63,182 nt of DNA from Loktanella sp. (GTDB lineage Bacteria; Pseudomonadota; Alphaproteobacteria; Rhodobacterales; Rhodobacteraceae). This document shows positions 1 to 63,182 of the stretch, in pieces. The notes beneath the pieces were generated by a model. The model was not told the origin of the DNA, made no database searches, and was given only the letters and a program-made list of their open reading frames with translations. Location of the stretch: contig JAIVHI010000001.1 in the NCBI GenBank assembly GCA_020201155.1, positions 16,375-79,556 on the forward strand. The letters are read 5' to 3'. The translations under genes and the position numbers were made by a program. The stretch's first letter is position 1. Every line of letters begins with the position of its first letter.

Positions 1-84
1 TAGAGCAGGAGCACAGACATACCCGTCTGCCGACCGTCCCATTCCCTGCCCTTCCAACATGCCATTGGGTTGGCAGGGTCTCGG

Positions 85-570
85 TCAGCCGCCGAACAGC
101 GCGCCGAAGAAGCCTTTCCGCTTGTCGGGGATTTCGGGGTCTGGCAGGTCGTCCTGCTTGTCCTGCATGTAGCTCCAGACCTCGGGCGCGATGTCTTCGA
201 CACCGTCGTTCAAAGTCGCCGCGTGGGTCGTGATCTCGGGGTTCACATCGACCCAGTCGATGATGCCCCCGGCGATCTGTTCGTCCTCCAGCGGGATTTC
301 CTCGCGCAATGCGCGCATGGCTTGCGCGGCGTCGGTCGCCCCCACCTGTTCAAGATGGTCGGCCAGCACGCTGATGCGGGCCGCGCATTCGTGGTTCAGC
401 ACCGCCCCCAGAACGCCGTTCTGGCCTGCGGTGCACCGCCGCCAGATCAGGGCGCTGATGACAGCCTCGACGGTTTCGTTCTGCTCGTCGCCCGAGATCA
501 GGGCTTTTTCGATGCGGCGCAATGCGACGGGGTCGTCGCTTTCCAATAGGTCATAAAGATTTTCGGACAT
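85..570 (-). CDS. Hypothetical protein, possibly DMP19/DUF4375-like
   Basis: A 161-residue acidic, probably cytosolic protein with no signal peptide or membrane segment. The middle (about residues 60-95, with HLEQVGATDAAQAMRALREE) faintly resembles the helical DMP19/DUF4375 fold, but this is a weak impression and not an assignment. The C-terminus is charged and then ends in a Gly/Phe-rich tail (GFFGALFGG). It lies about 70 bases downstream of the MFS gene on the same strand and may be cotranscribed with it. No function can be given from sequence. Confidence 0.55.
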   Translation of the reverse strand: MSENLYDLLESDDPVALRRIEKALISGDEQNETVEAVISALIWRRCTAGQNGVLGAVLNHECAARISVLADHLEQVGATDAAQAMRALREEIPLEDEQIAGGIIDWVDVNPEITTHAATLNDGVEDIAPEVWSYMQDKQDDLPDPEIPDKRKGFFGALFGG

Positions 571-638
571 TAAGCGTTGATAGCAAATCAGTCCCCAAGG
601 TCCAACCCCCAGTCCAATTCCGACCTATCGGCGTGACA

Positions 639-1922
639 TCACGACAGCGCGTCGGCCGCACGGTCGTCCTCTGCCTCGCGCTCGGCTTCGGCGTTGTCGG
701 CGGCCCAGACACCTGCGGCCTCGACCGCGACGGGCGACGCCGTGGGCAGCACGCCCAGATAGCTTTCCGTCTCGCTGACCGGCATCATCGACCGCTGCGT
801 CATCCTGAAAAGGGCGTAAAGCGCGATGCCCGCAAAGGTCACGCCCAGCACGATCCAGAAGGCGAAGGGGTCGAAGGTCTGCATCGCCCAGCCGGTGACA
901 AGCGGCCCCGCGATCGCCCCCAGCCCGAAGGTAAAGACCAACCCGCCCGACGCAGCCGGCATGTCCTCGACGGACAGGAAGTCGTTGGTATAGGCCAGAA
1001 ACAGCGCGTAAAGCGGCGTGGTCACACCGCCCGCGAAGAAGGCCGCCGCCATCAGCGGCACCAGCCCGCCGCCCGTGAACCATCCCACGGCGCAGGACAG
1101 CGCGCCCAAGGCGGCGGCGCCGAAGATCAGCTTGCGCCGGTCCATCTGGTCGGACAGCCAGCCGATGGGGTATTGCAGCACCAGCGCGCCCGCGAACAGC
1201 ATCGCCACGAACAGCGCGATCTGCGACGCGGTCATCCCGATCTGCGTGCCGTAGACGGCACCCATGCCCGATTGCGTGGCATAGACACTGCCCAGCAGGA
1301 AAATCCCCACAGTGCCAAGCGGCGAGCCGATGAAAAGGTTGCGCAGCGACATGGGCCGCGCCACCTCGGCCGCGGGCACGGGCGTGACCGACAGCAGGAT
1401 CGGCGCAAAGGAGACCGACACAAGGATCGACGCCCCGATGAACAGCGCCGAGGTGCCCGCATCGCCCAGCGTCAGCAAGCCCTGCGCGCCGATGATGCCC
1501 AGCGTCTGCGCGATCATGTAGGCGGACAGCACCTTGCCGCGGTTTTCGTTGGTGGATGCGTTGTTCAGCCAGCTTTCGGCGGCGACGTAGATGCCCGACA
1601 TGCAAAAGCCCACCATCAGCCGCAGCACCGTCCAGGCCCAGGGCTCGGTCAGCAGCGGAAAGGCGATCAGCCCGGCGGACATGAAGCTGCCAAGCGCCGC
1701 GAAGACCCGCACATGTCCCACCCGCCGGATCAGGTCGGGCGTGTACCGTGCACCCGACAGGAATCCCACGAAATAGCCCGAGGTGACGACGGCCAGTTCG
1801 GTCGCGGAGAAGTTCTCGATCCCGCCGCGCAGGCCGATCAGGGTGAAATGCATGCCGTTGCCCAGCATGATCAGCACGATCCCCAGCAACAGCGCCCAAA
1901 CACCGGACAGCATCTGAATCAT
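639..1922 (-). CDS. MFS transporter, YcaD-like
   Basis: A 427-residue polytopic inner-membrane protein with about twelve hydrophobic segments, a major facilitator of the YcaD-like subgroup. Recognisable features are the N-terminal half with GYFVGFLSGARYTPDLIRR, the AAESWLNN segment typical of YcaD proteins, and the mid-loop YPIGWLSDQMDRRKLI, which matches the MFS loop signature G-x3-D-x2-[GN]-R-[KR]. The substrate is unknown. I chose the ATG at 1922 because residue 1 then begins directly at the first membrane helix and an AAAGG-type ribosome site precedes it; an upstream in-frame extension to 2006 lacks family similarity. The C-terminal about 45 residues form an acidic, Ala/Glu-rich cytoplasmic tail. 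Confidence 0.8.
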   Translation of the reverse strand: MIQMLSGVWALLLGIVLIMLGNGMHFTLIGLRGGIENFSATELAVVTSGYFVGFLSGARYTPDLIRRVGHVRVFAALGSFMSAGLIAFPLLTEPWAWTVLRLMVGFCMSGIYVAAESWLNNASTNENRGKVLSAYMIAQTLGIIGAQGLLTLGDAGTSALFIGASILVSVSFAPILLSVTPVPAAEVARPMSLRNLFIGSPLGTVGIFLLGSVYATQSGMGAVYGTQIGMTASQIALFVAMLFAGALVLQYPIGWLSDQMDRRKLIFGAAALGALSCAVGWFTGGGLVPLMAAAFFAGGVTTPLYALFLAYTNDFLSVEDMPAASGGLVFTFGLGAIAGPLVTGWAMQTFDPFAFWIVLGVTFAGIALYALFRMTQRSMMPVSETESYLGVLPTASPVAVEAAGVWAADNAEAEREAEDDRAADALS

Positions 1923-2052
1923 GTCACGACCTTTCGCCAACGGGTTTTCGGGCTGTCCTATCGGTGACACGATGCTGCAGGTGCAAACGTCGCTGCACCG
2001 CCGCATAAAGCGTTGTTTGCGACACCCCGCTGCGACAAAGCGCCCTTTTGGC

Positions 2053-3516
2053 CTAAGCCGCGACCAGTGGCGTGCTGGCCGCGATGGCCCAGGCCAGAAT
2101 GACCCCCAGCGCCAGCCCCGCCGTCGCGGGCCCGCTGCGGGCCGCGATCCAGCGCCCCGCCAGACCGTAAACGCCCCAGAACAGCACCATGACCGGCAGC
2201 ACGGTAAAGGCGATCCCCAGACGCGGCGCCAGCAGCATCGCCCCGAACAGCGTCACGATGGGAAGCACGCGCAAAAGCAACCGCAAAACCCAGCCGCCCG
2301 TCCGCGCCATCAGCGCATCGCCAAGGCAGAAGGGCACCGTTCCCAGCAGCAACAGCGCCATGACCTCCAGCCGCGGCCCGGTGGGGATGAAGGCCGCGCC
2401 ATAGCGGTCGAGCGCCACCGCAAAGACCCCCAAGCCCCAGACCAGCAAGAGAGCGAAACCCAACCAGTGGACCCGTCGCGGCCCCTGCCCCGCCCGCCAA
2501 AGCAGCGCCAGCTGCACCACGCCCCAGACCCCGAAGAAGGCCGCCAGCGCGCCAAAGGCGCTCAGCCCCAGCGCGCCTGAGGGGAAGAACACCGCTGCCG
2601 CAAGTGCGGGGGCCACGGGCACCGCCAGTGCCAGCCACGCGCCGCGCTTGCGGCTGTCGCCCGCGCCGGTCCGTTTCACCAGCATCGCCAAGGGCCACGC
2701 CAGCGCCAGCAACGATGCCAACAGCAGCAGCAGCCAAGGCGCGATAACCGGCAGGGGGCCAGACCCCGCCCGCCCCGTCGCATCCGCGATCCAGTCCCGC
2801 GCCTCGACCAGCGTCTTGGGGCTGTAAAGCACACCCACGTGCCCCACCAGCGGCGCGGCCACCACCCGACGTTGCACGCCCTCTGCCGTGACCGTCTCAC
2901 CCTCCCCCGCCGCCATCTCGACCAGCTGCAGCCGGTCCAGCGCCACCTCCCGCAGCCGCCCCTCGAAGGCCCCCGACACGATCAGCAATCGCTCGGGAAA
3001 GGCAGGTGTCACAGCGTCCGAATACATCGAAATCGCGACGACCGCCGCCGTCTCGATCCTGTCCGACGCGCGAATCACCACATCTGTTGCCATCGAATGG
3101 CCCAGCAGCGCCACCGGCCCCGCGACGCCCGGCAGGTCACGCGCGGCCTGCGTCACCGCGACCGTCTGCGCCACAAGCTGCGCCGTGGTCCCTTCCAGCG
3201 TCGTCACATCCGCATCCATCGGCACCCTATGCCGCCCGTGCCCGTGAAAATCGAAGGCTGCGACAGTGAACCCGGCCCGCGCCAGCGCAATCGAGATCGG
3301 CTCCATCATCTGCCGCGACCCCGCATAGCCATGGGCCACCACGACCAGCGGCGCGGGATCGTCGCCAAGACCCCGCCAGAGGGTCACGGGCGTCTCACCC
3401 AGCGTCATCCGCTCGGACGTCACGCCCGCCCGCTGCCGCTCCAGCATCACCACGGCAAACAGCGCGCCCAGCAGGGCCGCGACGGTGACAATCCTGAGCA
3501 TGCGGGTCCGGGTCAT
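2053..3516 (-). CDS. Alpha/beta hydrolase fused to a polytopic membrane domain
   Basis: A 487-residue two-part protein. After an N-terminal anchor (about residues 5-25) comes an alpha/beta hydrolase domain with the oxyanion motif VVAHGYAGS, the fold signature FDFHGHGRH and the nucleophile elbow LLGHSMA (GxSxx, Ser nucleophile). From about residue 260 the rest is eight or so hydrophobic helices. The hydrolase part probably faces the periplasm because it follows a single N-terminal anchor, which is inference. No substrate can be assigned. The ATG at 3516 has AGGG upstream; a GTG at 3525 is an alternative. It lies between the MFS gene and the P450 operon on the same strand, with about 48 bases to the reductase. 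Confidence 0.7.
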   Translation of the reverse strand: MTRTRMLRIVTVAALLGALFAVVMLERQRAGVTSERMTLGETPVTLWRGLGDDPAPLVVVAHGYAGSRQMMEPISIALARAGFTVAAFDFHGHGRHRVPMDADVTTLEGTTAQLVAQTVAVTQAARDLPGVAGPVALLGHSMATDVVIRASDRIETAAVVAISMYSDAVTPAFPERLLIVSGAFEGRLREVALDRLQLVEMAAGEGETVTAEGVQRRVVAAPLVGHVGVLYSPKTLVEARDWIADATGRAGSGPLPVIAPWLLLLLASLLALAWPLAMLVKRTGAGDSRKRGAWLALAVPVAPALAAAVFFPSGALGLSAFGALAAFFGVWGVVQLALLWRAGQGPRRVHWLGFALLLVWGLGVFAVALDRYGAAFIPTGPRLEVMALLLLGTVPFCLGDALMARTGGWVLRLLLRVLPIVTLFGAMLLAPRLGIAFTVLPVMVLFWGVYGLAGRWIAARSGPATAGLALGVILAWAIAASTPLVAA

Positions 3517-3564
3517 ATCCGTCACCCTAAGCCAAGCGGGGGGCCAGCGGAATACGCAGCCCCC

Positions 3565-4737
3565 TCAGGCCAGTGCGGCAAAATCGTAATCCACCGCCGC
3601 CAGCGCCGCGCGGCTCACATCCGGCCCGGCCAGCGCCTTGCGCGCCTGCATATGGGTGCGGGCGTTATTCACCGTCTCGACCGCCGACAGCCGCGCGTCG
3701 GCAAAGCGGAAGATCGCACCATCGGCGCGGCGGTGCGTCGCGTCCCCGGGCGCGGCCAGCCCCGCGATCTGCAGCTTGGCATCGGCCTGATCCGACCAGA
3801 ACCACGGCACGGCGGCATAGGGCATGTCTTCGCCCTTGATCAGCCGCTTTGCGATCAGCCGCGCGTGGTCCGTCGCCGCCTGCACCGATTCCAGCCGCAC
3901 CGGCCGACCCGTCGTGGGGTCGGGAAAGACCGCGCAATCCCCCAGCGCCGAGATATCCGGATCGGCTGTCAGCAGCCGGTCGTTCACCACGACGCCGTTG
4001 TTCACCTCCAGCCCCGCCTCGCCCGCCAGTTCCGCGTTCGGCACGACGCCCGCGGCCATCAGCACGATATCGGCGGCGACCTCCGTGCCACTTTTCAGGA
4101 CCATTCCGGCGCCAGTCACCTCTGCCGCCGGATCACCCAGATGCAGCACCGTGCCCAACCTTTTATGCAGGTCCTTGAAGTAGCTCGATATCTCTGGCGA
4201 CACGACACGCGCCATCAGGCGTGGTGCGGCCTCGGCCACCGTCACGTCATGCCCCAGACCGCGCGCGACCGCCGCGAACTCCAGCCCGATGAAGCCGCCG
4301 CCGATCACGGCACAGCGCTTGGGGCTGTCCAGCACCGTGCGCAGCGTCTGCGCATCCGCCAGCGTCCGCAGATCAAGGCACCGCTCCGCCCCCGGTATCG
4401 GCGGGCGCAGGTTGCGGGTGCCAGTGGCAAGGATCAGGTGGTCATAGGCAAAGCTGCGGTCGCCCGCATGGACCACGCGTCCGGCCCGGTCGATCCGGTC
4501 CACCCATGTCTCGGTCACCAGCTCGACCGCGTTCTTGTCGTAGAAACTTTCGGGCCGCAGACGCAGCGCAGCAGCGTCACCGGACTTCAGATAGGCCTTG
4601 GACAGCGGCGGACGCTGATAGGGCAGCCCCGCCTCGCCGCCGATCAACGTCAGCGCGCCGGTGTAGCCTTCCTGCCGCAGGCTGATCGCGGCCTGAAGCC
4701 CCCCCTGCCCTGCCCCGATGATGACGATGCGATCCAT
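3565..4737 (-). CDS. NAD(P)H-dependent FAD ferredoxin reductase of the P450 system
   Basis: A 390-residue flavoprotein of the putidaredoxin/rhodocoxin reductase type that passes electrons from NAD(P)H to the 2Fe-2S ferredoxin encoded next door. It has an FAD-binding GAGQGG at residues 8-13, the LPYQRPPLSKAYL motif at 38-50 that is characteristic of this family, the FAD-linked LATGTR near 103-108, and the second nucleotide-binding GGGFIG near 146-151. The C-terminal domain contains the conserved SDQADAKLQIAG segment. It is the third gene of a P450-ferredoxin-reductase operon, separated from the ferredoxin by 3 bases, so the three proteins almost certainly form one class I monooxygenase chain. 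Confidence 0.92.
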   Translation of the reverse strand: MDRIVIIGAGQGGLQAAISLRQEGYTGALTLIGGEAGLPYQRPPLSKAYLKSGDAAALRLRPESFYDKNAVELVTETWVDRIDRAGRVVHAGDRSFAYDHLILATGTRNLRPPIPGAERCLDLRTLADAQTLRTVLDSPKRCAVIGGGFIGLEFAAVARGLGHDVTVAEAAPRLMARVVSPEISSYFKDLHKRLGTVLHLGDPAAEVTGAGMVLKSGTEVAADIVLMAAGVVPNAELAGEAGLEVNNGVVVNDRLLTADPDISALGDCAVFPDPTTGRPVRLESVQAATDHARLIAKRLIKGEDMPYAAVPWFWSDQADAKLQIAGLAAPGDATHRRADGAIFRFADARLSAVETVNNARTHMQARKALAGPDVSRAALAAVDYDFAALA

Positions 4738-4740
4738 ATG

Positions 4741-5064
4741 TCAGTACTGCGCCTCGGGCAGATGCACCACAAGCCCGTCAAGGTCGGGCGTCAGCGTGAT
4801 CTGGCAGGACAGGCGCGAGTTTGGCTTCACCTCGCCTGCGGCACAATCAAGCATGTCATCCTCGCCGTCGTTGCGCGCGCCGGTCTTGCCCTGCCATGCC
4901 TCGTCCACGTAGCAGTGACAGGTCGCGCACATCATCGACCCGCCGCATTCGCCCACGATCCCGGCCACGTCGTTGTCCAGCGCGGTCTGCATCACGTTGC
5001 TGAAAGCCTCCCCCTCGACCGTCGTCGTCGTGCCGTCGGCGGCGATATAGGTCACTTTTACCAT
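4741..5064 (-). CDS. 2Fe-2S ferredoxin, adrenodoxin/putidaredoxin type
   Basis: A 107-residue soluble ferredoxin. The cluster ligands fit the adrenodoxin-type spacing C-x5-C-x2-C-x37-C at Cys40, Cys46, Cys49 and Cys87; Cys51 and Cys74 are extra. The segment CGGSMMCATCHCYVD is typical of P450-partner ferredoxins, as is the C-terminal RLSCQI. It should carry single electrons from the FAD reductase downstream to the P450 upstream in the operon. It starts 10 bases after the P450 stop codon and has an AGAGAG-type ribosome site, consistent with tight cotranscription. Confidence 0.95.
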   Translation of the reverse strand: MVKVTYIAADGTTTTVEGEAFSNVMQTALDNDVAGIVGECGGSMMCATCHCYVDEAWQGKTGARNDGEDDMLDCAAGEVKPNSRLSCQITLTPDLDGLVVHLPEAQY

Positions 5065-5074
5065 GTCTCTCTCC

Positions 5075-6250
5075 TCAATTCAGCGTCACGGGCAGGTTGA
5101 TCGGGCCGCGAAACCCGAAACCGCGCCATTTCACGGCCTGCGGGTCGGGCATGGTCATGTGCGGGAACCGCTCGAACAGGGCGGGCAACATGATCTCGCC
5201 CACCGTGCGGCGCGCCACATGGGCCCCGGCGCAGTGGTGCGGCCCGGACCCGAAGGCTTGATGCGGGTTCTTGTCGCGAAAGACAACAAAGTCCTCGCCG
5301 TTCTCGAACACGTCTTCGTCGCGGTTGGCGCTGGCCTGAATGGTCATCACCGTGTCACCCTTGGGGATGTCGAAGCCGCCGATCTGGCAGTCCTCCTTGA
5401 CCAGACGCGAGGACGCCTGAATAGGCGCGACCCAGCGCACGCCTTCCTCGAAGGTCTGGCCCCAGGCCTCCTGTCGTTTGACCTCTTCCAGCTGGTCGGG
5501 GTTGGTCAAAAGCCCGTAGATCAGCGTTGCCAGCGCATCGCGCGGCTCGTTGATGCCGCCACCGATGGCGATCTTGAGGTTCGCGTAGATCTGGCTTTTC
5601 GGGATCGGGTCCTTGGCGTTCAGCATGATCGCGAAGGCCGAGGCGTTGGGGTTCGCCTTGTGATAATCGATCAGGCTGTCGAAATGCGCGTTCATCTCGG
5701 CATTGGCCCGGTCGCTGACCGCAAAGGGTTCAGGCCGCCAGCCGAAATTGCCTGCCCCATCGATCAGCTGCTGCGACCAGCGCTGCATCGTGTCGGCATC
5801 CGCATCACCCAGCCCCAAAATCTGCGTCAGGATATCGGCAGCGACCGGACCGCATAGCGCGCCGAACAGATCGACGGTTTCGCCCCGTGGCAGGCTGTCG
5901 AGATAGCGGTCGGTCAACTCGCGGTAAATGTCTGCCCAGTTCTGTTTGATGACCTTGGGCGTATAGGCCATCTGCATCGCCATACGCTCGCGCCGGTGTT
6001 CGGCCCCGTCCTTGCGCATCAGCGTATGCGCCTGAAACGCGGGCTTCATCGGCGTGTTCGGATCGTCGGATGAAAACGTCTCGGGGTCGTCCTTGACCAT
6101 CTTGGTATAGGCCGCCTTGGTCAGAAAGGTCCGGCCAACGGACGTGACGCGCACCACCGGCGTTGTCGCCCGCATCTGCCGGTAGATAGGATAGGGGTCC
6201 AACGTCAGCGCGTCGATACCGACACTGTCGTTCACGGGGGCCAAAGGCAT
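5075..6250 (-). CDS. Cytochrome P450 with atypical I-helix motif
   Basis: A 391-residue soluble bacterial P450. The heme-binding loop is FGSGPHHCAGAH with Cys340 as thiolate ligand, and the K-helix ExxR is Glu269-Gly-Val-Arg272. The oxygen-activating I-helix, normally [AG]Gx[DE]T, reads GGINEPRD at about 231-238, so the acid-alcohol pair appears to be Asn234-Glu235. It is first in an operon with its ferredoxin and reductase and is transcribed away from a LysR regulator. The ATG at 6250 follows a GGAG site and gives the normal family length; the longer reading frame to 6460 runs back into the LysR gene. The substrate is unknown; the adjacent MFS and hydrolase genes might be functionally linked, which is inference. 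Confidence 0.93.
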   Translation of the reverse strand: MPLAPVNDSVGIDALTLDPYPIYRQMRATTPVVRVTSVGRTFLTKAAYTKMVKDDPETFSSDDPNTPMKPAFQAHTLMRKDGAEHRRERMAMQMAYTPKVIKQNWADIYRELTDRYLDSLPRGETVDLFGALCGPVAADILTQILGLGDADADTMQRWSQQLIDGAGNFGWRPEPFAVSDRANAEMNAHFDSLIDYHKANPNASAFAIMLNAKDPIPKSQIYANLKIAIGGGINEPRDALATLIYGLLTNPDQLEEVKRQEAWGQTFEEGVRWVAPIQASSRLVKEDCQIGGFDIPKGDTVMTIQASANRDEDVFENGEDFVVFRDKNPHQAFGSGPHHCAGAHVARRTVGEIMLPALFERFPHMTMPDPQAVKWRGFGFRGPINLPVTLN

Positions 6251-6320
6251 TGCGGTCTCCTCCCAAAGTCCTGGCGCGCACCCTGCCCAACCGGCCCACA
6301 TCGGGCAAGCCGATGGGGTT

Positions 6321-6341
6321 GATAACCGTGATCTGATTATC
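6321..6341. promoter_or_regulatory. Candidate LysR-type operator between P450 operon and lysR
   Basis: A dyad GATAA-N11-TTATC lies in the 96-base divergent interval between the P450 start (6250) and the lysR start. This fits the T-N11-A layout of LysR-family binding boxes, and the dyad is only 6 bases from the GTG start of the regulator. It probably serves autoregulation and inducer-dependent activation of the P450 operon. Confidence 0.5.
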
Positions 6342-6346
6342 CGATA

Positions 6347-7243
6347 GTGCCCCCCATGATCCCGCCCCAAAACCTCGATCTTCGCAGTCTGCACATCCTG
6401 ACCGTCGTTCACCGCGAAGGCAGCTTTTCCCGCGCGGCCGAGGTGCTGCGCGTCAATCAATCCGTGGTCAGCTACGCCATCGACAAGCTGCGCGGCGTCT
6501 TTGGCGACCCGCTTTTCGTGCGCGAAGGCGGGCGCACCTTACCCACGGAACGCTGCGAGGCCATCGCCCGCCACGCCAGCCGCATCCTGTCGGACGTGGC
6601 CACCCTGCAAGAGGCACCGGCCTTCGACCCCGGCACCGCGCAAGGGCGGCTGATTATCGCCTGCAACTTCTACGAACGCGCCCTATTGGTGCCGCGCATC
6701 GCAGCGGACCTGCGGCGCGCGGCCCCGCAGCTTCAGATCGAGGTGGTGGATGCAGGCGGCACCGGTCACGAGCGTCTGTTCGACGGGTCGGCGGATCTGC
6801 TGATCGGCCCTTACCGCAGGCAGGACGCGGCCCTTTACGAACGCGGCCTGCTGACGGACACCTACGCCTGCCTGATGGACCCCGCCCATCCCGCCGGCGC
6901 CGCGCCGCCCACGCTGGACGCCTACCTTGGATTTCAGCACATCGTCGTCACCTACGGCGGGCGCTGGACCTCGCCCTATCTGGCCGAACTCGACCGGCTG
7001 GGGCACCGGCTGCAGGCGCCCCTGCGGGTGCCCGGCCCGGCGGGCATCGCGCGGCTGGTGGCGGGGTCCGACCTTGTGGCGACCGTACCGCGCAGGCTCG
7101 CCCGCGACATGGCACAGGGTCTGGCCATGCAGCCCTGCCCCGTGGATGTGACCCTGTCGGTCAAGATGGTCTGGAGCCAGCGCACCCACCACGCCGCCCT
7201 GCCCGCTTGGGCGCGCGAGCGTATCGCAGGCTTGGCGACCTAA
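6347..7243 (+). CDS. LysR-family transcriptional regulator of the P450 operon
   Basis: A 298-residue LysR regulator. The N-terminal winged helix-turn-helix is LRSLHILTVVHREGSFSRAAEVLRVNQSVVSYAIDKLR (residues about 10-47, shown here by its ends SLHIL and DKLR), with the usual FGDPLFVREG wing. The remainder is a substrate-binding-like effector domain. It is divergent from the P450-ferredoxin-reductase operon and is the obvious candidate to control it. The open frame begins at a GTG; an ATG nine bases later (6356) is an equally possible start. The effector is unknown but is presumably the P450 substrate or a derivative. Confidence 0.88.
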   Translation: MPPMIPPQNLDLRSLHILTVVHREGSFSRAAEVLRVNQSVVSYAIDKLRGVFGDPLFVREGGRTLPTERCEAIARHASRILSDVATLQEAPAFDPGTAQGRLIIACNFYERALLVPRIAADLRRAAPQLQIEVVDAGGTGHERLFDGSADLLIGPYRRQDAALYERGLLTDTYACLMDPAHPAGAAPPTLDAYLGFQHIVVTYGGRWTSPYLAELDRLGHRLQAPLRVPGPAGIARLVAGSDLVATVPRRLARDMAQGLAMQPCPVDVTLSVKMVWSQRTHHAALPAWARERIAGLAT

Positions 7244-7298
7244 GCCGCAGCCTGCAAGCCTCTGAAATACTTACATATCCCTACACCCAAAACCAAAA

Positions 7299-7318
7299 AC
7301 CTTCCCCGTGGGGAAGGT
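7299..7318. repeat. Palindromic partition-site copy 1
   Basis: Sequence ACCTTCCCCGTGGGGAAGGT: two 9-base arms around a central GT. The dyad extends two more bases on each side (AA...TT). It lies in the gap between the lysR stop and the parB stop, 13 bases from copy 2. It is one of seven copies confined to 7.3-10 kb and is a candidate ParB-binding centromere (parS). Confidence 0.7.
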
Positions 7319-7331
7319 TTCAGGCCGCACC

Positions 7332-7353
7332 GACCTTCCCCATGGGGAAGGTC
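7332..7353. repeat. Palindromic partition-site copy 2
   Basis: A perfect 22-base palindrome, GACCTTCCCC-AT-GGGGAAGGTC when split at its centre. Its right end overlaps the stop codon of parB (7352-7354 on the minus strand). It is the longest perfect copy of the family. Confidence 0.7.
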
Positions 7354-8437
7354 AGCTTCCGTCGAGGGTATCGAGCAGCAATGCGATGCCCTGTTCGAGC
7401 CTGCGTCGGTCGACGCCTGTCAGATCGCGGTCCAGCTTCAGCGTCAGCTGCCCCTCGCCCGCCGTGCATTTCACACGCTCGCCGGCGTGGCGCAGGTCAA
7501 AAGTCGTGCGGGGGCGCCGCGCGGTCTTTGGCCCATCGCCCTCAGCCCTTTGCGGGGGCGCCTCGGGCTCTTCGCCGACGAAACTGCGCACCAGCGCCAG
7601 CTCTTCCTCCGGCGTGCGATGCCGCGCTTCCTCGAAGTGTGCGGCCAGCCGCGCCAGCGCGCCGTTGCCCGCCTCCAACCGCTTGAGCAGCGCCAAACCA
7701 AGGTTGCGCGGCAGGCGCTCGGCATGTGTCAGGTGCTTGTCGGCCATCTCCATCAGGCGGGCAAAGCTGCGGATATAGCTGCGCTTGTTATAGGCGGCGG
7801 ATTTGAACAGCTCGGCCACGGCGTCCTCGACGCTCATCTGCGGCGTGTCGGGATCGGCGGAATAAGCGCGGGCGACGTTCGCCATCTCGGCAAAGGACAG
7901 ATCACGGCGCACGAGGTTTTCGTCCACCATCTGCCGGTAAAGCCCCGCGATACCTTCCCCACGGGGAAGGACGGCGGCGGGAATCTCGGCCCAGCCATCG
8001 CCCTCTTCGGCCTGCAACATCCGGTAAGCGGTCATCCGGCGGTAGCCCTGGATCAACTCGTAGCGCCCGTCGGCGCGTTCCTCTACGCGGATCGGGTTCG
8101 ACAGCCCCACGTCGCGGATAGACGCGACAAGCTCCGGCAGGTCTTCGTCGTCGCCCTTCTTGCGGTCGCGTACCAGCGCCTCGGTCAGAATGTCGTCCAC
8201 GGGGATCATCCGCGTGACAAGACCGGCCTTTTTCAACGCCACATATTCATGGGCCAGCGAATCGTTCTCGGCCCTGATCCGCGCCTCGGCAGCGGCGCGT
8301 TCGGTCATGGCACCGGCGTTTTCGGAAATGGCGCTGGCCATCGGGCTGCGGCGCTTGGGCTCGTCCAGTGAAGAGATCTGCGGGCCGGGGTCGGCCTCGG
8401 GCATCTCGATGTCGAAGACGCGGCGTTTCTTGGTCAT
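7352..8437 (-). CDS. parB: Plasmid partitioning protein ParB
   Basis: A 361-residue ParB-type DNA-binding partition protein that should bind the palindromes scattered through this module and be moved by ParA. The ParB/Srx-like N-terminal domain spans roughly residues 75-170, with the LSNPIRVEERADGRYELIQG region and the arginine patch GYRRMTAYR (the GERRxRA box of the family). Central helix-turn-helix candidates lie near 185-245. The C-terminus (LTLKLDRDLTGVDRRRLEQGI) resembles the dimerisation end of plasmid RepB/ParB proteins. A GAGGAG site precedes the ATG. It is downstream of parA with one palindrome in the 54-base gap, another inside the gene and another over its stop codon. Confidence 0.9.
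   Translation of the reverse strand: MTKKRRVFDIEMPEADPGPQISSLDEPKRRSPMASAISENAGAMTERAAAEARIRAENDSLAHEYVALKKAGLVTRMIPVDDILTEALVRDRKKGDDEDLPELVASIRDVGLSNPIRVEERADGRYELIQGYRRMTAYRMLQAEEGDGWAEIPAAVLPRGEGIAGLYRQMVDENLVRRDLSFAEMANVARAYSADPDTPQMSVEDAVAELFKSAAYNKRSYIRSFARLMEMADKHLTHAERLPRNLGLALLKRLEAGNGALARLAAHFEEARHRTPEEELALVRSFVGEEPEAPPQRAEGDGPKTARRPRTTFDLRHAGERVKCTAGEGQLTLKLDRDLTGVDRRRLEQGIALLLDTLDGS
7952..7971. repeat. Palindromic partition-site copy 3, inside parB
   Basis: Core CCTTCCCCACGGGGAAGG within the parB reading frame, where it encodes Leu-Pro-Arg-Gly-Glu-Gly. The outermost base pair is lost (A on both sides), but the 18-base core keeps the dyad. Presence inside a coding region suggests that spacing or copy number is selected. 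Confidence 0.65.
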
Positions 8438-8453
8438 GTTCTGCTCCTCTCAC

Positions 8454-8473
8454 ACCTTCCCCACGGGGAAGGT
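8454..8473. repeat. Palindromic partition-site copy 4, parA-parB intergenic
   Basis: ACCTTCCCCACGGGGAAGGT, complete 9+2+9 dyad, in the 54-base gap between the parA stop and the parB start, about 17 bases upstream of the parB start codon. Binding here could affect parB translation or transcription as well as partition. Confidence 0.7.
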
Positions 8474-8491
8474 CGGGGTTGATCTCAGGCT

Positions 8492-9814
8492 CTAACGGGC
8501 CTTTCGGGTCTCATTCGTCTCGGCCATCTCGCGCCATGCGACCAGCAGGCTCGCGTGATATTCCTCCCACGCGCGGTCGAATGTCGTCCGCGCGCGGCGC
8601 CATGTCTCGCGCGTCATTTCGCGATAGTCGATCTCGTAGACCGAGCTGAGGAAGCGGTTCGACTGCTCGACCGCGCGGGTCATCTCGATGGTGTTTTCCA
8701 TCAGCTTATCCTCGAACACCTTGCCGAAGGCCTGATACATCGCGCGGTGCAAGTCGTTGCCAGGCTCGAAGCGGGTCAACAGAAAGCGTACGTCGCGGAA
8801 GACCTTGGGCAGGTCCATGTTCCCCGTGGGGAAGGTGCCGGTGAAGCCATGCGCCAGATCCTCCAGCGCCTCGGACAGCTGGCCGATAAAGGACGTGGTG
8901 CTGTCGTATTCCCAGTACCCGGGACCGGAAGGGATGCACAGCATGTCCGCCGCAAAGACCGCGTTCATCGACTGGTAACCGATCGCGGGCGGGCAGTCGA
9001 AAAAGATCAGGTCCCATTCGTCGTCGGGCAACTGGTCGAGATAGCGAGACACGGCAGCAAAGAACGACCATTCGGGGTTGAGGTGACGATACTGGGCGCT
9101 GGCGAATTCCACGAAGGCCGCGTTGGCGCAGGACGGGATGATGTCGATGGTCGACCAGTTGGTCGGCCGAATGAAGTCGTGTATCCGCAGCGTCTGCAAA
9201 CCAAGATCGCGGATCGAATCGGGGATGCTGCGCTGGGGCAGGGAGGCACCGCTTTCGGCAGCGACCGAGGTGGCGTTCATGCGGTCTGTCTCGTGCACCA
9301 GATCCCGGGCCATGATGCCCCAGACGGTCTGCTCCTCGCTCACATCCGTAAGACCCATCGAATGCGACAGCGTCGCCTGCGGGTCGAAGTCGACCACCAG
9401 CACGCGGTAGCCCTGGAGGGCGGCGGCATGGGCGAAGTGCAGGGCGACGGTCGACTTGCCGGCACCGCCCTTGAAATTGGCGATGGCGGACCGAAAGGCG
9501 CGCCCCTTGGGGCGTTCGGGCATCAGGGGCTTGCCGCGCGACTTGAGCTTGCGGCGCAGCGTGTTGACCTCTTCGAGGCTGAACCACCGCTGCCGCCCGT
9601 CGGGTTCGACCTTCCCCGTGGGGAAGGTGGGGTCGGCGGCCAAGCGTCCGCGAAAGGTGGACTGATTCATCCCGAGGATCAGCTCGGACACCTCCCACGA
9701 GGAGAAGCGGCGCAGGGTCTTTTCATTCTCGGGCGAGAAGGTCTGCTGCCTAATCCAGCCCTGCATCTTGAGTGAGCGGGCCTGTAGCGCGCGAAGGTCG
9801 TCGTGATCTACCAT
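8492..9814 (-). CDS. parA: Plasmid partitioning ATPase ParA
   Basis: A 440-residue ParA with an N-terminal DNA-binding region (about residues 30-100, including a MerR-like SSWEVSELILGMNQSTFRGRL helix-turn-helix segment) followed by the deviant Walker A motif KGGAGKST at 115-122. Then come the Walker A' LVVDFDPQATLSHS and the switch FFDCPPAIG. It is the ATPase that segregates the replicon with ParB. The ATG at 9814 is chosen because the extra upstream residues have no family similarity. Two palindrome copies lie within the gene and encode TFPTGKVEP (about 63-71) and TFPTGNMDL (about 322-330), which look like insertions relative to a minimal ParA. Confidence 0.9.
   Translation of the reverse strand: MVDHDDLRALQARSLKMQGWIRQQTFSPENEKTLRRFSSWEVSELILGMNQSTFRGRLAADPTFPTGKVEPDGRQRWFSLEEVNTLRRKLKSRGKPLMPERPKGRAFRSAIANFKGGAGKSTVALHFAHAAALQGYRVLVVDFDPQATLSHSMGLTDVSEEQTVWGIMARDLVHETDRMNATSVAAESGASLPQRSIPDSIRDLGLQTLRIHDFIRPTNWSTIDIIPSCANAAFVEFASAQYRHLNPEWSFFAAVSRYLDQLPDDEWDLIFFDCPPAIGYQSMNAVFAADMLCIPSGPGYWEYDSTTSFIGQLSEALEDLAHGFTGTFPTGNMDLPKVFRDVRFLLTRFEPGNDLHRAMYQAFGKVFEDKLMENTIEMTRAVEQSNRFLSSVYEIDYREMTRETWRRARTTFDRAWEEYHASLLVAWREMAETNETRKAR
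8817..8836. repeat. Palindromic partition-site copy 5 (degenerate), inside parA
   Basis: ATGTTCCCCGTGGGGAAGGT: the right arm is intact but two positions of the left arm differ from consensus. It encodes TFPTGN of ParA. This is the weakest copy and may be a decayed site. Confidence 0.55.
9609..9628. repeat. Palindromic partition-site copy 6, inside parA
   Basis: ACCTTCCCCGTGGGGAAGGT, identical to copy 1, within the N-terminal DNA-binding region of parA and translated as TFPTGKV. It shows no mismatch to the consensus despite lying in coding sequence. Confidence 0.68.
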
Positions 9815-9960
9815 GATTTCGCCGGACGTTAATTTGAGTTCTTTTCCCAAATACGCTGAATTTGGCGTTTCTGTCCAGTGCAGATAAGATGGTGTCACGA
9901 AACGCGTTCAGCGTGCGGGGCCTTGGATCATTGGCATTGTGCAGCCCGAGGATCCGAATC

Positions 9961-9980
9961 ACCTTCCCCGCGGGGAAGGT
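9961..9980. repeat. Palindromic partition-site copy 7, upstream of parA
   Basis: ACCTTCCCCGCGGGGAAGGT, a perfect 20-base palindrome, 146 bases upstream of the parA start in the parA-rep divergent interval. It may act as a parA operator as well as a centromere copy. Confidence 0.7.
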
Positions 9981-10028
9981 CGGGATAGAGCCTGATTTAG
10001 GGGGACAGGCTGGCACGCCCCACCACCC

Positions 10029-10079
10029 ATTGGGGGGACATCAAGGGCCATTAGGGTGACGCCCTGCATGTCCCCCAAT
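10029..10079. repeat. Long interrupted inverted repeat in origin region
   Basis: The arms ATTGGGGG(G)ACAT (10029-10041) and ATGTCCCCCAAT (10068-10079) pair over 12 positions with one bulged G. Nested inside are AGGGC (10044-10048) and GCCCT (10061-10065). A third GGGGGACA copy lies at 10001-10008. It could be a replicase operator, an origin element or a transcribed hairpin. Confidence 0.5.
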
Positions 10080-10143
10080 ACCATAAAGATACCGATTTAG
10101 ATTCAAGGATTGGGTCGAAGCAACGAGGTGGGAACGCGAATCC

Positions 10144-10172
10144 TTGACAGGGGCAGCTAAATCAACGCTAAT
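10144..10172 (+). promoter_or_regulatory. Candidate promoter of the DnaA-like replicase
   Basis: TTGACA (10144-10149), a 17-base spacer and GCTAAT (10167-10172) form a good sigma-70-type promoter pointing at the replicase 122 bases downstream. The leader contains AGCGTTGTG and CGCAACAC, which are partly complementary to each other and could fold in the transcript. Confidence 0.45.
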
Positions 10173-10293
10173 TCCTGCAGGGTTGGGAAAAGCGTTGTGA
10201 AAGCCTTACACCACCGTGCGTTAGACACGGGAAACGCAACACCCCCAGCCCCGAGGTAGACTAACCCTGACGACTCGGGTGCAGGACAATGAG

Positions 10294-10977
10294 ATGAGCC
10301 AGATCAAGGCGGTGGGTCGCAGCGCCCCCGCGATGAAATATGACATTCTGACTGCGTTGATGGTTTTGTCCGCGCATGATGGCGGAGTCGACGGGCGTCT
10401 TGCCGGGCGGCTGACGCTGCTGATCACCGCGCGGTTCAACTGGCAACGCGGGTCTCTGGCCACGGGCCTGCGCGAGATCGCGCGGCTTTGGGGCGTGACG
10501 GAACGGACGGCCAAGCGCGAGATGGCGGCGCTGAAGGCGCGGGGCTGGATCACGGTGCGCCGGGCGGCGGCAAGGGGGCGAGTCACGGAATACGGGCTGG
10601 ACCTGACGGCAATTCTGGATGCAACGCGGGCGCATTGGGCGGCGGTCGGTCCGGATTTTGTCGCGCGGATGGGGGCAGGGGCCTCTGAAGCCCCAGGCAA
10701 TGTCGTGCCATTCCAGCCTGCGGGGGCCGTGCAGGCCGAAGGTCACGTGGGCACGCTTTGGCCCGGTGCGGCGCAACGGCTGGCGGCGGCGGACGGGGCG
10801 ACCTACACGGCGTGGTTCGCGCGGCTGGCCGAGGCGGAGCGGACGGCGACCGCGCTGACGCTGCATGCGCCCAGCAAGTTCGCGGCGCAATACATCCAGA
10901 CGCATCTGATCGGGCGGTTGCTGGCCGCGGTGAGCGCCGAGGACCCCAGCGTCATGACGGTGCGGGTGATCGGTTAG
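10294..10977 (+). CDS. DnaA-like plasmid replication initiator
   Basis: A 227-residue replicase of the Rhodobacterales DnaA-like plasmid type. The N-terminal half (about 20-110) is a winged-helix replication-protein fold with GLREIARLWGVTERTAKREMAALKARG (ends GLREI and LKARG). The C-terminal 70 residues, from LWPGAAQRL (about 155) to LLAAV, match the N-terminal domain of chromosomal DnaA, as in LWxxxLxxL...F..W...L...L.APNxF...I. There is no AAA+ domain, so it is not a chromosomal DnaA. The ATG at 10294 follows AGGAC; a GTG at 10279 is an alternative. It is divergent from parAB and overlaps the convergent lysR by 26 bases. It identifies the window as part of an extrachromosomal replicon or an integrated one. 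Confidence 0.82.
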   Translation: MSQIKAVGRSAPAMKYDILTALMVLSAHDGGVDGRLAGRLTLLITARFNWQRGSLATGLREIARLWGVTERTAKREMAALKARGWITVRRAAARGRVTEYGLDLTAILDATRAHWAAVGPDFVARMGAGASEAPGNVVPFQPAGAVQAEGHVGTLWPGAAQRLAAADGATYTAWFARLAEAERTATALTLHAPSKFAAQYIQTHLIGRLLAAVSAEDPSVMTVRVIG

Positions 10978-11929
10978 AGTCCGCGCGGGCCGTGATCAGG
11001 TCGCGCAGGGTGGTGACGGCAGGGCTGAAAGGTTCACCCGCGCGGCTGACGATGCCGAAATCCGCGACGGCCATGTCCTGTGCGACGGGCAGAATGTCGA
11101 GCCGGCTGCCAAGCGCTGCGCGCTGGATGAAAAAGTCGCCCACCGCGCGGGCGAGGGGGGCGATCGCGTTGGTGTCGTGCAGCAGCGCGAGGGTAAATAG
11201 GATCGAGGTGGTGCCGATAACGCGGCGCGGCATCGGCAGGCCGCGGTCCAGCAGATAGGTTTCCGCCGTGCGCCGCAGCAAGCCGCCGGGGGGCTGCATG
11301 ACCCAGTCAAAGGCAAGGCAATCCTGCAGCGTTGGGGCAGGGGCCCGCGACAGCGGGTGATGCAGGCGGACGATCAGCGAAATGGGTTCGGCGCCGATCT
11401 TGTGCAGGGCGAAGGGGCGCGCGTCGGCTGAATCGGGGACGCGCCCGATGTAGAAGTCGAGATCGTCGGCCAGCAGCGCCTCGGCCAGCCGGTCCGAGGT
11501 TTCGACCCGCACGGTGACCGAGATGTCCGGGTAAGCGAGCCGTGCCTCACGCATGGCGGGCAGCAGCAATTCCAGCGAAGGACCTGTAACAGAGCCTACG
11601 CGGACGTGGCCGCGCACACCGCTGCCGATCTGCCCGACCTTGCGGTAGGCGCTGTCCAGACCCTTGAGCGTGGCCGTGGCCTGATCGGCAAGGATGTGGC
11701 CTGCCTCGGTCAGTGTGACACCGCGCGGGCGGCGGGTGTAGAGCGGTGTGCCCGCCATCGTGTCGAGCTGTGCCAGAAGCCGCGATGCGGCGGGCTGCGT
11801 CATGCCGACCTGTGCGGCGGCCGCGCCGATCTGGCCGCTGTCGCGCAGGGCGGCCAGCAGGCGCAGCTGCGAGAACTTGAGCCCGCGCCGGACAAGATCA
11901 TCCTGCGTGCGGTGTGGGGTCTGGGCCAT
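10952..11929 (-). CDS. LysR regulator, GbpR-like, of the sugar operon
   Basis: A 325-residue LysR-type regulator. The helix-turn-helix region is KFSQLRLLAALRDSGQIGAAAAQVGMTQPAASRLLAQLD (ends KFSQL and LAQLD, residues about 18-56), with PLYTRRPRGVTLTEAG as wing. The effector domain follows. Its position, divergent from chvE, matches GbpR of Agrobacterium, which controls chvE in response to galactose, arabinose or fucose. The stop codon region overlaps the 3' end of the replicase gene, so the sugar operon abuts the replication module directly. Control of the adjacent operon is inference from synteny and the dyad in the promoter. Confidence 0.85.
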   Translation of the reverse strand: MAQTPHRTQDDLVRRGLKFSQLRLLAALRDSGQIGAAAAQVGMTQPAASRLLAQLDTMAGTPLYTRRPRGVTLTEAGHILADQATATLKGLDSAYRKVGQIGSGVRGHVRVGSVTGPSLELLLPAMREARLAYPDISVTVRVETSDRLAEALLADDLDFYIGRVPDSADARPFALHKIGAEPISLIVRLHHPLSRAPAPTLQDCLAFDWVMQPPGGLLRRTAETYLLDRGLPMPRRVIGTTSILFTLALLHDTNAIAPLARAVGDFFIQRAALGSRLDILPVAQDMAVADFGIVSRAGEPFSPAVTTLRDLITARADSNRSPAPS

Positions 11930-11951
11930 GCTTTGGCTATATCCGAATTGC

Positions 11952-11983
11952 TATATCAAAATCCATAATCGCTATTTGATATA
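11952..11983. promoter_or_regulatory. Candidate GbpR operator upstream of chvE
   Basis: Nine-base arms TATATCAAA (11952-11960) and TTTGATATA (11975-11983) flank 14 bases. This AT-rich dyad is the most conspicuous signal in the 147-base divergent interval between the LysR gene and chvE, and its A/T content stands out from the GC-rich surroundings. It is a likely operator and promoter core. Confidence 0.55.
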
Positions 11984-12076
11984 TATAACGGTTTGGCGCA
12001 AGCCTGCCCCGTCGCCGGAGGACCGGCACGCAAGAAGGGCGGGATGACAAGATTCCGTCCACCCAGGGAGGAAATT

Positions 12077-13141
12077 ATGAATTTCACGCGACGCGCACTC
12101 GGTGCGACGGCAATGGCTGCCGTTCTGATGACACCGGCATTTGCCCAGAAAAACGGCACCATCGGCATCTCGATGCCCACCAAATCCTCGGCCCGCTGGA
12201 TCGCCGATGGCGAGAACATGGTGCAGCAGTTCGAAGAGGCAGGCTATGCCACCGATCTGCAATATGCCGAAGACGACATTCCCAACCAGCTGGCCCAGAT
12301 CGAGAACATGCTGACCAAGGGCGTCGATGCTCTGGTCATCGCGGCGATCGACGGCACCACGCTGACCAACGTGCTGGCCAACGCCGCCGCCATGGACGTG
12401 CCGGTCGTGGCCTATGACCGCCTGATCCGCGATTCGGGCGACGTGAGCTACTATGCGACCTTCGACAACTTCCAGGTCGGCGTGCAGCAGGCCAATACCC
12501 TTGTGCAGGGTCTGGAAGAGCGGTTCCCCGATGCCGAGACGTGGAACGTGGAGCTGTTCGGCGGGTCGCCCGACGACAACAACGCCTACTTCTTCTACGA
12601 TGGTGCCATGTCGGTGCTTCAGCCGATGATCGACGATGGCCGCGTCACCGTGGTGTCGGGTCAGTCCGGCATGGACACCGTCGGCACGCTGCGGTGGGAC
12701 GGGTCCGTCGCACAGGCGCGCATGGATAACCTGTTGTCCGCCAACTACACCGACGAGACGGTCCACGGCGTTCTGTCGCCCTATGACGGTCTGTCCATCG
12801 GCATCATTTCGTCCCTGCGGGGCGTGGGCTACGGCTCTGGCGACATGCCGATGCCGATCGTATCCGGTCAGGATGCGGAAATCCCCTCGGTCAAGGCGAT
12901 CATGCGCGGCGATCAGTATTCGACGATCTTCAAGGACACCCGCGAACTGGCCGGTGTGACCGTGGGCATGGTCGATGCGCTGCTGCAGGGTGGCGAGCCG
13001 CAGATCAACGACACCGAAACCTACGACAACGGTGTCATGGTCGTGCCGTCCTACCTGCTGGAGCCGGTGCCGGTGACCGAAGAGAACATCAATTCGGTGC
13101 TGATCGAGTCGGGCTACTACGACGCCTCCGATATCGAGTGA
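12077..13141 (+). CDS. chvE: Multiple-monosaccharide-binding periplasmic protein ChvE
   Basis: A 354-residue periplasmic sugar-binding protein, the solute receptor of the GguAB/MmsAB transporter for galactose, arabinose, xylose, glucose and similar sugars. The signal peptide is [18 protein letters not shown]... with cleavage after AFA (about residue 23). The mature part begins with [18 protein letters not shown], the ChvE-type start, and includes the conserved [14 protein letters not shown] and [11 protein letters not shown] segments. Length equals the family norm. A strong GGGAGGAAATT site precedes the ATG. It is followed by two hairpins before gguA, which would favour excess binding protein over the membrane components. 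Confidence 0.92.
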
Positions 13142-13149
13142 TCCTCCCG

Positions 13150-13199
13150 GTGGCGGTGGGGGGGCCCGCTGCCACATCTCCCTCCGGTGGCAACACCGG
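13150..13199 (+). other. Tandem intercistronic hairpins between chvE and gguA
   Basis: Two stem-loops occupy the 92-base gap. The first pairs 13150-13160 with 13165-13175 around GGGG. The second pairs CCGGTG (13184-13189) with CACCGG (13194-13199) around a GCAA loop, extendable with GC and one GU pair. No long T run follows, so a role in mRNA 3'-end protection or partial attenuation is more likely than full termination. Confidence 0.5.
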
Positions 13200-13233
13200 G
13201 GGGCTTTACCATTCTAGACGGGGGGAGCGGGTC

Positions 13234-14769
13234 ATGGGGACCATTCTCGAAATGCGCGGGATCACCAAGGAATTTCCGGGGGTCAAGGCGCTGGACGACG
13301 TCAGCCTGAAGGTCGAAGAGGGCGAGATACACGCGCTTGTCGGCGAAAACGGCGCGGGAAAATCGACACTGATGAGGGTGCTTTCGGGCGTTTATCCGCA
13401 CGGCAGCTACAGCGGCGACATCGTCTATGACGGCAAGGTGCAGCAGTTCGGGACGATCCGCGACAGCGAAAGCCGTGGCATCATCATCATCCATCAGGAG
13501 CTTGCGCTGATCCCGCTGTTGTCGGTGGCCGAGAACATCTTTCTGGGCAACGAGCGCAGCCGGGGCGGGGTCATCGACTGGCGCGAGACCGAACGCCGTG
13601 CGGTCGAGCTGTTGGCGCGCGTCGGGCTCAAGGAAAACCCCAAGACGCCGGTGGCCGATCTGGGTCTGGGCAAGCAACAACTGGTCGAGATCGCCAAGGC
13701 CCTGTCCAAGGACGTGCGGCTGCTGATCCTCGATGAGCCGACATCGTCGCTGAACGAACAGGACAGCGAACAACTGCTGCAGCTGATGATGGAGTTCCGC
13801 AAGCAGGGGGTCACCTCGATCCTCATCAGCCACAAGCTGAACGAGATTTCCCGCGTCGCAGACACGATCACCGTGATCCGCGACGGGGCGGCGGTGTCGC
13901 GGCTGGATTGCAAGGACGGCATCAGCGAAGACGACATCATCCGTGACATGGTGGGCCGGTCGCTGGACGACCGTTATCCGCCGCGCGTGGATCACGGCAC
14001 CGGCGAGCGGGCGATGGAGGTCGCCAACTGGACCGTGCATCACCCCATCGACAGTGACCGGACCGTCGTCAAGGACGTGTCGTTTCACGTCAACAAGGGC
14101 GAGGTTCTGGGCATCGCCGGGCTGATGGGGGCAGGGCGCACGGAACTGGCGATGAGCCTTTTCGGGCGGTCCTATGGCACCAACATCAGCGGCACGGCCC
14201 GGATCAACGGGCAGGTGGCCGACCTGTCCAACGTGCGCGCGGCGATCAACGCGGGGCTGGCCTATGCCACCGAGGACCGCAAGACCTACGGGCTGGTCCT
14301 GGACCAGACGATCCGGCGCAACGTGCCTTTGGCGAACCTGAACGCGGTGGCGAACGGCATTGTCGTCAACACCAAGCGCGAAGGCGAGGTCGCGGAGACC
14401 TACCGCAAACGGCTGAACATCAAGTCCAGCAGCATTGAGCAGGAGACGATCAACCTGTCGGGCGGCAACCAGCAGAAGGTCGTGCTGTCCAAGTGGCTGT
14501 TCGCGGACCCCGACATCCTGATTCTCGACGAGCCGTGCCGGGGCATCGACGTGGGCGCGAAATTCGAAATCTACACGGTGATCCGCGAGCTTGCCGCACA
14601 AGGCAAGGCGGTCATCGTCATCTCGTCGGAGATGCCTGAACTTCTGGGAATCACCGACCGGCTTTACGTCATGAACGAAGGCCGCTTCGTGGGCGAGATG
14701 CCCACCAGCGAGGCCAGTCAGGAAAAGATCATGACACGCATCATCAAATCGGGGGAAAGCATCATATGA
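13234..14769 (+). CDS. gguA: Multiple-monosaccharide ABC transporter ATPase GguA/MmsA
   Basis: A 511-residue protein with two tandem ABC cassettes, the energy-coupling subunit of the ChvE sugar importer. The first cassette has Walker [10 protein letters not shown], signature LGLGKQQ and Walker [14 protein letters not shown]. The second has the degenerate Walker [10 protein letters not shown], signature LSGGNQQK and Walker [14 protein letters not shown]. This is the normal architecture for CUT2 sugar ATPases and the gene is intact. The ATG at 13234 follows GGGGGAGCGGG. It overlaps gguB by four bases (ATGA), so it must be translated together with a permease gene that is broken. Confidence 0.92.
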
Positions 14770-15586
14770 GCGAGATCACGGATACATCGGGCCAGTCCGC
14801 CGGGGGCCGGGAGGCCCGCGCAAGCTGGCGCTTTCTCAAGAACCACCTGCGCGAATACGGGATCCTGTTCGCGCTGATCGCGATCATGGCGTTCTTTCAG
14901 GTCGCGACGGGGGGCATCCTTCTCAAGCCCGTGAACCTGACGAACCTCGTACTGCAGAACTCCTACATCGTCATCATGGCGATCGGGATGCTGCTGGTGA
15001 TCGTGGCAGGGCATATCGACCTGAGCGTGGGGTCGGTGCTGGGCTTTATCGGGGCACTGGCCGCCGTGATGATCGTCAACTGGGACATGCCCTATCTGCT
15101 GGCGGGCGCGCTGTGCCTTGTCGCGGGGGCGCTGATCGGGGCGGCGCAGGGCTTCTGGATCGCCTATTTCCGCATCCCGTCCTTTATCGTGACGCTGGCG
15201 GGGATGCTGGTGTTCAAGGGGGCAACGAGAAGGCGGCGATGCTGTCGGGCATCAACTCCAAGCGGCTGACCTTTCTGACCTTCGCCAACATGGGGATGCT
15301 GGCGGCACTTGCCGGACTGGTCTTTGCCGCGCGCCTGAACACGGCGACGCCCAAGGCGGGGGCCGCGTTCGAGCTGGACGTGATCGCGGCGGTCTTCATC
15401 GGCGGTGCGTCGATGGCGGGCGGCGTGGGCACGGTCGTCGGCGCCGTGATCGGGGCCTTCATCATGGGGGTCATGAACAACGGCATGTCCATTCTGGGGA
15501 TCGGCATCGATTACCAGCAGGTGATCAAGGGGCTGGTGCTGCTGGCCGCCGTGATCTTCGACGTCATGAACAAGAAGAAAGGGTAA
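14766..15586 (+). pseudogene. gguB: gguB/mmsB sugar permease, broken by internal deletion and frameshift
   Basis: The CUT2 permease is present only as two pieces. The 5' piece encodes about 152 good residues, through TLAGMLVFKG, with the first membrane segments and the HIDLSVGSVLGF signature. It then shifts frame and stops at 15269. The 3' piece, in the other frame, resumes with GNEKAAMLSGINSKRLTF near 15226 and continues to a normal C-terminus ending FDVMNKKKG. About 125 residues expected in family members between these points are absent, so this is not a single-base sequencing slip. The joint lies in a run of G (about 15219-15227). A working importer is not possible from this allele unless another permease substitutes. 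Confidence 0.85.
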
Positions 15587-15590
15587 GCTG

Positions 15591-16586
15591 ATGCTTCTCT
15601 CGCAATACAAGACCGACGACGGACGCACGCAACTGGTCGCCCGCGACGGATCGGAAGCCTATGAGGTCAAGACCAGACTGTCGCTTTACGAGATCGCGCA
15701 GGAGGCGATTGAACAGGGCGTGTCGATCCGTGACCACGTCCTGTCGCTGGGGCTAGGGGGCGCCGTCGATCTGGAGCAGCTGGCGCAGGAGGGGCGGATG
15801 CTGCCGCCGCTGACCCATCCCGACCCCGCGCATCTGCATCTGACCGGAACGGGGCTGACACATCTGGGGTCCGCGTCCACGCGGGCGGCGATGCACAGCA
15901 AGAAGCCCGAGGACGAGACGGATTCGATGAAGATGTTCCGCATGGGTGTCGAGGGTGGCAAGGCCACCAATGGCGTGGCGGGCGTCCAGCCCGAATGGTT
16001 CTACAAGGGCACGGGCGCTGCACTGGTCGCGCCGGGTGCGCCGCTGCCCAGCCCCGCATTCGCGCTAGACGGTGGCGAAGAGCCCGAGATCGCGGGGGTC
16101 TATGTGATCGCCGCCGATGGCACGCCCTGCCGGATCGGCTTTGCGCTGGCCAACGAGTTTTCGGACCACGTGACCGAGCGGCAGAACTATCTTTACCTGG
16201 CCCATTCCAAGCTGCGCCCCTGTGCCATCGGGCCGGAGCTGCTGGTGGGCGATCTGCCCGACAGCGTCGAAGGCGTCAGCCGCATCCGGCGCGGGGGGGA
16301 TGTGATCTTTGAAAAGCCGTTCCTGTCGGGCGAGGCGAACATGTCGCACACGGTCCACAATCTGGAGCATCATCACTTCAAATACGACCTGTTCCGCCAG
16401 CCGGGTGACGTGCATGTGCATATGTTCGGCACTGCGACCCTGTCCTTTGCGGATGGCATCACGCCGCAGGATGGCGACGTGTTCGAGATCGAATGCACGC
16501 CCTTCGGTCTGCCGCTGCGCAACGCGCTGGCGCACAAACCCTTGGGCCGCGCCGAGCCGCTGACCGAAATCCGGGTGGTATCATGA
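15591..16586 (+). CDS. gguC: GguC / AraD1-family FAH-fold protein
   Basis: A 331-residue fumarylacetoacetate-hydrolase-fold protein of the GguC (AraD1) family, routinely encoded with gguAB. In oxidative L-arabinose catabolism this family is linked to dehydration of L-2-keto-3-deoxyarabinonate to alpha-ketoglutarate semialdehyde, which fits the downstream genes. Visible features are the N-terminal LSLGLGGAVDL region, the QPEWFYKGTG motif, the acidic metal-site segment DGGEEPEIAGVYVI and the C-terminal HNLEHHHFKYDLFRQPGDVHVHMFGT. It is intact, begins 4 bases after the broken gguB stop codon and overlaps the dehydratase by four bases (ATGA). Confidence 0.85.
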   Translation: MLLSQYKTDDGRTQLVARDGSEAYEVKTRLSLYEIAQEAIEQGVSIRDHVLSLGLGGAVDLEQLAQEGRMLPPLTHPDPAHLHLTGTGLTHLGSASTRAAMHSKKPEDETDSMKMFRMGVEGGKATNGVAGVQPEWFYKGTGAALVAPGAPLPSPAFALDGGEEPEIAGVYVIAADGTPCRIGFALANEFSDHVTERQNYLYLAHSKLRPCAIGPELLVGDLPDSVEGVSRIRRGGDVIFEKPFLSGEANMSHTVHNLEHHHFKYDLFRQPGDVHVHMFGTATLSFADGITPQDGDVFEIECTPFGLPLRNALAHKPLGRAEPLTEIRVVS

Positions 16587-18325
16587 CGTTCCAACCCGCC
16601 GAATGGCCCCGCAAGCTGCGCTCGCAAGAGTGGTATGGCGGCACCAGCCGCGACAACATCTACCACCGTGGCTGGCTCAAGAACCAAGGCTATCCGCACG
16701 ATCTGTTCGACGGGCGGCCCGTGATCGGCATCCTGAACACATGGTCGGACCTGACGCCCTGCAACGGGCATCTGCGCGAACTGGCCGAAAAGGTGAAGGC
16801 GGGCATCTGGGAGGCGGGGGGCTTTCCGCTGGAGGTGCCGGTGTTCAGCGCGTCCGAAAACACGTTCCGCCCCACGGCGATGATGTATCGCAACCTTGCC
16901 GCCATGGCGGTCGAGGAGACGATGCGCGCCCAGCCCATCGACGGGGCCGTGCTGCTGGTCGGTTGCGACAAGACCACGCCGAGCCTGATGATGGGGGCTG
17001 CCAGCACCGACATTCCGTCCATCGTCGTCACCGGCGGGCCGATGCTGAACGGCTGGTTCCGGGGCGAACGGGTCGGGTCGGGCACCGCGCTGTGGCAGAT
17101 GTCCGAGGACATCAAGGCCGGCAAGATGAGCCAGGAAGACTTTCTCGAAGCCGAGCAGGCGATGAGCCGGTCGTCGGGCACCTGCAACACGATGGGCACC
17201 GCCAGCACCATGGCCAGCATGGCCGAGGCACTTGGCATGGCGCTGTCGGGCAATGCCGCGATCCCCGCCGTCGATGCGCGGCGCAGGGTCATGGCGCAGC
17301 TGACCGGGCGGCGCATCGTGCAGATGGTCAAGGACGACCTGAAGCCGTCTGACGTGATGACGAAAGAGGCTTTCGAGAACGCGATCCGCGTGAATGGTGC
17401 GATTGGCGGGTCCACGAATGCCGTGGTGCATATCCTCGCGATGGCTGGGCGCTGCGGGGTCGATCTGACGCTGGATGACTGGGACCGTCTGGGCCGCGAC
17501 GTGCCGACGATTGTGAACCTGATGCCCTCGGGGAAATACCTGATGGAAGAGTTCTTTTACGCCGGTGGCCTGCCGGTCGTGCTGAAACGGCTGGGCGAGG
17601 CGGGGATGCTGCACCGCGACGCGCTGACCGTGTCGGGCGGCGGCATCTGGGACGAGGTCAAGGACGCGCAGAACTGGAACGAGGACGTGATCCTGCCGGT
17701 GGACAAGGCGCTGGCCGCATCGGGCGGCATCGCCGTGCTGCGGGGCAATTTGGCGCCCAACGGCGCGGTGCTGAAACCGTCCGCCGCGACGCCCGCGCTG
17801 ATGCAGCACCGGGGCCGTGCGGTCGTGTTCGAGGATATCGACGACTACAAGGCGCGGATCAACGACGACGCGCTCGATATCGACGAGACCTGCATCATGG
17901 TCATGAAGAACTGCGGTCCCAAGGGCTATCCGGGCATGAGCGAGGTCGGCAACATGGGCCTGCCGCCCAAGGTGCTGAAAAAGGGGATCACCGACATGGT
18001 CCGTATCTCGGACGCGCGGATGTCGGGCACCGCCTACGGCACCGTGGTTCTGCATACCGCGCCCGAGGCGGCGGTGGGCGGGCCGCTGGCCGTGGTGCGG
18101 ACGGGCGACATGATCGAGTTGGACGTGCCCAACCGGCGGCTGCATCTGGATATTTCCGATGCGGAACTGGCGGACCGGCTGGCGGCGTGGACGCCTGCGA
18201 CGGACGGACCGGAAAGCGGCTATACCAAGCTGTTCCATGACCATGTCGAAGGGGCCGATACCGGCGCGGACTTCGATTTCCTCAAGGGATGCCGTGGAAA
18301 CGAGGTGCCCCGTGACAGCCACTGA
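16583..18325 (+). CDS. L-arabinonate dehydratase, IlvD/Edd family
   Basis: A 580-residue Fe-S dehydratase of the IlvD/Edd family, of the sugar-acid type (L-arabinonate or D-galactonate/fuconate to 2-keto-3-deoxy acid). The three cluster-ligand cysteines are in TPCNGH, GCDKTTPS and SGTCNTMGTAS. Conserved stretches SENTFRPTAMMYRN, RVNGAIGGSTNAVVH and DARMSGTAYG mark it as full length. Family members of the arabinonate type commonly sit with gguC and an alpha-ketoglutarate semialdehyde dehydrogenase, as here. The ATG at 16583 overlaps the gguC stop codon. The next gene's GTG start lies 14 bases inside its 3' end. Confidence 0.88.
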   Translation: MTFQPAEWPRKLRSQEWYGGTSRDNIYHRGWLKNQGYPHDLFDGRPVIGILNTWSDLTPCNGHLRELAEKVKAGIWEAGGFPLEVPVFSASENTFRPTAMMYRNLAAMAVEETMRAQPIDGAVLLVGCDKTTPSLMMGAASTDIPSIVVTGGPMLNGWFRGERVGSGTALWQMSEDIKAGKMSQEDFLEAEQAMSRSSGTCNTMGTASTMASMAEALGMALSGNAAIPAVDARRRVMAQLTGRRIVQMVKDDLKPSDVMTKEAFENAIRVNGAIGGSTNAVVHILAMAGRCGVDLTLDDWDRLGRDVPTIVNLMPSGKYLMEEFFYAGGLPVVLKRLGEAGMLHRDALTVSGGGIWDEVKDAQNWNEDVILPVDKALAASGGIAVLRGNLAPNGAVLKPSAATPALMQHRGRAVVFEDIDDYKARINDDALDIDETCIMVMKNCGPKGYPGMSEVGNMGLPPKVLKKGITDMVRISDARMSGTAYGTVVLHTAPEAAVGGPLAVVRTGDMIELDVPNRRLHLDISDAELADRLAAWTPATDGPESGYTKLFHDHVEGADTGADFDFLKGCRGNEVPRDSH

Positions 18326-19084
18326 CCCCATCAGGATCGCCATCGTCGGCGTGGGCAAGATCGCCCGCGACCAGCATATCCCGGCTCTGGCCGCCGACCC
18401 GCGCTATGATCTGGCCGCGACGGTCAGCCGGTCGGGCGGCGTGGAGGGTGTCGCGAACTTCGACACCGTCGCGGCGCTGCTGGAGGTGTGACCCTGTTCG
18501 CCACATGGCATTCGCGCCATGCGGCAGGGGTCGTCCCCGCGCGGGACTGGCTGGCGGACAAGCACGTCACCCGCATCCGCATCGACTGGAAGGAAGACGT
18601 GCGCAAGTGGCACCCCGGTCAGGACTGGATCTGGGAGCCGGGCGGTCTGGGCGTCTTTGACCCCGGCATCAACGCGCTGTCGATCCTGACGGCGATCTGC
18701 CCGGTGCCGCTGCATCTGACGGCGGCGGATTTGACCTTTCCGGCCAACCGTGACACGCCCATCGCAGCCGATCTGACCTTTACGGACGGGGCCGGGATCG
18801 ACGCCACCGCCGGTTTCGACTGGCGGCAGCAGGGCGGCGAGATCTGGGAGATCGCGGTCGAGACCGAGGCAGGCCCCCTGCGCCTGACCGAGGGCGGATC
18901 GCGCCTGTTTCTTGACGGAGCGGAGCAGGATCTGACCGAACCGGGCGAATACCCCGACCTATACCGGCACTTCGCGACGCTTGTCGCGCAGGGCCAATCG
19001 GACGTGGACAGCAGCCCGCTGATCCATGTGGCCGATGCCTTCATGCTGGGTCGCCGCATCGCGGACGACCCGTTTCACGACTGA
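18312..19084 (+). pseudogene. D-galactose/L-arabinose 1-dehydrogenase, broken by internal deletion
   Basis: This should be a Gfo/Idh/MocA-fold sugar 1-dehydrogenase that starts the oxidative pathway. The 5' part from the GTG at 18312 encodes RIAIVGVGKIARDQHIPALAAD, the Rossmann GxGxxxxxxH start, and ends in AALLEV-stop at 18491. The 3' part, in another frame from about 18488, resumes with TLFATWHSRHAAGV and WKEDVRKWHPGQDW through to a normal end. The intervening 50-60 residues that carry the rest of the Rossmann fold and the EKP catalytic motif are missing. The joint lies in GGAGGTGTGACC. The two fragments cannot make an active enzyme. It is the second deletion-scarred gene in this operon. 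Confidence 0.82.
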
Positions 19085-19101
19085 CCTGAACGGAGCAACT
19101 T

Positions 19102-20619
19102 ATGACCGACCTGACTGGACGCCACCTGATTGACGGAACCTGGACCGAGGGCGGAAATACCTTTGAATCCGACCCCGTATCCGGCAAACCGATGACCGTA
19201 TGCAACGGCGGCAAGGCCGAGATCGATGCGGCCATGCGGGCCGCCGAGACCGCCTTTGAAACCTACGGCTGGACCAGCCGCGCCGAGCGTGCCGATTTCC
19301 TTGACGCCATCGCGGAAGAGATCGAAGCACGCGTCGATGCCATCACCGAGGTGGGCATGGCCGAGACCGGTCTGCCCGAACCGCGCCTGCGGTCGGTGGA
19401 ACTGCCGCGCACGGCGAACCAGATCCGCCTGTTCGCCAGCCACATCCGCGCGGGCGACTACCTTGACCGTCGCCATGACGCAGCCCTGCCAGACCGTCAG
19501 CCCATGCCGCGCCCGGATCTGCGGATGATCCAGCGTCCCCTGGGTCCGGTGGGTGTCTTTGGCGCGTCGAACTTCCCGCTGGCCTTTTCGACCGCCGGGG
19601 GCGACACCGCCGCCGCACTCGCTGCGGGCTGCCCCGTCGTCTACAAAGGCCACCCCGGCCACCCCGGCTGCGGCGAGCTGGTCGCGCAGGCGATCCATGC
19701 GGCCATCGAAAAGACAGGCATGCCCAAGGGCGTCTTCGGCTTCGTGCAGTCCAACACCACCGAGGCGGGCGTAGCACTGGTGTTGCACGAGATCACCCGC
19801 GCCGTGGGCTTCACCGGGTCCTTCGGGGGCGGCAAGGCGCTCTTTGATCTGGCGATGGGCCGCGACGAGCCGATCCCGTTTTACGGCGAGCTGGGGGCCA
19901 TCAACCCTGTCTTCGTGATGCCCGCCGCGCAATCCGCGCGGGGGGGTGATATCGGCACCGCTTGGGCCGGGTCGCTGACGATGGGTGTGGGGCAGTTCTG
20001 CACCAACCCCGGCGTCGTGATCCTGCAAGAGGGCGAGGGGGCCGGTGCCTTTGTATCCGCCGCCGCCGCCGCGCTGTCGGGCGTCGATGCGCAGCCGATG
20101 CTGACCGGCGGCGTGGCCAAGGGCTACCAGTCCAGCACGTCCAAGGTCGCGGGCATCGACGGGCTGAAAGCCCATGTCCACACCGCCTGCGAGGGGCGCA
20201 AGGGCGCGCCCGCGATGTTCGAAGTGTCGGGCGACGACTGGCTGGCGCATCCCGAACTGGCCGAGGAAATGTTCGGCCCCGCCGGGATCGTCGTGCGGGC
20301 CAAGGACGCAGCGCAGGTGGGCGAGATCGCGCGCGGTCTGCACGGCCAGCTGACCGCGACGCTGCAGATGGACAGCGGCGACACCAATGCGGCCCGTCCG
20401 CTGGTGCCGGTGCTGGAACGCAAGGCGGGCCGCGTGCTGGTCAACGGCTTCCCGACCGGCGTGGAAGTGGCGGATGCGATGGTGCACGGCGGGCCGTTCC
20501 CGGCCTCGACCAACTTTGGCGCGACAAGCGTCGGCACGCTGGCGATCCGACGGTTCCTGCGTCCGGTCTGCTACCAGAACATGCCGCAGGACCTGCTGCC
20601 CGCCGATCTGCGCGACTGA
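19102..20619 (+). CDS. NADP-dependent alpha-ketoglutarate semialdehyde dehydrogenase
   Basis: A 505-residue aldehyde dehydrogenase of the 2,5-dioxovalerate (alpha-ketoglutarate semialdehyde) group, the last step that feeds sugar carbon into the TCA cycle as alpha-ketoglutarate. Signatures are GPVGVFGASNFPLAFSTAGG, the cofactor-loop GHPGHPGCG, GFTGSFGGGKAL, the general-base Glu in FYGELGAINP and the catalytic Cys in MGVGQFCTNPG. It is full length and intact. A GGAGCAACTT site precedes the ATG, 17 bases after the broken dehydrogenase. It ends the operon, 22 bases before a strong terminator. Confidence 0.9.
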   Translation: MTDLTGRHLIDGTWTEGGNTFESDPVSGKPMTVCNGGKAEIDAAMRAAETAFETYGWTSRAERADFLDAIAEEIEARVDAITEVGMAETGLPEPRLRSVELPRTANQIRLFASHIRAGDYLDRRHDAALPDRQPMPRPDLRMIQRPLGPVGVFGASNFPLAFSTAGGDTAAALAAGCPVVYKGHPGHPGCGELVAQAIHAAIEKTGMPKGVFGFVQSNTTEAGVALVLHEITRAVGFTGSFGGGKALFDLAMGRDEPIPFYGELGAINPVFVMPAAQSARGGDIGTAWAGSLTMGVGQFCTNPGVVILQEGEGAGAFVSAAAAALSGVDAQPMLTGGVAKGYQSSTSKVAGIDGLKAHVHTACEGRKGAPAMFEVSGDDWLAHPELAEEMFGPAGIVVRAKDAAQVGEIARGLHGQLTATLQMDSGDTNAARPLVPVLERKAGRVLVNGFPTGVEVADAMVHGGPFPASTNFGATSVGTLAIRRFLRPVCYQNMPQDLLPADLRD

Positions 20620-20641
20620 CGCAGTGGACGCATGATTTTGG

Positions 20642-20673
20642 GGGCGCCGCCAGTTTCGGCGGCGCCCTTTTTT
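20642..20673 (+). terminator. Rho-independent terminator of the sugar operon
   Basis: A 10-bp GC stem (GGGCGCCGCC with GGCGGCGCCC) around the loop AGTTTC is followed by six T residues (20668-20673). It lies just after the semialdehyde dehydrogenase and reaches the stop codon of the convergent aminotransferase, so it separates two converging units. Confidence 0.88.
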
Positions 20674-22058
20674 CATGCCTTCATGGTGTCCAGTTCCGGC
20701 ATCGCGGCTTTCAGGGCCGCGGCATAGCGGTCGGTCGCCGTGTCGATTTCCGCGGCTGTGATCGACAGCGGCGGCGAGAATGACGTGACTGGCAGGAAGG
20801 GCAGGGCGCGGGTCAGCACGCCCTTGTCCAGCGCGTGACGGGCCACGATCTTGTGCGCCGTCGTGCCCTTGGGGAAGCCTGCGAATTCCACCGCTGCCAT
20901 CAGTCCCACGCCGCGGATATCGCCCACGTAAGGATTGTCGCCGACCTTGTCGCGCAGGGACTGCAGCAGGACCGGCCCAAGTTCGGCTGCGTTCGAGACG
21001 AGGGCGTCGCGTTCCATCACGTCGAGGTTGGCCAGTGCGATCGCAGCACCGACCGGATGGCCCGAATAGGTGAAGCCGTGCATCACCGCGCCCATGTCGT
21101 CGGAGGCATTGGCAAAGACCTGCCACATGCGGGACGAGATGATCGAGGCGGACATCGGGAAATAGGCGCTGGTCAGGCCCTTGGCCAGCGATACGATATC
21201 GGGGCGCAACCCGTAGGTGCCAGAGCCGAACCACTGGCCGGTGCGCCCGAAACCGGTGATGACCTCGTCCGCGATCAGCAGGATGTCATGCCGGTCCAGC
21301 ACCTCTTGCAGGCGGGCGAAATAGCCTTGGGGCGGCAGGAAGACGCCGCCGGTGCCCATGACAGGCTCCGCGATGAAGGCCGCGATGGTGTCGGCGCCTT
21401 CGCGGTCGATCATCGCCTCGATCTCGGCGATGCGGCGGTCGGTGAATTCCGCCTCGGTCTCGCCATCCTCCTTGAAGGCGTAGTAATGCGGGCAGCCGGT
21501 GTGCAGCGTATTGGGCAGCGGCAGATCAAAGGCGGTGTGGTAGCCCTTGATCCCCGTCAGGCTGGCCGAGGCGAGGGTCAGCCCGTGATAGGCCCCGTCG
21601 CGCGAGATGATCCTTTTCTTGGCAGGCTTGCCACGCAGGTTGTTGTAAAGGGTGACCAGCTTGACCGCGGTGTCGTTGGCGTCGGACCCGGAATTGCCGA
21701 AGAAGACCCGCGCCATGTCCGACCCCGGCACAGTGTCGCGGAAAAGGCCAAGCAGCCGGTCGGCCAGCCGGATCGTGGGCTCTGCCGCCGCACCACCGAA
21801 GAAGTGCTGGAAGCTGAGGTTCTGCATGGCGTTGGCCCCGGCCTCGACCAGTTCGCGGCGGCCGTAGCCCACGTTCACGCACCACAGGCCCGCGCCCATG
21901 TCGATCAGCGTCTGTCCGCCTTCGCGGGTCACGGTGACGCCTTCGCCATGGGTGTAGATCACGGGGCCGTTCTTTTGCAGCTCGCTGATCGAGCTGACCG
22001 GATGGAAGAGGCTGAGCTGATCCATCTGGGTCAGCGACATGTTGGAAAGATCGTTCAT
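20673..22058 (-). CDS. Class III (omega) aminotransferase
   Basis: A 461-residue PLP-dependent class III aminotransferase. It has the [12 protein letters not shown] start region, the phosphate-binding [26 protein letters not shown], the cofactor Asp in [15 protein letters not shown] and the PLP-lysine segment [15 protein letters not shown]. Related enzymes act on omega-amino acids, polyamines or taurine with pyruvate as acceptor; substrate cannot be fixed from sequence. It is convergent with the sugar operon, shares the terminator region, and has no obvious partner genes. It shares family and layout with the second aminotransferase at 51.7 kb but is not a recent copy. Confidence 0.87.
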
Positions 22059-22212
22059 GGGAGTGCCTTTCGGATCGGGACGATGCGCGCCACGGGACTC
22101 GGGCTGTCGTGCCGATCACGGGGCAGGGCAGGGGGCATGTCAAGGCCCCTGACGGGCCGGTCTTGCCGGTTCTGCTGGCTTGCAGGGCCGCGTCGCGGGA
22201 AAAGCCGACGGC

Positions 22213-22605
22213 CTAGCCTTGAAAGCGCAACATGATCGCGACGCCGGCCCATGCGGAAAAGCCTGTCAGAACGGCACCCCATGCGGTGTCGATTGTCACC
22301 ATCTGCCAAGACCAGTCCTTCATGATCGCCATCGATGTGAACTCGTAGGTGCCATAGGCCATCGCCCCGATGAGCGCGCCATGCAGCGCCGCGCGTGCCG
22401 GCACCGCCTCGCGCAGGGCAGGGGCCGAGACGAGGAACACCAGACCTGCCACATAGGCAAGGTAGAACAGGCCCGCAGGTGCCAGCATCGGGCTGTCGCG
22501 CATCGCGTCGCCCAAATGCCGCGTGAAGATCGGCTTCATCACGTAGGTCAGCATGACCGCGTCGATGGCGAGGAAGATGATGGCGGTGACGATGTAGAGG
22601 ATCAT
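22213..22605 (-). CDS. DUF2177 family membrane protein
   Basis: A 130-residue integral membrane protein with four hydrophobic helices. It matches DUF2177 by its start (YIVTAIIFLAIDAVMLTYV), the central HGALIGAMAYGTYEFTSMAIMKDWSW and the D-T-x-W-G segment VTIDTAWGAVLTG. The function of the family is unknown. It lies alone between the aminotransferase and the Phd/VapC module; the flanking 150-base gaps show nothing recognisable. Confidence 0.82.
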   Translation of the reverse strand: MILYIVTAIIFLAIDAVMLTYVMKPIFTRHLGDAMRDSPMLAPAGLFYLAYVAGLVFLVSAPALREAVPARAALHGALIGAMAYGTYEFTSMAIMKDWSWQMVTIDTAWGAVLTGFSAWAGVAIMLRFQG

Positions 22606-22690
22606 CGGATGCTCCGGGTTCGGGTTCGCGTCACGATATAGGACGGCCCGACCGGTTGGCGAGCGTGTGGCGTCTCGACCGCCGCAGTCC

Positions 22691-22740
22691 TTGACCTGTG
22701 TTATGGGAGCGCCTATGTCAGCTAGACAGGTAGCTAGCTA
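22691..22740 (+). promoter_or_regulatory. Promoter and candidate operator of the Phd/VapC module
   Basis: TTGACC (22691-22696), a 17-base spacer and TATGTC (22714-22719) form a promoter. It is followed immediately by CAGCTAGACAGG and the perfect palindrome TAGCTAGCTA (22731-22740), just ahead of the antitoxin ribosome site. Placement between the -10 box and the start codon is typical of toxin-antitoxin autoregulation. Confidence 0.5.
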
Positions 22741-22751
22741 GGTGTGGTCCG

Positions 22752-22994
22752 ATGTGGACGGTTCAGGACGCGAAAAACAAGTTCAGTGCGGTTGTTGATG
22801 CCGCCCTCGCGGGTACCCCGCAAGAGGTTTCGCGGCGGGGGAAGCCGGCTGTGGTCATCCTCTCTGCGGATGAATACCACCGGCTTGTTCAAGGGGCCGT
22901 GCAGGCGCGCGAGAGCTTTGCCGATCACCTGCTGGCCTTCCCCGGAGAGGACGTGCCGCGTGCCAAGGCCGCCCCGCGTGACGTCAGCTTTTGA
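22752..22994 (+). CDS. Phd/YefM-family antitoxin
   Basis: An 80-residue antitoxin. The N-terminal Phd/YefM fold is clear: MWTVQDAKNKFSAVVDAA, then the conserved RRGKPAVVILSADEYHRL. The C-terminal part (about residues 50-80) is the toxin-neutralising tail. It should bind the palindrome upstream and hold the partner VapC inactive. The stop codon overlaps the toxin start by one base (TGATG), the usual translational coupling. Confidence 0.9.
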   Translation: MWTVQDAKNKFSAVVDAALAGTPQEVSRRGKPAVVILSADEYHRLVQGAVQARESFADHLLAFPGEDVPRAKAAPRDVSF

Positions 22995-23395
22995 TGTATA
23001 TCCTCGACACCAATGTCATTTCGGCGGTGCGCCGCGCAGACCGCGCGCCCCGCGTCGCGACGTGGCTGCGCCGCAAGGCCGAGCAAGACCTTTTCCTGAG
23101 CGTCATCACGCTTGGCGAGATCGAGCGCGGGATCCACCAGCAGGACAGGAAAGACCCCGCCTTTGCGCGAGACCTGCGCGTCTGGCTTGATCGCACGGTC
23201 CTGCTGTTTTCCGACCGTATTCTTGGCTTCGAGGCCGCGGATGCGCGCATCTGGGGCAGGCTGTCGGCCAAGCTGGGGCATAGCGGCGCCGATCTGATGA
23301 TCGCGGCCTCGGCGCTGCAGCATGGCGCGACGGTCGTGACGGGAAACGTCAGCGACTTTGAACCGACGGGCGCCGCGCTGGAAAACCCCTTTTAG
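22994..23395 (+). CDS. vapC: VapC-type PIN-domain toxin ribonuclease
   Basis: A 133-residue PIN-domain ribonuclease, of the FitB/VapC group. The acidic active-site residues are in YILDTNVIS (Asp), TLGEIERGI (Glu), HSGADLMIAASAL (Asp) and GNVSDFEP (Asp). VapC toxins cut specific tRNAs or other RNAs and are held by the antitoxin. The ATG at 22994 overlaps the antitoxin stop; an in-frame TTG three bases earlier is possible but less likely. The pair probably stabilises the replicon. Confidence 0.9.
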   Translation: MYILDTNVISAVRRADRAPRVATWLRRKAEQDLFLSVITLGEIERGIHQQDRKDPAFARDLRVWLDRTVLLFSDRILGFEAADARIWGRLSAKLGHSGADLMIAASALQHGATVVTGNVSDFEPTGAALENPF

Positions 23396-23457
23396 GGCGC
23401 GCAACGCTCACTGCTCGTCCAGATTCTGCGTCGGCTGGGGGGAATGTCTGCCAGATG

Positions 23458-23619
23458 CGGCACGTCAAGGGGAGGAGGAGACGCGCCGTATTCTGGTCTT
23501 CAAAGTGGCGGCACCGGGAGGAGGTGATGCCGCCAGCTTGGAATTTGCAGCAACCTCAGGGAGGAGGAGGAGAGGCTGCCGCGCAACGGACCGACGAAAG
23601 GGAGGAGGACGCCGGTCCG
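23458..23619 (-). ncRNA. Four CcsR/cuckoo-family hairpins with CCUCCUCCC loops
   Basis: On the minus strand, directly downstream of the DUF1127 gene, the motif CCTCCTCCC occurs four times at 41-46-base spacing (23600-23608, 23559-23567, 23516-23524, 23470-23478). Each copy sits in the loop of its own stem: 23587-23593/23613-23619 (7 bp), 23547-23551/23575-23579 (5 bp plus more), 23506-23513/23528-23535 (8 bp) and 23458-23466/23480-23488 (8 of 9 bp). This is the arrangement of CcsR1-4 downstream of ccaF1 in Rhodobacter sphaeroides, stress-induced small RNAs processed from the ccaF1 transcript. The exact RNA ends cannot be read from sequence. Confidence 0.8.
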
Positions 23620-23629
23620 AAAGGAATTC

Positions 23630-23842
23630 TTATTTGCCGTAGGCCGCTTCGCGTGCGATCGACTGGATGTCGGACCGGTTGATCCCGAGATCGTTCAACT
23701 CGCGCTTGCTGAGCATGTCGAGCTCGCGCAGGGTGGTGTGATAGACGCGGCGCTTGGCCTTGTAGTCGGAAATGCGGGACATCATGGTGCCGAAACGTTC
23801 GGCGAGGGATGTGCCTGCAGTACGTGTGTTTGCATATGCCAT
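23630..23842 (-). CDS. ccaF1: DUF1127 protein, CcaF1-like, leader gene of the CcsR RNAs
   Basis: A 70-residue small basic protein with the DUF1127 signature in its C-terminal half (TLRELDMLSKRELNDLGINRSDI, ends TLREL and RSDI). In R. sphaeroides the homologous gene ccaF1 heads a heat-shock-sigma-factor-dependent transcript from which CcsR small RNAs are cut, and the protein binds RNA. Here the first hairpin begins 11 bases after the stop codon, so the linkage is the same. A possible RpoH-type promoter, TTGTGC-N14-CATACA on the minus strand (23912-23937), lies upstream, but this is tentative. The ATG at 23842 matches the usual MAYANT-like start. Confidence 0.85.
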   Translation of the reverse strand: MAYANTRTAGTSLAERFGTMMSRISDYKAKRRVYHTTLRELDMLSKRELNDLGINRSDIQSIAREAAYGK

Positions 23843-24424
23843 GTTCGGTTTCTCGTCTTTTTCCTGTGGCACCGTTTTCGTCCGGGGCGCCTCGTTTGCT
23901 TGTGATCAGCATGTATGATGATGCTGCACTTGCACAATGGCTGAAAACTCAATGCTGCTATGCAGCAAACGCAGGCCACTTTTGCCGGAAAAACTGGCGA
24001 GACACGAAAGCGGCGTTCGATCAATATCTACTGGTTAGGTCTGCAACAACATGACCGGCGCGGCCTAGGGAAGGCTGCCACACTGCAAAATGAAACGGTC
24101 CAAATAACAAGGATGCCGACAATTCAACCTGCCTTCGCTCGGGCGATCCGGGGGCGTTCCTCGCTCGGGGCGGCCTTGCTTTGTGGCCAACTGTTCAAAA
24201 ATCCGACACATGGAAAAGTCGCACAGCGTCCTGGGTGTCGAAGATTTCCGCGTTCGATCGTGCGTCACGCAGGCCAAGGAACTTTGCGGCCAAGCATGAG
24301 GCGGGCTGCGCAAATGGACAGGTCTTTCGGTCAGCTACTTCGGGGCAGGCTCTTTCGGTAACGATGCAACGCACCCTGTGACGCAGGTTCCAGATCTATT
24401 TCCTATGAGCGGAGCAGGCCAAAG
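23843..24424. other. Gene-free interval between ccaF1 and the GGDEF/EAL gene
   Basis: About 580 bases. Apart from the probable ccaF1 promoter in the first 100 bases I see nothing convincing. Open frames crossing it (for example 23960-24361 plus, 24065-24313 minus) have biased composition and resemble no family. The AT content is slightly higher than the neighbours, so it may be a decayed gene or a long leader of the downstream gene. Confidence 0.4.
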
Positions 24425-26635
24425 ATGAGATCGAACAGGCCAACATCGCTGTCGATGCAGATCGTCGCCTCGCTGATCGTCCTGACTGTCGCCTCGGGTC
24501 TGGGCTTGATCGTCGTTGGCCACAACGCAGTCAGTTTGGTCGACGCGACCTCTGCGGAACAGCAGGCACGCTTTGCCACGCGCAATTTCGCTTCGATCAT
24601 CGCGGAGCAGCCTGAAGATCAGCGCAGCGTCACGATCTGGAACGATGCGGTCATTCGAACGGCAGCACGCGACTTTGACTGGATGGATGAGAACCTTGGC
24701 ATCTGGGTGCATGACTATTTCGGACATGACGAAACCTACGTCCTCGACCGGGACAACCTGCCTTATTACGCCGCAGTCTCATCCGAGCGGTCGAGCACGG
24801 ACAGGTATTCCGAACGGGCCGCCCTGATCGCGCCGATGGTCACGCAGCTTCGCGAGACCATGGCAACAGCAAGCGCAGGGCTGGACAATCCTTATGAGGA
24901 GCTTGCCGATGTGTCGGTCGCCGCACCTGTCAAATTCAACGACGTGACAGCCATCGTCAGCTTGGTCCCGATCATATCGGAGTCAGGAAGAGTGTCGCAA
25001 ACGCCGGGAGCGGAATCGCTGCATGTCGCACTGCAATATATCGATGCTGAACTTGCGCAGAAAATTGGTGCACCGATCGAACTGCAGGATGTGGCGTTCG
25101 GACCTTTGGCACCGGCGGAAGGGCAGGCGGGTATCCCGGCCACCGATCTGTCGGGCGACGCGGTTGCATGGCTGACTTGGCAACCCGAGCGACCTGGCAC
25201 GACACTGTTGATGGAAATGCTGCCGGTCCTTCTGGCGTCGATCGCGCTGGGGGCCCTGATGTTGTGCTGGGTGATCAACCGGCTGGTGCGGCTGTCGAGC
25301 CAATTGCAGGTCAGCGAGGCACAGGCGCGTTTCCTTGCGAACCATGACGTGCTGACAGGCCTTCCAAACCGGATCTTGTTCCAAGAGCGTCTGACGCAGG
25401 CCATGCATTCTGCCGTGCGCGACGACAATCTGGTGGCTCTGGTGGCGATCGACCTCGACAACTTCAAGCGCATCAACGATTCCCTCGGTCATCCGGCGGG
25501 CGACGAACTGGTCCGTCAGGTCGGAAACCGGCTGGTGGACTTGGTCCGGGCAAGCGATACCGTGGCGCGGTTCGGGGGTGATGAATTCCTGATCCTTCTG
25601 CGGGATGTGTCCGATGAGGATCAACTCCGGCGATTCTGCGAAAGGATCGTCGTGGACCTGTCGCATCCCTACGCCTTGCTTGGAGACACGGCCAATGTCG
25701 GCGCCAGTGTCGGTGCGGTGCTGGCGCGGGCTGACGATCAGGATTGGGACGAGTTGATGCGTCGTGCGGACATAGCCCTTTACCGGGCCAAGTCTGACGG
25801 AAAGGGGCGCTACAGCCTTTTCGAAGCCGATATCGGAAAGATCGAGAACGAGCGTAATCAGCTTGAGAGCGACCTGCGCAAATCGTTGACGTCAGGAACT
25901 GACCTTCATCTCGTCTATCAGCCTTTCTTTGATGAAAACGGAAAGATGAAAGGTGCGGAAGCTTTGTGCCGCTGGAACCACCCTCAGCGTGGCGCGCTTT
26001 CGCCTGAGATATTCATCGGACTGGCCGAGCAACGTGGGTTGATCGATCAGCTTGGTCGCTGGGTTTTAGAGACGGCCTGTGAATTTGCAGCCGGCACCAG
26101 CCTTGCGAAGATCGCCGTCAATGTATCGCCGATTCAACTCAGGCATTCCGACTTCGTTCCCATGGTGCTCAGCACGCTCCGAGAGACGGGGCTTGCGCCG
26201 GAGAGACTTGAAATCGAACTAACCGAGCAGGTGCTTCTGGACCAGCCGGCCGATATCCGAGAGAAGATCGGCCGGCTGCGCGCCGCAGGAATCTCGATCG
26301 CCTTGGATGATTTTGCGACCGGCAACTCATCCTTGCAATACCTTAGGGATTACCGGGTCGATTCCATCAAGATTGACCGATCCTTTGTGGCGCGCCTTGG
26401 CAAGGACGACGAATGTGATCACCTCGTTCAGGCGATGCTTGATCTGGTGCGCGCCATGGCCATCAACGTCACGGTAGAGGGGGTCGAGACCCAGATACAG
26501 CACGACCGCCTTGCCTCGATGGGGTGCAAGACTTTCCAGGGCTACCTGTTGGGCTATCCGATGGAGCCGGGCGTCCTGGCGTCCCTTATCGCGAATGAAG
26601 CGGATGCGGCTGAAGGATCCGAGGCTTTCGCCTGA
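24425..26635 (+). CDS. CHASE4-GGDEF-EAL cyclic-di-GMP signalling protein
   Basis: A 736-residue membrane sensor. An N-terminal membrane helix (about 12-35), a periplasmic CHASE4-like domain (about 40-255) and a second helix (about 265-287) are followed by a diguanylate cyclase domain with intact GGDEF near residue 383 and the LTGLPNRILF start. A phosphodiesterase domain follows, with EAL at about 512-514, the NVSPIQLR, ELTEQVLL and ALDDFATGNSS motifs and IKIDRSFV. Both domains look catalytically competent, so it may be bifunctional. It lies 220 bases upstream of, and parallel to, the rhodopsin operon; a regulatory link is possible but unproven. Confidence 0.9.
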   Translation: MRSNRPTSLSMQIVASLIVLTVASGLGLIVVGHNAVSLVDATSAEQQARFATRNFASIIAEQPEDQRSVTIWNDAVIRTAARDFDWMDENLGIWVHDYFGHDETYVLDRDNLPYYAAVSSERSSTDRYSERAALIAPMVTQLRETMATASAGLDNPYEELADVSVAAPVKFNDVTAIVSLVPIISESGRVSQTPGAESLHVALQYIDAELAQKIGAPIELQDVAFGPLAPAEGQAGIPATDLSGDAVAWLTWQPERPGTTLLMEMLPVLLASIALGALMLCWVINRLVRLSSQLQVSEAQARFLANHDVLTGLPNRILFQERLTQAMHSAVRDDNLVALVAIDLDNFKRINDSLGHPAGDELVRQVGNRLVDLVRASDTVARFGGDEFLILLRDVSDEDQLRRFCERIVVDLSHPYALLGDTANVGASVGAVLARADDQDWDELMRRADIALYRAKSDGKGRYSLFEADIGKIENERNQLESDLRKSLTSGTDLHLVYQPFFDENGKMKGAEALCRWNHPQRGALSPEIFIGLAEQRGLIDQLGRWVLETACEFAAGTSLAKIAVNVSPIQLRHSDFVPMVLSTLRETGLAPERLEIELTEQVLLDQPADIREKIGRLRAAGISIALDDFATGNSSLQYLRDYRVDSIKIDRSFVARLGKDDECDHLVQAMLDLVRAMAINVTVEGVETQIQHDRLASMGCKTFQGYLLGYPMEPGVLASLIANEADAAEGSEAFA

Positions 26636-26759
26636 GCTCGAGTGGTCGATGCCGGACAAGGTGGACACGTCGGCTTCCATGTCACCGATGCCGCAGACTT
26701 GCCGGTGAGTGGGGCGAAATCGCGGTGATTTATCGCATTGAAAATCTCAAAACCGACAA

Positions 26760-26785
26760 AAGATGTCAGATTTATGCGACATCTT
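26760..26785. promoter_or_regulatory. PpsR/CrtJ-like TGT-N12-ACA box upstream of rhodopsin
   Basis: AAGATGTC (26760-26767) and GACATCTT (26778-26785) are perfect 8-base arms around 10 bases. Within it TGT (26764-26766), 12 bases and ACA (26779-26781) meet the PpsR/CrtJ consensus exactly. It is 73 bases upstream of the rhodopsin start codon. PpsR represses bacteriochlorophyll and carotenoid genes in purple bacteria under oxygen, so control of this operon by PpsR is a reasonable hypothesis; other regulators could use the dyad. Confidence 0.5.
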
Positions 26786-26857
26786 GTCTGTCACTGTTTT
26801 CTCACGGCCCTCGCGCCGTAGGTACGCGGCTACGGCAGAGTACCAAAGGGGAAAACT

Positions 26858-27634
26858 ATGGAAACTTTAACGGTAGGTCAGTACGACCTCATCTATAACG
26901 CTTTCTCGTTTGCGTTTGCGACACTTGCTGCGGCGACCATTTTCTTTTGGTTGGGCCGCAGTCAGGTCGCACCGCAATACAAGACGGCAATGACGATCAC
27001 GGGGCTCGTGACTTTCATCGCAGCCTATCACTACTTCCGCATCGGTGAAAGCTGGGCGGCGGCCTTCGACACCGCCGACGCCAGCCTGCAGACGACCGGC
27101 TATGCATTCAACCAGGCCTATCGCTATGTCGACTGGTTGCTGACGGTGCCGTTGCTCTTGGTCGAGCTGATCCTCGTCATGGGGCTGAGCCGATCCGAAA
27201 CCATCAGCCGTGCGACACGGCTTGGTTTGCTGGCGGCGTTGATGATCATCTTGGGCTACCCGGGCGAAGTCGCGACGACAGCCGGCGCACGTTGGTTCTG
27301 GGGTATCGCGTCGATGATTCCGTTCCTGTGGATCATCTATGAACTGTTCGTCGGCCTGTCGTCGTCGATCAAGGATCAGCCAGAGGATGCACGCGGACTC
27401 GTGAGCGTCGCACGTTACCTCGTTATCGGCAGTTGGGCGTTTTACCCCGTTGTCTATTTCGCAGGTGCCGTCGGCCTTGACGGCGGAACCGCCACGGTCG
27501 TGATCGAAGTGGGATACACCATTGCCGATATCACCGCGAAAGCCGTGTTCGGCGTGCTGATCTTCATGATCGCACAGCGCAAGAGCGCTGAATACTTTGC
27601 CCGCCAAAACACAGTTGTGCAGCCGGCAGAGTAA
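26858..27634 (+). CDS. Light-driven proton pump rhodopsin, xanthorhodopsin-like
   Basis: A 258-residue seven-helix microbial rhodopsin. Helix C carries Asp92, Thr96 and Glu103 (RYVDWLLTVPLLLVE), the DTE set of outward proton pumps, with Leu100 at the spectral-tuning position (green type). His58 matches the helix-B histidine partner of the counterion. Asp224 and the retinal Schiff-base Lys228 are in TIADITAKAVFG. Gly149 (RWFWGIASM) aligns with the fenestration glycine that lets carotenoid antennae dock in xanthorhodopsin. An AAGGGGA site precedes the ATG. It heads a cluster with all retinal-synthesis genes, so a complete light-driven pump can be made from this locus. Confidence 0.95.
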   Translation: METLTVGQYDLIYNAFSFAFATLAAATIFFWLGRSQVAPQYKTAMTITGLVTFIAAYHYFRIGESWAAAFDTADASLQTTGYAFNQAYRYVDWLLTVPLLLVELILVMGLSRSETISRATRLGLLAALMIILGYPGEVATTAGARWFWGIASMIPFLWIIYELFVGLSSSIKDQPEDARGLVSVARYLVIGSWAFYPVVYFAGAVGLDGGTATVVIEVGYTIADITAKAVFGVLIFMIAQRKSAEYFARQNTVVQPAE

Positions 27635-27642
27635 CCAAAAAG

Positions 27643-27667
27643 GGGCTGTCCGCGATGCGGGCAGCCC
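27643..27667 (+). terminator. Hairpin between rhodopsin and crtE, leaky terminator or attenuator
   Basis: An 11-bp stem (GGGCTGTCCGC with GCGGGCAGCCC, one GU pair) closes a 3-base GAT loop 8 bases after the rhodopsin stop. Only a weak T stretch (TATTTCGTC) follows. It is best read as a partial terminator that yields abundant rhodopsin mRNA and lower read-through into crtE-blh. Confidence 0.6.
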
Positions 27668-27700
27668 TATTTCGTCTATCGATCACCTGATGGAGCGGTC

Positions 27701-28537
27701 ATGCGAACACCCCGGAAACCCGATCTGGAATTTATCGAAGCCGCGATGACGACCGAGCTTGGCGAAGGTCCGGTCGCAGCGGCGGCGGCCTATCATTTGA
27801 AAGCCGGTGGCGGACGGATCCGCGCTATGCTTGCGCTTGAAGCGGGCGTCGGACTGACTGTGGACAGGTCATCGGTTGTTGCCTGTGCCTGCGCCGCCGA
27901 ACTGCTGCACAATGCGTCCCTGATCCACGACGATGTGCAGGAACAGGACAGGTCGCGGCGGGGCCGCCCTGCGCTGTGGCGTGAATTCGACGTGGCCACG
28001 GCGATCTGTGCCGGCGATCTGATGATCTCGGCCGCATACGCAAGTCTGGCCGGACATCCCTCTGCGGGGTCAGCCTTGAAACTGATGCACGAGGCGGTGT
28101 CGCTCACTGCACGGGGTCAGTCCGAGGACATGACCGGCGAAATCCGCACGCTTTCCCAATATCACGACCTTGTTGCCGCCAAGACGGCCCCGCTTCTGGC
28201 CCTGCCGGTGCGGCTTGTGCTGTGTGCCGCGGGGACGGCCGATGACCGGACCGCCGTGGATGCCAGCCGGCATTTGGCGGTCGCGTATCAGGCGCTTGAC
28301 GACCTGAATGATCGCGATGCCGACCGTGCAGAGGGTCGCGTCAACCTGTGCACCCTTTTCGAGGCACGTGGCGCCAGCCCGTCAGACGCCGCGCAGATGG
28401 CCCGCGAAGAAGCGATGTCCGCACTGGGCCGGGCACGCACGGTTGCCTTGCAAACACCCCGGGACGCGGGACGCGCGTTTCTCAACCTTGCTGACCGTCT
28501 GGACAGCGCATTGACGGAGTTTTCCCATGCCGCGTGA
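27701..28537 (+). CDS. crtE: Geranylgeranyl diphosphate synthase CrtE
   Basis: A 278-residue polyprenyl synthetase that builds C20 GGPP, the precursor of phytoene. The first aspartate-rich region is LIHDDVQEQDRSRRG and the second is QALDDLNDRDADR, shorter and more divergent than in housekeeping IspA but with both Asp pairs. KAGGGRIRAML is the conserved substrate-binding start. It is the first gene of a five-gene carotenoid-retinal unit; its 3' end overlaps crtI by 11 bases. The ATG at 27701 follows GGAGCGGTC. Confidence 0.88.
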   Translation: MRTPRKPDLEFIEAAMTTELGEGPVAAAAAYHLKAGGGRIRAMLALEAGVGLTVDRSSVVACACAAELLHNASLIHDDVQEQDRSRRGRPALWREFDVATAICAGDLMISAAYASLAGHPSAGSALKLMHEAVSLTARGQSEDMTGEIRTLSQYHDLVAAKTAPLLALPVRLVLCAAGTADDRTAVDASRHLAVAYQALDDLNDRDADRAEGRVNLCTLFEARGASPSDAAQMAREEAMSALGRARTVALQTPRDAGRAFLNLADRLDSALTEFSHAA

Positions 28538-30035
28538 TACCGCTTCCGAAATCATGCCGCGTGCGATCGTCGCCGGTGCGGGCTTTGGCGGCATCGCCGC
28601 TGCCTTGCGTCTGCGGGCGCGCGGCTACGATGTGCATCTGATCGACCGGTGCGACCGCCTTGGCGGGCGGGGACAGGTCTTCGAGCATGAGGGATTCAGG
28701 CACGATGCCGGTCCGACCGTTCTGACCGCCCCGCACCTGTTCGAAGAGCTGTTCGCACTGTTCGGCAAGCGCATGGAAGACTACATCGAACTGGTCGAGC
28801 CGGACCCCTGGTACCGGTTTTACTTTCACGATGGCGAAACATTTGACTATGGCCCGACCGAAGCCGCGACCGAGGCCGAAATCGCGCGTCTTTCGCCTTC
28901 GGACGTCGACGGATACCGCCGTCTGGGGGCGTGGTCCAAAAAGATCTACGACATCGGTTTCATGCGGTTGTCGACGACGCCGTTTCATTCCGTGGGTTTC
29001 ATGCTGCGCCAGATCCCGCATCTGGTGCGCCTGAAGTCTTATGAAAGCGTCTGGACCATGGTCAGCCGTTTCCTGAAGGACGACCGCCTGCGGCGGGCGT
29101 TTTCGATCCAACCGCTGCTGGTCGGGGGCAACCCGTTCGATACGACCGCGATCTACGGCATGATCAACCACCTTGAACGCACACATGGCATCTGGTTCCC
29201 CAAGGGCGGAACCGGCGCGCTTGTCGACGCTTTGGAGCGGCTGATGCGCGAAGAGGGCATCAAGATCGACCTCGGCACCACCATCTCACGGATCAAGCTG
29301 GACGATAAACGCGCGACTGGCGTCGTTCTCGAAGACGGCTCTGCGATCGATGCCGATATCGTGGTGTCGAACATGGACCCGGTCCATGTTTACCGCCACA
29401 TGCTGCCTGCGACGGTGCAATCCCCTGTGGCCAAGGTCCGCGCCAGAAACGCGCGACTGTCGATGGGGCTTTACGTGCTGTTCTTCGGCGCCGACAAATC
29501 CTGGCCGGACGTCGCGCATCACACGGTGTGGTTCGGGGAACGGTACAAGGAACTGCTGAAGGACATTTTCCACCGCAAGGTGCTGGCAGAGGACTTTTCG
29601 CTTTACGTGCATCGTCCGACGGCGACCGATCCAAGCTTTGCGCCTGCCGGAAAGGACAGTTTCTACGTGCTATGTCCTGTCCCCAATCTTGCAGGCGGTC
29701 AGGACTGGTCGGTCGAAGGCCCGAAACTGCGGGACCGCATTGTCAGGGCGCTGGACGAGACCATCCTGCCCGGTCTGTCCGAAACGATCACGGCGGAATT
29801 CGCCATGACGCCCGAGGATTTCAAATCGGACTACCTGTCGGTCGAAGGGGCGGGATTTTCGCTCTCTCCGTTCTTTACCCAATCCGCGTGGTTCCGGTTT
29901 CACAATCAGGGCGAGGGCGTGAAGGATCTGTATTTCGTTGGCGCCGGGACACATCCGGGCGCCGGCCTGCCAGGTGTGGTTTCATCCGCCAAGGTGCTTG
30001 ATGCCGTCGTTCCGGCGCCGGTGGCTGCGGCATGA
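28527..30035 (+). CDS. crtI: Phytoene desaturase CrtI
   Basis: A 502-residue FAD-dependent phytoene desaturase that converts phytoene to lycopene. The N-terminal dinucleotide fold is IVAGAGFGGIAAALRLRARGYDV, with GGRGQVFEHEGFRHDAGPTVL, the CrtI substrate-entry region. The C-terminal bacterial-type desaturase signature is LYFVGAGTHPGAGLPGVVSSAK. Full length. The start codon ATG at 28527 lies inside the crtE 3' end; a second ATG nine codons on (28554) is the alternative and gives a more typical length before the Rossmann strand. The stop overlaps crtB by four bases. Confidence 0.93.
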   Translation: MPRDTASEIMPRAIVAGAGFGGIAAALRLRARGYDVHLIDRCDRLGGRGQVFEHEGFRHDAGPTVLTAPHLFEELFALFGKRMEDYIELVEPDPWYRFYFHDGETFDYGPTEAATEAEIARLSPSDVDGYRRLGAWSKKIYDIGFMRLSTTPFHSVGFMLRQIPHLVRLKSYESVWTMVSRFLKDDRLRRAFSIQPLLVGGNPFDTTAIYGMINHLERTHGIWFPKGGTGALVDALERLMREEGIKIDLGTTISRIKLDDKRATGVVLEDGSAIDADIVVSNMDPVHVYRHMLPATVQSPVAKVRARNARLSMGLYVLFFGADKSWPDVAHHTVWFGERYKELLKDIFHRKVLAEDFSLYVHRPTATDPSFAPAGKDSFYVLCPVPNLAGGQDWSVEGPKLRDRIVRALDETILPGLSETITAEFAMTPEDFKSDYLSVEGAGFSLSPFFTQSAWFRFHNQGEGVKDLYFVGAGTHPGAGLPGVVSSAKVLDAVVPAPVAAA

Positions 30036-30880
30036 CCCCAAAGGAGATGCTGTCGCACCATGCCCGCAGTTTCGCACCTGCGGCACGGCTTTTGTCGACT
30101 GGCGATTATGCAAAGGTGGCGCGGCTTTACGCCTTGTGCCGCACCGTCGATGATCTTGCCGACACCGTGGGTGGCCCCGAGGTTCGGGCGCGGCTGACGA
30201 CCTTGTCGGACGAATTGCGGGCAGGGCAGGGGCAGGATCCCTTGTTCGATGAGGCGAACGCCTTGTTCGCCGGGCGACCTGAGGGGCTCGCGGCCTATGC
30301 CCTCTTGGTCGAGACCATTGCACAGGACACCGGTGAAACCTGCCTTGCGGATGACACGGCGCTTGACCGCTATTGCATGGGGGTCGCGGGAACCGTGGGC
30401 GTCATGGTCTGTTCGTTGTTCGATGTGCCGCTGATGTGGCACAGCCACGCTGCGGCCTTGGGCAAGGCGATGCAGCTTACGAATATCTGTCGCGACGTCA
30501 TGGACGATGCAAGACAGGGGCGCCGGTATCTGCCGTTCTCCTTGTGTCCGCAGACCCCTGCCGCGATCGCCTCTTGGCTACCGGGCGCGCGCGACGATAC
30601 GCGCAGCGCTGTTCAGGAATTGTTGTCGCGCGCGGAGGTGCTTTATGCGACGGGGCGCGCCGGATTGCCGGCACTGCCGTTGCGTCTGCGGCTTGCGGTC
30701 ACGGCGGCCGCCGCCATGTACGAAGGGATCGGGTCGGAACTGCGCGCCCGGTCCTGCGACCCTGCCAAGGGGCGGGCCTATGTGCCGAGATGGCGCAAGG
30801 TGGTCCTCGCGGCGCGGGGGCTGATCGTGGACATCGGCAAACGGGACCGCGCGTCAGGCCAGCAAAATGCCGCACGCTGA
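30032..30880 (+). CDS. crtB: Phytoene synthase CrtB
   Basis: A 282-residue squalene/phytoene synthase that condenses two GGPP to phytoene. The two Asp-rich motifs are YALCRTVDDLAD (about residues 34-45) and QLTNICRDVMDDARQGRRYLP, as required for Mg-diphosphate binding. It overlaps crtI by ATGA and crtY by 14 bases, showing a single polycistronic unit. C-terminal YVPRWRKVVLAARG is typical of alphaproteobacterial CrtB. Confidence 0.92.
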   Translation: MTPKEMLSHHARSFAPAARLLSTGDYAKVARLYALCRTVDDLADTVGGPEVRARLTTLSDELRAGQGQDPLFDEANALFAGRPEGLAAYALLVETIAQDTGETCLADDTALDRYCMGVAGTVGVMVCSLFDVPLMWHSHAAALGKAMQLTNICRDVMDDARQGRRYLPFSLCPQTPAAIASWLPGARDDTRSAVQELLSRAEVLYATGRAGLPALPLRLRLAVTAAAAMYEGIGSELRARSCDPAKGRAYVPRWRKVVLAARGLIVDIGKRDRASGQQNAAR

Positions 30881-31976
30881 TTTCGATATCGCGATCATGG
30901 GGGGCGGGTGCGCCGGCCTGAGCATCGCCACCAGACTTGCGTCCGCGGGACGCAACCTTTGCGTCATCGAACCGCGCACGGCCTATCATGACGACCGCGC
31001 GTGGAGTTTCTGGCGAACCGCCCCTGATCCGTTCGAGGACTGCGTTCGCGCCACGTGGCAGGGGTGGGACATCGGCGGCCCGTCCGGCATCGTTCACCGC
31101 GAATCCGCGCGGCTGCGCTACCAAAGCGTCTCGGCGGGCGCATTCTACGACCGCGCGCAATCGGTGATCTCGGATCATCCGGACGCACAGCTGCTGCTGG
31201 GCCAATCCGCGCATTCGGTGAACCGGGCCGGCAGCATCTGGGAAATCGGCACGCAAGACGACATCATCACGGCCAATCACGTGATCGACGCGCGCTCGCC
31301 AAGTCGCATCCCGACCTACGGTCAGTTTTTTCTGGGATGGGAAATCCAGGCCCAGAATGCCGTTTTTGACCCCGACCGGGTTCAGTTGATGCAATTTCGA
31401 AAAGCCCGCAGCAAGGGCGTCGATTTCGTCTATATCCTGCCCTTCGCACGGGATCGGGCCTTGGTCGAGGTGACGTCATTCGCGCCCGAGTCGCTGGGCC
31501 AGGACATCTTCAAGACGTGGCTGGAAACCGAGATCACCGCATTGGACACCGGCGGCTTCACGATCCTGCGCGAAGAATCCGGGGCCCTTCCGATGGAAGT
31601 CGGCTACCGCGAGCCACATTACGAAGGACTGATCCGCATGGGGCTTTCGGGCGGGGCGGCCCGGCCGTCGACCGGTTATGCCTTTGCACGCATACAGGCG
31701 CAGGCCGACCATGTGGCCCATGCCTTCCGGCGCGGGACAAGACCGGAGACAAATCTCGACAGTGCTTTCACGACGTTCATGGACCGGGTGTTCTTGCAGG
31801 TGATCCAAACCATTCCGGAAAGGGGCCCGGCCCTGTTTGAAAGCCTGTTTCGCAACGCGCCGGAGGATCGGCTGGAACGATTTCTGTCCGGCTCGACAAA
31901 CCCCATTGACCGTCTGTCGGTCATGACATCGCTGCCGACCCTGCCGTTCCTGCGGGCAGCACTGGCCCCGGCGTGA
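30867..31976 (+). CDS. crtY: Lycopene beta-cyclase CrtY
   Basis: A 369-residue flavoprotein-like lycopene cyclase that makes beta-carotene from lycopene. It begins with the nucleotide-binding FDIAIMGGGCAGLSIATRLA and has the CrtY hallmarks DDRAWSFW and LFLGWEIQ-like QFFLGWEIQ, then PMEVGYRE and GGAARPSTGYAFARIQ. It is intact, starts 14 bases inside crtB and ends with GTGA overlapping the blh start. Beta-carotene is the end product of the visible carotenoid genes; no ketolase or hydroxylase is present in the window. Confidence 0.92.
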   Translation: MPHADFDIAIMGGGCAGLSIATRLASAGRNLCVIEPRTAYHDDRAWSFWRTAPDPFEDCVRATWQGWDIGGPSGIVHRESARLRYQSVSAGAFYDRAQSVISDHPDAQLLLGQSAHSVNRAGSIWEIGTQDDIITANHVIDARSPSRIPTYGQFFLGWEIQAQNAVFDPDRVQLMQFRKARSKGVDFVYILPFARDRALVEVTSFAPESLGQDIFKTWLETEITALDTGGFTILREESGALPMEVGYREPHYEGLIRMGLSGGAARPSTGYAFARIQAQADHVAHAFRRGTRPETNLDSAFTTFMDRVFLQVIQTIPERGPALFESLFRNAPEDRLERFLSGSTNPIDRLSVMTSLPTLPFLRAALAPA

Positions 31977-32839
31977 CCGTCGGTCCGTGGTGGCAAACGG
32001 CTGTCTTCGCCCTTTCGGCATTGGGCGCGATTGTCGTATTCGCGACGCTCGACCCCGGTCTTGCCGTGCAGATGGCGCTGCTTGCGCCGTTTGTCGCGGT
32101 TTTTGGGCTGCCACATGGCGCACTCGACTGGCCGATCGCAGAGGCTTTGTGGCCACTGGATAGCTGGCGCGCCAAGCTTATGTTCGTGGCGCTCTACCTC
32201 GGGCTGGTCGGCTGCGTCGTGCTTGTCTGGGTGATCTTTCCGGGTCCGGCGCTGATCGCTTTCCTGACCTATTCGGCCATTCACTTTTCAGAGGACTGGT
32301 CCAATGCGCCTGCAGGTCTGCGTTGGTCAGGTGGCATGGCCACGATTGGCGCGCCCGCTTTGTTCCACCAACAGGACGTCACCCGCCTTTTCGACTATCT
32401 TGCACCCGAAAACGTCGCGATTTTCGCCGCTCAGGCCACAGCGTTGACTGGCGGTCTGGCACTTGCGTTGCTTCTGGTCACATTGCTTTGCGATCGCAGT
32501 GCGCGCGGTCAAGCCGCGTTGGAGCAGGTGCTTTTGTGGAGCACGGCTTTCGTGCTGGAGCCTTTGATCTACTTCGCCGTCTATTTCTGCGCGCTGCATT
32601 CGATGCGGCATTTCACCATCGCGCTCAAATCGACGGCCAACGCGAGGCGGGGGCTCGGCATGAGTATTGCCCTGTCGATTGTCGTGATCGGTGTTGCGGC
32701 CGTCTTCGTTGCAAGTCAGGGCCAAATCGGCACGGCCGCCAGCGAGATCCCGGATGTCTTGATGCAGACGATCTTCATCGGCCTCGCCGCTCTGACCGTC
32801 CCCCACATGCTTTTGGTGGATCGCTTTCACAGAATGTAA
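31973..32839 (+). CDS. blh: Beta-carotene 15,15'-dioxygenase Blh/Brp
   Basis: A 288-residue membrane dioxygenase that cleaves beta-carotene into two retinal molecules, supplying the chromophore of the rhodopsin. Seven or so hydrophobic helices hold the iron-ligand histidine motifs FGLPHGALDW, AIHFSEDW, CALHSMRHF and VPHMLLVD, the normal Blh set. A GTG start at 31973 overlaps the crtY stop (GTGA). It closes the rhodopsin-retinal cluster; no clear terminator follows in the 120 bases before the toxin gene. Confidence 0.92.
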   Translation: MTVGPWWQTAVFALSALGAIVVFATLDPGLAVQMALLAPFVAVFGLPHGALDWPIAEALWPLDSWRAKLMFVALYLGLVGCVVLVWVIFPGPALIAFLTYSAIHFSEDWSNAPAGLRWSGGMATIGAPALFHQQDVTRLFDYLAPENVAIFAAQATALTGGLALALLLVTLLCDRSARGQAALEQVLLWSTAFVLEPLIYFAVYFCALHSMRHFTIALKSTANARRGLGMSIALSIVVIGVAAVFVASQGQIGTAASEIPDVLMQTIFIGLAALTVPHMLLVDRFHRM

Positions 32840-32962
32840 GGCAACCGGCTGATCCACGAAGGCGCATAGGTCCTTGTCACCGAGAGCGACGGCGGAACGC
32901 GTCAGTTTTGGGTGGTTGGGCGGCGGCGATGATGGCGTCAATTGCACACATCATGCGTCCTG

Positions 32963-33265
32963 CTATTGGTCAGCCGCTCTCAGGATCGCTTGCCAATCCA
33001 GCCCTGCGCCCAGCACCCGCAAGATCACCAAATGATCTTGTTGAATACGATAGACGATCAGGTGCTCTGCACTCGGATGGATACGAACAGGCGAATCGAA
33101 CTCTGGGCGTTCACGTGCCATTTCAGGCATGAAAAGCAAACTGTCAAAGGCGTAACGATCGGCTTGCTCGATCGACCACTGCTGCAAAGTGGACAACCAG
33201 ATATCTGCTACATCGTCTTGGGCCGCAGGCGTCAGCCGGTACGCCGTCAGGTCACTTGCGGGCAT
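32963..33265 (-). CDS. parE: ParE-family toxin (RelE/ParE superfamily), possibly shortened
   Basis: A 100-residue ParE/RelE-fold protein: YRLTPAAQDDVADIWLSTLQQWSIEQADRYAF at the N-terminus (ends YRLTP and DRYAF) and VRIHPSAEHLIVYRIQQDHLVILRVLGAGLDW at the C-terminus. ParE toxins poison DNA gyrase. The helix between DRYAFDSL and LFMPEMARERPEF seems about seven or eight residues shorter than in typical relatives, so activity is uncertain. The ATG at 33265 is 14 bases inside the antitoxin gene. The longer frame to 33406 reads antisense composition of parD and is rejected as start. Confidence 0.82.
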   Translation of the reverse strand: MPASDLTAYRLTPAAQDDVADIWLSTLQQWSIEQADRYAFDSLLFMPEMARERPEFDSPVRIHPSAEHLIVYRIQQDHLVILRVLGAGLDWQAILRAADQ

Positions 33266-33497
33266 GTTGCTCCCGCATGCGCGCCTTGAAAGACTTGAAG
33301 TCGAACGGCTCCGGCTCCCCGCTCTGCACCCCCTCTTCAATGGCTTTCTGCAAAGCCTCGATCGCCTGCGCGCGTTCCTGATCGCGGCGAATGAGGTGGC
33401 GCACATAGTCGCTCGTGTTGCTGAAGCTCCCGTCTTTCAGGCGTGTCTCGACCCAGCTTTTCATGGGATCGGGAAGGGAAACGTTCATCGTAGCCAT
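33252..33497 (-). CDS. parD: ParD-family antitoxin
   Basis: An 81-residue ribbon-helix-helix antitoxin: the strand TMNVSLPDPMKSWVETRL is followed by the NTSDYVRHLIRRDQ helix typical of CopG/ParD. The C-terminal acidic part with KAIEEGVQSGEPEPFDFKSF binds and neutralises ParE. It overlaps the toxin gene by 14 bases and likely represses the pair at the dyad upstream. An ATG three codons later is also possible as start. Confidence 0.88.
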   Translation of the reverse strand: MATMNVSLPDPMKSWVETRLKDGSFSNTSDYVRHLIRRDQERAQAIEALQKAIEEGVQSGEPEPFDFKSFKARMREQHARK

Positions 33498-33524
33498 GGG
33501 TCCACTTCTTTCGCTATCGTGAAA

Positions 33525-33563
33525 AATGTAGTGTTATGACAATATATGCCAACATGCGTGGCA
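33525..33563 (-). promoter_or_regulatory. Promoter and operator of parDE
   Basis: On the minus strand TTGGCA (33547-33552), 16 bases and TACATT (33525-33530) form a promoter upstream of parD. The dyad TGCCA-N7-TGGCA (33547-33563) covers its -35 box, a fitting operator for a ribbon-helix-helix antitoxin. Confidence 0.45.
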
Positions 33564-33584
33564 AATACTGCTACTCAACAGTGG

Positions 33585-34616
33585 CTATACGCCCAGACTC
33601 TCGAGTATGGACTGCGTCTCCGGCATGCGCTTGAGCGAATTGCCGATGCGCTCCCGCCAGCGCGGGCCAACCTGCAGCGCGGTTGCATAGGCCTGGGCCA
33701 GATCATCAGGCCGGTCCTCGGCCATTGCCGCGATCAGGAAAGCAGACTGCTCCCGGTCCTTGGCTGACTTGAGGCTGCCTGCCCCGTCACGTCGCCGGTC
33801 GGCGATGATCAGCTTGTGGATAGCAAAACGCTCCGGGCGCGGCACCTGCACGAGAATACCCGAGCGATAGAGGGCCGCCGCAGGGATCGGATCGGCAATC
33901 AGGAAATTGAGGTAGTTGAGCGCCTGAGCGCCGACGCCGAGAGCGGGCAGTTCGCGGATGCTTTCATCCCCGAAGGCAGGCGTGAGGAACTCGACCAGCT
34001 GGCCACTGCCCCCCTGTGCCCATCGCCATGTCCGGCCCTTGTTCAGCCCGGGCACGGGGTCGAACTTCAGCGCCGAGAAGGTCTCGGCCAGACCCGGATC
34101 GACCTGATCCTGCAAGGCGACGCTGAGTTTCTCGAACTGCGCGATGTCGAGATCACCGGTGTTCGCCATGCCGCCCAGGGGCAGACGGATACCAAGCTCG
34201 CCTTCATAGAGCCGGAAGGCATTTGTCCCGACGATCGTGCCGCCCAGGCGGAAGGTGCCGGCGGCGGCCATGGCGGACAGGATCGAGCCGGTCGCCCGGT
34301 CGGTGGGCGTCATACCTTCGGCCCGCAAGAGCCGGACCAGCCGCGACCGTTCGGCCTGTCGGTCCTTTGCTGTCGCACGCAGCGCCTCGATGCGCTGGAT
34401 GCGCGCACGAATTTCTTCGCTGTCTTCGCCAATATAGATGAACCGCATCTCGGTGCCGACGCGGCGGGCCGCATACCAATAGGCCTTGTCGCCGCGCTCT
34501 TTGAGCGTTGGTTTGCCTTCTACGCCGGAAAGGGCGTCATCCTTCAGGAGCCGTACCAAATCGGTATAGGCGCTTGTCGCGATGCTGCTGAGAGGGGTCA
34601 TGCCTATCATTTCCAT
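33585..34616 (-). CDS. GSU2403-family nucleotidyltransferase-fold protein
   Basis: A 343-residue cytosolic protein of the GSU2403-type nucleotidyltransferase-fold family. The core motif is GGMANTGDLDIAQFEKLSV (about residues 147-165), with GG and the DxD metal pair. The N-terminal region has ERGDKAYWYAARRVGTEMRFIYIG and a charged helix. The C-terminal FAIHKLIIADRRR and DLAQAYATALQVGPRWRERI resemble the helical part of AbiEii/MNT-type proteins. Biological role is not known. It sits next to ParDE with its own dyad-bearing promoter, so a defence or toxin-like role is worth considering but is not shown. Confidence 0.72.
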   Translation of the reverse strand: MEMIGMTPLSSIATSAYTDLVRLLKDDALSGVEGKPTLKERGDKAYWYAARRVGTEMRFIYIGEDSEEIRARIQRIEALRATAKDRQAERSRLVRLLRAEGMTPTDRATGSILSAMAAAGTFRLGGTIVGTNAFRLYEGELGIRLPLGGMANTGDLDIAQFEKLSVALQDQVDPGLAETFSALKFDPVPGLNKGRTWRWAQGGSGQLVEFLTPAFGDESIRELPALGVGAQALNYLNFLIADPIPAAALYRSGILVQVPRPERFAIHKLIIADRRRDGAGSLKSAKDREQSAFLIAAMAEDRPDDLAQAYATALQVGPRWRERIGNSLKRMPETQSILESLGV

Positions 34617-34637
34617 ATTTTGCTTGGCACATCTCTA

Positions 34638-34662
34638 CCTATCAAAATTGGAAATTGATAGG
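34638..34662. promoter_or_regulatory. Inverted repeat upstream of the nucleotidyltransferase gene
   Basis: Perfect 8-base arms CCTATCAA (34638-34645) and TTGATAGG (34655-34662) flank 9 AT-rich bases, 22 bases ahead of the start codon. Its position and symmetry suggest an operator over the promoter. It is unlike the other dyads of the window. Confidence 0.5.
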
Positions 34663-34769
34663 CAACACATAAAACAGGCGGTCCAGATGGATAAGTTTTC
34701 GGCCAGCCACTGTTCCGGGGCGTTTCAGGCGCTTCGGCGGTTGCTGGTCGCTGATCCGCAAGCGCAGTC

Positions 34770-35711
34770 TCAGCGTTCACCACGGCGATAAGGTTGCATC
34801 AAGGCCTGAGGTACTCTTGCGCGGCGGGACATGAGAACCAAAGCGAGGATCGACAGAACGTACGGCAACATCAGAAATAGCTGGTACGGAACGCCATCGA
34901 TTGCCGTTTGAAGGCGAAGCTGAAATGCGTCGAAAAAGGCAAACAAGGCGGCACCCAGAAGGGCGCGCCCCGGCCTCCAGAGGGCGAAGACGACGAGCGC
35001 GATGCAGATCCAACCACGCCCCTGAACCATCGTCGGAAAGAAGGAGTTGAAAGCCGCAAGCGAGAGGAACGCCCCGGCCACGCCCATCAGGGCAGACCCG
35101 GCCATTATCGTTCCGATCCGCAGCCAGATCGGGTCGATCCCCTGGGCGTCCACGGCATGCGGGTTCTCGCCCGTCATCCTGATCGCCAGGCCCAGTGGCG
35201 TGCGGTAAAGCATCCATGCCAGTGCCCCCACAAGGAACAGGGCAAGGTAGGTCGGCGCCGTTTGATTGAACAAGACCGGGCCAAGAAAAGGGATGTCGGA
35301 CAGGAGGGGCACGGCCAGGGGCCTGAACGGCTCGACTGTGGGTGGAGAGGACGCTGTCGGCACGGCGAGGCGGAAGACATAGTAGGAAAAGCTCGATGCG
35401 AACAGCGTGATGCCCAGACCCGTAACATGCTGGCTGAGTCCAAGGGGCACCGTCAGTGCCGCGTGCAGCAGTCCGAACATCGCACCGCAAAGGGCCGCAA
35501 CGGCAAGGCCCGTCCAAAGGTCGCCGCCGGAATAGACGGTCAGCCAGCCGATCATCGCGCCGAAGGTCATGATCCCCTCGATCCCGAGGTTGAGCACACC
35601 CACCCTTTCGCAAAGCAGCACGCCCAGCGTGCCAAGAATGAAGGGCGTGGCAATGCGCAGGACTGCTTCCCACATGCCGACGGTCGAAAGGATGTCGAAG
35701 ACCACGTTCAT
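34770..35711 (-). CDS. Nucleoside-type ABC transporter permease (second subunit)
   Basis: A 313-residue polytopic permease of the BMP/nucleoside (branched-chain-like) importer class. It has GVLLCERVGVLNLGIEGIMTFGAMIG, the standard signature of the NupQ/YufQ-type subunit, and GENPHAVDAQGIDP. The ATG at 35711 overlaps the stop of the first permease by four bases. It should form a heterodimeric channel with that subunit, powered by the tandem ATPase, with the BMP lipoprotein-like receptor. Substrate is likely purine or pyrimidine nucleosides or bases. Confidence 0.88.
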   Translation of the reverse strand: MNVVFDILSTVGMWEAVLRIATPFILGTLGVLLCERVGVLNLGIEGIMTFGAMIGWLTVYSGGDLWTGLAVAALCGAMFGLLHAALTVPLGLSQHVTGLGITLFASSFSYYVFRLAVPTASSPPTVEPFRPLAVPLLSDIPFLGPVLFNQTAPTYLALFLVGALAWMLYRTPLGLAIRMTGENPHAVDAQGIDPIWLRIGTIMAGSALMGVAGAFLSLAAFNSFFPTMVQGRGWICIALVVFALWRPGRALLGAALFAFFDAFQLRLQTAIDGVPYQLFLMLPYVLSILALVLMSRRARVPQALMQPYRRGER

Positions 35712-36760
35712 CGCCGGACCCTGTATTGCGTCAGGAAGATCGCCACGAGCATGGTCAGCAGGGCCAGCGCCACTGTGACATCCGCGATGTAGGACGGTAT
35801 CCCGAGCGCGCGGCTCATAGAATCTGCGCCGACGAACATGACGGCCGAGAACAGCGCGGCGGCGATCACCCCGATCGGGTTGAGATTGGCGAGCATGGCA
35901 ATGACGATGCCCGAATAGCCGTAGTTGGGTGACAGGTCGGTCGTGACGTAGCCCTTCACGCCCATTACCTCGATCGCGCCGGCCAGCCCGGCAAGACTGC
36001 CCGAAAGGCAAGCGACGATGGTCAGCGTTCGCCCCAGCGGCACGCCCGCAAAGGCCGCCGCGCGGGCGTTGAGACCGGTGGCACGGGACTGCATCCCAAA
36101 GACCGTGCGCGATTGCACCCACCAGACGGCGACAGCAAGAAACAGGGCCACCGGCAGCCCGGCATGAAGCCTTGAGCGTTCGACAATCTGCGGCAGAAGG
36201 GCGGCGTCCGGCACCGGAACCGATTGCGGCCAGCCAAAGGCCAGCGGGTCTTTCAGCGGGCCCTCGATCATCATGGACACAAAGAGGATCGCGACGAAGT
36301 TCAAAAGCAGCGTGGTCACGACCTCGTCCACGCCGAATCGCAGCTTGAGCGCGACAGGAACAAGAAGCAGGGCGGCCCCCGCGACAGCGCCGGCGATCAG
36401 GCAGGCCAGGATCACCACCGGTGCGGGCGCGCCTGTCACACCGGGAAGAAGACCAAAGGCGGTTACGGCAATCGCACCGACATAGAATTGTCCCTCGCCG
36501 CCGATGTTCCAAAGGCGCGCGCGGAAGGCCACGGCAGCGGCCAGCCCCGTCAGGATGAGCGGCGTCGCCCGTGTCAACGTCTCGGTGATGCCAAGGCGCG
36601 ATCCAAAAGCACCCCGAAGGATCAACCCGTAGGCTTCGATGGCGTTCGCACCGGCAATGGCGATCAGCACACCGGCGACGACAAGCGCCGCCGCGACCGC
36701 ACCAAGCGGTGCCATCACCGTCAGAATGGCCGAGGTGCTTTCCCGTCGCTCAAAGCGCAT
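35708..36760 (-). CDS. Nucleoside-type ABC transporter permease (first subunit)
   Basis: A 350-residue polytopic permease, NupP/YufP-type. Recognisable segments are ATPLILTGLAAAVAFRARLWNIGGEGQFYVGAI, FGVDEVVTTLLLNFVA and GYSGIVIAMLANLNPIG. The ATG at 36760 gives the standard N-terminus and lies 11 bases inside the ATPase gene. Together with the neighbouring permease, ATPase and BMP protein it completes an ABC importer. The gene is full length. Confidence 0.88.
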   Translation of the reverse strand: MRFERRESTSAILTVMAPLGAVAAALVVAGVLIAIAGANAIEAYGLILRGAFGSRLGITETLTRATPLILTGLAAAVAFRARLWNIGGEGQFYVGAIAVTAFGLLPGVTGAPAPVVILACLIAGAVAGAALLLVPVALKLRFGVDEVVTTLLLNFVAILFVSMMIEGPLKDPLAFGWPQSVPVPDAALLPQIVERSRLHAGLPVALFLAVAVWWVQSRTVFGMQSRATGLNARAAAFAGVPLGRTLTIVACLSGSLAGLAGAIEVMGVKGYVTTDLSPNYGYSGIVIAMLANLNPIGVIAAALFSAVMFVGADSMSRALGIPSYIADVTVALALLTMLVAIFLTQYRVRR

Positions 36761-38306
36761 CCGACGTCTCCTGACGGGCGGCATTGTCCGCGATGTCCGT
36801 GGCGGCACCCCAGTCGCCGGCCATCATCAGGCCAAGACGTCGTGCATCAGCATGTGCGACCGGAATGGCAGGCGAAAGCCTGCCGCCCACAATGGCGCAT
36901 ATCCGGTCGGACAGCGCCATCACCTCGTCCAGATCTTCCGAAATAAGCAGGATACCAGCGCCTCGGGCCCGCACCTCGATGAGCCTGCGATGGACGTCGG
37001 CGATGGCACCCTCATCGAGACCCCGGCTGGGTTGAGCTGCGACAAGGATCGACGGTGTTGCTTCAAGAACGCGACCAAGGATCAGCTTTTGCATGTTGCC
37101 GCCCGAGAGCAGCCCCACGCGACTGTCAACGCGCGCGCCGCGCACGTCGTAGTCCGTCAGCAGACGCGCCGTGGCTTCGCGCGCGGCTTTGCGCCGAACG
37201 ATGCCGCGTCGCGAAAACTCCGGCGACCAGAGACGTTCCAGCACGACATTTTCCCAAGTCGCCATGTCACCCAGCACACCTTCGGCGTGACGATCCTCGG
37301 GGATGCGTCCGATCCCGGCGGCGATGGCATGGGCCACGTCATGGCGCCGCAGCGGGTCCCCCCTGACGCGAAGCGTGCCTGACTCTGGCGGATACAGACC
37401 CGAAACGACACCTGCCAACGTCGTCTGGCCGTTACCCGAGACACCGATGATGCCCAGCGTTTCCGACGCGCGCAGATGAAAGTTCAGACCCTGCAGGGGC
37501 GCCCCGCCTTTGCCCGACAGATGCAGGTCCGATGCCTCCAGCAGCACCGCGCCGGGGCGAAGGGGCGAAGGCTTGGGGCGCACCACGGCGCGCCCGACCA
37601 TGAGTTCCGCCAGGTCCCCTTTGGTCACGTCGCGCGTCGCACGCTCGGCCACGACGCGTCCGCCGCGCAGGACCACGACCCGGTCGGACGCCGACATGAC
37701 CTCGTTCAGCTTGTGCGAGATGAAGATGATCGACAGTCCCTTGGCGGCCATCTCGCGCAGAGTCGCGAACAGCCCTTCGGCCTGTTGGGTCGTCAGGACC
37801 GCTGTGGGTTCGTCGAGGATCAGAATACGCGCCTCGTTGTAAAGCGCCTTGAGGATTTCGACGCGCTGCCGCTCTCCCACCGACAGGTCAGACACGCGAG
37901 CATCCGGGTCCACCGGCAGGCCAAAGCGCTCGGCCAAGGCGGTCAGTCGCCGCCGCGCCGATGCCCTGTCCGAGCGCAGTCGCCAGAGTGGTTCGGTTCC
38001 CGTCATGATGTTTTCGAGGACGGTCAGGTTCGCCGCGAGTGCGAAATGTTGGTGGACCATGCCCACGCCAGCCTGAATTGCCGCACGGGACCGGCCAGAA
38101 GGCAGTGCCTGCCCGTCGACACGGACCTCGCCGGCGTCGGCCGTGTAGTGGCCGAACAGGATCGACATCAGCGTCGTCTTGCCCGCCCCGTTTTCGCCAA
38201 GCAGTGCAACGACTTCACCCCGGTCGAGGTGAAGTGAGACATCGTCGTTTGCCAGAGTAGAGCCGAACCGTTTGGTGATCCCGTCGAGTTCCAGTACGCG
38301 CGTCAC
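36750..38306 (-). CDS. Nucleoside-type ABC transporter tandem ATPase
   Basis: A 518-residue protein with two ABC cassettes. Cassette one: Walker A GENGAGKTT, Q-loop MVHQHFALAANLTVLEN, signature LSVGERQRVEI, Walker B ILILDEPTAVLT. Cassette two: Walker A-like GVSGNGQTT, LLSGGNMQKLI signature and the degenerate Walker B ILVAAQPSRGLD, normal for the second half in this family (Q replaces D). The GTG at 38306 (VTRVLELDGITKRFG) is the family start and follows a G-rich ribosome site. The frame upstream of it is antisense to the gap and BMP gene. Confidence 0.9.
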   Translation of the reverse strand: MTRVLELDGITKRFGSTLANDDVSLHLDRGEVVALLGENGAGKTTLMSILFGHYTADAGEVRVDGQALPSGRSRAAIQAGVGMVHQHFALAANLTVLENIMTGTEPLWRLRSDRASARRRLTALAERFGLPVDPDARVSDLSVGERQRVEILKALYNEARILILDEPTAVLTTQQAEGLFATLREMAAKGLSIIFISHKLNEVMSASDRVVVLRGGRVVAERATRDVTKGDLAELMVGRAVVRPKPSPLRPGAVLLEASDLHLSGKGGAPLQGLNFHLRASETLGIIGVSGNGQTTLAGVVSGLYPPESGTLRVRGDPLRRHDVAHAIAAGIGRIPEDRHAEGVLGDMATWENVVLERLWSPEFSRRGIVRRKAAREATARLLTDYDVRGARVDSRVGLLSGGNMQKLILGRVLEATPSILVAAQPSRGLDEGAIADVHRRLIEVRARGAGILLISEDLDEVMALSDRICAIVGGRLSPAIPVAHADARRLGLMMAGDWGAATDIADNAARQETSDAL

Positions 38307-38352
38307 CCCCGCCCCCCGAAGGGAACAGGGAAATTTGCAGTGCCGCTGGGCA

Positions 38353-39345
38353 TCAGGCCGGTTCTTCGAAGTTGCGCGGAACCTCGAACTCTCCTGCCTT
38401 GATCGCTGCACGCACCTCTTCCATCTGGGCGATAGCCGAAGCGGGAGGCACGCTTTCAACGTAGGCAATGTCGTTTCCGCCGTCCTGCATGAGGCTGAGC
38501 GGCGTATAGTTCTTGCCCGTCGGATTGCCTGCCAGAGCGTCGGCCAGTGCGGCATCCATCAAGGGACGGAAGGACCAGAGCGCGTTGGCGAAAACGGTGT
38601 CGGGATAGCGGGGCGTGTAGTCGATAAGCGATCCGATAGCGGGGACACCCCGCTCTTGTGCGGCGTCGGCGGTACCGATGCGTTCGCCAAAGAGGATATC
38701 GGCCCCGGCGTCGATCTGCGCCAGACCGGCCTCGCGCGCCTGCGGCGGGTCGAAAAACGTGCCGATGAAGCTGACGATGTGCCGCGCATCAGGGTTCACG
38801 GCTTTCACACCGTCGCCGAACCCGTTGATCAGCATGTTCACTTCGGGGATCGGAATCGCCCCGACAGAGCCCACGATGCCCGTCTCGGTCATTTCGCCCG
38901 CTAGCATCCCTGCAAGATAGGCGGCCTCCCAGTTCCAGGTGCCGAAGACGCCGAAATTGTCGCCCGCAGCCTCGCCTGACGAGCCCATGAGAAAGGCGAT
39001 ATCGGGATAATCGGCAGCCACTTGGCGCGCTTCCCGTTCGACAGCGTAGGATTCACCCACGATCAGGACGTTGCCCGCCTCTGCGAATTCGCGCATCGCG
39101 CGCGGATAATCGGTGCCCGAGACCCCTTCGGAAAAGGTGTATTCGATTGCACCTTCCGCATCGGCGGCGACCATTGCCGCATGCAGGACTGAATTCCATG
39201 CGTTCTCTACCGGAGATGCATGAATACCAGCTACTTTCACGGGCCCGGACTGGGCGCGCAGGAGCGAAGGTGCGGCAAGGCCTGCGGCGCCGAATGCCGC
39301 GCCGGCCCTGAGAAGACGCCTGCGGTTGATGAGGATACGGCTCAT
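38353..39345 (-). CDS. BMP-family periplasmic substrate-binding protein
   Basis: A 330-residue receptor of the Med/BMP family for the nucleoside-type importer. A twin-arginine-like signal (RRRLLRAGAAFGAAGLAAPSLLRA) leads into KVAGIHASPVENAWNSVLH. Conserved parts are EYTFSEGVSGTDY, FLMGSSGEAAGDNFGVF, VSFIGTFFDPPQA and NALWSFRP. The ATG at 39345 has AAGGAG at the correct distance. It is the first gene of the transporter operon, followed by ATPase and two permeases; the cytosine-deaminase-like gene lies upstream on the same strand. Confidence 0.88.
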   Translation of the reverse strand: MSRILINRRRLLRAGAAFGAAGLAAPSLLRAQSGPVKVAGIHASPVENAWNSVLHAAMVAADAEGAIEYTFSEGVSGTDYPRAMREFAEAGNVLIVGESYAVEREARQVAADYPDIAFLMGSSGEAAGDNFGVFGTWNWEAAYLAGMLAGEMTETGIVGSVGAIPIPEVNMLINGFGDGVKAVNPDARHIVSFIGTFFDPPQAREAGLAQIDAGADILFGERIGTADAAQERGVPAIGSLIDYTPRYPDTVFANALWSFRPLMDAALADALAGNPTGKNYTPLSLMQDGGNDIAYVESVPPASAIAQMEEVRAAIKAGEFEVPRNFEEPA

Positions 39346-39510
39346 GTTTGATCTCCTTTGATGCGGCCGAATCGACCTTTGGCTTGTCGTCTTGGGCAAA
39401 GGTTCTCGGATTTGTGACCTTAGTCCAGCACACTGAACCAGATCTCACTCCACAATGCATTATTTTTGCGCAAGAAAGCCAAATCGCACGAAAATCGGGC
39501 GGCGGGAAGC

Positions 39511-40671
39511 TTAGGACATTGCTTTTGGGGCATAATCAGAGGGATCGACAGCTCCGGGCCTGCCATCAAGCGACAGGCGCGACCGCTCGGGCGGCGTTTC
39601 CGCGATGACCTTGCCGCGGCGGATGACCTTGAGCCGGTTGGGGCGAAGCCGGATCGCCTCGGTCGTATCGCGCGCCTGAAGAAGGACCATGTCCGCATGG
39701 CATCCGGGTTCAAGCCCGTAGTCGGTCAACCCGAGCAGACGGGCGGGCACGACGGTTATGGCGTCGAACAGCGCTTTCTTGTCCGCGACGGATCCCATCT
39801 GGGTCGCATGAACCGCCATATGCGCCACGTCGAGCATGTCGCCCGAGCCCATCGCATACCAAGGGTCGAGAACGCAGTCCTGCTCGGCCACAAGCGGCAG
39901 GAGCTTTGAGACATAGTAGTTGTCCATCGAATGCATCGAGGTCAGGTGAGAGCCGGCCACCCTGCCTTGGAGTCCAAAGCGCACCGTCTGTGCCGCAAGC
40001 GTCTCGACATGACGCGACAGGGGGTCATCCGTCTCGTCGCAGTGCATGTCGACGCGCAGACCCCGTTCGGCGGCGATGCGACAGAGCGCCTCGATTGACG
40101 CACGGCCGTCTTCCATCGTGCGTTCGAAATGCGGGATGCCCCCCACGACATCGACGCCCATGTCGAGCGCCCGCGACAGGGCCGCTGCGACTTGGGGGCT
40201 GCGATAGTATCCGTCCTGTGGAAAAGCGACGAGTTGCAGATCGAGATATGGCGCCACACGTTCGCGGACCTCCAGAAGTCCCTCGACCGTGACAAGACGC
40301 GGGTCCGAGACATCGACATGGGTCCGAACGGCTAGAAGGCCCTTGGACACGGCAAGATCGCAGTATCGCAAGGCCCGTTCGACAACCGCCTCGCGTGTCA
40401 ATGAGGGCCGCAGTTCTCCCCAGAGGGCAATGCCCTCAAGCAGCGTGCCGGACAGATTCATGCGCGGCTGCCCAAGCGAGAGCGTCGCGTCCATGTGAAA
40501 ATGCGGATCGACGAAGGGTGGCGACAGAAGATGACCCTCTGCTTCGATGATCTCGGCTGCCTGCCCCTCGATACCAAGTGCGATGTCGACGATCCGCCCG
40601 TCGCGGACCGCCACGTCCTGATTGCGCCGACCGTCCGGCAGGGTCGCGCCCCGGATCAAGAGATCAAACAT
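39511..40671 (-). CDS. codA: Cytosine-deaminase-like amidohydrolase with internal deletion
   Basis: A 386-residue amidohydrolase of the cytosine deaminase/N-isopropylammelide hydrolase group. Metal and catalytic residues align with E. coli CodA His61, His63, His214, Glu217 and His246 as His57, His59, His210, Glu213 and His242 with identical spacing. In CodA the next ligand Asp313 is 67 residues after His246; here the matching Asp265 is only 23 residues after His242, so 44 residues are missing in frame. The joint is at Glu263/Gln264 (about 39882/39883). Removing a whole barrel strand-helix segment very probably inactivates the enzyme. It lies upstream of the nucleoside transporter on the same strand. 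Confidence 0.82.
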   Translation of the reverse strand: MFDLLIRGATLPDGRRNQDVAVRDGRIVDIALGIEGQAAEIIEAEGHLLSPPFVDPHFHMDATLSLGQPRMNLSGTLLEGIALWGELRPSLTREAVVERALRYCDLAVSKGLLAVRTHVDVSDPRLVTVEGLLEVRERVAPYLDLQLVAFPQDGYYRSPQVAAALSRALDMGVDVVGGIPHFERTMEDGRASIEALCRIAAERGLRVDMHCDETDDPLSRHVETLAAQTVRFGLQGRVAGSHLTSMHSMDNYYVSKLLPLVAEQDCVLDPWYAMGSGDMLDVAHMAVHATQMGSVADKKALFDAITVVPARLLGLTDYGLEPGCHADMVLLQARDTTEAIRLRPNRLKVIRRGKVIAETPPERSRLSLDGRPGAVDPSDYAPKAMS

Positions 40672-40875
40672 ATCACCACCATCTCTTTCCAACATCCAAC
40701 TCAGTTGCAGGTTATTTTCTGCGTTTGGCGGACCTGCCCGCGTTGATCGGTTCAGGCCTGCTTGCCTATGGGTCATTGCTTACGGAAGCGGCGGGCATCT
40801 TGGCAACCATTGACGTGGCCCGGCGCCGGGCCGCTGTTCATCCATCCTGCTGCACGTCTGGACGCCGCCTGCATA

Positions 40876-41586
40876 TCAGGGCTTGAGCACATCACGCAGT
40901 TTACTTGGTGGGTCCGAGATATCTCGCAGGTCCAATGCCGTCAGGATATCAAGCAGATGGCTTTTCATCAGGGCCTCGGCGTCGCTGCCATCCCTGCGGC
41001 GGAATGCATCGACAAGCGCGTGATGTGCATGCTTTTCACACAAGGCACTTTGCCTTTTCCAATAGATTGCGATGATCAGCGACGACCTTGCGACCAGCCG
41101 CTCGATGAACCCGGCAATCGTCGATTGATCCGCGATCCGCGAGATATCGACGTGAAACTGTCCGGATAGCCTGAGCGCCTTGCCCGGCTTTCCCGCTTCC
41201 AGGGCTTCGTGTTCCGCGGCGATATGCGCCTCGAGCAGGGCCAACGCCTCATCGGTCATCCGTTCCGCCGCCGAATACGCTGTACGCGGTTCCAGAAGTG
41301 ACCGCGCTTCGAACACTTCGCGGGCCTCTCGGATGGTAGGCTGCGCGACAAAGGCACCGCGGTTGCGCTTGAGATCGACCAGTTGCGAATGTGACAACGA
41401 CTGCAGGGCCGTTCGGACAACGGTGCGCGAAACGCTGTAGATGTCACATAACTCGTCTTCGCCAAGCTTGGTGCCTGGGAGAAGGCGATGTTCGTGAATT
41501 GCCAGACTGAGTGAGGCCTCAAGCTTGGCGCTTGGACCATTCAGGCTGGGTTGAATGAAGTCCTGACTCTCTGTCGGTTTGGTCAT
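40876..41586 (-). CDS. GntR-family (FCD/FadR type) transcriptional regulator
   Basis: A 236-residue regulator. The N-terminal winged helix contains GTKLGEDELCDIYSVSRTVVRTALQSLSHSQLVDLKRNRGAFVAQP (ends GTKLG and VAQP, about 38-85). The FCD ligand domain follows, with its metal-site histidines near QFHVDI and HHALVDAF and ...MKSHLLDI. It is divergent from the ABC transporter-racemase operon and presumably represses it and perhaps the deaminase. The ATG at 41586 is preferred because the upstream extension runs through the operator region. Its 3' end is 204 bases from the deaminase start. Confidence 0.85.
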   Translation of the reverse strand: MTKPTESQDFIQPSLNGPSAKLEASLSLAIHEHRLLPGTKLGEDELCDIYSVSRTVVRTALQSLSHSQLVDLKRNRGAFVAQPTIREAREVFEARSLLEPRTAYSAAERMTDEALALLEAHIAAEHEALEAGKPGKALRLSGQFHVDISRIADQSTIAGFIERLVARSSLIIAIYWKRQSALCEKHAHHALVDAFRRRDGSDAEALMKSHLLDILTALDLRDISDPPSKLRDVLKP

Positions 41587-41666
41587 CTTTGATCCCTCGT
41601 CACCGTCATGCGCGTTTTGCGAATCCAATTCAAGCAGCAGCGCTATCGCATTCAGTTGTCTCTCAA

Positions 41667-41688
41667 ATTGTATACAATACTGTGCACA
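41667..41688. promoter_or_regulatory. Twin palindromic operators of the GntR regulator
   Basis: A perfect 12-base palindrome ATTGTATACAAT (41667-41678) is followed by TGTGCACA (41681-41688), centres 12 bases apart, in the 236-base divergent interval. TTGTATACAA-like sites are common for FCD-type GntR regulators. The two sites on neighbouring turns of the helix suggest binding of two dimers. Confidence 0.6.
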
Positions 41689-41822
41689 ATTAGCGGGCTC
41701 AGGCGGCCATGAGCGCCCATTTATCGAGCGCCGAGATGCATACCCTCTCATTCCGATGCAGATTTTCTGGCTGATCCGGTCCGGTGTTCGCTTGATTAAC
41801 CCATGACAAGACGAGGCGACCC

Positions 41823-42806
41823 ATGACGATCAAAGCTGACCTTGAACTCGTTGCGCTGACAAAGCGATATGGCGGGACCGTCGCGGTCGACAGGATCGCG
41901 CATCATTTCAAGCCAAATGTCTATGCGTGCCTGCTGGGCCCCTCTGGCTGTGGGAAATCATCGACCCTGCGCATGATTGCCGGGCACGAGGATATCTCTG
42001 ACGGGTCAATTCTACTGAGCGGGCGTGACGTGTCACATCTGCCGCCCGCAAAGCGCGGCACAGCGATGATGTTTCAAAGCTACGCGCTTTTTCCGCATCT
42101 CAGTGTACGTGACAACGTGGCTTTCAGCTTGCGAATGGCTGGCATCGACAAGCCGGCTCGCGACAGGCGCGCCGACGAAATGCTTGAACTGGTCGAGATG
42201 ACGGCGTTGGCAGATCGCAAGCCGGCCCAGTTGTCGGGTGGCCAGCAACAACGTGTGGCCCTTGCGCGTGCATTGATTACGCGGCCACAGGTTCTGCTGC
42301 TGGACGAACCCCTGTCCGCACTCGATCCTTTTCTACGCATCCGCATGCGGGCCGAACTCAAGCGTTTGCAACGGGAACTGGGTATCAGCTTCATTCATGT
42401 CACCCATGGGCAGGACGAGGCGCTGGCGCTGGCGGACGAAATTATCGTCATGAACAACGCGGTCATTGAACAGGCCGGGCCAGCACGGGACGTGTTCAAC
42501 AAGCCAAAGACAGCTTTCGTCGCGCGCTTCATGGGCGGTCACAATGTCTTGCAGCTGCCAAACGGACATATCTCGCTGCGGTCCGACCAGATGCAGATCA
42601 CGGACATTGGCGCGGGCAAGATCGACGGACGGGTCACAGGGGTCGAATACCAAGGCACACACGTTTCACTGACGGCCGAGGTTGCGGGCGGTCAGGAGGT
42701 TACCGCGCTCATGCCAGATGCTGCGTTTTTGGAGACACCCAAGGATCTTGGCGAGGTCATTGGGCTCAGTTGGGAGGACCGGGCAGTGCATCCGGTCTCC
42801 GCTTAA
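41823..42806 (+). CDS. Polyamine/opine-type ABC transporter ATPase (PotA-like)
   Basis: A 327-residue ABC ATPase of the spermidine/putrescine class. Walker [11 protein letters not shown]-loop [16 protein letters not shown], signature [15 protein letters not shown], Walker [12 protein letters not shown] and switch His in HVTHGQDEA are all intact. The C-terminal TOBE-like domain starts near residue 245 and is a little short. It is the first gene of an operon with a periplasmic receptor, two permeases and a racemase, divergent from the GntR regulator. Confidence 0.9.
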
Positions 42807-42836
42807 CAATCGCTGCTCAACAGAGAGGATCACAAA

Positions 42837-44111
42837 ATGACTACAATATCCAAAGTTCGTTATAGCCGCCGTACGCTGCTGAAATCAGGTGGCGCCGCCA
42901 TCGCCGCGGCCGCATTTCCTGCGCCGATGGTCTGGGGTCAGGAAAGCAGGGACATCACGCTGCGCCAGTTCGGCACTGGTGTGTCGAACCTCAACGAGGT
43001 GGCAACGAAGGTGAAGGAAGACCTTGGCATCACGCTTGAGATGACCGCACTCGACACGGACAGCGTGACACAGCGTGCCGCGACCCAGCCAGACAGCTTT
43101 GACATCGCTGACATCGAATACTTTGTCGCAAAGAAGGTCTGGCCCACAGGCAATCTGCAGGCGATGGATGCCAGCAAGATCGACAACTACGACAAGATTG
43201 TCGGCATCTTCCGCGACGGGAAGCTAACGCCGGAAAGCACGATCGCGCAGGGCACCGCGCCACACACCGTTGGTTTCGTGGAAGGCCCCGGTGGAACGTC
43301 ATTCGTCGACAACGAGTCCGGTTGGATGACCTTGATCCCGACGATCTACAATGCCGACACCTTGGGTATCCGCCCCGATCTGATCGGACGCCCGATTGAA
43401 TCATGGACAGAGCTTCTGAACCCCGAATTCGCGGGCAAGGCCTCTATTCTCGACATCTCATCCATCGGGATCATGGATATGGCGATGGTCTGTGAGGCGA
43501 TGGGCGAAATCCAGTATGGCGACAAGGGCAACATGACCCGCGAAGAGATCGACAAGACCATCGCCATCTTCACCGAAGCCAAGCAAAACGGTCAATTCCG
43601 TGCCTTCTGGAAGACCTTTGATGAAAGCGTGAATCTCATGGCCTCGGGTGAGGTCGTGATCCAGTCCATGTGGTCCCCGGCGATCACCGCTGTGCGCTCG
43701 CGCGACATCCCATGCGTCTACCAGCCGCTGAAGGAAGGCTACCGCAGCTGGGGGGGCGGCATCGGCCTCTCGGCAAGCCTGTCCGGAATGGAACTGGATG
43801 CAGCCTACGAATACATCAACTGGTATCTGTCCGGCTGGGTTGGCGGCTTCCTGATGCGTCAGGGCTACTATTCCGCTGTGCCGGAGACCTCCCAGGCCTT
43901 CATGTCCGAGAATGAGTGGGGCTACTGGTTCGAAGGCAAAGAAAGCACCGACACGATCTCTTCGCCATTCGGTGACAAACTGGCGGACGCGGGCGAGGTG
44001 CGCGATGGCGGGTCTTTCTACGACCGGATGGGATCAGTGGCGTGCTGGAATTCCGTCATGGAAGAAAACCAGTACATGCTGCGGAAGTGGAACGAATTCA
44101 TCGCCGCTTGA
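42837..44111 (+). CDS. Periplasmic substrate-binding protein (PotD-like)
   Basis: A 424-residue extracellular solute-binding protein of the spermidine/putrescine class 1 group. It has a twin-arginine-type leader (SRRTLLKSGGAAIAAAAFPAPMVWG, cleavage near residue 33). Conserved family features are NPEFAGKASILDISSIGIMDMAM, MASGEVVIQSMWSPAITAVR and WGGGIGLSAS. The ligand is unknown; the racemase in the operon points to a chiral amide or hydantoin-like compound rather than a simple polyamine. Confidence 0.86.
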   Translation: MTTISKVRYSRRTLLKSGGAAIAAAAFPAPMVWGQESRDITLRQFGTGVSNLNEVATKVKEDLGITLEMTALDTDSVTQRAATQPDSFDIADIEYFVAKKVWPTGNLQAMDASKIDNYDKIVGIFRDGKLTPESTIAQGTAPHTVGFVEGPGGTSFVDNESGWMTLIPTIYNADTLGIRPDLIGRPIESWTELLNPEFAGKASILDISSIGIMDMAMVCEAMGEIQYGDKGNMTREEIDKTIAIFTEAKQNGQFRAFWKTFDESVNLMASGEVVIQSMWSPAITAVRSRDIPCVYQPLKEGYRSWGGGIGLSASLSGMELDAAYEYINWYLSGWVGGFLMRQGYYSAVPETSQAFMSENEWGYWFEGKESTDTISSPFGDKLADAGEVRDGGSFYDRMGSVACWNSVMEENQYMLRKWNEFIAA

Positions 44112-44169
44112 AGACGCCGGTGCAGGGGTCGTCGGCCCCTGCACTGCCATTCCCCGATCTGGACTGACA

Positions 44170-45018
44170 ATGACCAAGCAGCTCACGGCATGGATGCAGG
44201 CGGCGCCTATGGCACTCGTCCTGCTGGCCTTCCTTGTCGCCCCCATCATCATGATCGTGATCGTCAGCTTCTGGGGCGCGACCGAGTATTCGATCTATCC
44301 GGCGTTCCAGTTCGACAACTACGACTTCCTGTTCGGATCACCGGTCACCTACAGGGTGTTTTTCAATACACTGAAATATGCGGCGATCACCTGGCTGCTG
44401 ACCTTGCTGATCGGCTTTACGGTCGCCTACTTTCTGGCCTTCGAAGTCCGCAGCCTGAAATGGCAAATTGCCCTGTTTCTGCTGTGCACGATTCCCTTTT
44501 GGACATCGAACATCATCCGGATGATTTCCTGGATCCCGTTCTTGGGACGCAACGGGCTCGCCAATTCCACACTGATCTCGTGGGGTGTGATTGACGAACC
44601 GTTGGAATGGCTGCTGTTCAGCGATTTCAGTGTCGTTCTGGCTTTCGTCCATCTCTACACGCTGTTCATGGTGGTACCGATCTTCAACTCGATGATGCGG
44701 ATCGATCGATCGCTGATCGAGGCGGCCCGCGATGGTGGTGCATCTGGTTGGCAGGTCCTGCGCCACGTGATCGTGCCGCTGTGCAAGCCCGGCATCATGA
44801 TCGGCACGATCTTCGTGACGACACTGGTGATGGGCGACTTCATCACCGTGCGGTTCATGTCCGGCAGTCAACGCGCGAATGTCGGACGATTGATTTCCAA
44901 CGATATCAACTTGCTGCAGTACCCATCGGCCTCCGCCACCGCCGTTGTGCTGCTGGCCACGGTGTTGATCGTGATCGGCCTTCTGCTGCGCGTCGTCGAC
45001 ATCCGCAAGGAGCTTTGA
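44170..45018 (+). CDS. ABC transporter permease (PotB-like)
   Basis: A 282-residue inner-membrane permease with six hydrophobic helices. The EAA loop is SLIEAARDGGASGWQVLRHVIVPLCKPG, the ATPase contact of this class. N-terminal MTKQLTAWMQAAPMALVLLAFLVAPIIMI is the standard start. The reading frame is open upstream to 43912 but that part overlaps the receptor gene and lacks similarity, so the ATG at 44170 is used. It is separated from the second permease by a single base. Confidence 0.88.
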   Translation: MTKQLTAWMQAAPMALVLLAFLVAPIIMIVIVSFWGATEYSIYPAFQFDNYDFLFGSPVTYRVFFNTLKYAAITWLLTLLIGFTVAYFLAFEVRSLKWQIALFLLCTIPFWTSNIIRMISWIPFLGRNGLANSTLISWGVIDEPLEWLLFSDFSVVLAFVHLYTLFMVVPIFNSMMRIDRSLIEAARDGGASGWQVLRHVIVPLCKPGIMIGTIFVTTLVMGDFITVRFMSGSQRANVGRLISNDINLLQYPSASATAVVLLATVLIVIGLLLRVVDIRKEL

Positions 45019-45019
45019 G

Positions 45020-45856
45020 ATGGAAAAACGCAGCCGTAGCTTCTATGTCCTGTCCGCCTTTTTCGCCCTGTTTGTCCTGTTCCTTTACGGACCCATCCTG
45101 ACGATCGGCATCCTCAGCTTTCAAGGGCCGCAAGGTGGGCTGACCTTCCCGATGAATGGGGTGTCCCTCTATTGGTTCCGTAATCTGTTCGAGGAACAGG
45201 CGGTCGGTGACATCTGGGGAAGCTTCCGCCGCTCGTTCGCTTTGGGCATGCTGGTCATGGTCACGACGGTCGTCGTGTCCGTTCTCGGCGGTCTGGCGTT
45301 CCGCAAACGTTTTGCCGGGGCCACCCTCTTGTTCTATCTAAGCGTTGCCTCGCTTGTGATCCCGTCGATCCTTGTTTCGCTTGGCGTTGGCCTGATCTTC
45401 AACCAGCTCGGTCTTCCGGTCCATTGGGCCAGTTCGGGCTATGGCAGCCAACTGACATGGACCTTGCCGTTTGGTCTTCTCATCATGTTCGCCGTCTTCA
45501 ACCGTTTCGATAAAAGCTATGAGGAAGCCGCCCGCGATCAGGGCGCCACTGCATGGCAAACATTTGCGCATGTCGTCCTGCCGATCATCGCCCCGTCGCT
45601 TCTGGGCGTGGCCCTGTTCGGATTTACCCTCAGCTATGACGAATTCGCCCGGACACTTTTGACCGCCGGAAGCTACAATACTCTGCCGCTCGAGATTTTC
45701 GGCATGACGACCAATGTGACCACACCGGTCATATTCGCCCTCGGGACCCTCACGACACTCTTTTCGTTGGTGGTCATCGGGATCTTCTTTCTGGCGGTCT
45801 GGCTGATGTCGCGCCGCAAGGACAAAAGCTCCGATGCGGGCAAAGGCTTGGTTTGA
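45020..45856 (+). CDS. ABC transporter permease (PotC-like)
   Basis: A 278-residue permease, partner of the preceding subunit. The N-terminus FYVLSAFFALFVLFLYGPILTIGILSFQGPQGGLTFP is typical of PotC. The EAA loop is SYEEAARDQGATAWQTFAHVVLPIIAPS. It ends in a basic cytoplasmic tail (SRRKDKSSDAGKG). The ATG directly follows the upstream stop codon after one base, and the racemase begins five bases downstream, so all are cotranslated from one message. Confidence 0.88.
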   Translation: MEKRSRSFYVLSAFFALFVLFLYGPILTIGILSFQGPQGGLTFPMNGVSLYWFRNLFEEQAVGDIWGSFRRSFALGMLVMVTTVVVSVLGGLAFRKRFAGATLLFYLSVASLVIPSILVSLGVGLIFNQLGLPVHWASSGYGSQLTWTLPFGLLIMFAVFNRFDKSYEEAARDQGATAWQTFAHVVLPIIAPSLLGVALFGFTLSYDEFARTLLTAGSYNTLPLEIFGMTTNVTTPVIFALGTLTTLFSLVVIGIFFLAVWLMSRRKDKSSDAGKGLV

Positions 45857-45860
45857 CCCA

Positions 45861-46502
45861 GTGACTGTCATCCTCATCAATCCAAACAGCACACAGGCCA
45901 TGACGCAAAGCGCACTTCGGGCCGCGCAAGAGGCAGCGCCGGACATTCGGTTCGAAGGCTGGACATCGACCTTGGGACCGGCTGCAATCGAAGGCCCGGA
46001 TGACGGTGCAGAGGCCATTCCGCCGCTCCTTGATCTGGTCCGCAAAGCATCCGCGACTGGTCCGGATGTCATCATCATTGCCTGTTTTGACGACACGGGT
46101 CTTCAAGAGGCGCAGAGCATCGCGGCATGTCCGGTTATCGGCATCGGGCAGGCAAGCTATGTCCTGGCCTCGCTGATGCCGGGTCCCACGGCAGTGATCA
46201 CGACCGTCGCCGCCGCAGTGCCCGTGATCACCGCCAATATCCGGTCGCACAGTTTCGGGGCGAACATCAGTCATATTGTTGCAGCAAACGTACCGGTCCT
46301 CATGCTGACGAACGATCCCACGACTGCCTTGCAAAAATTCATCGGGGCGGCGCAACAGCTGCCCGATGGAACGCGCAACGTGATACTGGGCTGTTCTGGG
46401 GTTGTTTCGATCAAACAGCACTTTGCACAGGACCTCGCGCTGAACGTGATCGACGGGGTCTCCGCAGCTGCGCAGCTCTGCAAGGCTCTTGCCACCAATT
46501 GA
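45861..46502 (+). CDS. Asp/Glu/hydantoin racemase family protein
   Basis: A 213-residue racemase of the aspartate/glutamate/hydantoin family. The two catalytic cysteines expected for two-base racemisation are in IIACFDDTG and ILGCSGVV, and the start TVILINPNSTQAMTQS is the family N-terminus. A GTG start at 45861 is preferred; an ATG at 45834 would add nine residues overlapping the permease. As last gene of the transporter operon it probably isomerises the imported compound or its breakdown product. A hydantoinase or carbamoylase is not present nearby. Confidence 0.82.
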   Translation: MTVILINPNSTQAMTQSALRAAQEAAPDIRFEGWTSTLGPAAIEGPDDGAEAIPPLLDLVRKASATGPDVIIIACFDDTGLQEAQSIAACPVIGIGQASYVLASLMPGPTAVITTVAAAVPVITANIRSHSFGANISHIVAANVPVLMLTNDPTTALQKFIGAAQQLPDGTRNVILGCSGVVSIKQHFAQDLALNVIDGVSAAAQLCKALATN

Positions 46503-46609
46503 GGCCAAGAGGCCCTTGTTCTCTTTCGCGAGGGGCGTTCTAAAACGCCGTCCTTCGGCTGTCGCGAATGGCACCGGGGTCGGGCAGAGCTTGCCATGCA
46601 AAGCGACTG

Positions 46610-47557
46610 TCAGAACACCGCATGTGCCCCAAGATCCGTCTTGGCCTCACCCGCAATCAGCTTGGCGTAGTGGTCCCAAAGGGTGTCGGTTCCGAATTCC
46701 GGTGTCGCATCGGCATCATAGCCGCCCTGTTCGGCATCCCACAAAAGCATCGACTCGGTCGCGTAATAACGCCCGGTCCGCGCGAATTCGGCCTTGTCCC
46801 GCATGCGCTTGCTGGCGTGACCCAGCAGGCTGAACGTGCCGACCAGACCGTTCATCAAGGCAAGCGGGACGTGACGGATGCGGGGTGGCTGGCCCAGAAG
46901 CGCGAATAGCTGCGCGGCCTGATCCAGCGGTGTGATGGCCGGGCCGGGGCCACCGATGGGCAGCAGCGTGTTCCGCTTTTCGGGATCGGACAGGCAAGAG
47001 ACGACAAAGCGCGCGAGATCCCGGTCGCTGATGGGCTTGCAGGCCGTTTGCAGGCCGTCACCGAAGACAAGAAAGGGCTTTCCGCCCTGAACCCGTGCGA
47101 CCTGACCGGAGAGTGATTTGAAAAAGGCCGTTGGCCGCACGATCGACCAGTCCAGCCCGCTTTGCATCAGCTTGTCCTCGAAGGCGCGTTTGGCGTGTTG
47201 AAACGCCAGCACCGGTTTTTGCACGCAGATCGCTGAGACAAGGACGAAATGTCCAGCACCGGCCTGCGCGGCCTCGGTCATCAGGTTCGATTGGGCGTCG
47301 TGCTCCACCGCCCAGGCATCATCGGCGGCACCGCTGCGCGTCGCCATGCAGGAGACGACAGCGTTTACCGGCCGGGACTTCAGCGCATCTGTCAGGCTTC
47401 CCGTCTTCGTCAACTGGCATTCAACTGTCCTGAGCCCGCTTTGCCGAAGGGATGAGCCGGGCCGCACGGCGCAGATCACGTCGTGGCCCTGGCTCAGCAG
47501 GGTGTCCGCGACGGCCTGACCGATGGTGCCAGTTGCCCCAGCCAGAAGAATGTTCAT
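46610..47557 (-). CDS. bciA: Divinyl chlorophyllide 8-vinyl reductase BciA, orphan
   Basis: A 315-residue NAD(P)-binding protein of the atypical SDR (NmrA-like) group with the features of BciA, which reduces the C8 vinyl group during (bacterio)chlorophyll synthesis. The nucleotide motif is LLAGATGTIGQAVADTL. The region RPTAFFKSLSGQVARVQGGKPFLVFGDG followed by ACKPISDRDLA, LLPIGGPGPAITP and GRYYATESMLLWDAEQGGYDADATPEFGTDTL is diagnostic of BciA rather than a generic epimerase. No other bch, puf or ppsR gene is in the window. It lies 23 bases downstream of the start of another unit and is convergent with the racemase operon. Confidence 0.85.
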   Translation of the reverse strand: MNILLAGATGTIGQAVADTLLSQGHDVICAVRPGSSLRQSGLRTVECQLTKTGSLTDALKSRPVNAVVSCMATRSGAADDAWAVEHDAQSNLMTEAAQAGAGHFVLVSAICVQKPVLAFQHAKRAFEDKLMQSGLDWSIVRPTAFFKSLSGQVARVQGGKPFLVFGDGLQTACKPISDRDLARFVVSCLSDPEKRNTLLPIGGPGPAITPLDQAAQLFALLGQPPRIRHVPLALMNGLVGTFSLLGHASKRMRDKAEFARTGRYYATESMLLWDAEQGGYDADATPEFGTDTLWDHYAKLIAGEAKTDLGAHAVF

Positions 47558-47579
47558 CCGCGATCCCCCGCTTCCATTG

Positions 47580-50018
47580 TTACGGCGCGATGACCTGCTC
47601 TTGCGTGACCGTCACATGGCCCACGACGTCTGTGGTTTCAGCCGAGACACCCAGCCGCAGCCCGTAGCGTCCAGGCGAGACGACCCATGCGCTGCGTGCG
47701 ACGTCGAACCATGCGAAATCGCGGGGGGCGAGGGTCAGTGCCACGGTTTCGGACCCGCCCGCCGCGACGAAGACCTTGGCAAAGGCCTTCAGTTCCTTTT
47801 GCGGGCGGTCGACGGGGGCATCTTCGGGGGCGACATAGAGCTGCACCACCTGCTGCCCGTCGCGACCCGCGGTATTGGCCAGCGTGACGGTCACCTTGGC
47901 GCTGGCCTCTTCGGCCTGCGTTTCAGTGTCTACAATGGCGATTTCGGCGTATCCCAGACCGTGACCAAAAGGGAAAAGCGGGGCAGGGCCGGTGTCGTGA
48001 TGGCGGTAGCCGATCGACAGCCCTTCGGCATAGCGGACATGACCGTCCTTGCCGGGATAGACCTCTGGTCCGTGGCCGATGTTCGGCGCATCTGCCAGCC
48101 TGTGTGGAAAGCTTTGGGGCAGGCGGCCTGCGGGCTCGGACTTGCCGGTCAGAACGTCGGCGATGGCGTGCCCGGCCTCTTGCCCCGGATACCATGCCTG
48201 CAGGATCGCATCGACCTGACCTTCCCACGGCATCTCGACCGGTCCGCCGGTTTGCAGCAGAACCACGGTGCGTTTGGCGACCTTGGCGACCTCGGTCACC
48301 AGTTCGTCCTGCCGTCCGGGCAGGGCCATCGATGGCAGGTCCGCGCCTTCGCTGTCCCATTCGGCGCTGCGCCCGACGCAGACCAGCGCCACGTCCGCCG
48401 CCTTGGCGGTTTCGATTGCCAGCGCGATGTCGCTGTCGTCCAGCGGGCGGCCAAGGCCGAGGTAGTAGGCCTGAATCCCGAGGCCTTCGTCGCCGCCGGA
48501 CTTGAAATCCATCACGACCCGGACGGTCTGGCCCTTGTCCAAGGTCAGTTCAGCCGTTTCGGGGTTCGAACCCTGTTCAAAGAAGGTCGTGCCTTTTGTC
48601 CAATGATCCCATTGGTTTATCACCTCTTTTTCGTCAACGGTAACGCGTGCGCGGCCCGCGACATGCAGGCCGATACTGTGGGTGCCGCTTTCGGTGGCGG
48701 TGTAGTCGCTGGTCAGCCGCAGGGAAAACGCCGACGGGTCGACCTTTCCGGCGCCCGGATTTTCGAGGATGAAAGTATTGGCTTCGGGGATCGTTTCGGT
48801 GTGGACGGGGTCGCCCGCAAGGGCGGTATTGTCGAACCAGTCGACACGCAGATCGCCGGTCAGGACGGGTTCGAACTGGTGGTTGTCGCAGCCCGCCGCA
48901 AAGGACAGGCGGTTGGCGCCGACCGCGTCCTCCAGCCCGTCCCAAGGCGAGACCTTGCGGTGCGCGTTCAACTGCGCCGACCCGCCGCCCATGCAGCGCG
49001 CATTGCGGGCGTTGGGGCCGAGAACGGCGATGTGCAGATCCTCCGCGAGGGGCAGGGCGCTTTCGTTCTTGAGCAGGACCATCCCTTCCGCCCCGGCGCG
49101 GTGGATCAGGGCGCGGGTGCTGTCGCGTTCATTCGCCTCTTCCACGCGGTCGCTGTGATCGCGCAGCGCGCCGGTCCGGGCCATCAGGCGCAGCATGTTG
49201 TCTGCGGCGCGTTCGACGTTTTCCGCCGGAACAGAGCCGTCTTTCACAGCGGCGATCAGCTTGTCGCCACGATCACGTGCGGGGCCGGGCATTTCAAGGT
49301 CGAGGCCTGCGTTGACGGTCGGCGCGGTGGAATGAGAGCCGAACCAGTCGCTCATCACCACGCCGTCAAATCCCCATTCGTGCCGCAGAACGGTCTGCAG
49401 CAGCCATTCGCTTTCAGAGGTATAGGTTCCGTTCAGGCGGTTGTAGCTGGTCATGACGCCCCATGTCTGCGCGTCCTTCACGGCGCGCTCGAACGGGATG
49501 AGGTAGAGCTCGCGCAGGGTGCGTTCGTCCACGTCAGAGGACATGGTCATGCGCTCGATTTCGCTTTCATTGCCGACGAAGTGCTTGATCGTGGCGGCGA
49601 CGCCGTTGGTCTGCAGGCCGTGGATGTAGGCCACGGCCAATTCGGCGGTCAGATGCGGGTCTTCCGCGTAGCATTCGAAGTTGCGTCCGTTCAGCGGCCC
49701 GCGGTGCAGGTTCACGGTCGGGGCAAGCAGGACATGCGCGCTCTTGTCCTTGACCTCGTCCGCGAGGGCCGCGCCGATCTCGCGGAGCAGGGCGGTGTTC
49801 CATGTGGCACCCAGTGCGATCCCCACGGGGAAGGCTGCGGATTTGACTCCGCCGGTCAGCGACCCGCCGCCGCGTGCGCCGTTGGGGCCGTCCGTGACGC
49901 GAAGCGACCCGATGTCGTGGCCGGGCAAGGGGGCCACGGACCAGAAATCCTGACCGGACAGCAGGCTGACCTGTTCGTCGCGGGTCAGGTCAGCGGCTTT
50001 GGGGGCATCTTGGGTCAT
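47580..50018 (-). CDS. GH3 family beta-glucosidase with PA14-type insert
   Basis: An 812-residue glycoside hydrolase family 3 enzyme. The N-terminal barrel has LRVTDGPNGARGG, LLAPTVNLHRGPLNGRNFECYAEDP, ATIKHFVGNESE and the catalytic nucleophile Asp in GVVMSDWFGSHST. The second domain begins with GMVLLKNESALPL. A PA14-like carbohydrate-binding insert is indicated at about 395-545 (YTATESGTHSIGLHVAGRARVTVD). The C-terminal fibronectin-III-like domain contains LFPFGHGLGYA and GQQVVQLYV. There is no signal peptide with the ATG at 50018, so it acts in the cytoplasm on imported oligosaccharides or glucosides. It is upstream of bciA by 22 bases on the same strand. Confidence 0.9.
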   Translation of the reverse strand: MTQDAPKAADLTRDEQVSLLSGQDFWSVAPLPGHDIGSLRVTDGPNGARGGGSLTGGVKSAAFPVGIALGATWNTALLREIGAALADEVKDKSAHVLLAPTVNLHRGPLNGRNFECYAEDPHLTAELAVAYIHGLQTNGVAATIKHFVGNESEIERMTMSSDVDERTLRELYLIPFERAVKDAQTWGVMTSYNRLNGTYTSESEWLLQTVLRHEWGFDGVVMSDWFGSHSTAPTVNAGLDLEMPGPARDRGDKLIAAVKDGSVPAENVERAADNMLRLMARTGALRDHSDRVEEANERDSTRALIHRAGAEGMVLLKNESALPLAEDLHIAVLGPNARNARCMGGGSAQLNAHRKVSPWDGLEDAVGANRLSFAAGCDNHQFEPVLTGDLRVDWFDNTALAGDPVHTETIPEANTFILENPGAGKVDPSAFSLRLTSDYTATESGTHSIGLHVAGRARVTVDEKEVINQWDHWTKGTTFFEQGSNPETAELTLDKGQTVRVVMDFKSGGDEGLGIQAYYLGLGRPLDDSDIALAIETAKAADVALVCVGRSAEWDSEGADLPSMALPGRQDELVTEVAKVAKRTVVLLQTGGPVEMPWEGQVDAILQAWYPGQEAGHAIADVLTGKSEPAGRLPQSFPHRLADAPNIGHGPEVYPGKDGHVRYAEGLSIGYRHHDTGPAPLFPFGHGLGYAEIAIVDTETQAEEASAKVTVTLANTAGRDGQQVVQLYVAPEDAPVDRPQKELKAFAKVFVAAGGSETVALTLAPRDFAWFDVARSAWVVSPGRYGLRLGVSAETTDVVGHVTVTQEQVIAP

Positions 50019-50073
50019 GGGTGTCCTCTTTGGCAGGTGCGGGCACCGTAGACGCTTGCGCGGGCAAGGCCAA

Positions 50074-51600
50074 TCACTCTGCCGGGCGATCCTGCCATGT
50101 GGTGGCCGGCGCCGCGTCGCGGCCTTCGGGTGTCGTGCCGCCTGCGTCCGGCGTCTGCGGGGTGCGCTGCTGGGCCTCGGAGGGTGGCAGGGCGCTGGAT
50201 TTGCGCCATCCGCCATGCAGGTAAAGCGCGCCGGCCATCAAAGCCGTGGCCATCATGCCGATGGGGAAGGACCACCAGAGCGCATCGGCACCCAACCATG
50301 GCCTCAGCCCCGCTGCGACGCCAAGGCGCACCGGATACATCGAGATGACCATGACCAGAAGCGGCCCGATCACGAAGCCGTTGGCGCGCATCGTGCCGAA
50401 CAGCACCATGGCGATGCCGAAAAACACGTAACCCCAGCTGGCGATCAGCGCGATCCGTCGCCCGATCTCGAGCCCTTCGCTGTCCGCGCCCAGAAACAAA
50501 ACGAGCGCATAGCGGTCGAACAGGATCACGAGGGCCACGAGCGTGCCGGTCAGCAGGATGTTGAAGCCCAAGCCCCAGAGCGTGATGCGGCTGACGCGGT
50601 CCCATCTGTCAGCACCGATGTTCTGGGCCACCATGGCGCTTGCTGCAGCCCCCAGCGCCATGGCGGGCATCTGCACGTAGGTCCATATTTGCTGGGTCGC
50701 GCCGAAGGCGGCGGCGGTGGCCACGCCTTCACGGTTGATGAGCCCCAGCATGGCGATGGTGGCGGTCGAGATTACGATCATCTGCAGCCCCATTGGCAGC
50801 CCCTTGGTCACCATCGCGGTCACGATCGCCTTGTCGGGGCGCAGAAAGCGCAGTTCCGGCCCGCGCAGGGCCAGTGCCGAATTGCGCCAGTAAAGCGAGG
50901 CGACAAGGCCGATCAGCGCGACCGTATTGGCGAACACCGTCGCCAGTGCCGATCCGAAGATGCCCAGTTCGGGCGCAGGCCCCAGCCCGAGGATCAGGAC
51001 AGGGTTCAGCCCGACATCGAGCAGCGCCGAAAGCCCCATGAAATACATCGGCGTCAGTGCGTCACCGGTGCCGCGCAGCGCCATCATCAGCAGGGTGAAG
51101 GTCAGCGTGGCCGGCATGGCCACGAAGATCACGCGCAGGTAGGTTTCGGCCAGATCGGCGGCATTGCCCGGCGTGCCCAGAAGCGACAGGATCTGCGGGG
51201 TGAAGATCCAGCCGGTCAGTGCGATGGCAAAGCCGATGGGGATCATGACGCCCATCGCCGTGCCCGCCACACGCTTGACCTGCATCGGCTCGCGGCGGCC
51301 CTTGGCCTGACCGATCATGATCGTCGCGGCCATGCCGAAGCCGAAGACAAAGCTGACCAGCATGAACATCGTGATGTTGCCGTTGGTGGTCGCGGCCAGC
51401 GCGTCTTCGCCCAGAAAACGCCCGACCCAGATTGCGTTGATCGACCCGTTCAACGATTGCAGCACCGAACTGGCCAGCGTCGGCAAGGCGAACATCAGCA
51501 TCGTCGTCGGGATCAGACCGGTGGTCAGATCCCGTCCGGATCGGGCGGCTTGGGGGGCGGTGCTTATGGGATCGACCTTCCTGCAGTGTCCGCCCTTCAT
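50074..51600 (-). CDS. MATE-family efflux transporter
   Basis: A 508-residue polytopic protein with twelve hydrophobic helices of the multidrug/oligosaccharidyl/polysaccharide (MATE) superfamily: FALPTLASSVLQSLNGSINAIWVGRFLG at the start, then GMAATIMIGQAKGRRE and the repeat half beginning KGLPMGLQMIVISTATIAML. It exchanges cations for drugs or metabolites; substrate unknown. A 45-residue hydrophilic Pro/Thr-rich tail extends past the last helix. ATG at 51600 is one choice; an in-frame start at 51630 exists. It is 55 bases upstream of the glucosidase. Confidence 0.85.
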   Translation of the reverse strand: MKGGHCRKVDPISTAPQAARSGRDLTTGLIPTTMLMFALPTLASSVLQSLNGSINAIWVGRFLGEDALAATTNGNITMFMLVSFVFGFGMAATIMIGQAKGRREPMQVKRVAGTAMGVMIPIGFAIALTGWIFTPQILSLLGTPGNAADLAETYLRVIFVAMPATLTFTLLMMALRGTGDALTPMYFMGLSALLDVGLNPVLILGLGPAPELGIFGSALATVFANTVALIGLVASLYWRNSALALRGPELRFLRPDKAIVTAMVTKGLPMGLQMIVISTATIAMLGLINREGVATAAAFGATQQIWTYVQMPAMALGAAASAMVAQNIGADRWDRVSRITLWGLGFNILLTGTLVALVILFDRYALVLFLGADSEGLEIGRRIALIASWGYVFFGIAMVLFGTMRANGFVIGPLLVMVISMYPVRLGVAAGLRPWLGADALWWSFPIGMMATALMAGALYLHGGWRKSSALPPSEAQQRTPQTPDAGGTTPEGRDAAPATTWQDRPAE

Positions 51601-51746
51601 AGCCGTTCGCAACGCAGGGCCAAGGGGCATTCACCAATCGGTCCCTGCAGTGATGCACAAGGGGGTGGCAGGGCTTTACTCTGCCTTCACATGGGCAGAT
51701 CATGGGCGTTAAAACCGGCCTGCCGGACCCATTCGAAAGACCTGTC

Positions 51747-53141
51747 ATGCTTCAGAACCACCGCCCCACCGCCGAGTTGCAGCAGCTCGATGCCGCCCAC
51801 CACATGCATCCGTTCACCCATGGGTCTGCACTGGGCAAGAAAGGCGCGCGGATCATCACCGATGCGCAGGGCATCTGGCTGACCGACAGCGAAGGTGTGC
51901 AACTGCTGGACGCGATGGCGGGTCTGTGGTGCGTCAACATCGGTTACGGGCGGGAAGAACTGGTGCAGGCCGCCGCGCGGCAGATGCGGCAGCTTCCGTT
52001 CTACAACACGTTTTTCCAGACCAGCCATGTGCCCGCGATCATGCTGGCCGAAAAGCTGGCGGAACTGGCCCCCGGTGACTTGAATCAGGTGTTCTTCAAC
52101 GGCTCGGGGTCGGACGGAAACGACACCAATATCCGCATGGTGCGGCACTATTGGGCGGCCATGGGCAAGCCCGAGAAGACCGTCATCATCGGGCGCTGGA
52201 ACGGCTATCACGGCTCGACCATGGGGGCCGCGTCGCTGGGCGGCATGAAGGGGATGCACAGCCAGGGCGGTCTTCCGATCCCCGACATCGCCCATATCAA
52301 CCAGCCCGACTGGTGGGGCGAAGGCGGCGACATGACGCCGCATGACTTCGGCATCGCCCGCGCCCGCGAACTGGAAGCCAAGATCGACGCATTGGGCGAG
52401 GACCGTGTCGCGGCCTTCATCGCAGAGCCGGTGCAGGGGGCAGGGGGCGTGATCGTCCCGCCCGAGAGCTACTGGCCGGAACTGCAGCGCATCTGCGACG
52501 AACGCGATATCCTGCTGATCGCGGACGAGGTGATCTGCGGCTTCGGACGCACCGGCAAGTGGTTCGGCAGCGAGACGATGGGTCTCAAGCCCGATATCAT
52601 GACGGTGGCGAAGGGCATCACGTCCGGTTACGTGCCGCTGGGAGCCTCGATCGTGTCGGACCGGATCGCGGATGTGGTCAACGACATCGGTGATTTCAAT
52701 CACGGCTATACCTATTCGGGGCATCCCGTCGGCTGTGCCGTGGCGCTGGAAAACCTGCGCCTGCTGGACGAGGAAGGCATCGTCGAACTGGCAGGGACCG
52801 TGATCGCGCCCTACCTGAAAAAGCAGTGGGACAGTCTTGCGGATCATCCGCTTGTAGGCGAGGCCAGCATGGTCGGTCTGATGGGGTCGCTGGCGCTGAC
52901 GCCGCACAAGGAAAGCCGCGCGAAATTCGCAGCGGATGCGGGCACCGTCGGCTATATCTGCCGCGAACGGAGTTTCGCCAACAACCTGATCATGCGGCAT
53001 GTGGGCGACCGCATGGTCATCTCGCCACCGCTGGTCATCACCGAAGGCGAAGTGGACGAGTTGATCATTCGCGCCCGCCGGTCGCTGGACGAGGCGCTGG
53101 AGCGGGTGAAAGCCGAAGGGCTGATGGTTGCGGCCAGCTGA
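51747..53141 (+). CDS. Class III (omega) aminotransferase
   Basis: A 464-residue PLP enzyme of the putrescine/beta-alanine-pyruvate type group. Features are HPFTHGSALGKKGARII, the phosphate-binding NGSGSDGNDTNIRM, YHGSTMGAASLGGMKGMH, cofactor Asp in [15 protein letters not shown] and the PLP lysine in TVAKGITSGYVPLGAS. It is full length. It is divergent from the MATE gene and followed by a hairpin and the urea transporter. Related enzymes in Roseobacters degrade polyamines or taurine-like amines; it could serve the polyamine-type importer at 42 kb, which is inference. Confidence 0.86.
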   Translation: MLQNHRPTAELQQLDAAHHMHPFTHGSALGKKGARIITDAQGIWLTDSEGVQLLDAMAGLWCVNIGYGREELVQAAARQMRQLPFYNTFFQTSHVPAIMLAEKLAELAPGDLNQVFFNGSGSDGNDTNIRMVRHYWAAMGKPEKTVIIGRWNGYHGSTMGAASLGGMKGMHSQGGLPIPDIAHINQPDWWGEGGDMTPHDFGIARARELEAKIDALGEDRVAAFIAEPVQGAGGVIVPPESYWPELQRICDERDILLIADEVICGFGRTGKWFGSETMGLKPDIMTVAKGITSGYVPLGASIVSDRIADVVNDIGDFNHGYTYSGHPVGCAVALENLRLLDEEGIVELAGTVIAPYLKKQWDSLADHPLVGEASMVGLMGSLALTPHKESRAKFAADAGTVGYICRERSFANNLIMRHVGDRMVISPPLVITEGEVDELIIRARRSLDEALERVKAEGLMVAAS

Positions 53142-53152
53142 CCTGAAATCGG

Positions 53153-53176
53153 GCCGGGCGGCGAGTCCTGCCCGGC
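53153..53176 (+). terminator. Terminator-like hairpin after the aminotransferase
   Basis: GCCGGGC (53153-53159) pairs with GCCCGGC (53170-53176) over a 10-base loop, 11 bases past the stop codon, followed by TCGTCCTT. The stem is strong but the T run is weak, so termination may be partial or factor-assisted. Confidence 0.5.
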
Positions 53177-53326
53177 TCGTCCTTAATCGTGCGTTAATCT
53201 GCCTTTTTCTTGAGCCGATAGATTTTTTTCGCCCTTTTTTGCGGCGGTCATAGGCCAAGCCTCCATTTTCGGGGTGCTTGTTCTCCCCCTTCCGACATCG
53301 CTCTGCTGATGATGACGCGACACCCG

Positions 53327-53341
53327 TTGACGCGGGGTCAA
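53327..53341. promoter_or_regulatory. Candidate operator upstream of urtA
   Basis: TTGAC-N5-GTCAA is a short perfect dyad 134 bases upstream of the urtA start. TTGACG within it could double as a -35 element. It is a weak signal, noted because no other regulatory element is visible in the gap. Confidence 0.25.
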
Positions 53342-53475
53342 TCGCGCGGTGATGCAAGCCTGAGAACCTGATGCACCACCGCACTCGCAACACTGATTGC
53401 GTAGGGGTCCATATGAAGCGCGTTTCGCAATTGTCGAGCCAAAGCCGCCCCTGCGCCGTCCGGGAAAGGACTGCC

Positions 53476-54759
53476 ATGAAACTTCGCTCATCTCTTCTCT
53501 CTTCCGCCCTGATCCTTGCCGCAGTGCCCTTGGCGGCACAGGAGACAACCTGCCCGGTGCAGGTCGGCGTTCTGCATTCGCTGTCGGGCACGATGGCGAT
53601 TTCCGAGACAACGCTGAAAGACGTCATGTTGATGCTGGTCGACCAGCAGAACGCCGCCGGTGGCGTGCTGGGCTGCGACATCGAGGCGGTGGTCGTCGAC
53701 CCTGCGTCCGACTGGCCGCTTTACGCCGAAAAGGCCCGCGAGCTGCTGACGCAGCAGGAGGTCGACGTGATCTTCGGCAACTGGACATCCGTCAGCCGCA
53801 AGGCCGTGCTGCCGGTGATCGAGGAACTGAACGGCCTGCTGTTCTACCCTGTGCAATACGAAGGCGAGGAATCGTCGCGAAACGTCTTTTACACCGGTGC
53901 CGCGCCGAACCAGCAGGCGATCCCTGCCGTGGACTACTTCCTTGAAGAACTGGGGGTCGAGAAATTCGCGCTGCTGGGCACCGACTACGTCTATCCGCGC
54001 ACCACCAACAACATTCTGGAAAGCTATCTTCAAGACAACGGCATCTCGGAAGAGAACATTTTCGTGAACTACACGCCCTTCAGCCACGCCGACTGGGCGA
54101 CGATCGTATCCGATGTCATCGAACTGGGGTCCGACGGATCGCAAGTCGGTGTCATCTCGACGATCAACGGCGATGCCAATGTGGGCTTTTACAAGGAACT
54201 GGCCGCACAGGGCGTCAGCGCCGACGACATTCCCGTCGTCGCCTTTTCGGTGGGCGAGGAAGAGCTTTCGGGTCTCGATACCTCGAACCTCGAAGGTCAT
54301 CTGGCGGCGTGGAACTACTTCATGTCCGCGGACACGCCCGCCAATGCGGATTTCATCGCCGCGTGGCATGAATTCATCGGCGACGAGGACCGTGTGACCA
54401 ACGATCCGATGGAGGCGCATTACATCGGGTTCAACATGTGGGTGAACGCGGTCGAGCAGGCCGGAACCACCGATGTCGATGCCGTGCGAGAAGCGATGTG
54501 GGGGCAGGAGGTTCCCAACCTGACCGGCGGCACCGCCGTGATGGGTGCCGACCACCACTTGTCCAAGCCGGTGCTGATCGGCGAAATCCGCGCCGACGGG
54601 CAGTTCGACATCATCAGCCAGACCGACCCCGTCGCGGGCGATGCATGGACCGACTTCCTGCCTGAATCGGCTGTCCTGGTGTCGGATTGGAAGGATCTGG
54701 GTTGCGGCATGTACAACACCGAGACCGAGACCTGCGTGCAGCTGACCTCGAATTACTGA
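53476..54759 (+). CDS. urtA: Urea ABC transporter substrate-binding protein UrtA
   Basis: A 427-residue periplasmic urea receptor. The signal peptide MKLRSSLLSSALILAAVPLAAQ is cleaved near residue 22, then CPVQVGVLHSLSGTMAISE begins the mature chain. Diagnostic UrtA parts are EKARELLTQQEVDVIFGNWTSVSRKAVLPVIEE, LLFYPVQYEGEESS, NVFYTGAAPNQQAIPAVDY and GTDYVYPRTTNNI. It is full length. GGAAAGGAC precedes the ATG at 53476. It is followed by urtBCDE in the standard order. Confidence 0.95.
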   Translation: MKLRSSLLSSALILAAVPLAAQETTCPVQVGVLHSLSGTMAISETTLKDVMLMLVDQQNAAGGVLGCDIEAVVVDPASDWPLYAEKARELLTQQEVDVIFGNWTSVSRKAVLPVIEELNGLLFYPVQYEGEESSRNVFYTGAAPNQQAIPAVDYFLEELGVEKFALLGTDYVYPRTTNNILESYLQDNGISEENIFVNYTPFSHADWATIVSDVIELGSDGSQVGVISTINGDANVGFYKELAAQGVSADDIPVVAFSVGEEELSGLDTSNLEGHLAAWNYFMSADTPANADFIAAWHEFIGDEDRVTNDPMEAHYIGFNMWVNAVEQAGTTDVDAVREAMWGQEVPNLTGGTAVMGADHHLSKPVLIGEIRADGQFDIISQTDPVAGDAWTDFLPESAVLVSDWKDLGCGMYNTETETCVQLTSNY

Positions 54760-54812
54760 CTTCGGTACGAAGGGTGCGGCACGGTCGCGCCCTTCATTCA
54801 TAGGATGTCCTG

Positions 54813-56753
54813 ATGCGCGCCTTTCTGATCGCCTTTTTGTGTTGTGTGCTGTCGCCGGTCATGGCCGCCGCGCAGGATCTGCAAACCGTTCTGCAACGGT
54901 ATGCGGAAGAGGTCGAAAGCCCTGGACGGCAGACTGTCGGTGTCGTCATCGACGACCTGCTGGCCGCCGAGCTGCCGACCGCGCCCGCGTTTCTGGGCTA
55001 CTGGCAGGACCGCCAGATCGTCCGCAATCAGGATGACGGATTGTTCTACCGGGCGGGAGAGCGGGAAGGCGAGACGCTCGAGCTGATCGACCTCGACAGT
55101 GGCGAGGTGGCGATGGCTGTCCCGACCGCCAGCGTGACGGAAGTGCGCCCCAACGGGGGCGTGCGCCGCGAGCTGGGTGCCGCCCTTGTGCGGTTCCAGC
55201 TGGCCGATCCCGATCCTGCGGTGCGCCGCAGCGCGCTTGCCTCGATCGCGCGATCCCCCGACCCGGACCAGATCGCGCCACTGGACGCGTCGATCGCCGA
55301 CGAGCCCGATGCCGCGATCCGTGACGAAAAAGTGCGGTTGCGCAACATTCTGGCGGCGCGTTTCGGTGACACACCCGAGATCCGCGTCGAAGCCATCCGA
55401 AACCTCGGCGGAAGCATTGCGCCCATTTCGCGGGCCGCGCTGGCGCAGATCCTGTCCACGACCGAGGTCGTCACCCAGGGTGATCCTGACGGGAATGTCG
55501 CACGGTTGCTGGATGTGGGCCGTGATCTGACGCGTGTCGAAGCCTATGCGCGGCTTGTCGATGCAGGCCTCGTGCCGCCGCGCGTGTCGGACACCGACAT
55601 TCGGAACGCCTTGATCGCCAATATTGCCGAGGGCACCGTGGGGGGGTGGGCTGTCACCGAGCTCGATACCGTAGCCGCACGACGCGCGGCCTATGTCGCG
55701 CTTGAGGCCGAGGGGGTCGTGCCGCCCTTCATCACCGAGGAGGAAATCGAGGCGGCCTTGTCCGATCATACCATCGCGCTGGTCTACAACGAGGACGATC
55801 CCGCGATCACGCAGGCCGCAGAGCAGACGCTTGCAGGCATCGACCGACGTGTTGCGGCCAGTAACGGCGCCGATCTGGCGATCGACGCTGTCTCATTGGC
55901 CTCGATCTACTTTCTGGCGGCCATCGGGCTGGCGATTACCTTTGGGGTGATGGGGGTCATCAACATGGCCCATGGTGAGTTCATAATGATCGGTGCCTAC
56001 ACCGGTTATGTCGTGCAGCAATACGTCCCCGATTATACGCTGTCGCTGATCATCGCACTGCCGCTGGCCTTTGTCGTCGCTGCAGCGGCGGGGGTAGCGC
56101 TGGAACGGCTGGTGATCCGGCATCTTTACCACCGGCCGCTTGAAACGCTTTTGGCGACCTTTGGTATCTCGATCGCGCTGCAACAGCTGGCCAAGAACAT
56201 TTTCGGCACGCAGGCCCGCCCCCTGACCGCACCCGGATGGCTGGATGGACAGTGGGTGATGAACGAGATCATCGGCGTCAGCTACATCAGGGTGGCCATC
56301 TTCGTGCTGGCGCTGCTGTTTCTTGGCCTGCTGCTTTTCATCCTGAACCGCACCCGGCTGGGGCTGGAGGTGCGGGCGGTCACGCAGAACCCCGGCATGG
56401 CCGCGTCGATGGGGATCGATCCCGACAAGATCAACATGGCGACCTTTGCGCTTGGGTCGGGCATCGCCGGGATCGCGGGCGTGGCCATCGGGCTTTACGG
56501 ACAGGTCACATCCGAAATGGGCGCGAATTACATCGTTCAAAGCTTCATGACGGTCGTCGTGGGCGGGGTCGGCAACGTCTGGGGCACGCTGGCCGGGGCG
56601 GGACTGATCGGGATGCTGCAAAAGGGCATCGAAAGCTTCAATCCGTCGAACACGCTGGCCGCGCAGACCTTCATGATCCTTTTCATCATCATTTTCATCC
56701 AGTTCCGGCCAAGGGGTATCGTCGCCCTCAAGGGCCGGGCGGCGGGGGACTGA
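54813..56753 (+). CDS. urtB: Urea ABC transporter permease UrtB
   Basis: A 646-residue protein. A signal-like N-terminus and a long extracytoplasmic region with HEAT-like repeats (about residues 20-350) precede the permease part, which begins at SLASIYFLAAIGLAITFGVMGVINMAHGEFIMIGAYTGY and includes RPLETLLATFGISIALQQL and FMTVVVGGVGNVWGT. The long N-terminal extension is normal for proteobacterial UrtB. It forms the channel with UrtC. Intact, with a GGATGTCC-type ribosome region. Confidence 0.95.
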   Translation: MRAFLIAFLCCVLSPVMAAAQDLQTVLQRYAEEVESPGRQTVGVVIDDLLAAELPTAPAFLGYWQDRQIVRNQDDGLFYRAGEREGETLELIDLDSGEVAMAVPTASVTEVRPNGGVRRELGAALVRFQLADPDPAVRRSALASIARSPDPDQIAPLDASIADEPDAAIRDEKVRLRNILAARFGDTPEIRVEAIRNLGGSIAPISRAALAQILSTTEVVTQGDPDGNVARLLDVGRDLTRVEAYARLVDAGLVPPRVSDTDIRNALIANIAEGTVGGWAVTELDTVAARRAAYVALEAEGVVPPFITEEEIEAALSDHTIALVYNEDDPAITQAAEQTLAGIDRRVAASNGADLAIDAVSLASIYFLAAIGLAITFGVMGVINMAHGEFIMIGAYTGYVVQQYVPDYTLSLIIALPLAFVVAAAAGVALERLVIRHLYHRPLETLLATFGISIALQQLAKNIFGTQARPLTAPGWLDGQWVMNEIIGVSYIRVAIFVLALLFLGLLLFILNRTRLGLEVRAVTQNPGMAASMGIDPDKINMATFALGSGIAGIAGVAIGLYGQVTSEMGANYIVQSFMTVVVGGVGNVWGTLAGAGLIGMLQKGIESFNPSNTLAAQTFMILFIIIFIQFRPRGIVALKGRAAGD

Positions 56754-56756
56754 GCC

Positions 56757-57971
56757 ATGCGAAACGACGTCTTCAAACCCTCGACCCTGCTGTTTCTGGG
56801 CGCACTTGCGGTCTTTGCCATCGTCGTGACGATCATGGCGGGGCAGGGGATGGTCTCGACCTCTTTCGTCAAGACGCTGGGCAAGACGCTGTGCCTGTGC
56901 CTTGCCGCCATCGCGATGGACGTGATCTGGGGCTACACCGGCATCCTGTCCTTGGGCCACATGGCGTTTTTCGGCCTTGGCGGCTACATGATCGGCATGT
57001 GGCTGATGTATGCGCGGACCGAGACTCTGGTCGCGCCCGGACTGGCCGCACAGCCCTTGCCGCCGACGGAAGGCGAGGTGCGCGACGCCATCGGCAGCCA
57101 GATTTTCGGGGTGGTCGGGTCGTCCGATTTTCCGATGATCTGGATGTTCGCGGACAGTCTGGTGCTGCAACTGGCACTGGTGGTGCTGGTCCCCAGCCTG
57201 CTGGCGCTGGTCTTCGGCTGGCTGGCGTTCCGCAGCCGGGTCACCGGCGTTTACCTGTCGATCCTGACGCAGGCGATGACGTTGGCGCTGGCGTTGTACC
57301 TGTTCCAGAACGACAGCGGATTGCGCGGCAACAACGGTTTGTCGGGCCTGCAGAACATTCCTGGCTTTGAGGACGTGCCGCAGTCGACCCTGTCGCTGAG
57401 TTTCTTCTGGGCGTCTGCCTTTGCTTTGGCGGCGGGGTATCTGTTGTTCGCATGGGTCGTATCAGGGCGGATGGGCAGCGTGCTGCGCGCGATCCGCGAT
57501 GACGAGCAGCGCGTGCGGTTTCTGGGCTATCAGGTCGAGCACTACAAGCTGTTCGCCTTTGTGCTGACGGCTGCGGTGACCGGAATCGCGGGGGCGCTTT
57601 ACTATCCGCAGGCGGGCATCATCAACCCGGCGGAAATCGCGCCCATCGCGTCGATCTACCTTGCGGTCTGGGTTGCCATCGGGGGCAGGGGGCGGCTTTA
57701 CGGCGCGGCCATCGGGGCGGCTGTCGTGTCGCTTCTGTCAAGCTGGTTCACGGGGGGTGCGGCACCCAACATTGCCCTTGGCGATTACGCGATCCGGTGG
57801 ACGGACTGGTGGCTGGTGCTGCTGGGGGTCAGTTTCGTCTGCGTCACGCTGTTCGCGCCCAAGGGGATCGGCGGGTTGGTCGACCTGTTGCAAAGACGTC
57901 TGCCTGTCGACCGCACCGGCGACTTCGGTCCTGACAAGGGCTCGAAACGGGCCGAGGAGACGGCGCAATGA
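56757..57971 (+). CDS. urtC: Urea ABC transporter permease UrtC
   Basis: A 404-residue polytopic permease, LivM-like. AMDVIWGYTGILSLGHMAFFGLGGYMIGMWLMY, SRVTGVYLSILTQAMTLAL, FQNDSGLRGNNGLSGLQ and GRGRLYGAAIGAAVVSLLSSWF are typical UrtC segments. The C-terminal tail is charged and slightly longer than usual. It starts 3 bases after urtB and overlaps urtD by four bases. Confidence 0.95.
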   Translation: MRNDVFKPSTLLFLGALAVFAIVVTIMAGQGMVSTSFVKTLGKTLCLCLAAIAMDVIWGYTGILSLGHMAFFGLGGYMIGMWLMYARTETLVAPGLAAQPLPPTEGEVRDAIGSQIFGVVGSSDFPMIWMFADSLVLQLALVVLVPSLLALVFGWLAFRSRVTGVYLSILTQAMTLALALYLFQNDSGLRGNNGLSGLQNIPGFEDVPQSTLSLSFFWASAFALAAGYLLFAWVVSGRMGSVLRAIRDDEQRVRFLGYQVEHYKLFAFVLTAAVTGIAGALYYPQAGIINPAEIAPIASIYLAVWVAIGGRGRLYGAAIGAAVVSLLSSWFTGGAAPNIALGDYAIRWTDWWLVLLGVSFVCVTLFAPKGIGGLVDLLQRRLPVDRTGDFGPDKGSKRAEETAQ

Positions 57972-58699
57972 GGATACTGGAGGTCGACGGCATTTCGGTC
58001 ACCTTCGACGGGTTCCGGGCCATCAACAACCTGTCCTTCGCCATAGAAGAGCCCGAGTTGCGTGCCGTCATAGGCCCGAACGGGGCGGGCAAGACGACCT
58101 TTATGGACATCGTGACCGGCAAGACCCGGCCCGACAGCGGCCGTGTCATCTGGGGCGAGCAGAACGAAAACCTCGTGGGCCGCAGCGAAAGCGCGATTGC
58201 GCAAGCCGGGATCGGGCGCAAATTCCAGAAGCCCACGGTGTTCGAGGCTCAGACGGTGACTGAAAATCTGGCCATGGCGCTCAAGGACAATCGCAGCCCG
58301 CTGGCGGTGCTGTTCGGGCGAGGTCATCGGACGGCACGGATCAGGGAGCTTGCCGCCGAGATCGGGCTGGAGGACCATCTTGCCCGGCCCGCCGGAGAGT
58401 TGAGCCACGGCCAGAAGCAATGGCTGGAGATCGGCATGCTGCTGGCGCAGGAACCGCGCCTGCTGTTGGTCGACGAGCCCGCCGCCGGGATGACCACGGC
58501 AGAGCGGGAACACACGACGGACCTGCTCAAGCGGCTGGCGCAGAAACACGCGGTGGTGGTCGTCGAACACGACATGGCCTTCGTGCGGCGGCTCGATTGC
58601 AAGGTGACCGTGCTGCACGAAGGCAGTGTGCTGGCCGAAGGATCGCTGGACCACGTGACGCAGAACAAGGATGTGATCGATGTCTATCTGGGGCGATGA
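57968..58699 (+). CDS. urtD: Urea ABC transporter ATPase UrtD
   Basis: A 243-residue ABC ATPase, LivG-like: Walker A GPNGAGKTT, IGRKFQKPTVFEAQTVTENL, signature ELSHGQKQWLEIGM and Walker B LLLVDEPAAGMT. The unusual FQKPTVFE stretch and the HGQKQWLEI signature are characteristic of UrtD rather than LivG. It works with UrtE as a heterodimeric motor. ATGA overlap with urtC; its stop is immediately followed by the urtE start. Confidence 0.95.
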   Translation: MRILEVDGISVTFDGFRAINNLSFAIEEPELRAVIGPNGAGKTTFMDIVTGKTRPDSGRVIWGEQNENLVGRSESAIAQAGIGRKFQKPTVFEAQTVTENLAMALKDNRSPLAVLFGRGHRTARIRELAAEIGLEDHLARPAGELSHGQKQWLEIGMLLAQEPRLLLVDEPAAGMTTAEREHTTDLLKRLAQKHAVVVVEHDMAFVRRLDCKVTVLHEGSVLAEGSLDHVTQNKDVIDVYLGR

Positions 58700-59398
58700 A
58701 TGATGCTTGAGGTCACCGACCTGACACTGCGCTACGGCCAGAGCGAAGTGTTGCACGGGATGAACCTGACGGCGAAGGCGGGTGAGGTCACCGCCGTCAT
58801 GGGCGTGAACGGCGTGGGCAAGACGTCGTTGATGAAGGCCATCGTTGGGCGGCACCCCTACAGGGGCGGCACGATCCGGCTGGACGGGCGTGATCTGAAC
58901 CATCCCAGCGCCGTGCAGGCGGCCAAGGCCGGGATCGCCTATGTGCCGCAGGGTCGCGAGGTGTTTCCCCTGATGACCGTGGCCGACAACCTGCGCACCG
59001 GGTTCGCCTGTCTCGACCGCGACGCACGCACAGTTCCCGACCGCATCTTCGATCTTTTTCCGATCCTCGACCAGATGCGCAACCGGCGCGGCGGTGACCT
59101 GTCAGGGGGCCAGCAACAGCAGCTTGCCATTGCCCGTGCGCTGATCACGCGGCCCAAGGTTCTGTTGCTGGACGAACCGACCGAAGGCATTCAGCCGTCG
59201 ATCATCAAGGACATCGGACGCGTGATTGAAACACTGCGGTCGGAAGGCGAGATCGCGGTAGTTCTGGTCGAGCAATACTTCGAGTTCGCCGTCGGGCTGG
59301 CGGACCGTGTGACAGTGGTGTCGGGGGGTGTCGTGAGCTACGAAACGGAAGACGTCGGCGGTTCACGTGACGACATTCTGAGAGCGGTCGCGCTTTGA
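58700..59398 (+). CDS. urtE: Urea ABC transporter ATPase UrtE
   Basis: A 232-residue ABC ATPase, LivF-like: Walker A GVNGVGKTS, AYVPQGREVFPLMTVADNLRTGF, signature LSGGQQQQLAIARAL and Walker B LLLDEPTEGIQPS. Last gene of urtABCDE. Two tandem ATG codons (58700 and 58703) are both possible starts. Urease or urea amidolyase genes, which usually follow in Rhodobacteraceae, are absent from the rest of the window, so imported urea must be used by enzymes encoded elsewhere. Confidence 0.94.
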   Translation: MMLEVTDLTLRYGQSEVLHGMNLTAKAGEVTAVMGVNGVGKTSLMKAIVGRHPYRGGTIRLDGRDLNHPSAVQAAKAGIAYVPQGREVFPLMTVADNLRTGFACLDRDARTVPDRIFDLFPILDQMRNRRGGDLSGGQQQQLAIARALITRPKVLLLDEPTEGIQPSIIKDIGRVIETLRSEGEIAVVLVEQYFEFAVGLADRVTVVSGGVVSYETEDVGGSRDDILRAVAL

Positions 59399-59754
59399 CC
59401 TGAATTTGCACCATCAGGTCTGGCCTACGCGGGGCGCTGTTGCGTAGAGGCGTTGGCGACTAAGCCTGTCTTGGTTCTGAATGTGTCTTTACCCCAGAAG
59501 CAACGGCAAATCATGATGCTGCAGTTGTCTGCCGTGGAATTCGGCAACCGGTAGCCTCAGCAATGCGGTGGGTCGCGGTCGAAGGCACCCCCGCGGCGGT
59601 ATCGCCTTTGTCTCGCTGCCGCTGCGCTGCCTCTGCCCACCATTCCAGTTGCCCGAGGGTGCGCCCGAGATAGCCTTTCCATTTAGCAGCGTCCGAGACC
59701 CATGCGCCACCTTCGTCAACAAGTCGTCAGAGTTACCTTCCTGCATCCGAAGGG
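59399..59754. other. Gene-free interval between urtE and fic
   Basis: A 356-base gap at the change from the urt operon to the mobile-looking right edge. Frames crossing it in both strands (for example 59489-59746 minus) have biased composition and match nothing I recognise. It may hold a degraded insertion sequence, but no terminal inverted repeats or target duplications could be recognised by eye. Confidence 0.35.
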
Positions 59755-60957
59755 TTACTGTGGCAGATCACCATCACCAAAAAGGTTTGGAAAGAGTCTC
59801 TCCCGGTAATCCAAAGGAAACGCCAACCGAACAGGCGTCTTCGGCGAAATGGACGTCAGGTATCCAGCGGCAGTCAGTTTTCTCAGCGTATTGCGAGCCG
59901 TTCGCTCCGAGGTCTTGAGCACAATCTGTGCGTCGCCTCGATCCAGTGCACCGTGATGAAGAACAGCCGAGATCAGTTCCGGCGCGCGCTTGTCGTCGAT
60001 AGTATCTGTAACGAGACGACGATACCGTTGGTCCAATCCGCCAAGATCGAACAATTTTGTAGAAAAGGAGATCTGGTCGAATGTCACCTTTAAGAACCAT
60101 TCACTGTACGTTTTCAGTGCCGCTTCTGACAGGTTTCCACGTCCGTCGCGGTCACCGCGGCGCGGGCTGTCGGCCAGATCCATCATCCGTTTGTATTCGC
60201 CCCGATCGATCAACCCCCGTGCCAACCCACGCGAGATTGACCAGAGCCCTTGGCCACCGATCCCTGCTGTAAGGGCCATGGCATGAGACATCAGTCTGCT
60301 GACACGGCCGTTGCCATCCGGGAAAGGGTGGATGTAGTTCAGCCGGTGATGTGCAGAGGCGATCGCGATGATCCGTCCGCTCGAAGACCGCGCCGCAATC
60401 TGAAACCGTTTGTCGAAATGGTCCATGAATGCCGCGACCCGCGACGATGAAGGAGGTAGGTGACGCCCGACCGCAACTTCCCGATCGTCATCCTGGCGCA
60501 TGCGTCCCGGAACGATGGGCTCTTGTGTGCCGTCGGGATGTTCGATGACCCGAAACTCGTCAGGCATTTCGTCGTAGAAGCTCTTATGGACCCAAGTCAG
60601 AAAATCGACAGATGTGGGACGGGGCAGGGTGCCTTTGCGATGCATCTCGTCGATGGCCCGTTGAACGATGACGTGCGCGCGGGCCTCAAGGGCGAGAGGG
60701 CGGGTTTCTTCCTCAAGCTCGGCGCCAGCCAACGCCCTTTCGATGTCGCGGGGGCGTGTGTTGTGTCCTTCGATCAGGTTGGAGTAGTAGCAGTTCATCA
60801 CGCGGACGAGGTCGGCAAGTTCGACTGCGCTGTCAGGATGTAACCCTTGTCCCAGCCCGGTGGCTTCCCTCTGGATGTCGACCGAAAGGTCGGCCAATTC
60901 TGTAGGGACATGCTCCTCGAAAAAGCACGGTTCGATTCTGGCGGGTGTTTCCAGCAT
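59755..60957 (-). CDS. Fic-domain protein with N-terminal inhibitory helix and wHTH
   Basis: A 400-residue Fic/DOC protein, likely an AMP-transferase. The catalytic loop HPFPDGNGRVSR is complete (His and the FxxGNGR core), so activity is expected. The inhibitory motif [ST]xxxE[GN] is SNLIEG, N-terminal to the core, which makes it a class II self-inhibited Fic. The last about 90 residues (LDRGDAQIVLKTSERTARNTLRKLTAAGYLTSI, ends LDRGD and YLTSI) are a winged helix-turn-helix, common in such proteins. ATG at 60957 follows GGAAGATC; the frame extends upstream to 61344 without similarity. Target and role are unknown. Confidence 0.88.
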   Translation of the reverse strand: MLETPARIEPCFFEEHVPTELADLSVDIQREATGLGQGLHPDSAVELADLVRVMNCYYSNLIEGHNTRPRDIERALAGAELEEETRPLALEARAHVIVQRAIDEMHRKGTLPRPTSVDFLTWVHKSFYDEMPDEFRVIEHPDGTQEPIVPGRMRQDDDREVAVGRHLPPSSSRVAAFMDHFDKRFQIAARSSSGRIIAIASAHHRLNYIHPFPDGNGRVSRLMSHAMALTAGIGGQGLWSISRGLARGLIDRGEYKRMMDLADSPRRGDRDGRGNLSEAALKTYSEWFLKVTFDQISFSTKLFDLGGLDQRYRRLVTDTIDDKRAPELISAVLHHGALDRGDAQIVLKTSERTARNTLRKLTAAGYLTSISPKTPVRLAFPLDYRERLFPNLFGDGDLPQ

Positions 60958-61250
60958 TTTTGCCGATCTTCCATATTTGAAAAGCAATTGAAAAACATAC
61001 ACATTTTGTTCCTGCAAACAAGGTTTTGCCGATATGTGTTGCCGATCTTGGTTGCCGAGCTGGAATTGCTGCATGAAATCAATGGCTTCGGCAGATGTGC
61101 CGGGCTTTTCGGTTTTGTTGTGTGCCCAACGGGGCCGGAGAAAGTGAAAGTGTCCTTCGGGTTTTGTGACTGACGGATGAGGGCCTTTGGGGTCCCTCAG
61201 ATGGGTCCGGGCCGGGTTCCGGTCTGCCGTTCCTGATGAAGGACATTCCC
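60958..61250. other. Divergent interval between fic and the 61.2-kb gene
   Basis: A 293-base divergent promoter region. On the fic side an AT-rich stretch (60965-61030) with two TTGAAAA repeats on the minus strand (near 60975-60995) marks the probable fic promoter. The remaining part is GC-rich and featureless to the eye; open frames running through it lack similarity. Confidence 0.35.
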
Positions 61251-61721
61251 ATGCAAACAGGTGTCTTGCGCGTGTTGCGCGCGAACGCTGCCTCGTGGTG
61301 GCGACACAAGGAACTACGCCGAACCGGCCAGACGGGGCAGGCACAGCGGCTCGAACGCCAGACCGTTCTGCGTGATCTTGGTTATCTCAGGCAGGCGGCG
61401 ACAGTGCCGGACGCGCATGTGATCTGCGGGGAGGGTGGGACAGTCCTCCATCTCGGCTGGACCTCCGTGTCGACCTTCGCGCCGATCGAGCACTTTCCCT
61501 TGTCCGCTCTTGCGGTCGCACGAGGAACCCCGTTCATCGATATCCGACCCGTCACCGATGTCATCGCCTTCGCGAAACTGCCGCGGGTGGCGCGAGACGG
61601 ATCGGTCGACGCTGTCCCTTCGGGTGCCGGCAGGTCTGTCTCGCTGACCACCTACATCGACATGGTCGAAAAGCTCGGTGCGAGGATCCTCAATGATCCG
61701 CGGCCCCGTCAGTCAACCTGA
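61251..61721 (+). CDS. Hypothetical protein of the ArdC region
   Basis: A 156-residue protein that I cannot assign. It starts at an ATG with AAGGA seven bases upstream (61239-61243); an ATG 15 bases earlier overlaps that site and is less likely. The N-terminal third is basic and helical (RVLRANAASWWRHKELRRTGQTGQ), the middle has GEGGTVLHLGWTSVSTFAPIEHFPLSALAVARGTPFIDIRPVTDVI, suggesting a small alpha/beta domain. No membrane helix. It is 39 bases upstream of the ArdC-like gene on the same strand and probably cotranscribed, so a role in plasmid establishment or DNA transfer is a guess from context. Confidence 0.6.
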   Translation: MQTGVLRVLRANAASWWRHKELRRTGQTGQAQRLERQTVLRDLGYLRQAATVPDAHVICGEGGTVLHLGWTSVSTFAPIEHFPLSALAVARGTPFIDIRPVTDVIAFAKLPRVARDGSVDAVPSGAGRSVSLTTYIDMVEKLGARILNDPRPRQST

Positions 61722-61760
61722 GCCCCAATCTTCTCACCAACACTCGAAAGGAAGCCAGCC

Positions 61761-62699
61761 ATGGCCCGATCACGCACGCCCAAATTCGATGCCTCCGAGG
61801 TCATCACGAACGAAATCATCCGCATCATCGAGCGCGGCGTCCTGCCGTGGCGCAAGCCCTGGACGGCAGGTGGCAGCTCTCGTCCCCTACGCGTGGGCGG
61901 CGAGCCCTATCAGGGGGTAAACAACTTCCTTCTGACAATGCGGACCGTGATGGCGGGCCACAGCTCGCCCTTCTGGATGACACTGCCGCAGGCCAATGCG
62001 TTGGACGCAAAGGTCCGCAAGGGCGAAAAGTCCTCTGTCGTCGTCTATTACGGCCAAAGCCGCAAAGCCGCCGGCGGCGAGGACGACCGCGGGGAGGACG
62101 ATGATCGTTCCGAGGAAACCCGCATCTTCCGCTTCCAGAAGTCCTACCGCGTGTTCAATGCCTGCCAGATCGAGGGTCTGCCCGACAGCTTCTTCCCCGA
62201 CCCGGAGCCAGCGCCTGAGCATCCTCCGTCCGAGCCCATCCCGCACATGCAGGCGTTTTTCGATGCGATCGACATCACGACGGTTTTTGCGGGCGGCGAA
62301 GCCTACTATCTGCCGCCCGTCGATAAAGTTTTCATGCCGTCTATCGAGAGGTTCCAGGACCCGCGGCATTTCTACGGGGTCTGGGCGCATGAGCTGGCCC
62401 ATGCCACGAAAGCTCCGCAGCGGCTGAACCGTGATTTCGGGCTCTCGAAGTTCGGCAACACCTCTTACGCGCGCGAGGAGATTGTGGCTGAGCTGACCTC
62501 CTGCTTCCTGGGACAGGAACTCGGCTTCACGGCGCATACGCTCGAGATGAACGCGGCGTATCTTTACAACTGGCTGCGCGTTCTGCGCTCCGACAAAACC
62601 GCGATCTTCAAGCATGCGGCCGACGCGCAGCGCGCTTGCGACTACCTGATCGCCCTATCAGAGGCGGGCAGGGCAGGGGACAGCGCCGAGGCTGCCTGA
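61761..62699 (+). CDS. ardC: ArdC-like antirestriction protein
   Basis: A 312-residue protein with an N-terminal ssDNA-binding ArdC domain (DASEVITNEIIRIIERGVLPWRKPW, then NNFLL and the KGEKSSVVVYYG segment) and a C-terminal zincin-like metallopeptidase domain with the zinc motif HELAHATK and the third-ligand region REEIVAELTSCFLG. ArdC-type proteins protect incoming conjugative DNA from restriction and are carried by plasmids and integrative elements. AAGGA precedes the ATG. It supports the mobile nature of the right end of the window. Confidence 0.88.
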   Translation: MARSRTPKFDASEVITNEIIRIIERGVLPWRKPWTAGGSSRPLRVGGEPYQGVNNFLLTMRTVMAGHSSPFWMTLPQANALDAKVRKGEKSSVVVYYGQSRKAAGGEDDRGEDDDRSEETRIFRFQKSYRVFNACQIEGLPDSFFPDPEPAPEHPPSEPIPHMQAFFDAIDITTVFAGGEAYYLPPVDKVFMPSIERFQDPRHFYGVWAHELAHATKAPQRLNRDFGLSKFGNTSYAREEIVAELTSCFLGQELGFTAHTLEMNAAYLYNWLRVLRSDKTAIFKHAADAQRACDYLIALSEAGRAGDSAEAA

Positions 62700-62722
62700 T
62701 CACCCGGCGAACGTAGATCCCC

Positions 62723-62932
62723 ATGTCACGCAAAGAACCAAAGACGCTGCAGGTTTCCTGTTTCCCCGATGGCCGCCGCACGATCATCACCTTCGAACGC
62801 GGTGCTTATTGGTGGAGCCGGTCCGAAGGGGCCTACTCGCTCTCGGCTGCGCTCGAGAGCATCACGGAACAGGGCGGCTGGGTCGAAACCATCCCAAACC
62901 CGAACTTCAGAGGCAGACAGATGTTCGGGTAA
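62723..62932 (+). CDS. Small hypothetical protein
   Basis: A 69-residue protein with no known domain. The sequence KEPKTLQVSCFPDGRRTIITFERGAYWWSR is a probable beta-hairpin pair, ending NPNFRGRQMFG. It is 23 bases downstream of ardC in the same orientation and belongs to the same unit. Small genes of this type are common beside ardC in alphaproteobacterial plasmids; a role cannot be stated. No strong ribosome site is visible (GTAGATCCCC). Confidence 0.5.
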   Translation: MSRKEPKTLQVSCFPDGRRTIITFERGAYWWSRSEGAYSLSAALESITEQGGWVETIPNPNFRGRQMFG

Positions 62933-63021
62933 GGCACCTTCGACCTCGGTTCTTCCGCCACGCGGAAAAGAAAAAGCGGGCTTTGGGCAGGGTGGTTCAA
63001 ATCTCTGAAAGGATAAAACCC

Positions 63022-63060
63022 ATGGCTAATACCGCATACGGTGAACTCTCCCCCACCTAA
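63022..63060 (+). pseudogene. Possible gene start truncated by an insertion
   Basis: GAAAGGATAAAACCC, a good ribosome-binding site, precedes an ATG at 63022, but the frame ends after 12 codons (MANTAYGELSPT) inside a G/C-rich hairpin sequence. The combination looks like the first codons of the next gene in the ardC unit cut by an inserted element. It could also be a chance ATG. Confidence 0.3.
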
Positions 63061-63182
63061 AGGAGGGGGCTTCAGGATCATCACACCCCAGCAGCCATAA
63101 GGCTGCCGGGCTGGCTGATTCCGTCTTTTTTCTCTTCCCGTCTCGTCGCCAATGCCTGTGCAGAGGGCTCCTCGGGCTGCCA
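63048..63182 (-). mobile_element. Possible IS200/IS605-type element end, partial
   Basis: The sequence CTCCCCCACCTAAAGGAGG followed by GGGCTTC (63048-63072) is a subterminal hairpin resembling the ends of IS200/IS605 elements beside a tnpB stop codon. On the minus strand a frame entering from the window edge ends at 63081 (...SQPGSLMAAGV-stop) 11 bases before the hairpin, as a tnpB 3' end would. Only about 100 bases are visible and no TnpB catalytic motif is included, so the identification is tentative. Confidence 0.3.

Follow-up and report, generated by a model that had tools for sequence, protein, structure and literature searches.

The window, the 63,182-nucleotide stretch of Loktanella DNA analysed here, carries a perfect inverted repeat ahead of a rhodopsin gene, and within that repeat lies a TGT-N12-ACA box resembling the operators of PpsR/CrtJ. 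The locus therefore raises the question of whether an operon for retinal-based phototrophy could be controlled by the regulator of bacteriochlorophyll-based photosynthesis. Of the readings considered for the dyad, we favour a PpsR operator over any other and give it about an even chance of being correct. PpsR control of the rhodopsin operon is thus plausible on sequence grounds, and the other explanations are weighed below where the evidence bears on them.

The dyad and the operon that follows it

The dyad reads aagatgtcagatttatgcgacatctt in full, with 8-base perfect arms around the 10-base centre AGATTTATGC, and the ATG of the rhodopsin gene lies 73 bases past its last base (Table 1). A previous sequence-only reading had given these coordinates, arms and distance, and all were right when the letters were read again.

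Table 1. Features at and around the dyad (positions in the window)
Feature	Coordinates	Strand	Basis or remark
CHASE4-GGDEF-EAL protein, upstream neighbour	24425..26635	+	ends 124 bases before the dyad
Perfect dyad AAGATGTC-N10-GACATCTT	26760..26785	.	read directly
TGT-N12-ACA box TGTCAGATTTATGCGACA, candidate PpsR operator	26764..26781	.	matrix score and local shuffles
TGCGACATCTTGTC, copy of the conserved rhodopsin-promoter element	26775..26788	+	overlaps the box's right half
Degenerate second box TGTCACTGTTTTCTCACG (TGT-N12-ACG), weak	26789..26806	+	matrix score
Xanthorhodopsin-type proton-pump rhodopsin, 258 aa	26858..27634	+	PF01036, E 4e-38
crtE-like polyprenyl diphosphate synthase	27701..28537	+	below curated cut-offs; named by family and operon context
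crtI, phytoene desaturase family	28527..30035	+	TIGR02734, 571.6 bits (cut-off 238.1)
crtB-like phytoene synthase	30032..30880	+	below curated cut-offs
crtY-like lycopene cyclase	30867..31976	+	TIGR01790, E 3.5e-33, below cut-off
blh/brp, beta-carotene dioxygenase (makes retinal)	31973..32839	+	TIGR03753, 170.5 bits (cut-off 95.25)

Judged from its gene families, rhodopsin-crtE-crtI-crtB-crtY-blh is a self-sufficient retinal-phototrophy operon. The best solved relative of the rhodopsin is xanthorhodopsin (3ddl, E 5e-75), with Kin4B8 at E 1e-67, and the alignment includes a D-T-E motif (DWLLTVPLLLVE) that we take to be the proton-pump motif. At a threshold of E 1e-60, the plasmid collection contained no relatives of the rhodopsin.

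The bare TGT-N12-ACA pattern means little alone, as there are 14 matches in the window where 7.6 are expected. This abundance would suit a chance dyad that has no regulatory function or forms only a weak RNA hairpin, as would an RNA fold z-score of just -1.87 at a dyad with no terminator-like site. The same fold result and lack of a terminator-like site led us to set aside a hairpin or terminator reading. Against chance stand the best matrix score in the 222 bases upstream of the rhodopsin operon (p = 0.001 in 5000 dinucleotide shuffles) and the overlap of the dyad with a conserved element, and we consider a chance origin very unlikely. No sigma-70 promoter is recognisable near the box.

The length of the arms calls for separate attention. 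A TGT-N12-ACA box whose arms pair perfectly over 8 or more positions occurs once in the window, and at least one occurs in just 10 of 200 Markov-simulated windows. The arms also exceed what PpsR needs, with AAGA outside the TGT, and the 18-base box has no exact second copy in the genome, the nearest having three mismatches and lying upstream of a pstS-like gene. These features would suit the operator of another lineage-specific dimeric repressor, of the TetR, LysR or MarR type for example, that uses the whole 8+8 dyad and is unrelated to PpsR. However, the outer arm bases are lost in Rhodobacter calidifons and no regulator gene was identified beside the operon in the window, and such a repressor appears improbable to us. 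The sequence-only reading had placed its consensus match within the 8-base arms; these are longer than the PpsR consensus, and R. calidifons does not retain them.

The near copy upstream of the pstS-like gene also prompted the idea of a Pho (phosphate) box. This was dropped because the half-sites in the rhodopsin promoter have a spacing of 13 rather than the 11 of Pho boxes. As an observation in its own right, locus L007 (G000:C103:4376) carries the box TTATGCGACA, with the same right half as the rhodopsin box, upstream of a phosphate-binding-protein gene that was called pstS-like from its translation.

PpsR and its boxes in the same genome

The genome comprises 3.69 Mb in 342 contigs and includes a full-length ppsR gene at C197:23481-24815. 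The product matches TIGR02040 end to end with 415.6 bits, and the cut-off of 275.4 was passed by none of 14 control genomes. The sequence-only reading had held that a genome lacking ppsR, together with a box not conserved in relatives, would speak against it, and the first of these does not apply. The protein has PAS domains, a C-terminal HTH_8 and exactly two cysteines, Cys261 and Cys435. The latter borders the Fis-type DNA-binding segment (HTH), a placement like that of C420 in CrtJ, whose partner is C249, as described in excerpts of the literature (PMC5362033).

Contig C197 also carries pufL, pufM, bchG, bchC, crtD, tspO, crtB and crtI, as well as nine intergenic TGT-N12-ACA boxes. These are located at bchC, crtE/crtD, crtI and ppsR/bchG and before the upstream neighbour of ppsR, and three of the nine fall in the crtD frame but upstream of its CrtD-matching part. 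The GC contents of C197 and the window are 0.627 and 0.630 and their tetranucleotide frequencies correlate with r = 0.993, so the two most likely belong to one genome and a chimeric assembly is unlikely. A 310-aa ORF (L005:2427-3356) is located directly before ppsR, where ppaA/aerR would be expected. We do not claim this identity, as NCBIfam gave no match at 1e-30 and Pfam none at 0.001.

A symmetric PpsR matrix was built from the nine boxes of this genome and 39 boxes flanking ppsR elsewhere (13 ppsR loci examined). A version trained only on boxes of the other genomes assigns a score of 15.4 to the rhodopsin box, a value higher than those of 7 and lower than those of 41 of the 48 known boxes. 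Seven of the nine boxes of the genome's own photosynthesis cluster outscore it, as does a single one of the 143 further TGT-N12-ACA entries scored, which include some duplicate loci. By this measure the rhodopsin box falls within the range of real PpsR boxes, towards its lower limit. Its inner positions agree with those of real boxes (TGT[CA]A ... T[GT]ACA with an AT-rich centre), the left half fitting well and the right half, GCGACA, poorly. By eye, 14 of 18 bases are shared with the genome's own crtE/crtD box.

The stricter pattern TGT[AC]A-N9-[GT]ACA occurs at 31 places in the genome, among which the rhodopsin box ranks 9th by matrix score. Ranks one to seven all fall within the photosynthesis cluster, and the eighth is in an apparent plasmid-partition gene, named from its translation rather than by database. 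Outside the cluster the pattern and its reversed control each give 25 rows, so most such sites there are due to chance. For 222 intergenic bases about 0.0014 places would be expected, a figure that is based on 23 places in 3.69 Mb and ignores the local AT-richness. Elsewhere in the genome, a PpsR-like box with a score of 15.0 is found at L167 (G000:C108:39341), within an ORF whose translation resembles the product of the cytochrome cbb3 oxidase gene ccoN.

PpsR boxes are usually paired at bchC, pucB and crtI, with 8-9 bp between them in Rubrivivax (PMC5362033; PMC4452267, in excerpt). When a tandem partner at the 8-9 bp seen at bchC was sought, the rhodopsin box was found to have only the degenerate TGT-N12-ACG partner, which starts 7 bp past it. 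This second box is the second-best site in a scan of the upstream region, with a matrix score of 4.2 versus 13.8 for the best. The gaps between this genome's own crtE/crtD boxes are 6 and 3. A TGT-N12-ACG box is known at Rubrivivax pucB (PMC4452267), and a single puc box has been described in Sediminicoccus KRV36 (PMC10949492).

The arrangement thus resembles the PpsR/CrtJ operators of Rhodobacter capsulatus, R. sphaeroides and Dinoroseobacter shibae in its TGT-N12-ACA spacing, in the presence in the genome of a PpsR with two redox-type cysteines, and in adjoining an operon with carotenoid genes; the site nearest to it in sequence is the crtE/crtD box. It differs from them in that the operon it precedes encodes a xanthorhodopsin and is not part of the photosynthesis cluster, in having a single box with a degenerate partner and a matrix score under most, and in sharing one half with another element.

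A conserved element in the right half of the box

An element overlapping the right half of the TGT-N12-ACA box is conserved in the rhodopsin promoters of Rhodobacterales, at positions from roughly -81 to -102, whether or not the genome has ppsR. In an alignment of rhodopsin upstream regions, TGCGACA falls in one column. Of 19 rhodopsin loci of the Rhodobacterales type, 10 have TGCG[AT]CA or GGCGACA no more than 110 bases upstream (five of the nine without ppsR, five of the ten with it), compared with 6.5% of random 110-base pieces, and G629 has it too. Seven loci (L013, L015, L018, L019, L021, L025 and L134) have TTGAAT 20-21 bases after TGCGACA or after a variant that differs from it by one or two bases. 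This composite, TGCG(A/T/G)C(A/T)-N20-21-TTGAAT, is often accompanied by TATGCCATTGAATAC, and all nine of its occurrences on both strands of 2.8 Mb of fetched loci are rhodopsin promoters or their duplicates. The TTGAAT motif is absent from the rhodopsin promoter of the window. The spacing makes TTGAAT unconvincing as an RpoH-type promoter when set beside the description in excerpts of PMC3441632. In Yoonia vestfoldensis (L019, about 2680-2760) the element occurs in approximately three tandem repeats (TGCGGCTTTTTGACGTAGCAGTATGCC).

In the window, R. calidifons, Aquisalinus and others, the element extends as TGCGACA-N3-TGTC or a near form. Aquisalinus flavus (L012), which has no ppsR and whose rhodopsin is 83% identical, keeps TGCGACACTTTGTC but has no left TGT. 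Its likeness to the window, promoter element included, suggests that the operon was transferred together with its promoter. The window and R. calidifons, both from genomes with ppsR, combine the element with a PpsR-type left half, TGTCA and TGTAA respectively. These are the two left-half forms favoured by the PpsR matrix, and the bases between left half and element differ. Since promoters of ppsR-free genomes also keep the right half, the left half alone counts as evidence specific to PpsR.

These data bear on the proposal that TGCGACA-N3-TGTC alone is the functional unit, either as the site of another regulator or as an upstream promoter element, and that the left TGT is a chance extension mimicking a PpsR box. 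The presence of the element in about half of the loci irrespective of ppsR, the confinement of the composite with TTGAAT to rhodopsin promoters or their duplicates, and the Aquisalinus promoter all favour this proposal. It accounts less well for two ppsR-bearing genomes that have matrix-preferred left halves next to unconserved intervening bases, or for a box in the ppsR-bearing genome HLUCCA08 (see below) that is independent of the TGCGACA element. We regard it as a serious possibility, rated below even.

A regulon marked by TGCGACA-N3-TGTC was considered and dropped, as 8 genomes gave 20 matches and the reversed pattern also gave 20. Sites at seven loci (L154, L156, L143, L146, L159, L160 and L126) share no common gene. 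The literature searched describes no regulator of Rhodobacterales rhodopsin promoters.

The sequence-only reading had described the box as an exact match to the PpsR/CrtJ consensus. The TGT-N12-ACA core and a score in the range of real boxes bear this out, whereas the conservation of TGCGACA in ppsR-free promoters means that part of the match has another cause. As far as promoter sequences can tell, the overlapping conserved element is the stronger feature of this region.

Relatives with two light-harvesting systems and a proposed switch

If PpsR acts at this promoter, the box might recur upstream of rhodopsin genes in other genomes with ppsR, and the sequence-only reading had pointed to such conservation as a check. 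The relatives comprise the best 80 of 554 named rhodopsin loci, plus further loci from searches that spanned the family and the order and yielded 5 of 394 and 7 of 390 genomes, some of them shared. PpsR exceeded the cut-off in 11 of 21, 2 of 49 and 4 of 7 genomes, the last set repeating some; the first of these searches covered 21 of 22 given loci. For the box comparison the matrix always left out the tested genome, and the threshold was 6.5 over a range of -150 to +20. Of the 13 other rhodopsin genomes that carry ppsR, 3 have a box scoring at least 6.5, versus 2 of 57 without known ppsR (p = 0.04). Among the 57 loci, 56 were searched for ppsR with none over the cut-off, and L028, from a gammaproteobacterium, was outside that search. 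The comparison omits L017 and nine loci (L034, L035, L036, L037, L039, L041, L043, L048 and L060); one other box comparison took 67 loci as without ppsR, where the ppsR search had omitted ten, namely L028 and these nine. The ppsR-bearing L054 was omitted from both comparisons, as it has 83 upstream bases only; L016 has 156.

The three box-bearing genomes with ppsR are R. calidifons, with a box at -99 in a position homologous to that in the window, HLUCCA08, with a box at -37 (TGTCACGGACACCTGACA, p = 0.0006) whose position is unrelated to that of the window box, and Roseicyclus, where the box at -3 overlaps the start codon. Combining the shuffle p-values gives 0.003 for the genomes with ppsR, this one excluded, and 0.77 for the remaining genomes. 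When the range is narrowed to -150 to 0, the counts become 2 of 13 versus 2 of 57, which is not significant (p = 0.15), and the combined value for the ppsR-bearing set is 0.016. The rank test gave 0.06 to 0.10 over the ranges tried. A comparable box is absent in 10 of the 13 genomes, including Palleronia, whose rhodopsin is 80% identical. Conservation of the box with ppsR thus appears to be a tendency rather than a rule, and the case that it makes is weak; the expected conservation is seen in a few relatives, once at a homologous position, and lacking in most.

These distributions allow a broader interpretation, which we consider rather doubtful. PpsR may have been recruited more than once to the xanthorhodopsin operon in Rhodobacteraceae with dual phototrophy, providing one switch for both systems and competing with an older rhodopsin-specific element. 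Its sites would be at one position in the Loktanella genome and R. calidifons and elsewhere in HLUCCA08 and possibly Roseicyclus.

Both systems also occur in one genome in Sphingomonas glacialis AAP5 (PMC7762795) and R. calidifons M37P (PMC9231093). Excerpts of these two papers describe neither a PpsR site nor a promoter element ahead of the rhodopsin. The AAP5 rhodopsin is in an operon with a histidine kinase and is reported to have been silent under the conditions tested (PMC7762795). Strain M37P makes more pigment in the dark, for which its authors suggest xanthorhodopsin (PMC9231093). Darkness is the direction expected of PpsR repression, but carotenoids of the photosynthesis cluster would explain the pigment equally well. 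The sequence-only reading had considered PpsR control of a rhodopsin to be a link not known to be described, and no report of it appeared in the literature searched, which was seen partly in excerpt and is limited in scope to that extent.

Our favoured model, for which we see the evidence as evenly balanced, is that the dyad holds a candidate PpsR/CrtJ operator of moderate affinity laid over the older promoter element and acting by occlusion. PpsR, a repressor that responds to redox state and light and whose gene lies in the genome's own photosynthesis cluster, would bind 26764-26781 under oxygen (in its oxidised form) or strong light. Bound PpsR would mask the TGCGACA-N3-TGTC that overlaps its right half, and, given this overlap, would compete with whatever uses the element. 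Transcription of rhodopsin-crtE-I-B-Y-blh would then fall along with that of the photosynthesis genes. Darkness or low oxygen would release PpsR, and both phototrophic systems would be expressed. We infer the binding, its repressive direction, the signal and the role of the element as an activator site or promoter element. The direction has a precedent in D. shibae, where boxes covering -10 and -35 let PpsR repress the photosynthesis cluster in light (PMC10890935, in excerpt). PpsR may instead activate, since CrtJ is also able to activate and binds many promoters outside the cluster (PMC5362033; PMC9144470, in excerpt).

If the model is correct, one redox and light switch would set bacteriochlorophyll and retinal phototrophy together. 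This bears on how bacteria with two light-harvesting systems choose between them. With the box, ppsR and photosynthesis genes in one genome, that choice becomes testable, and the conserved TGCGACA element provides a second lead.
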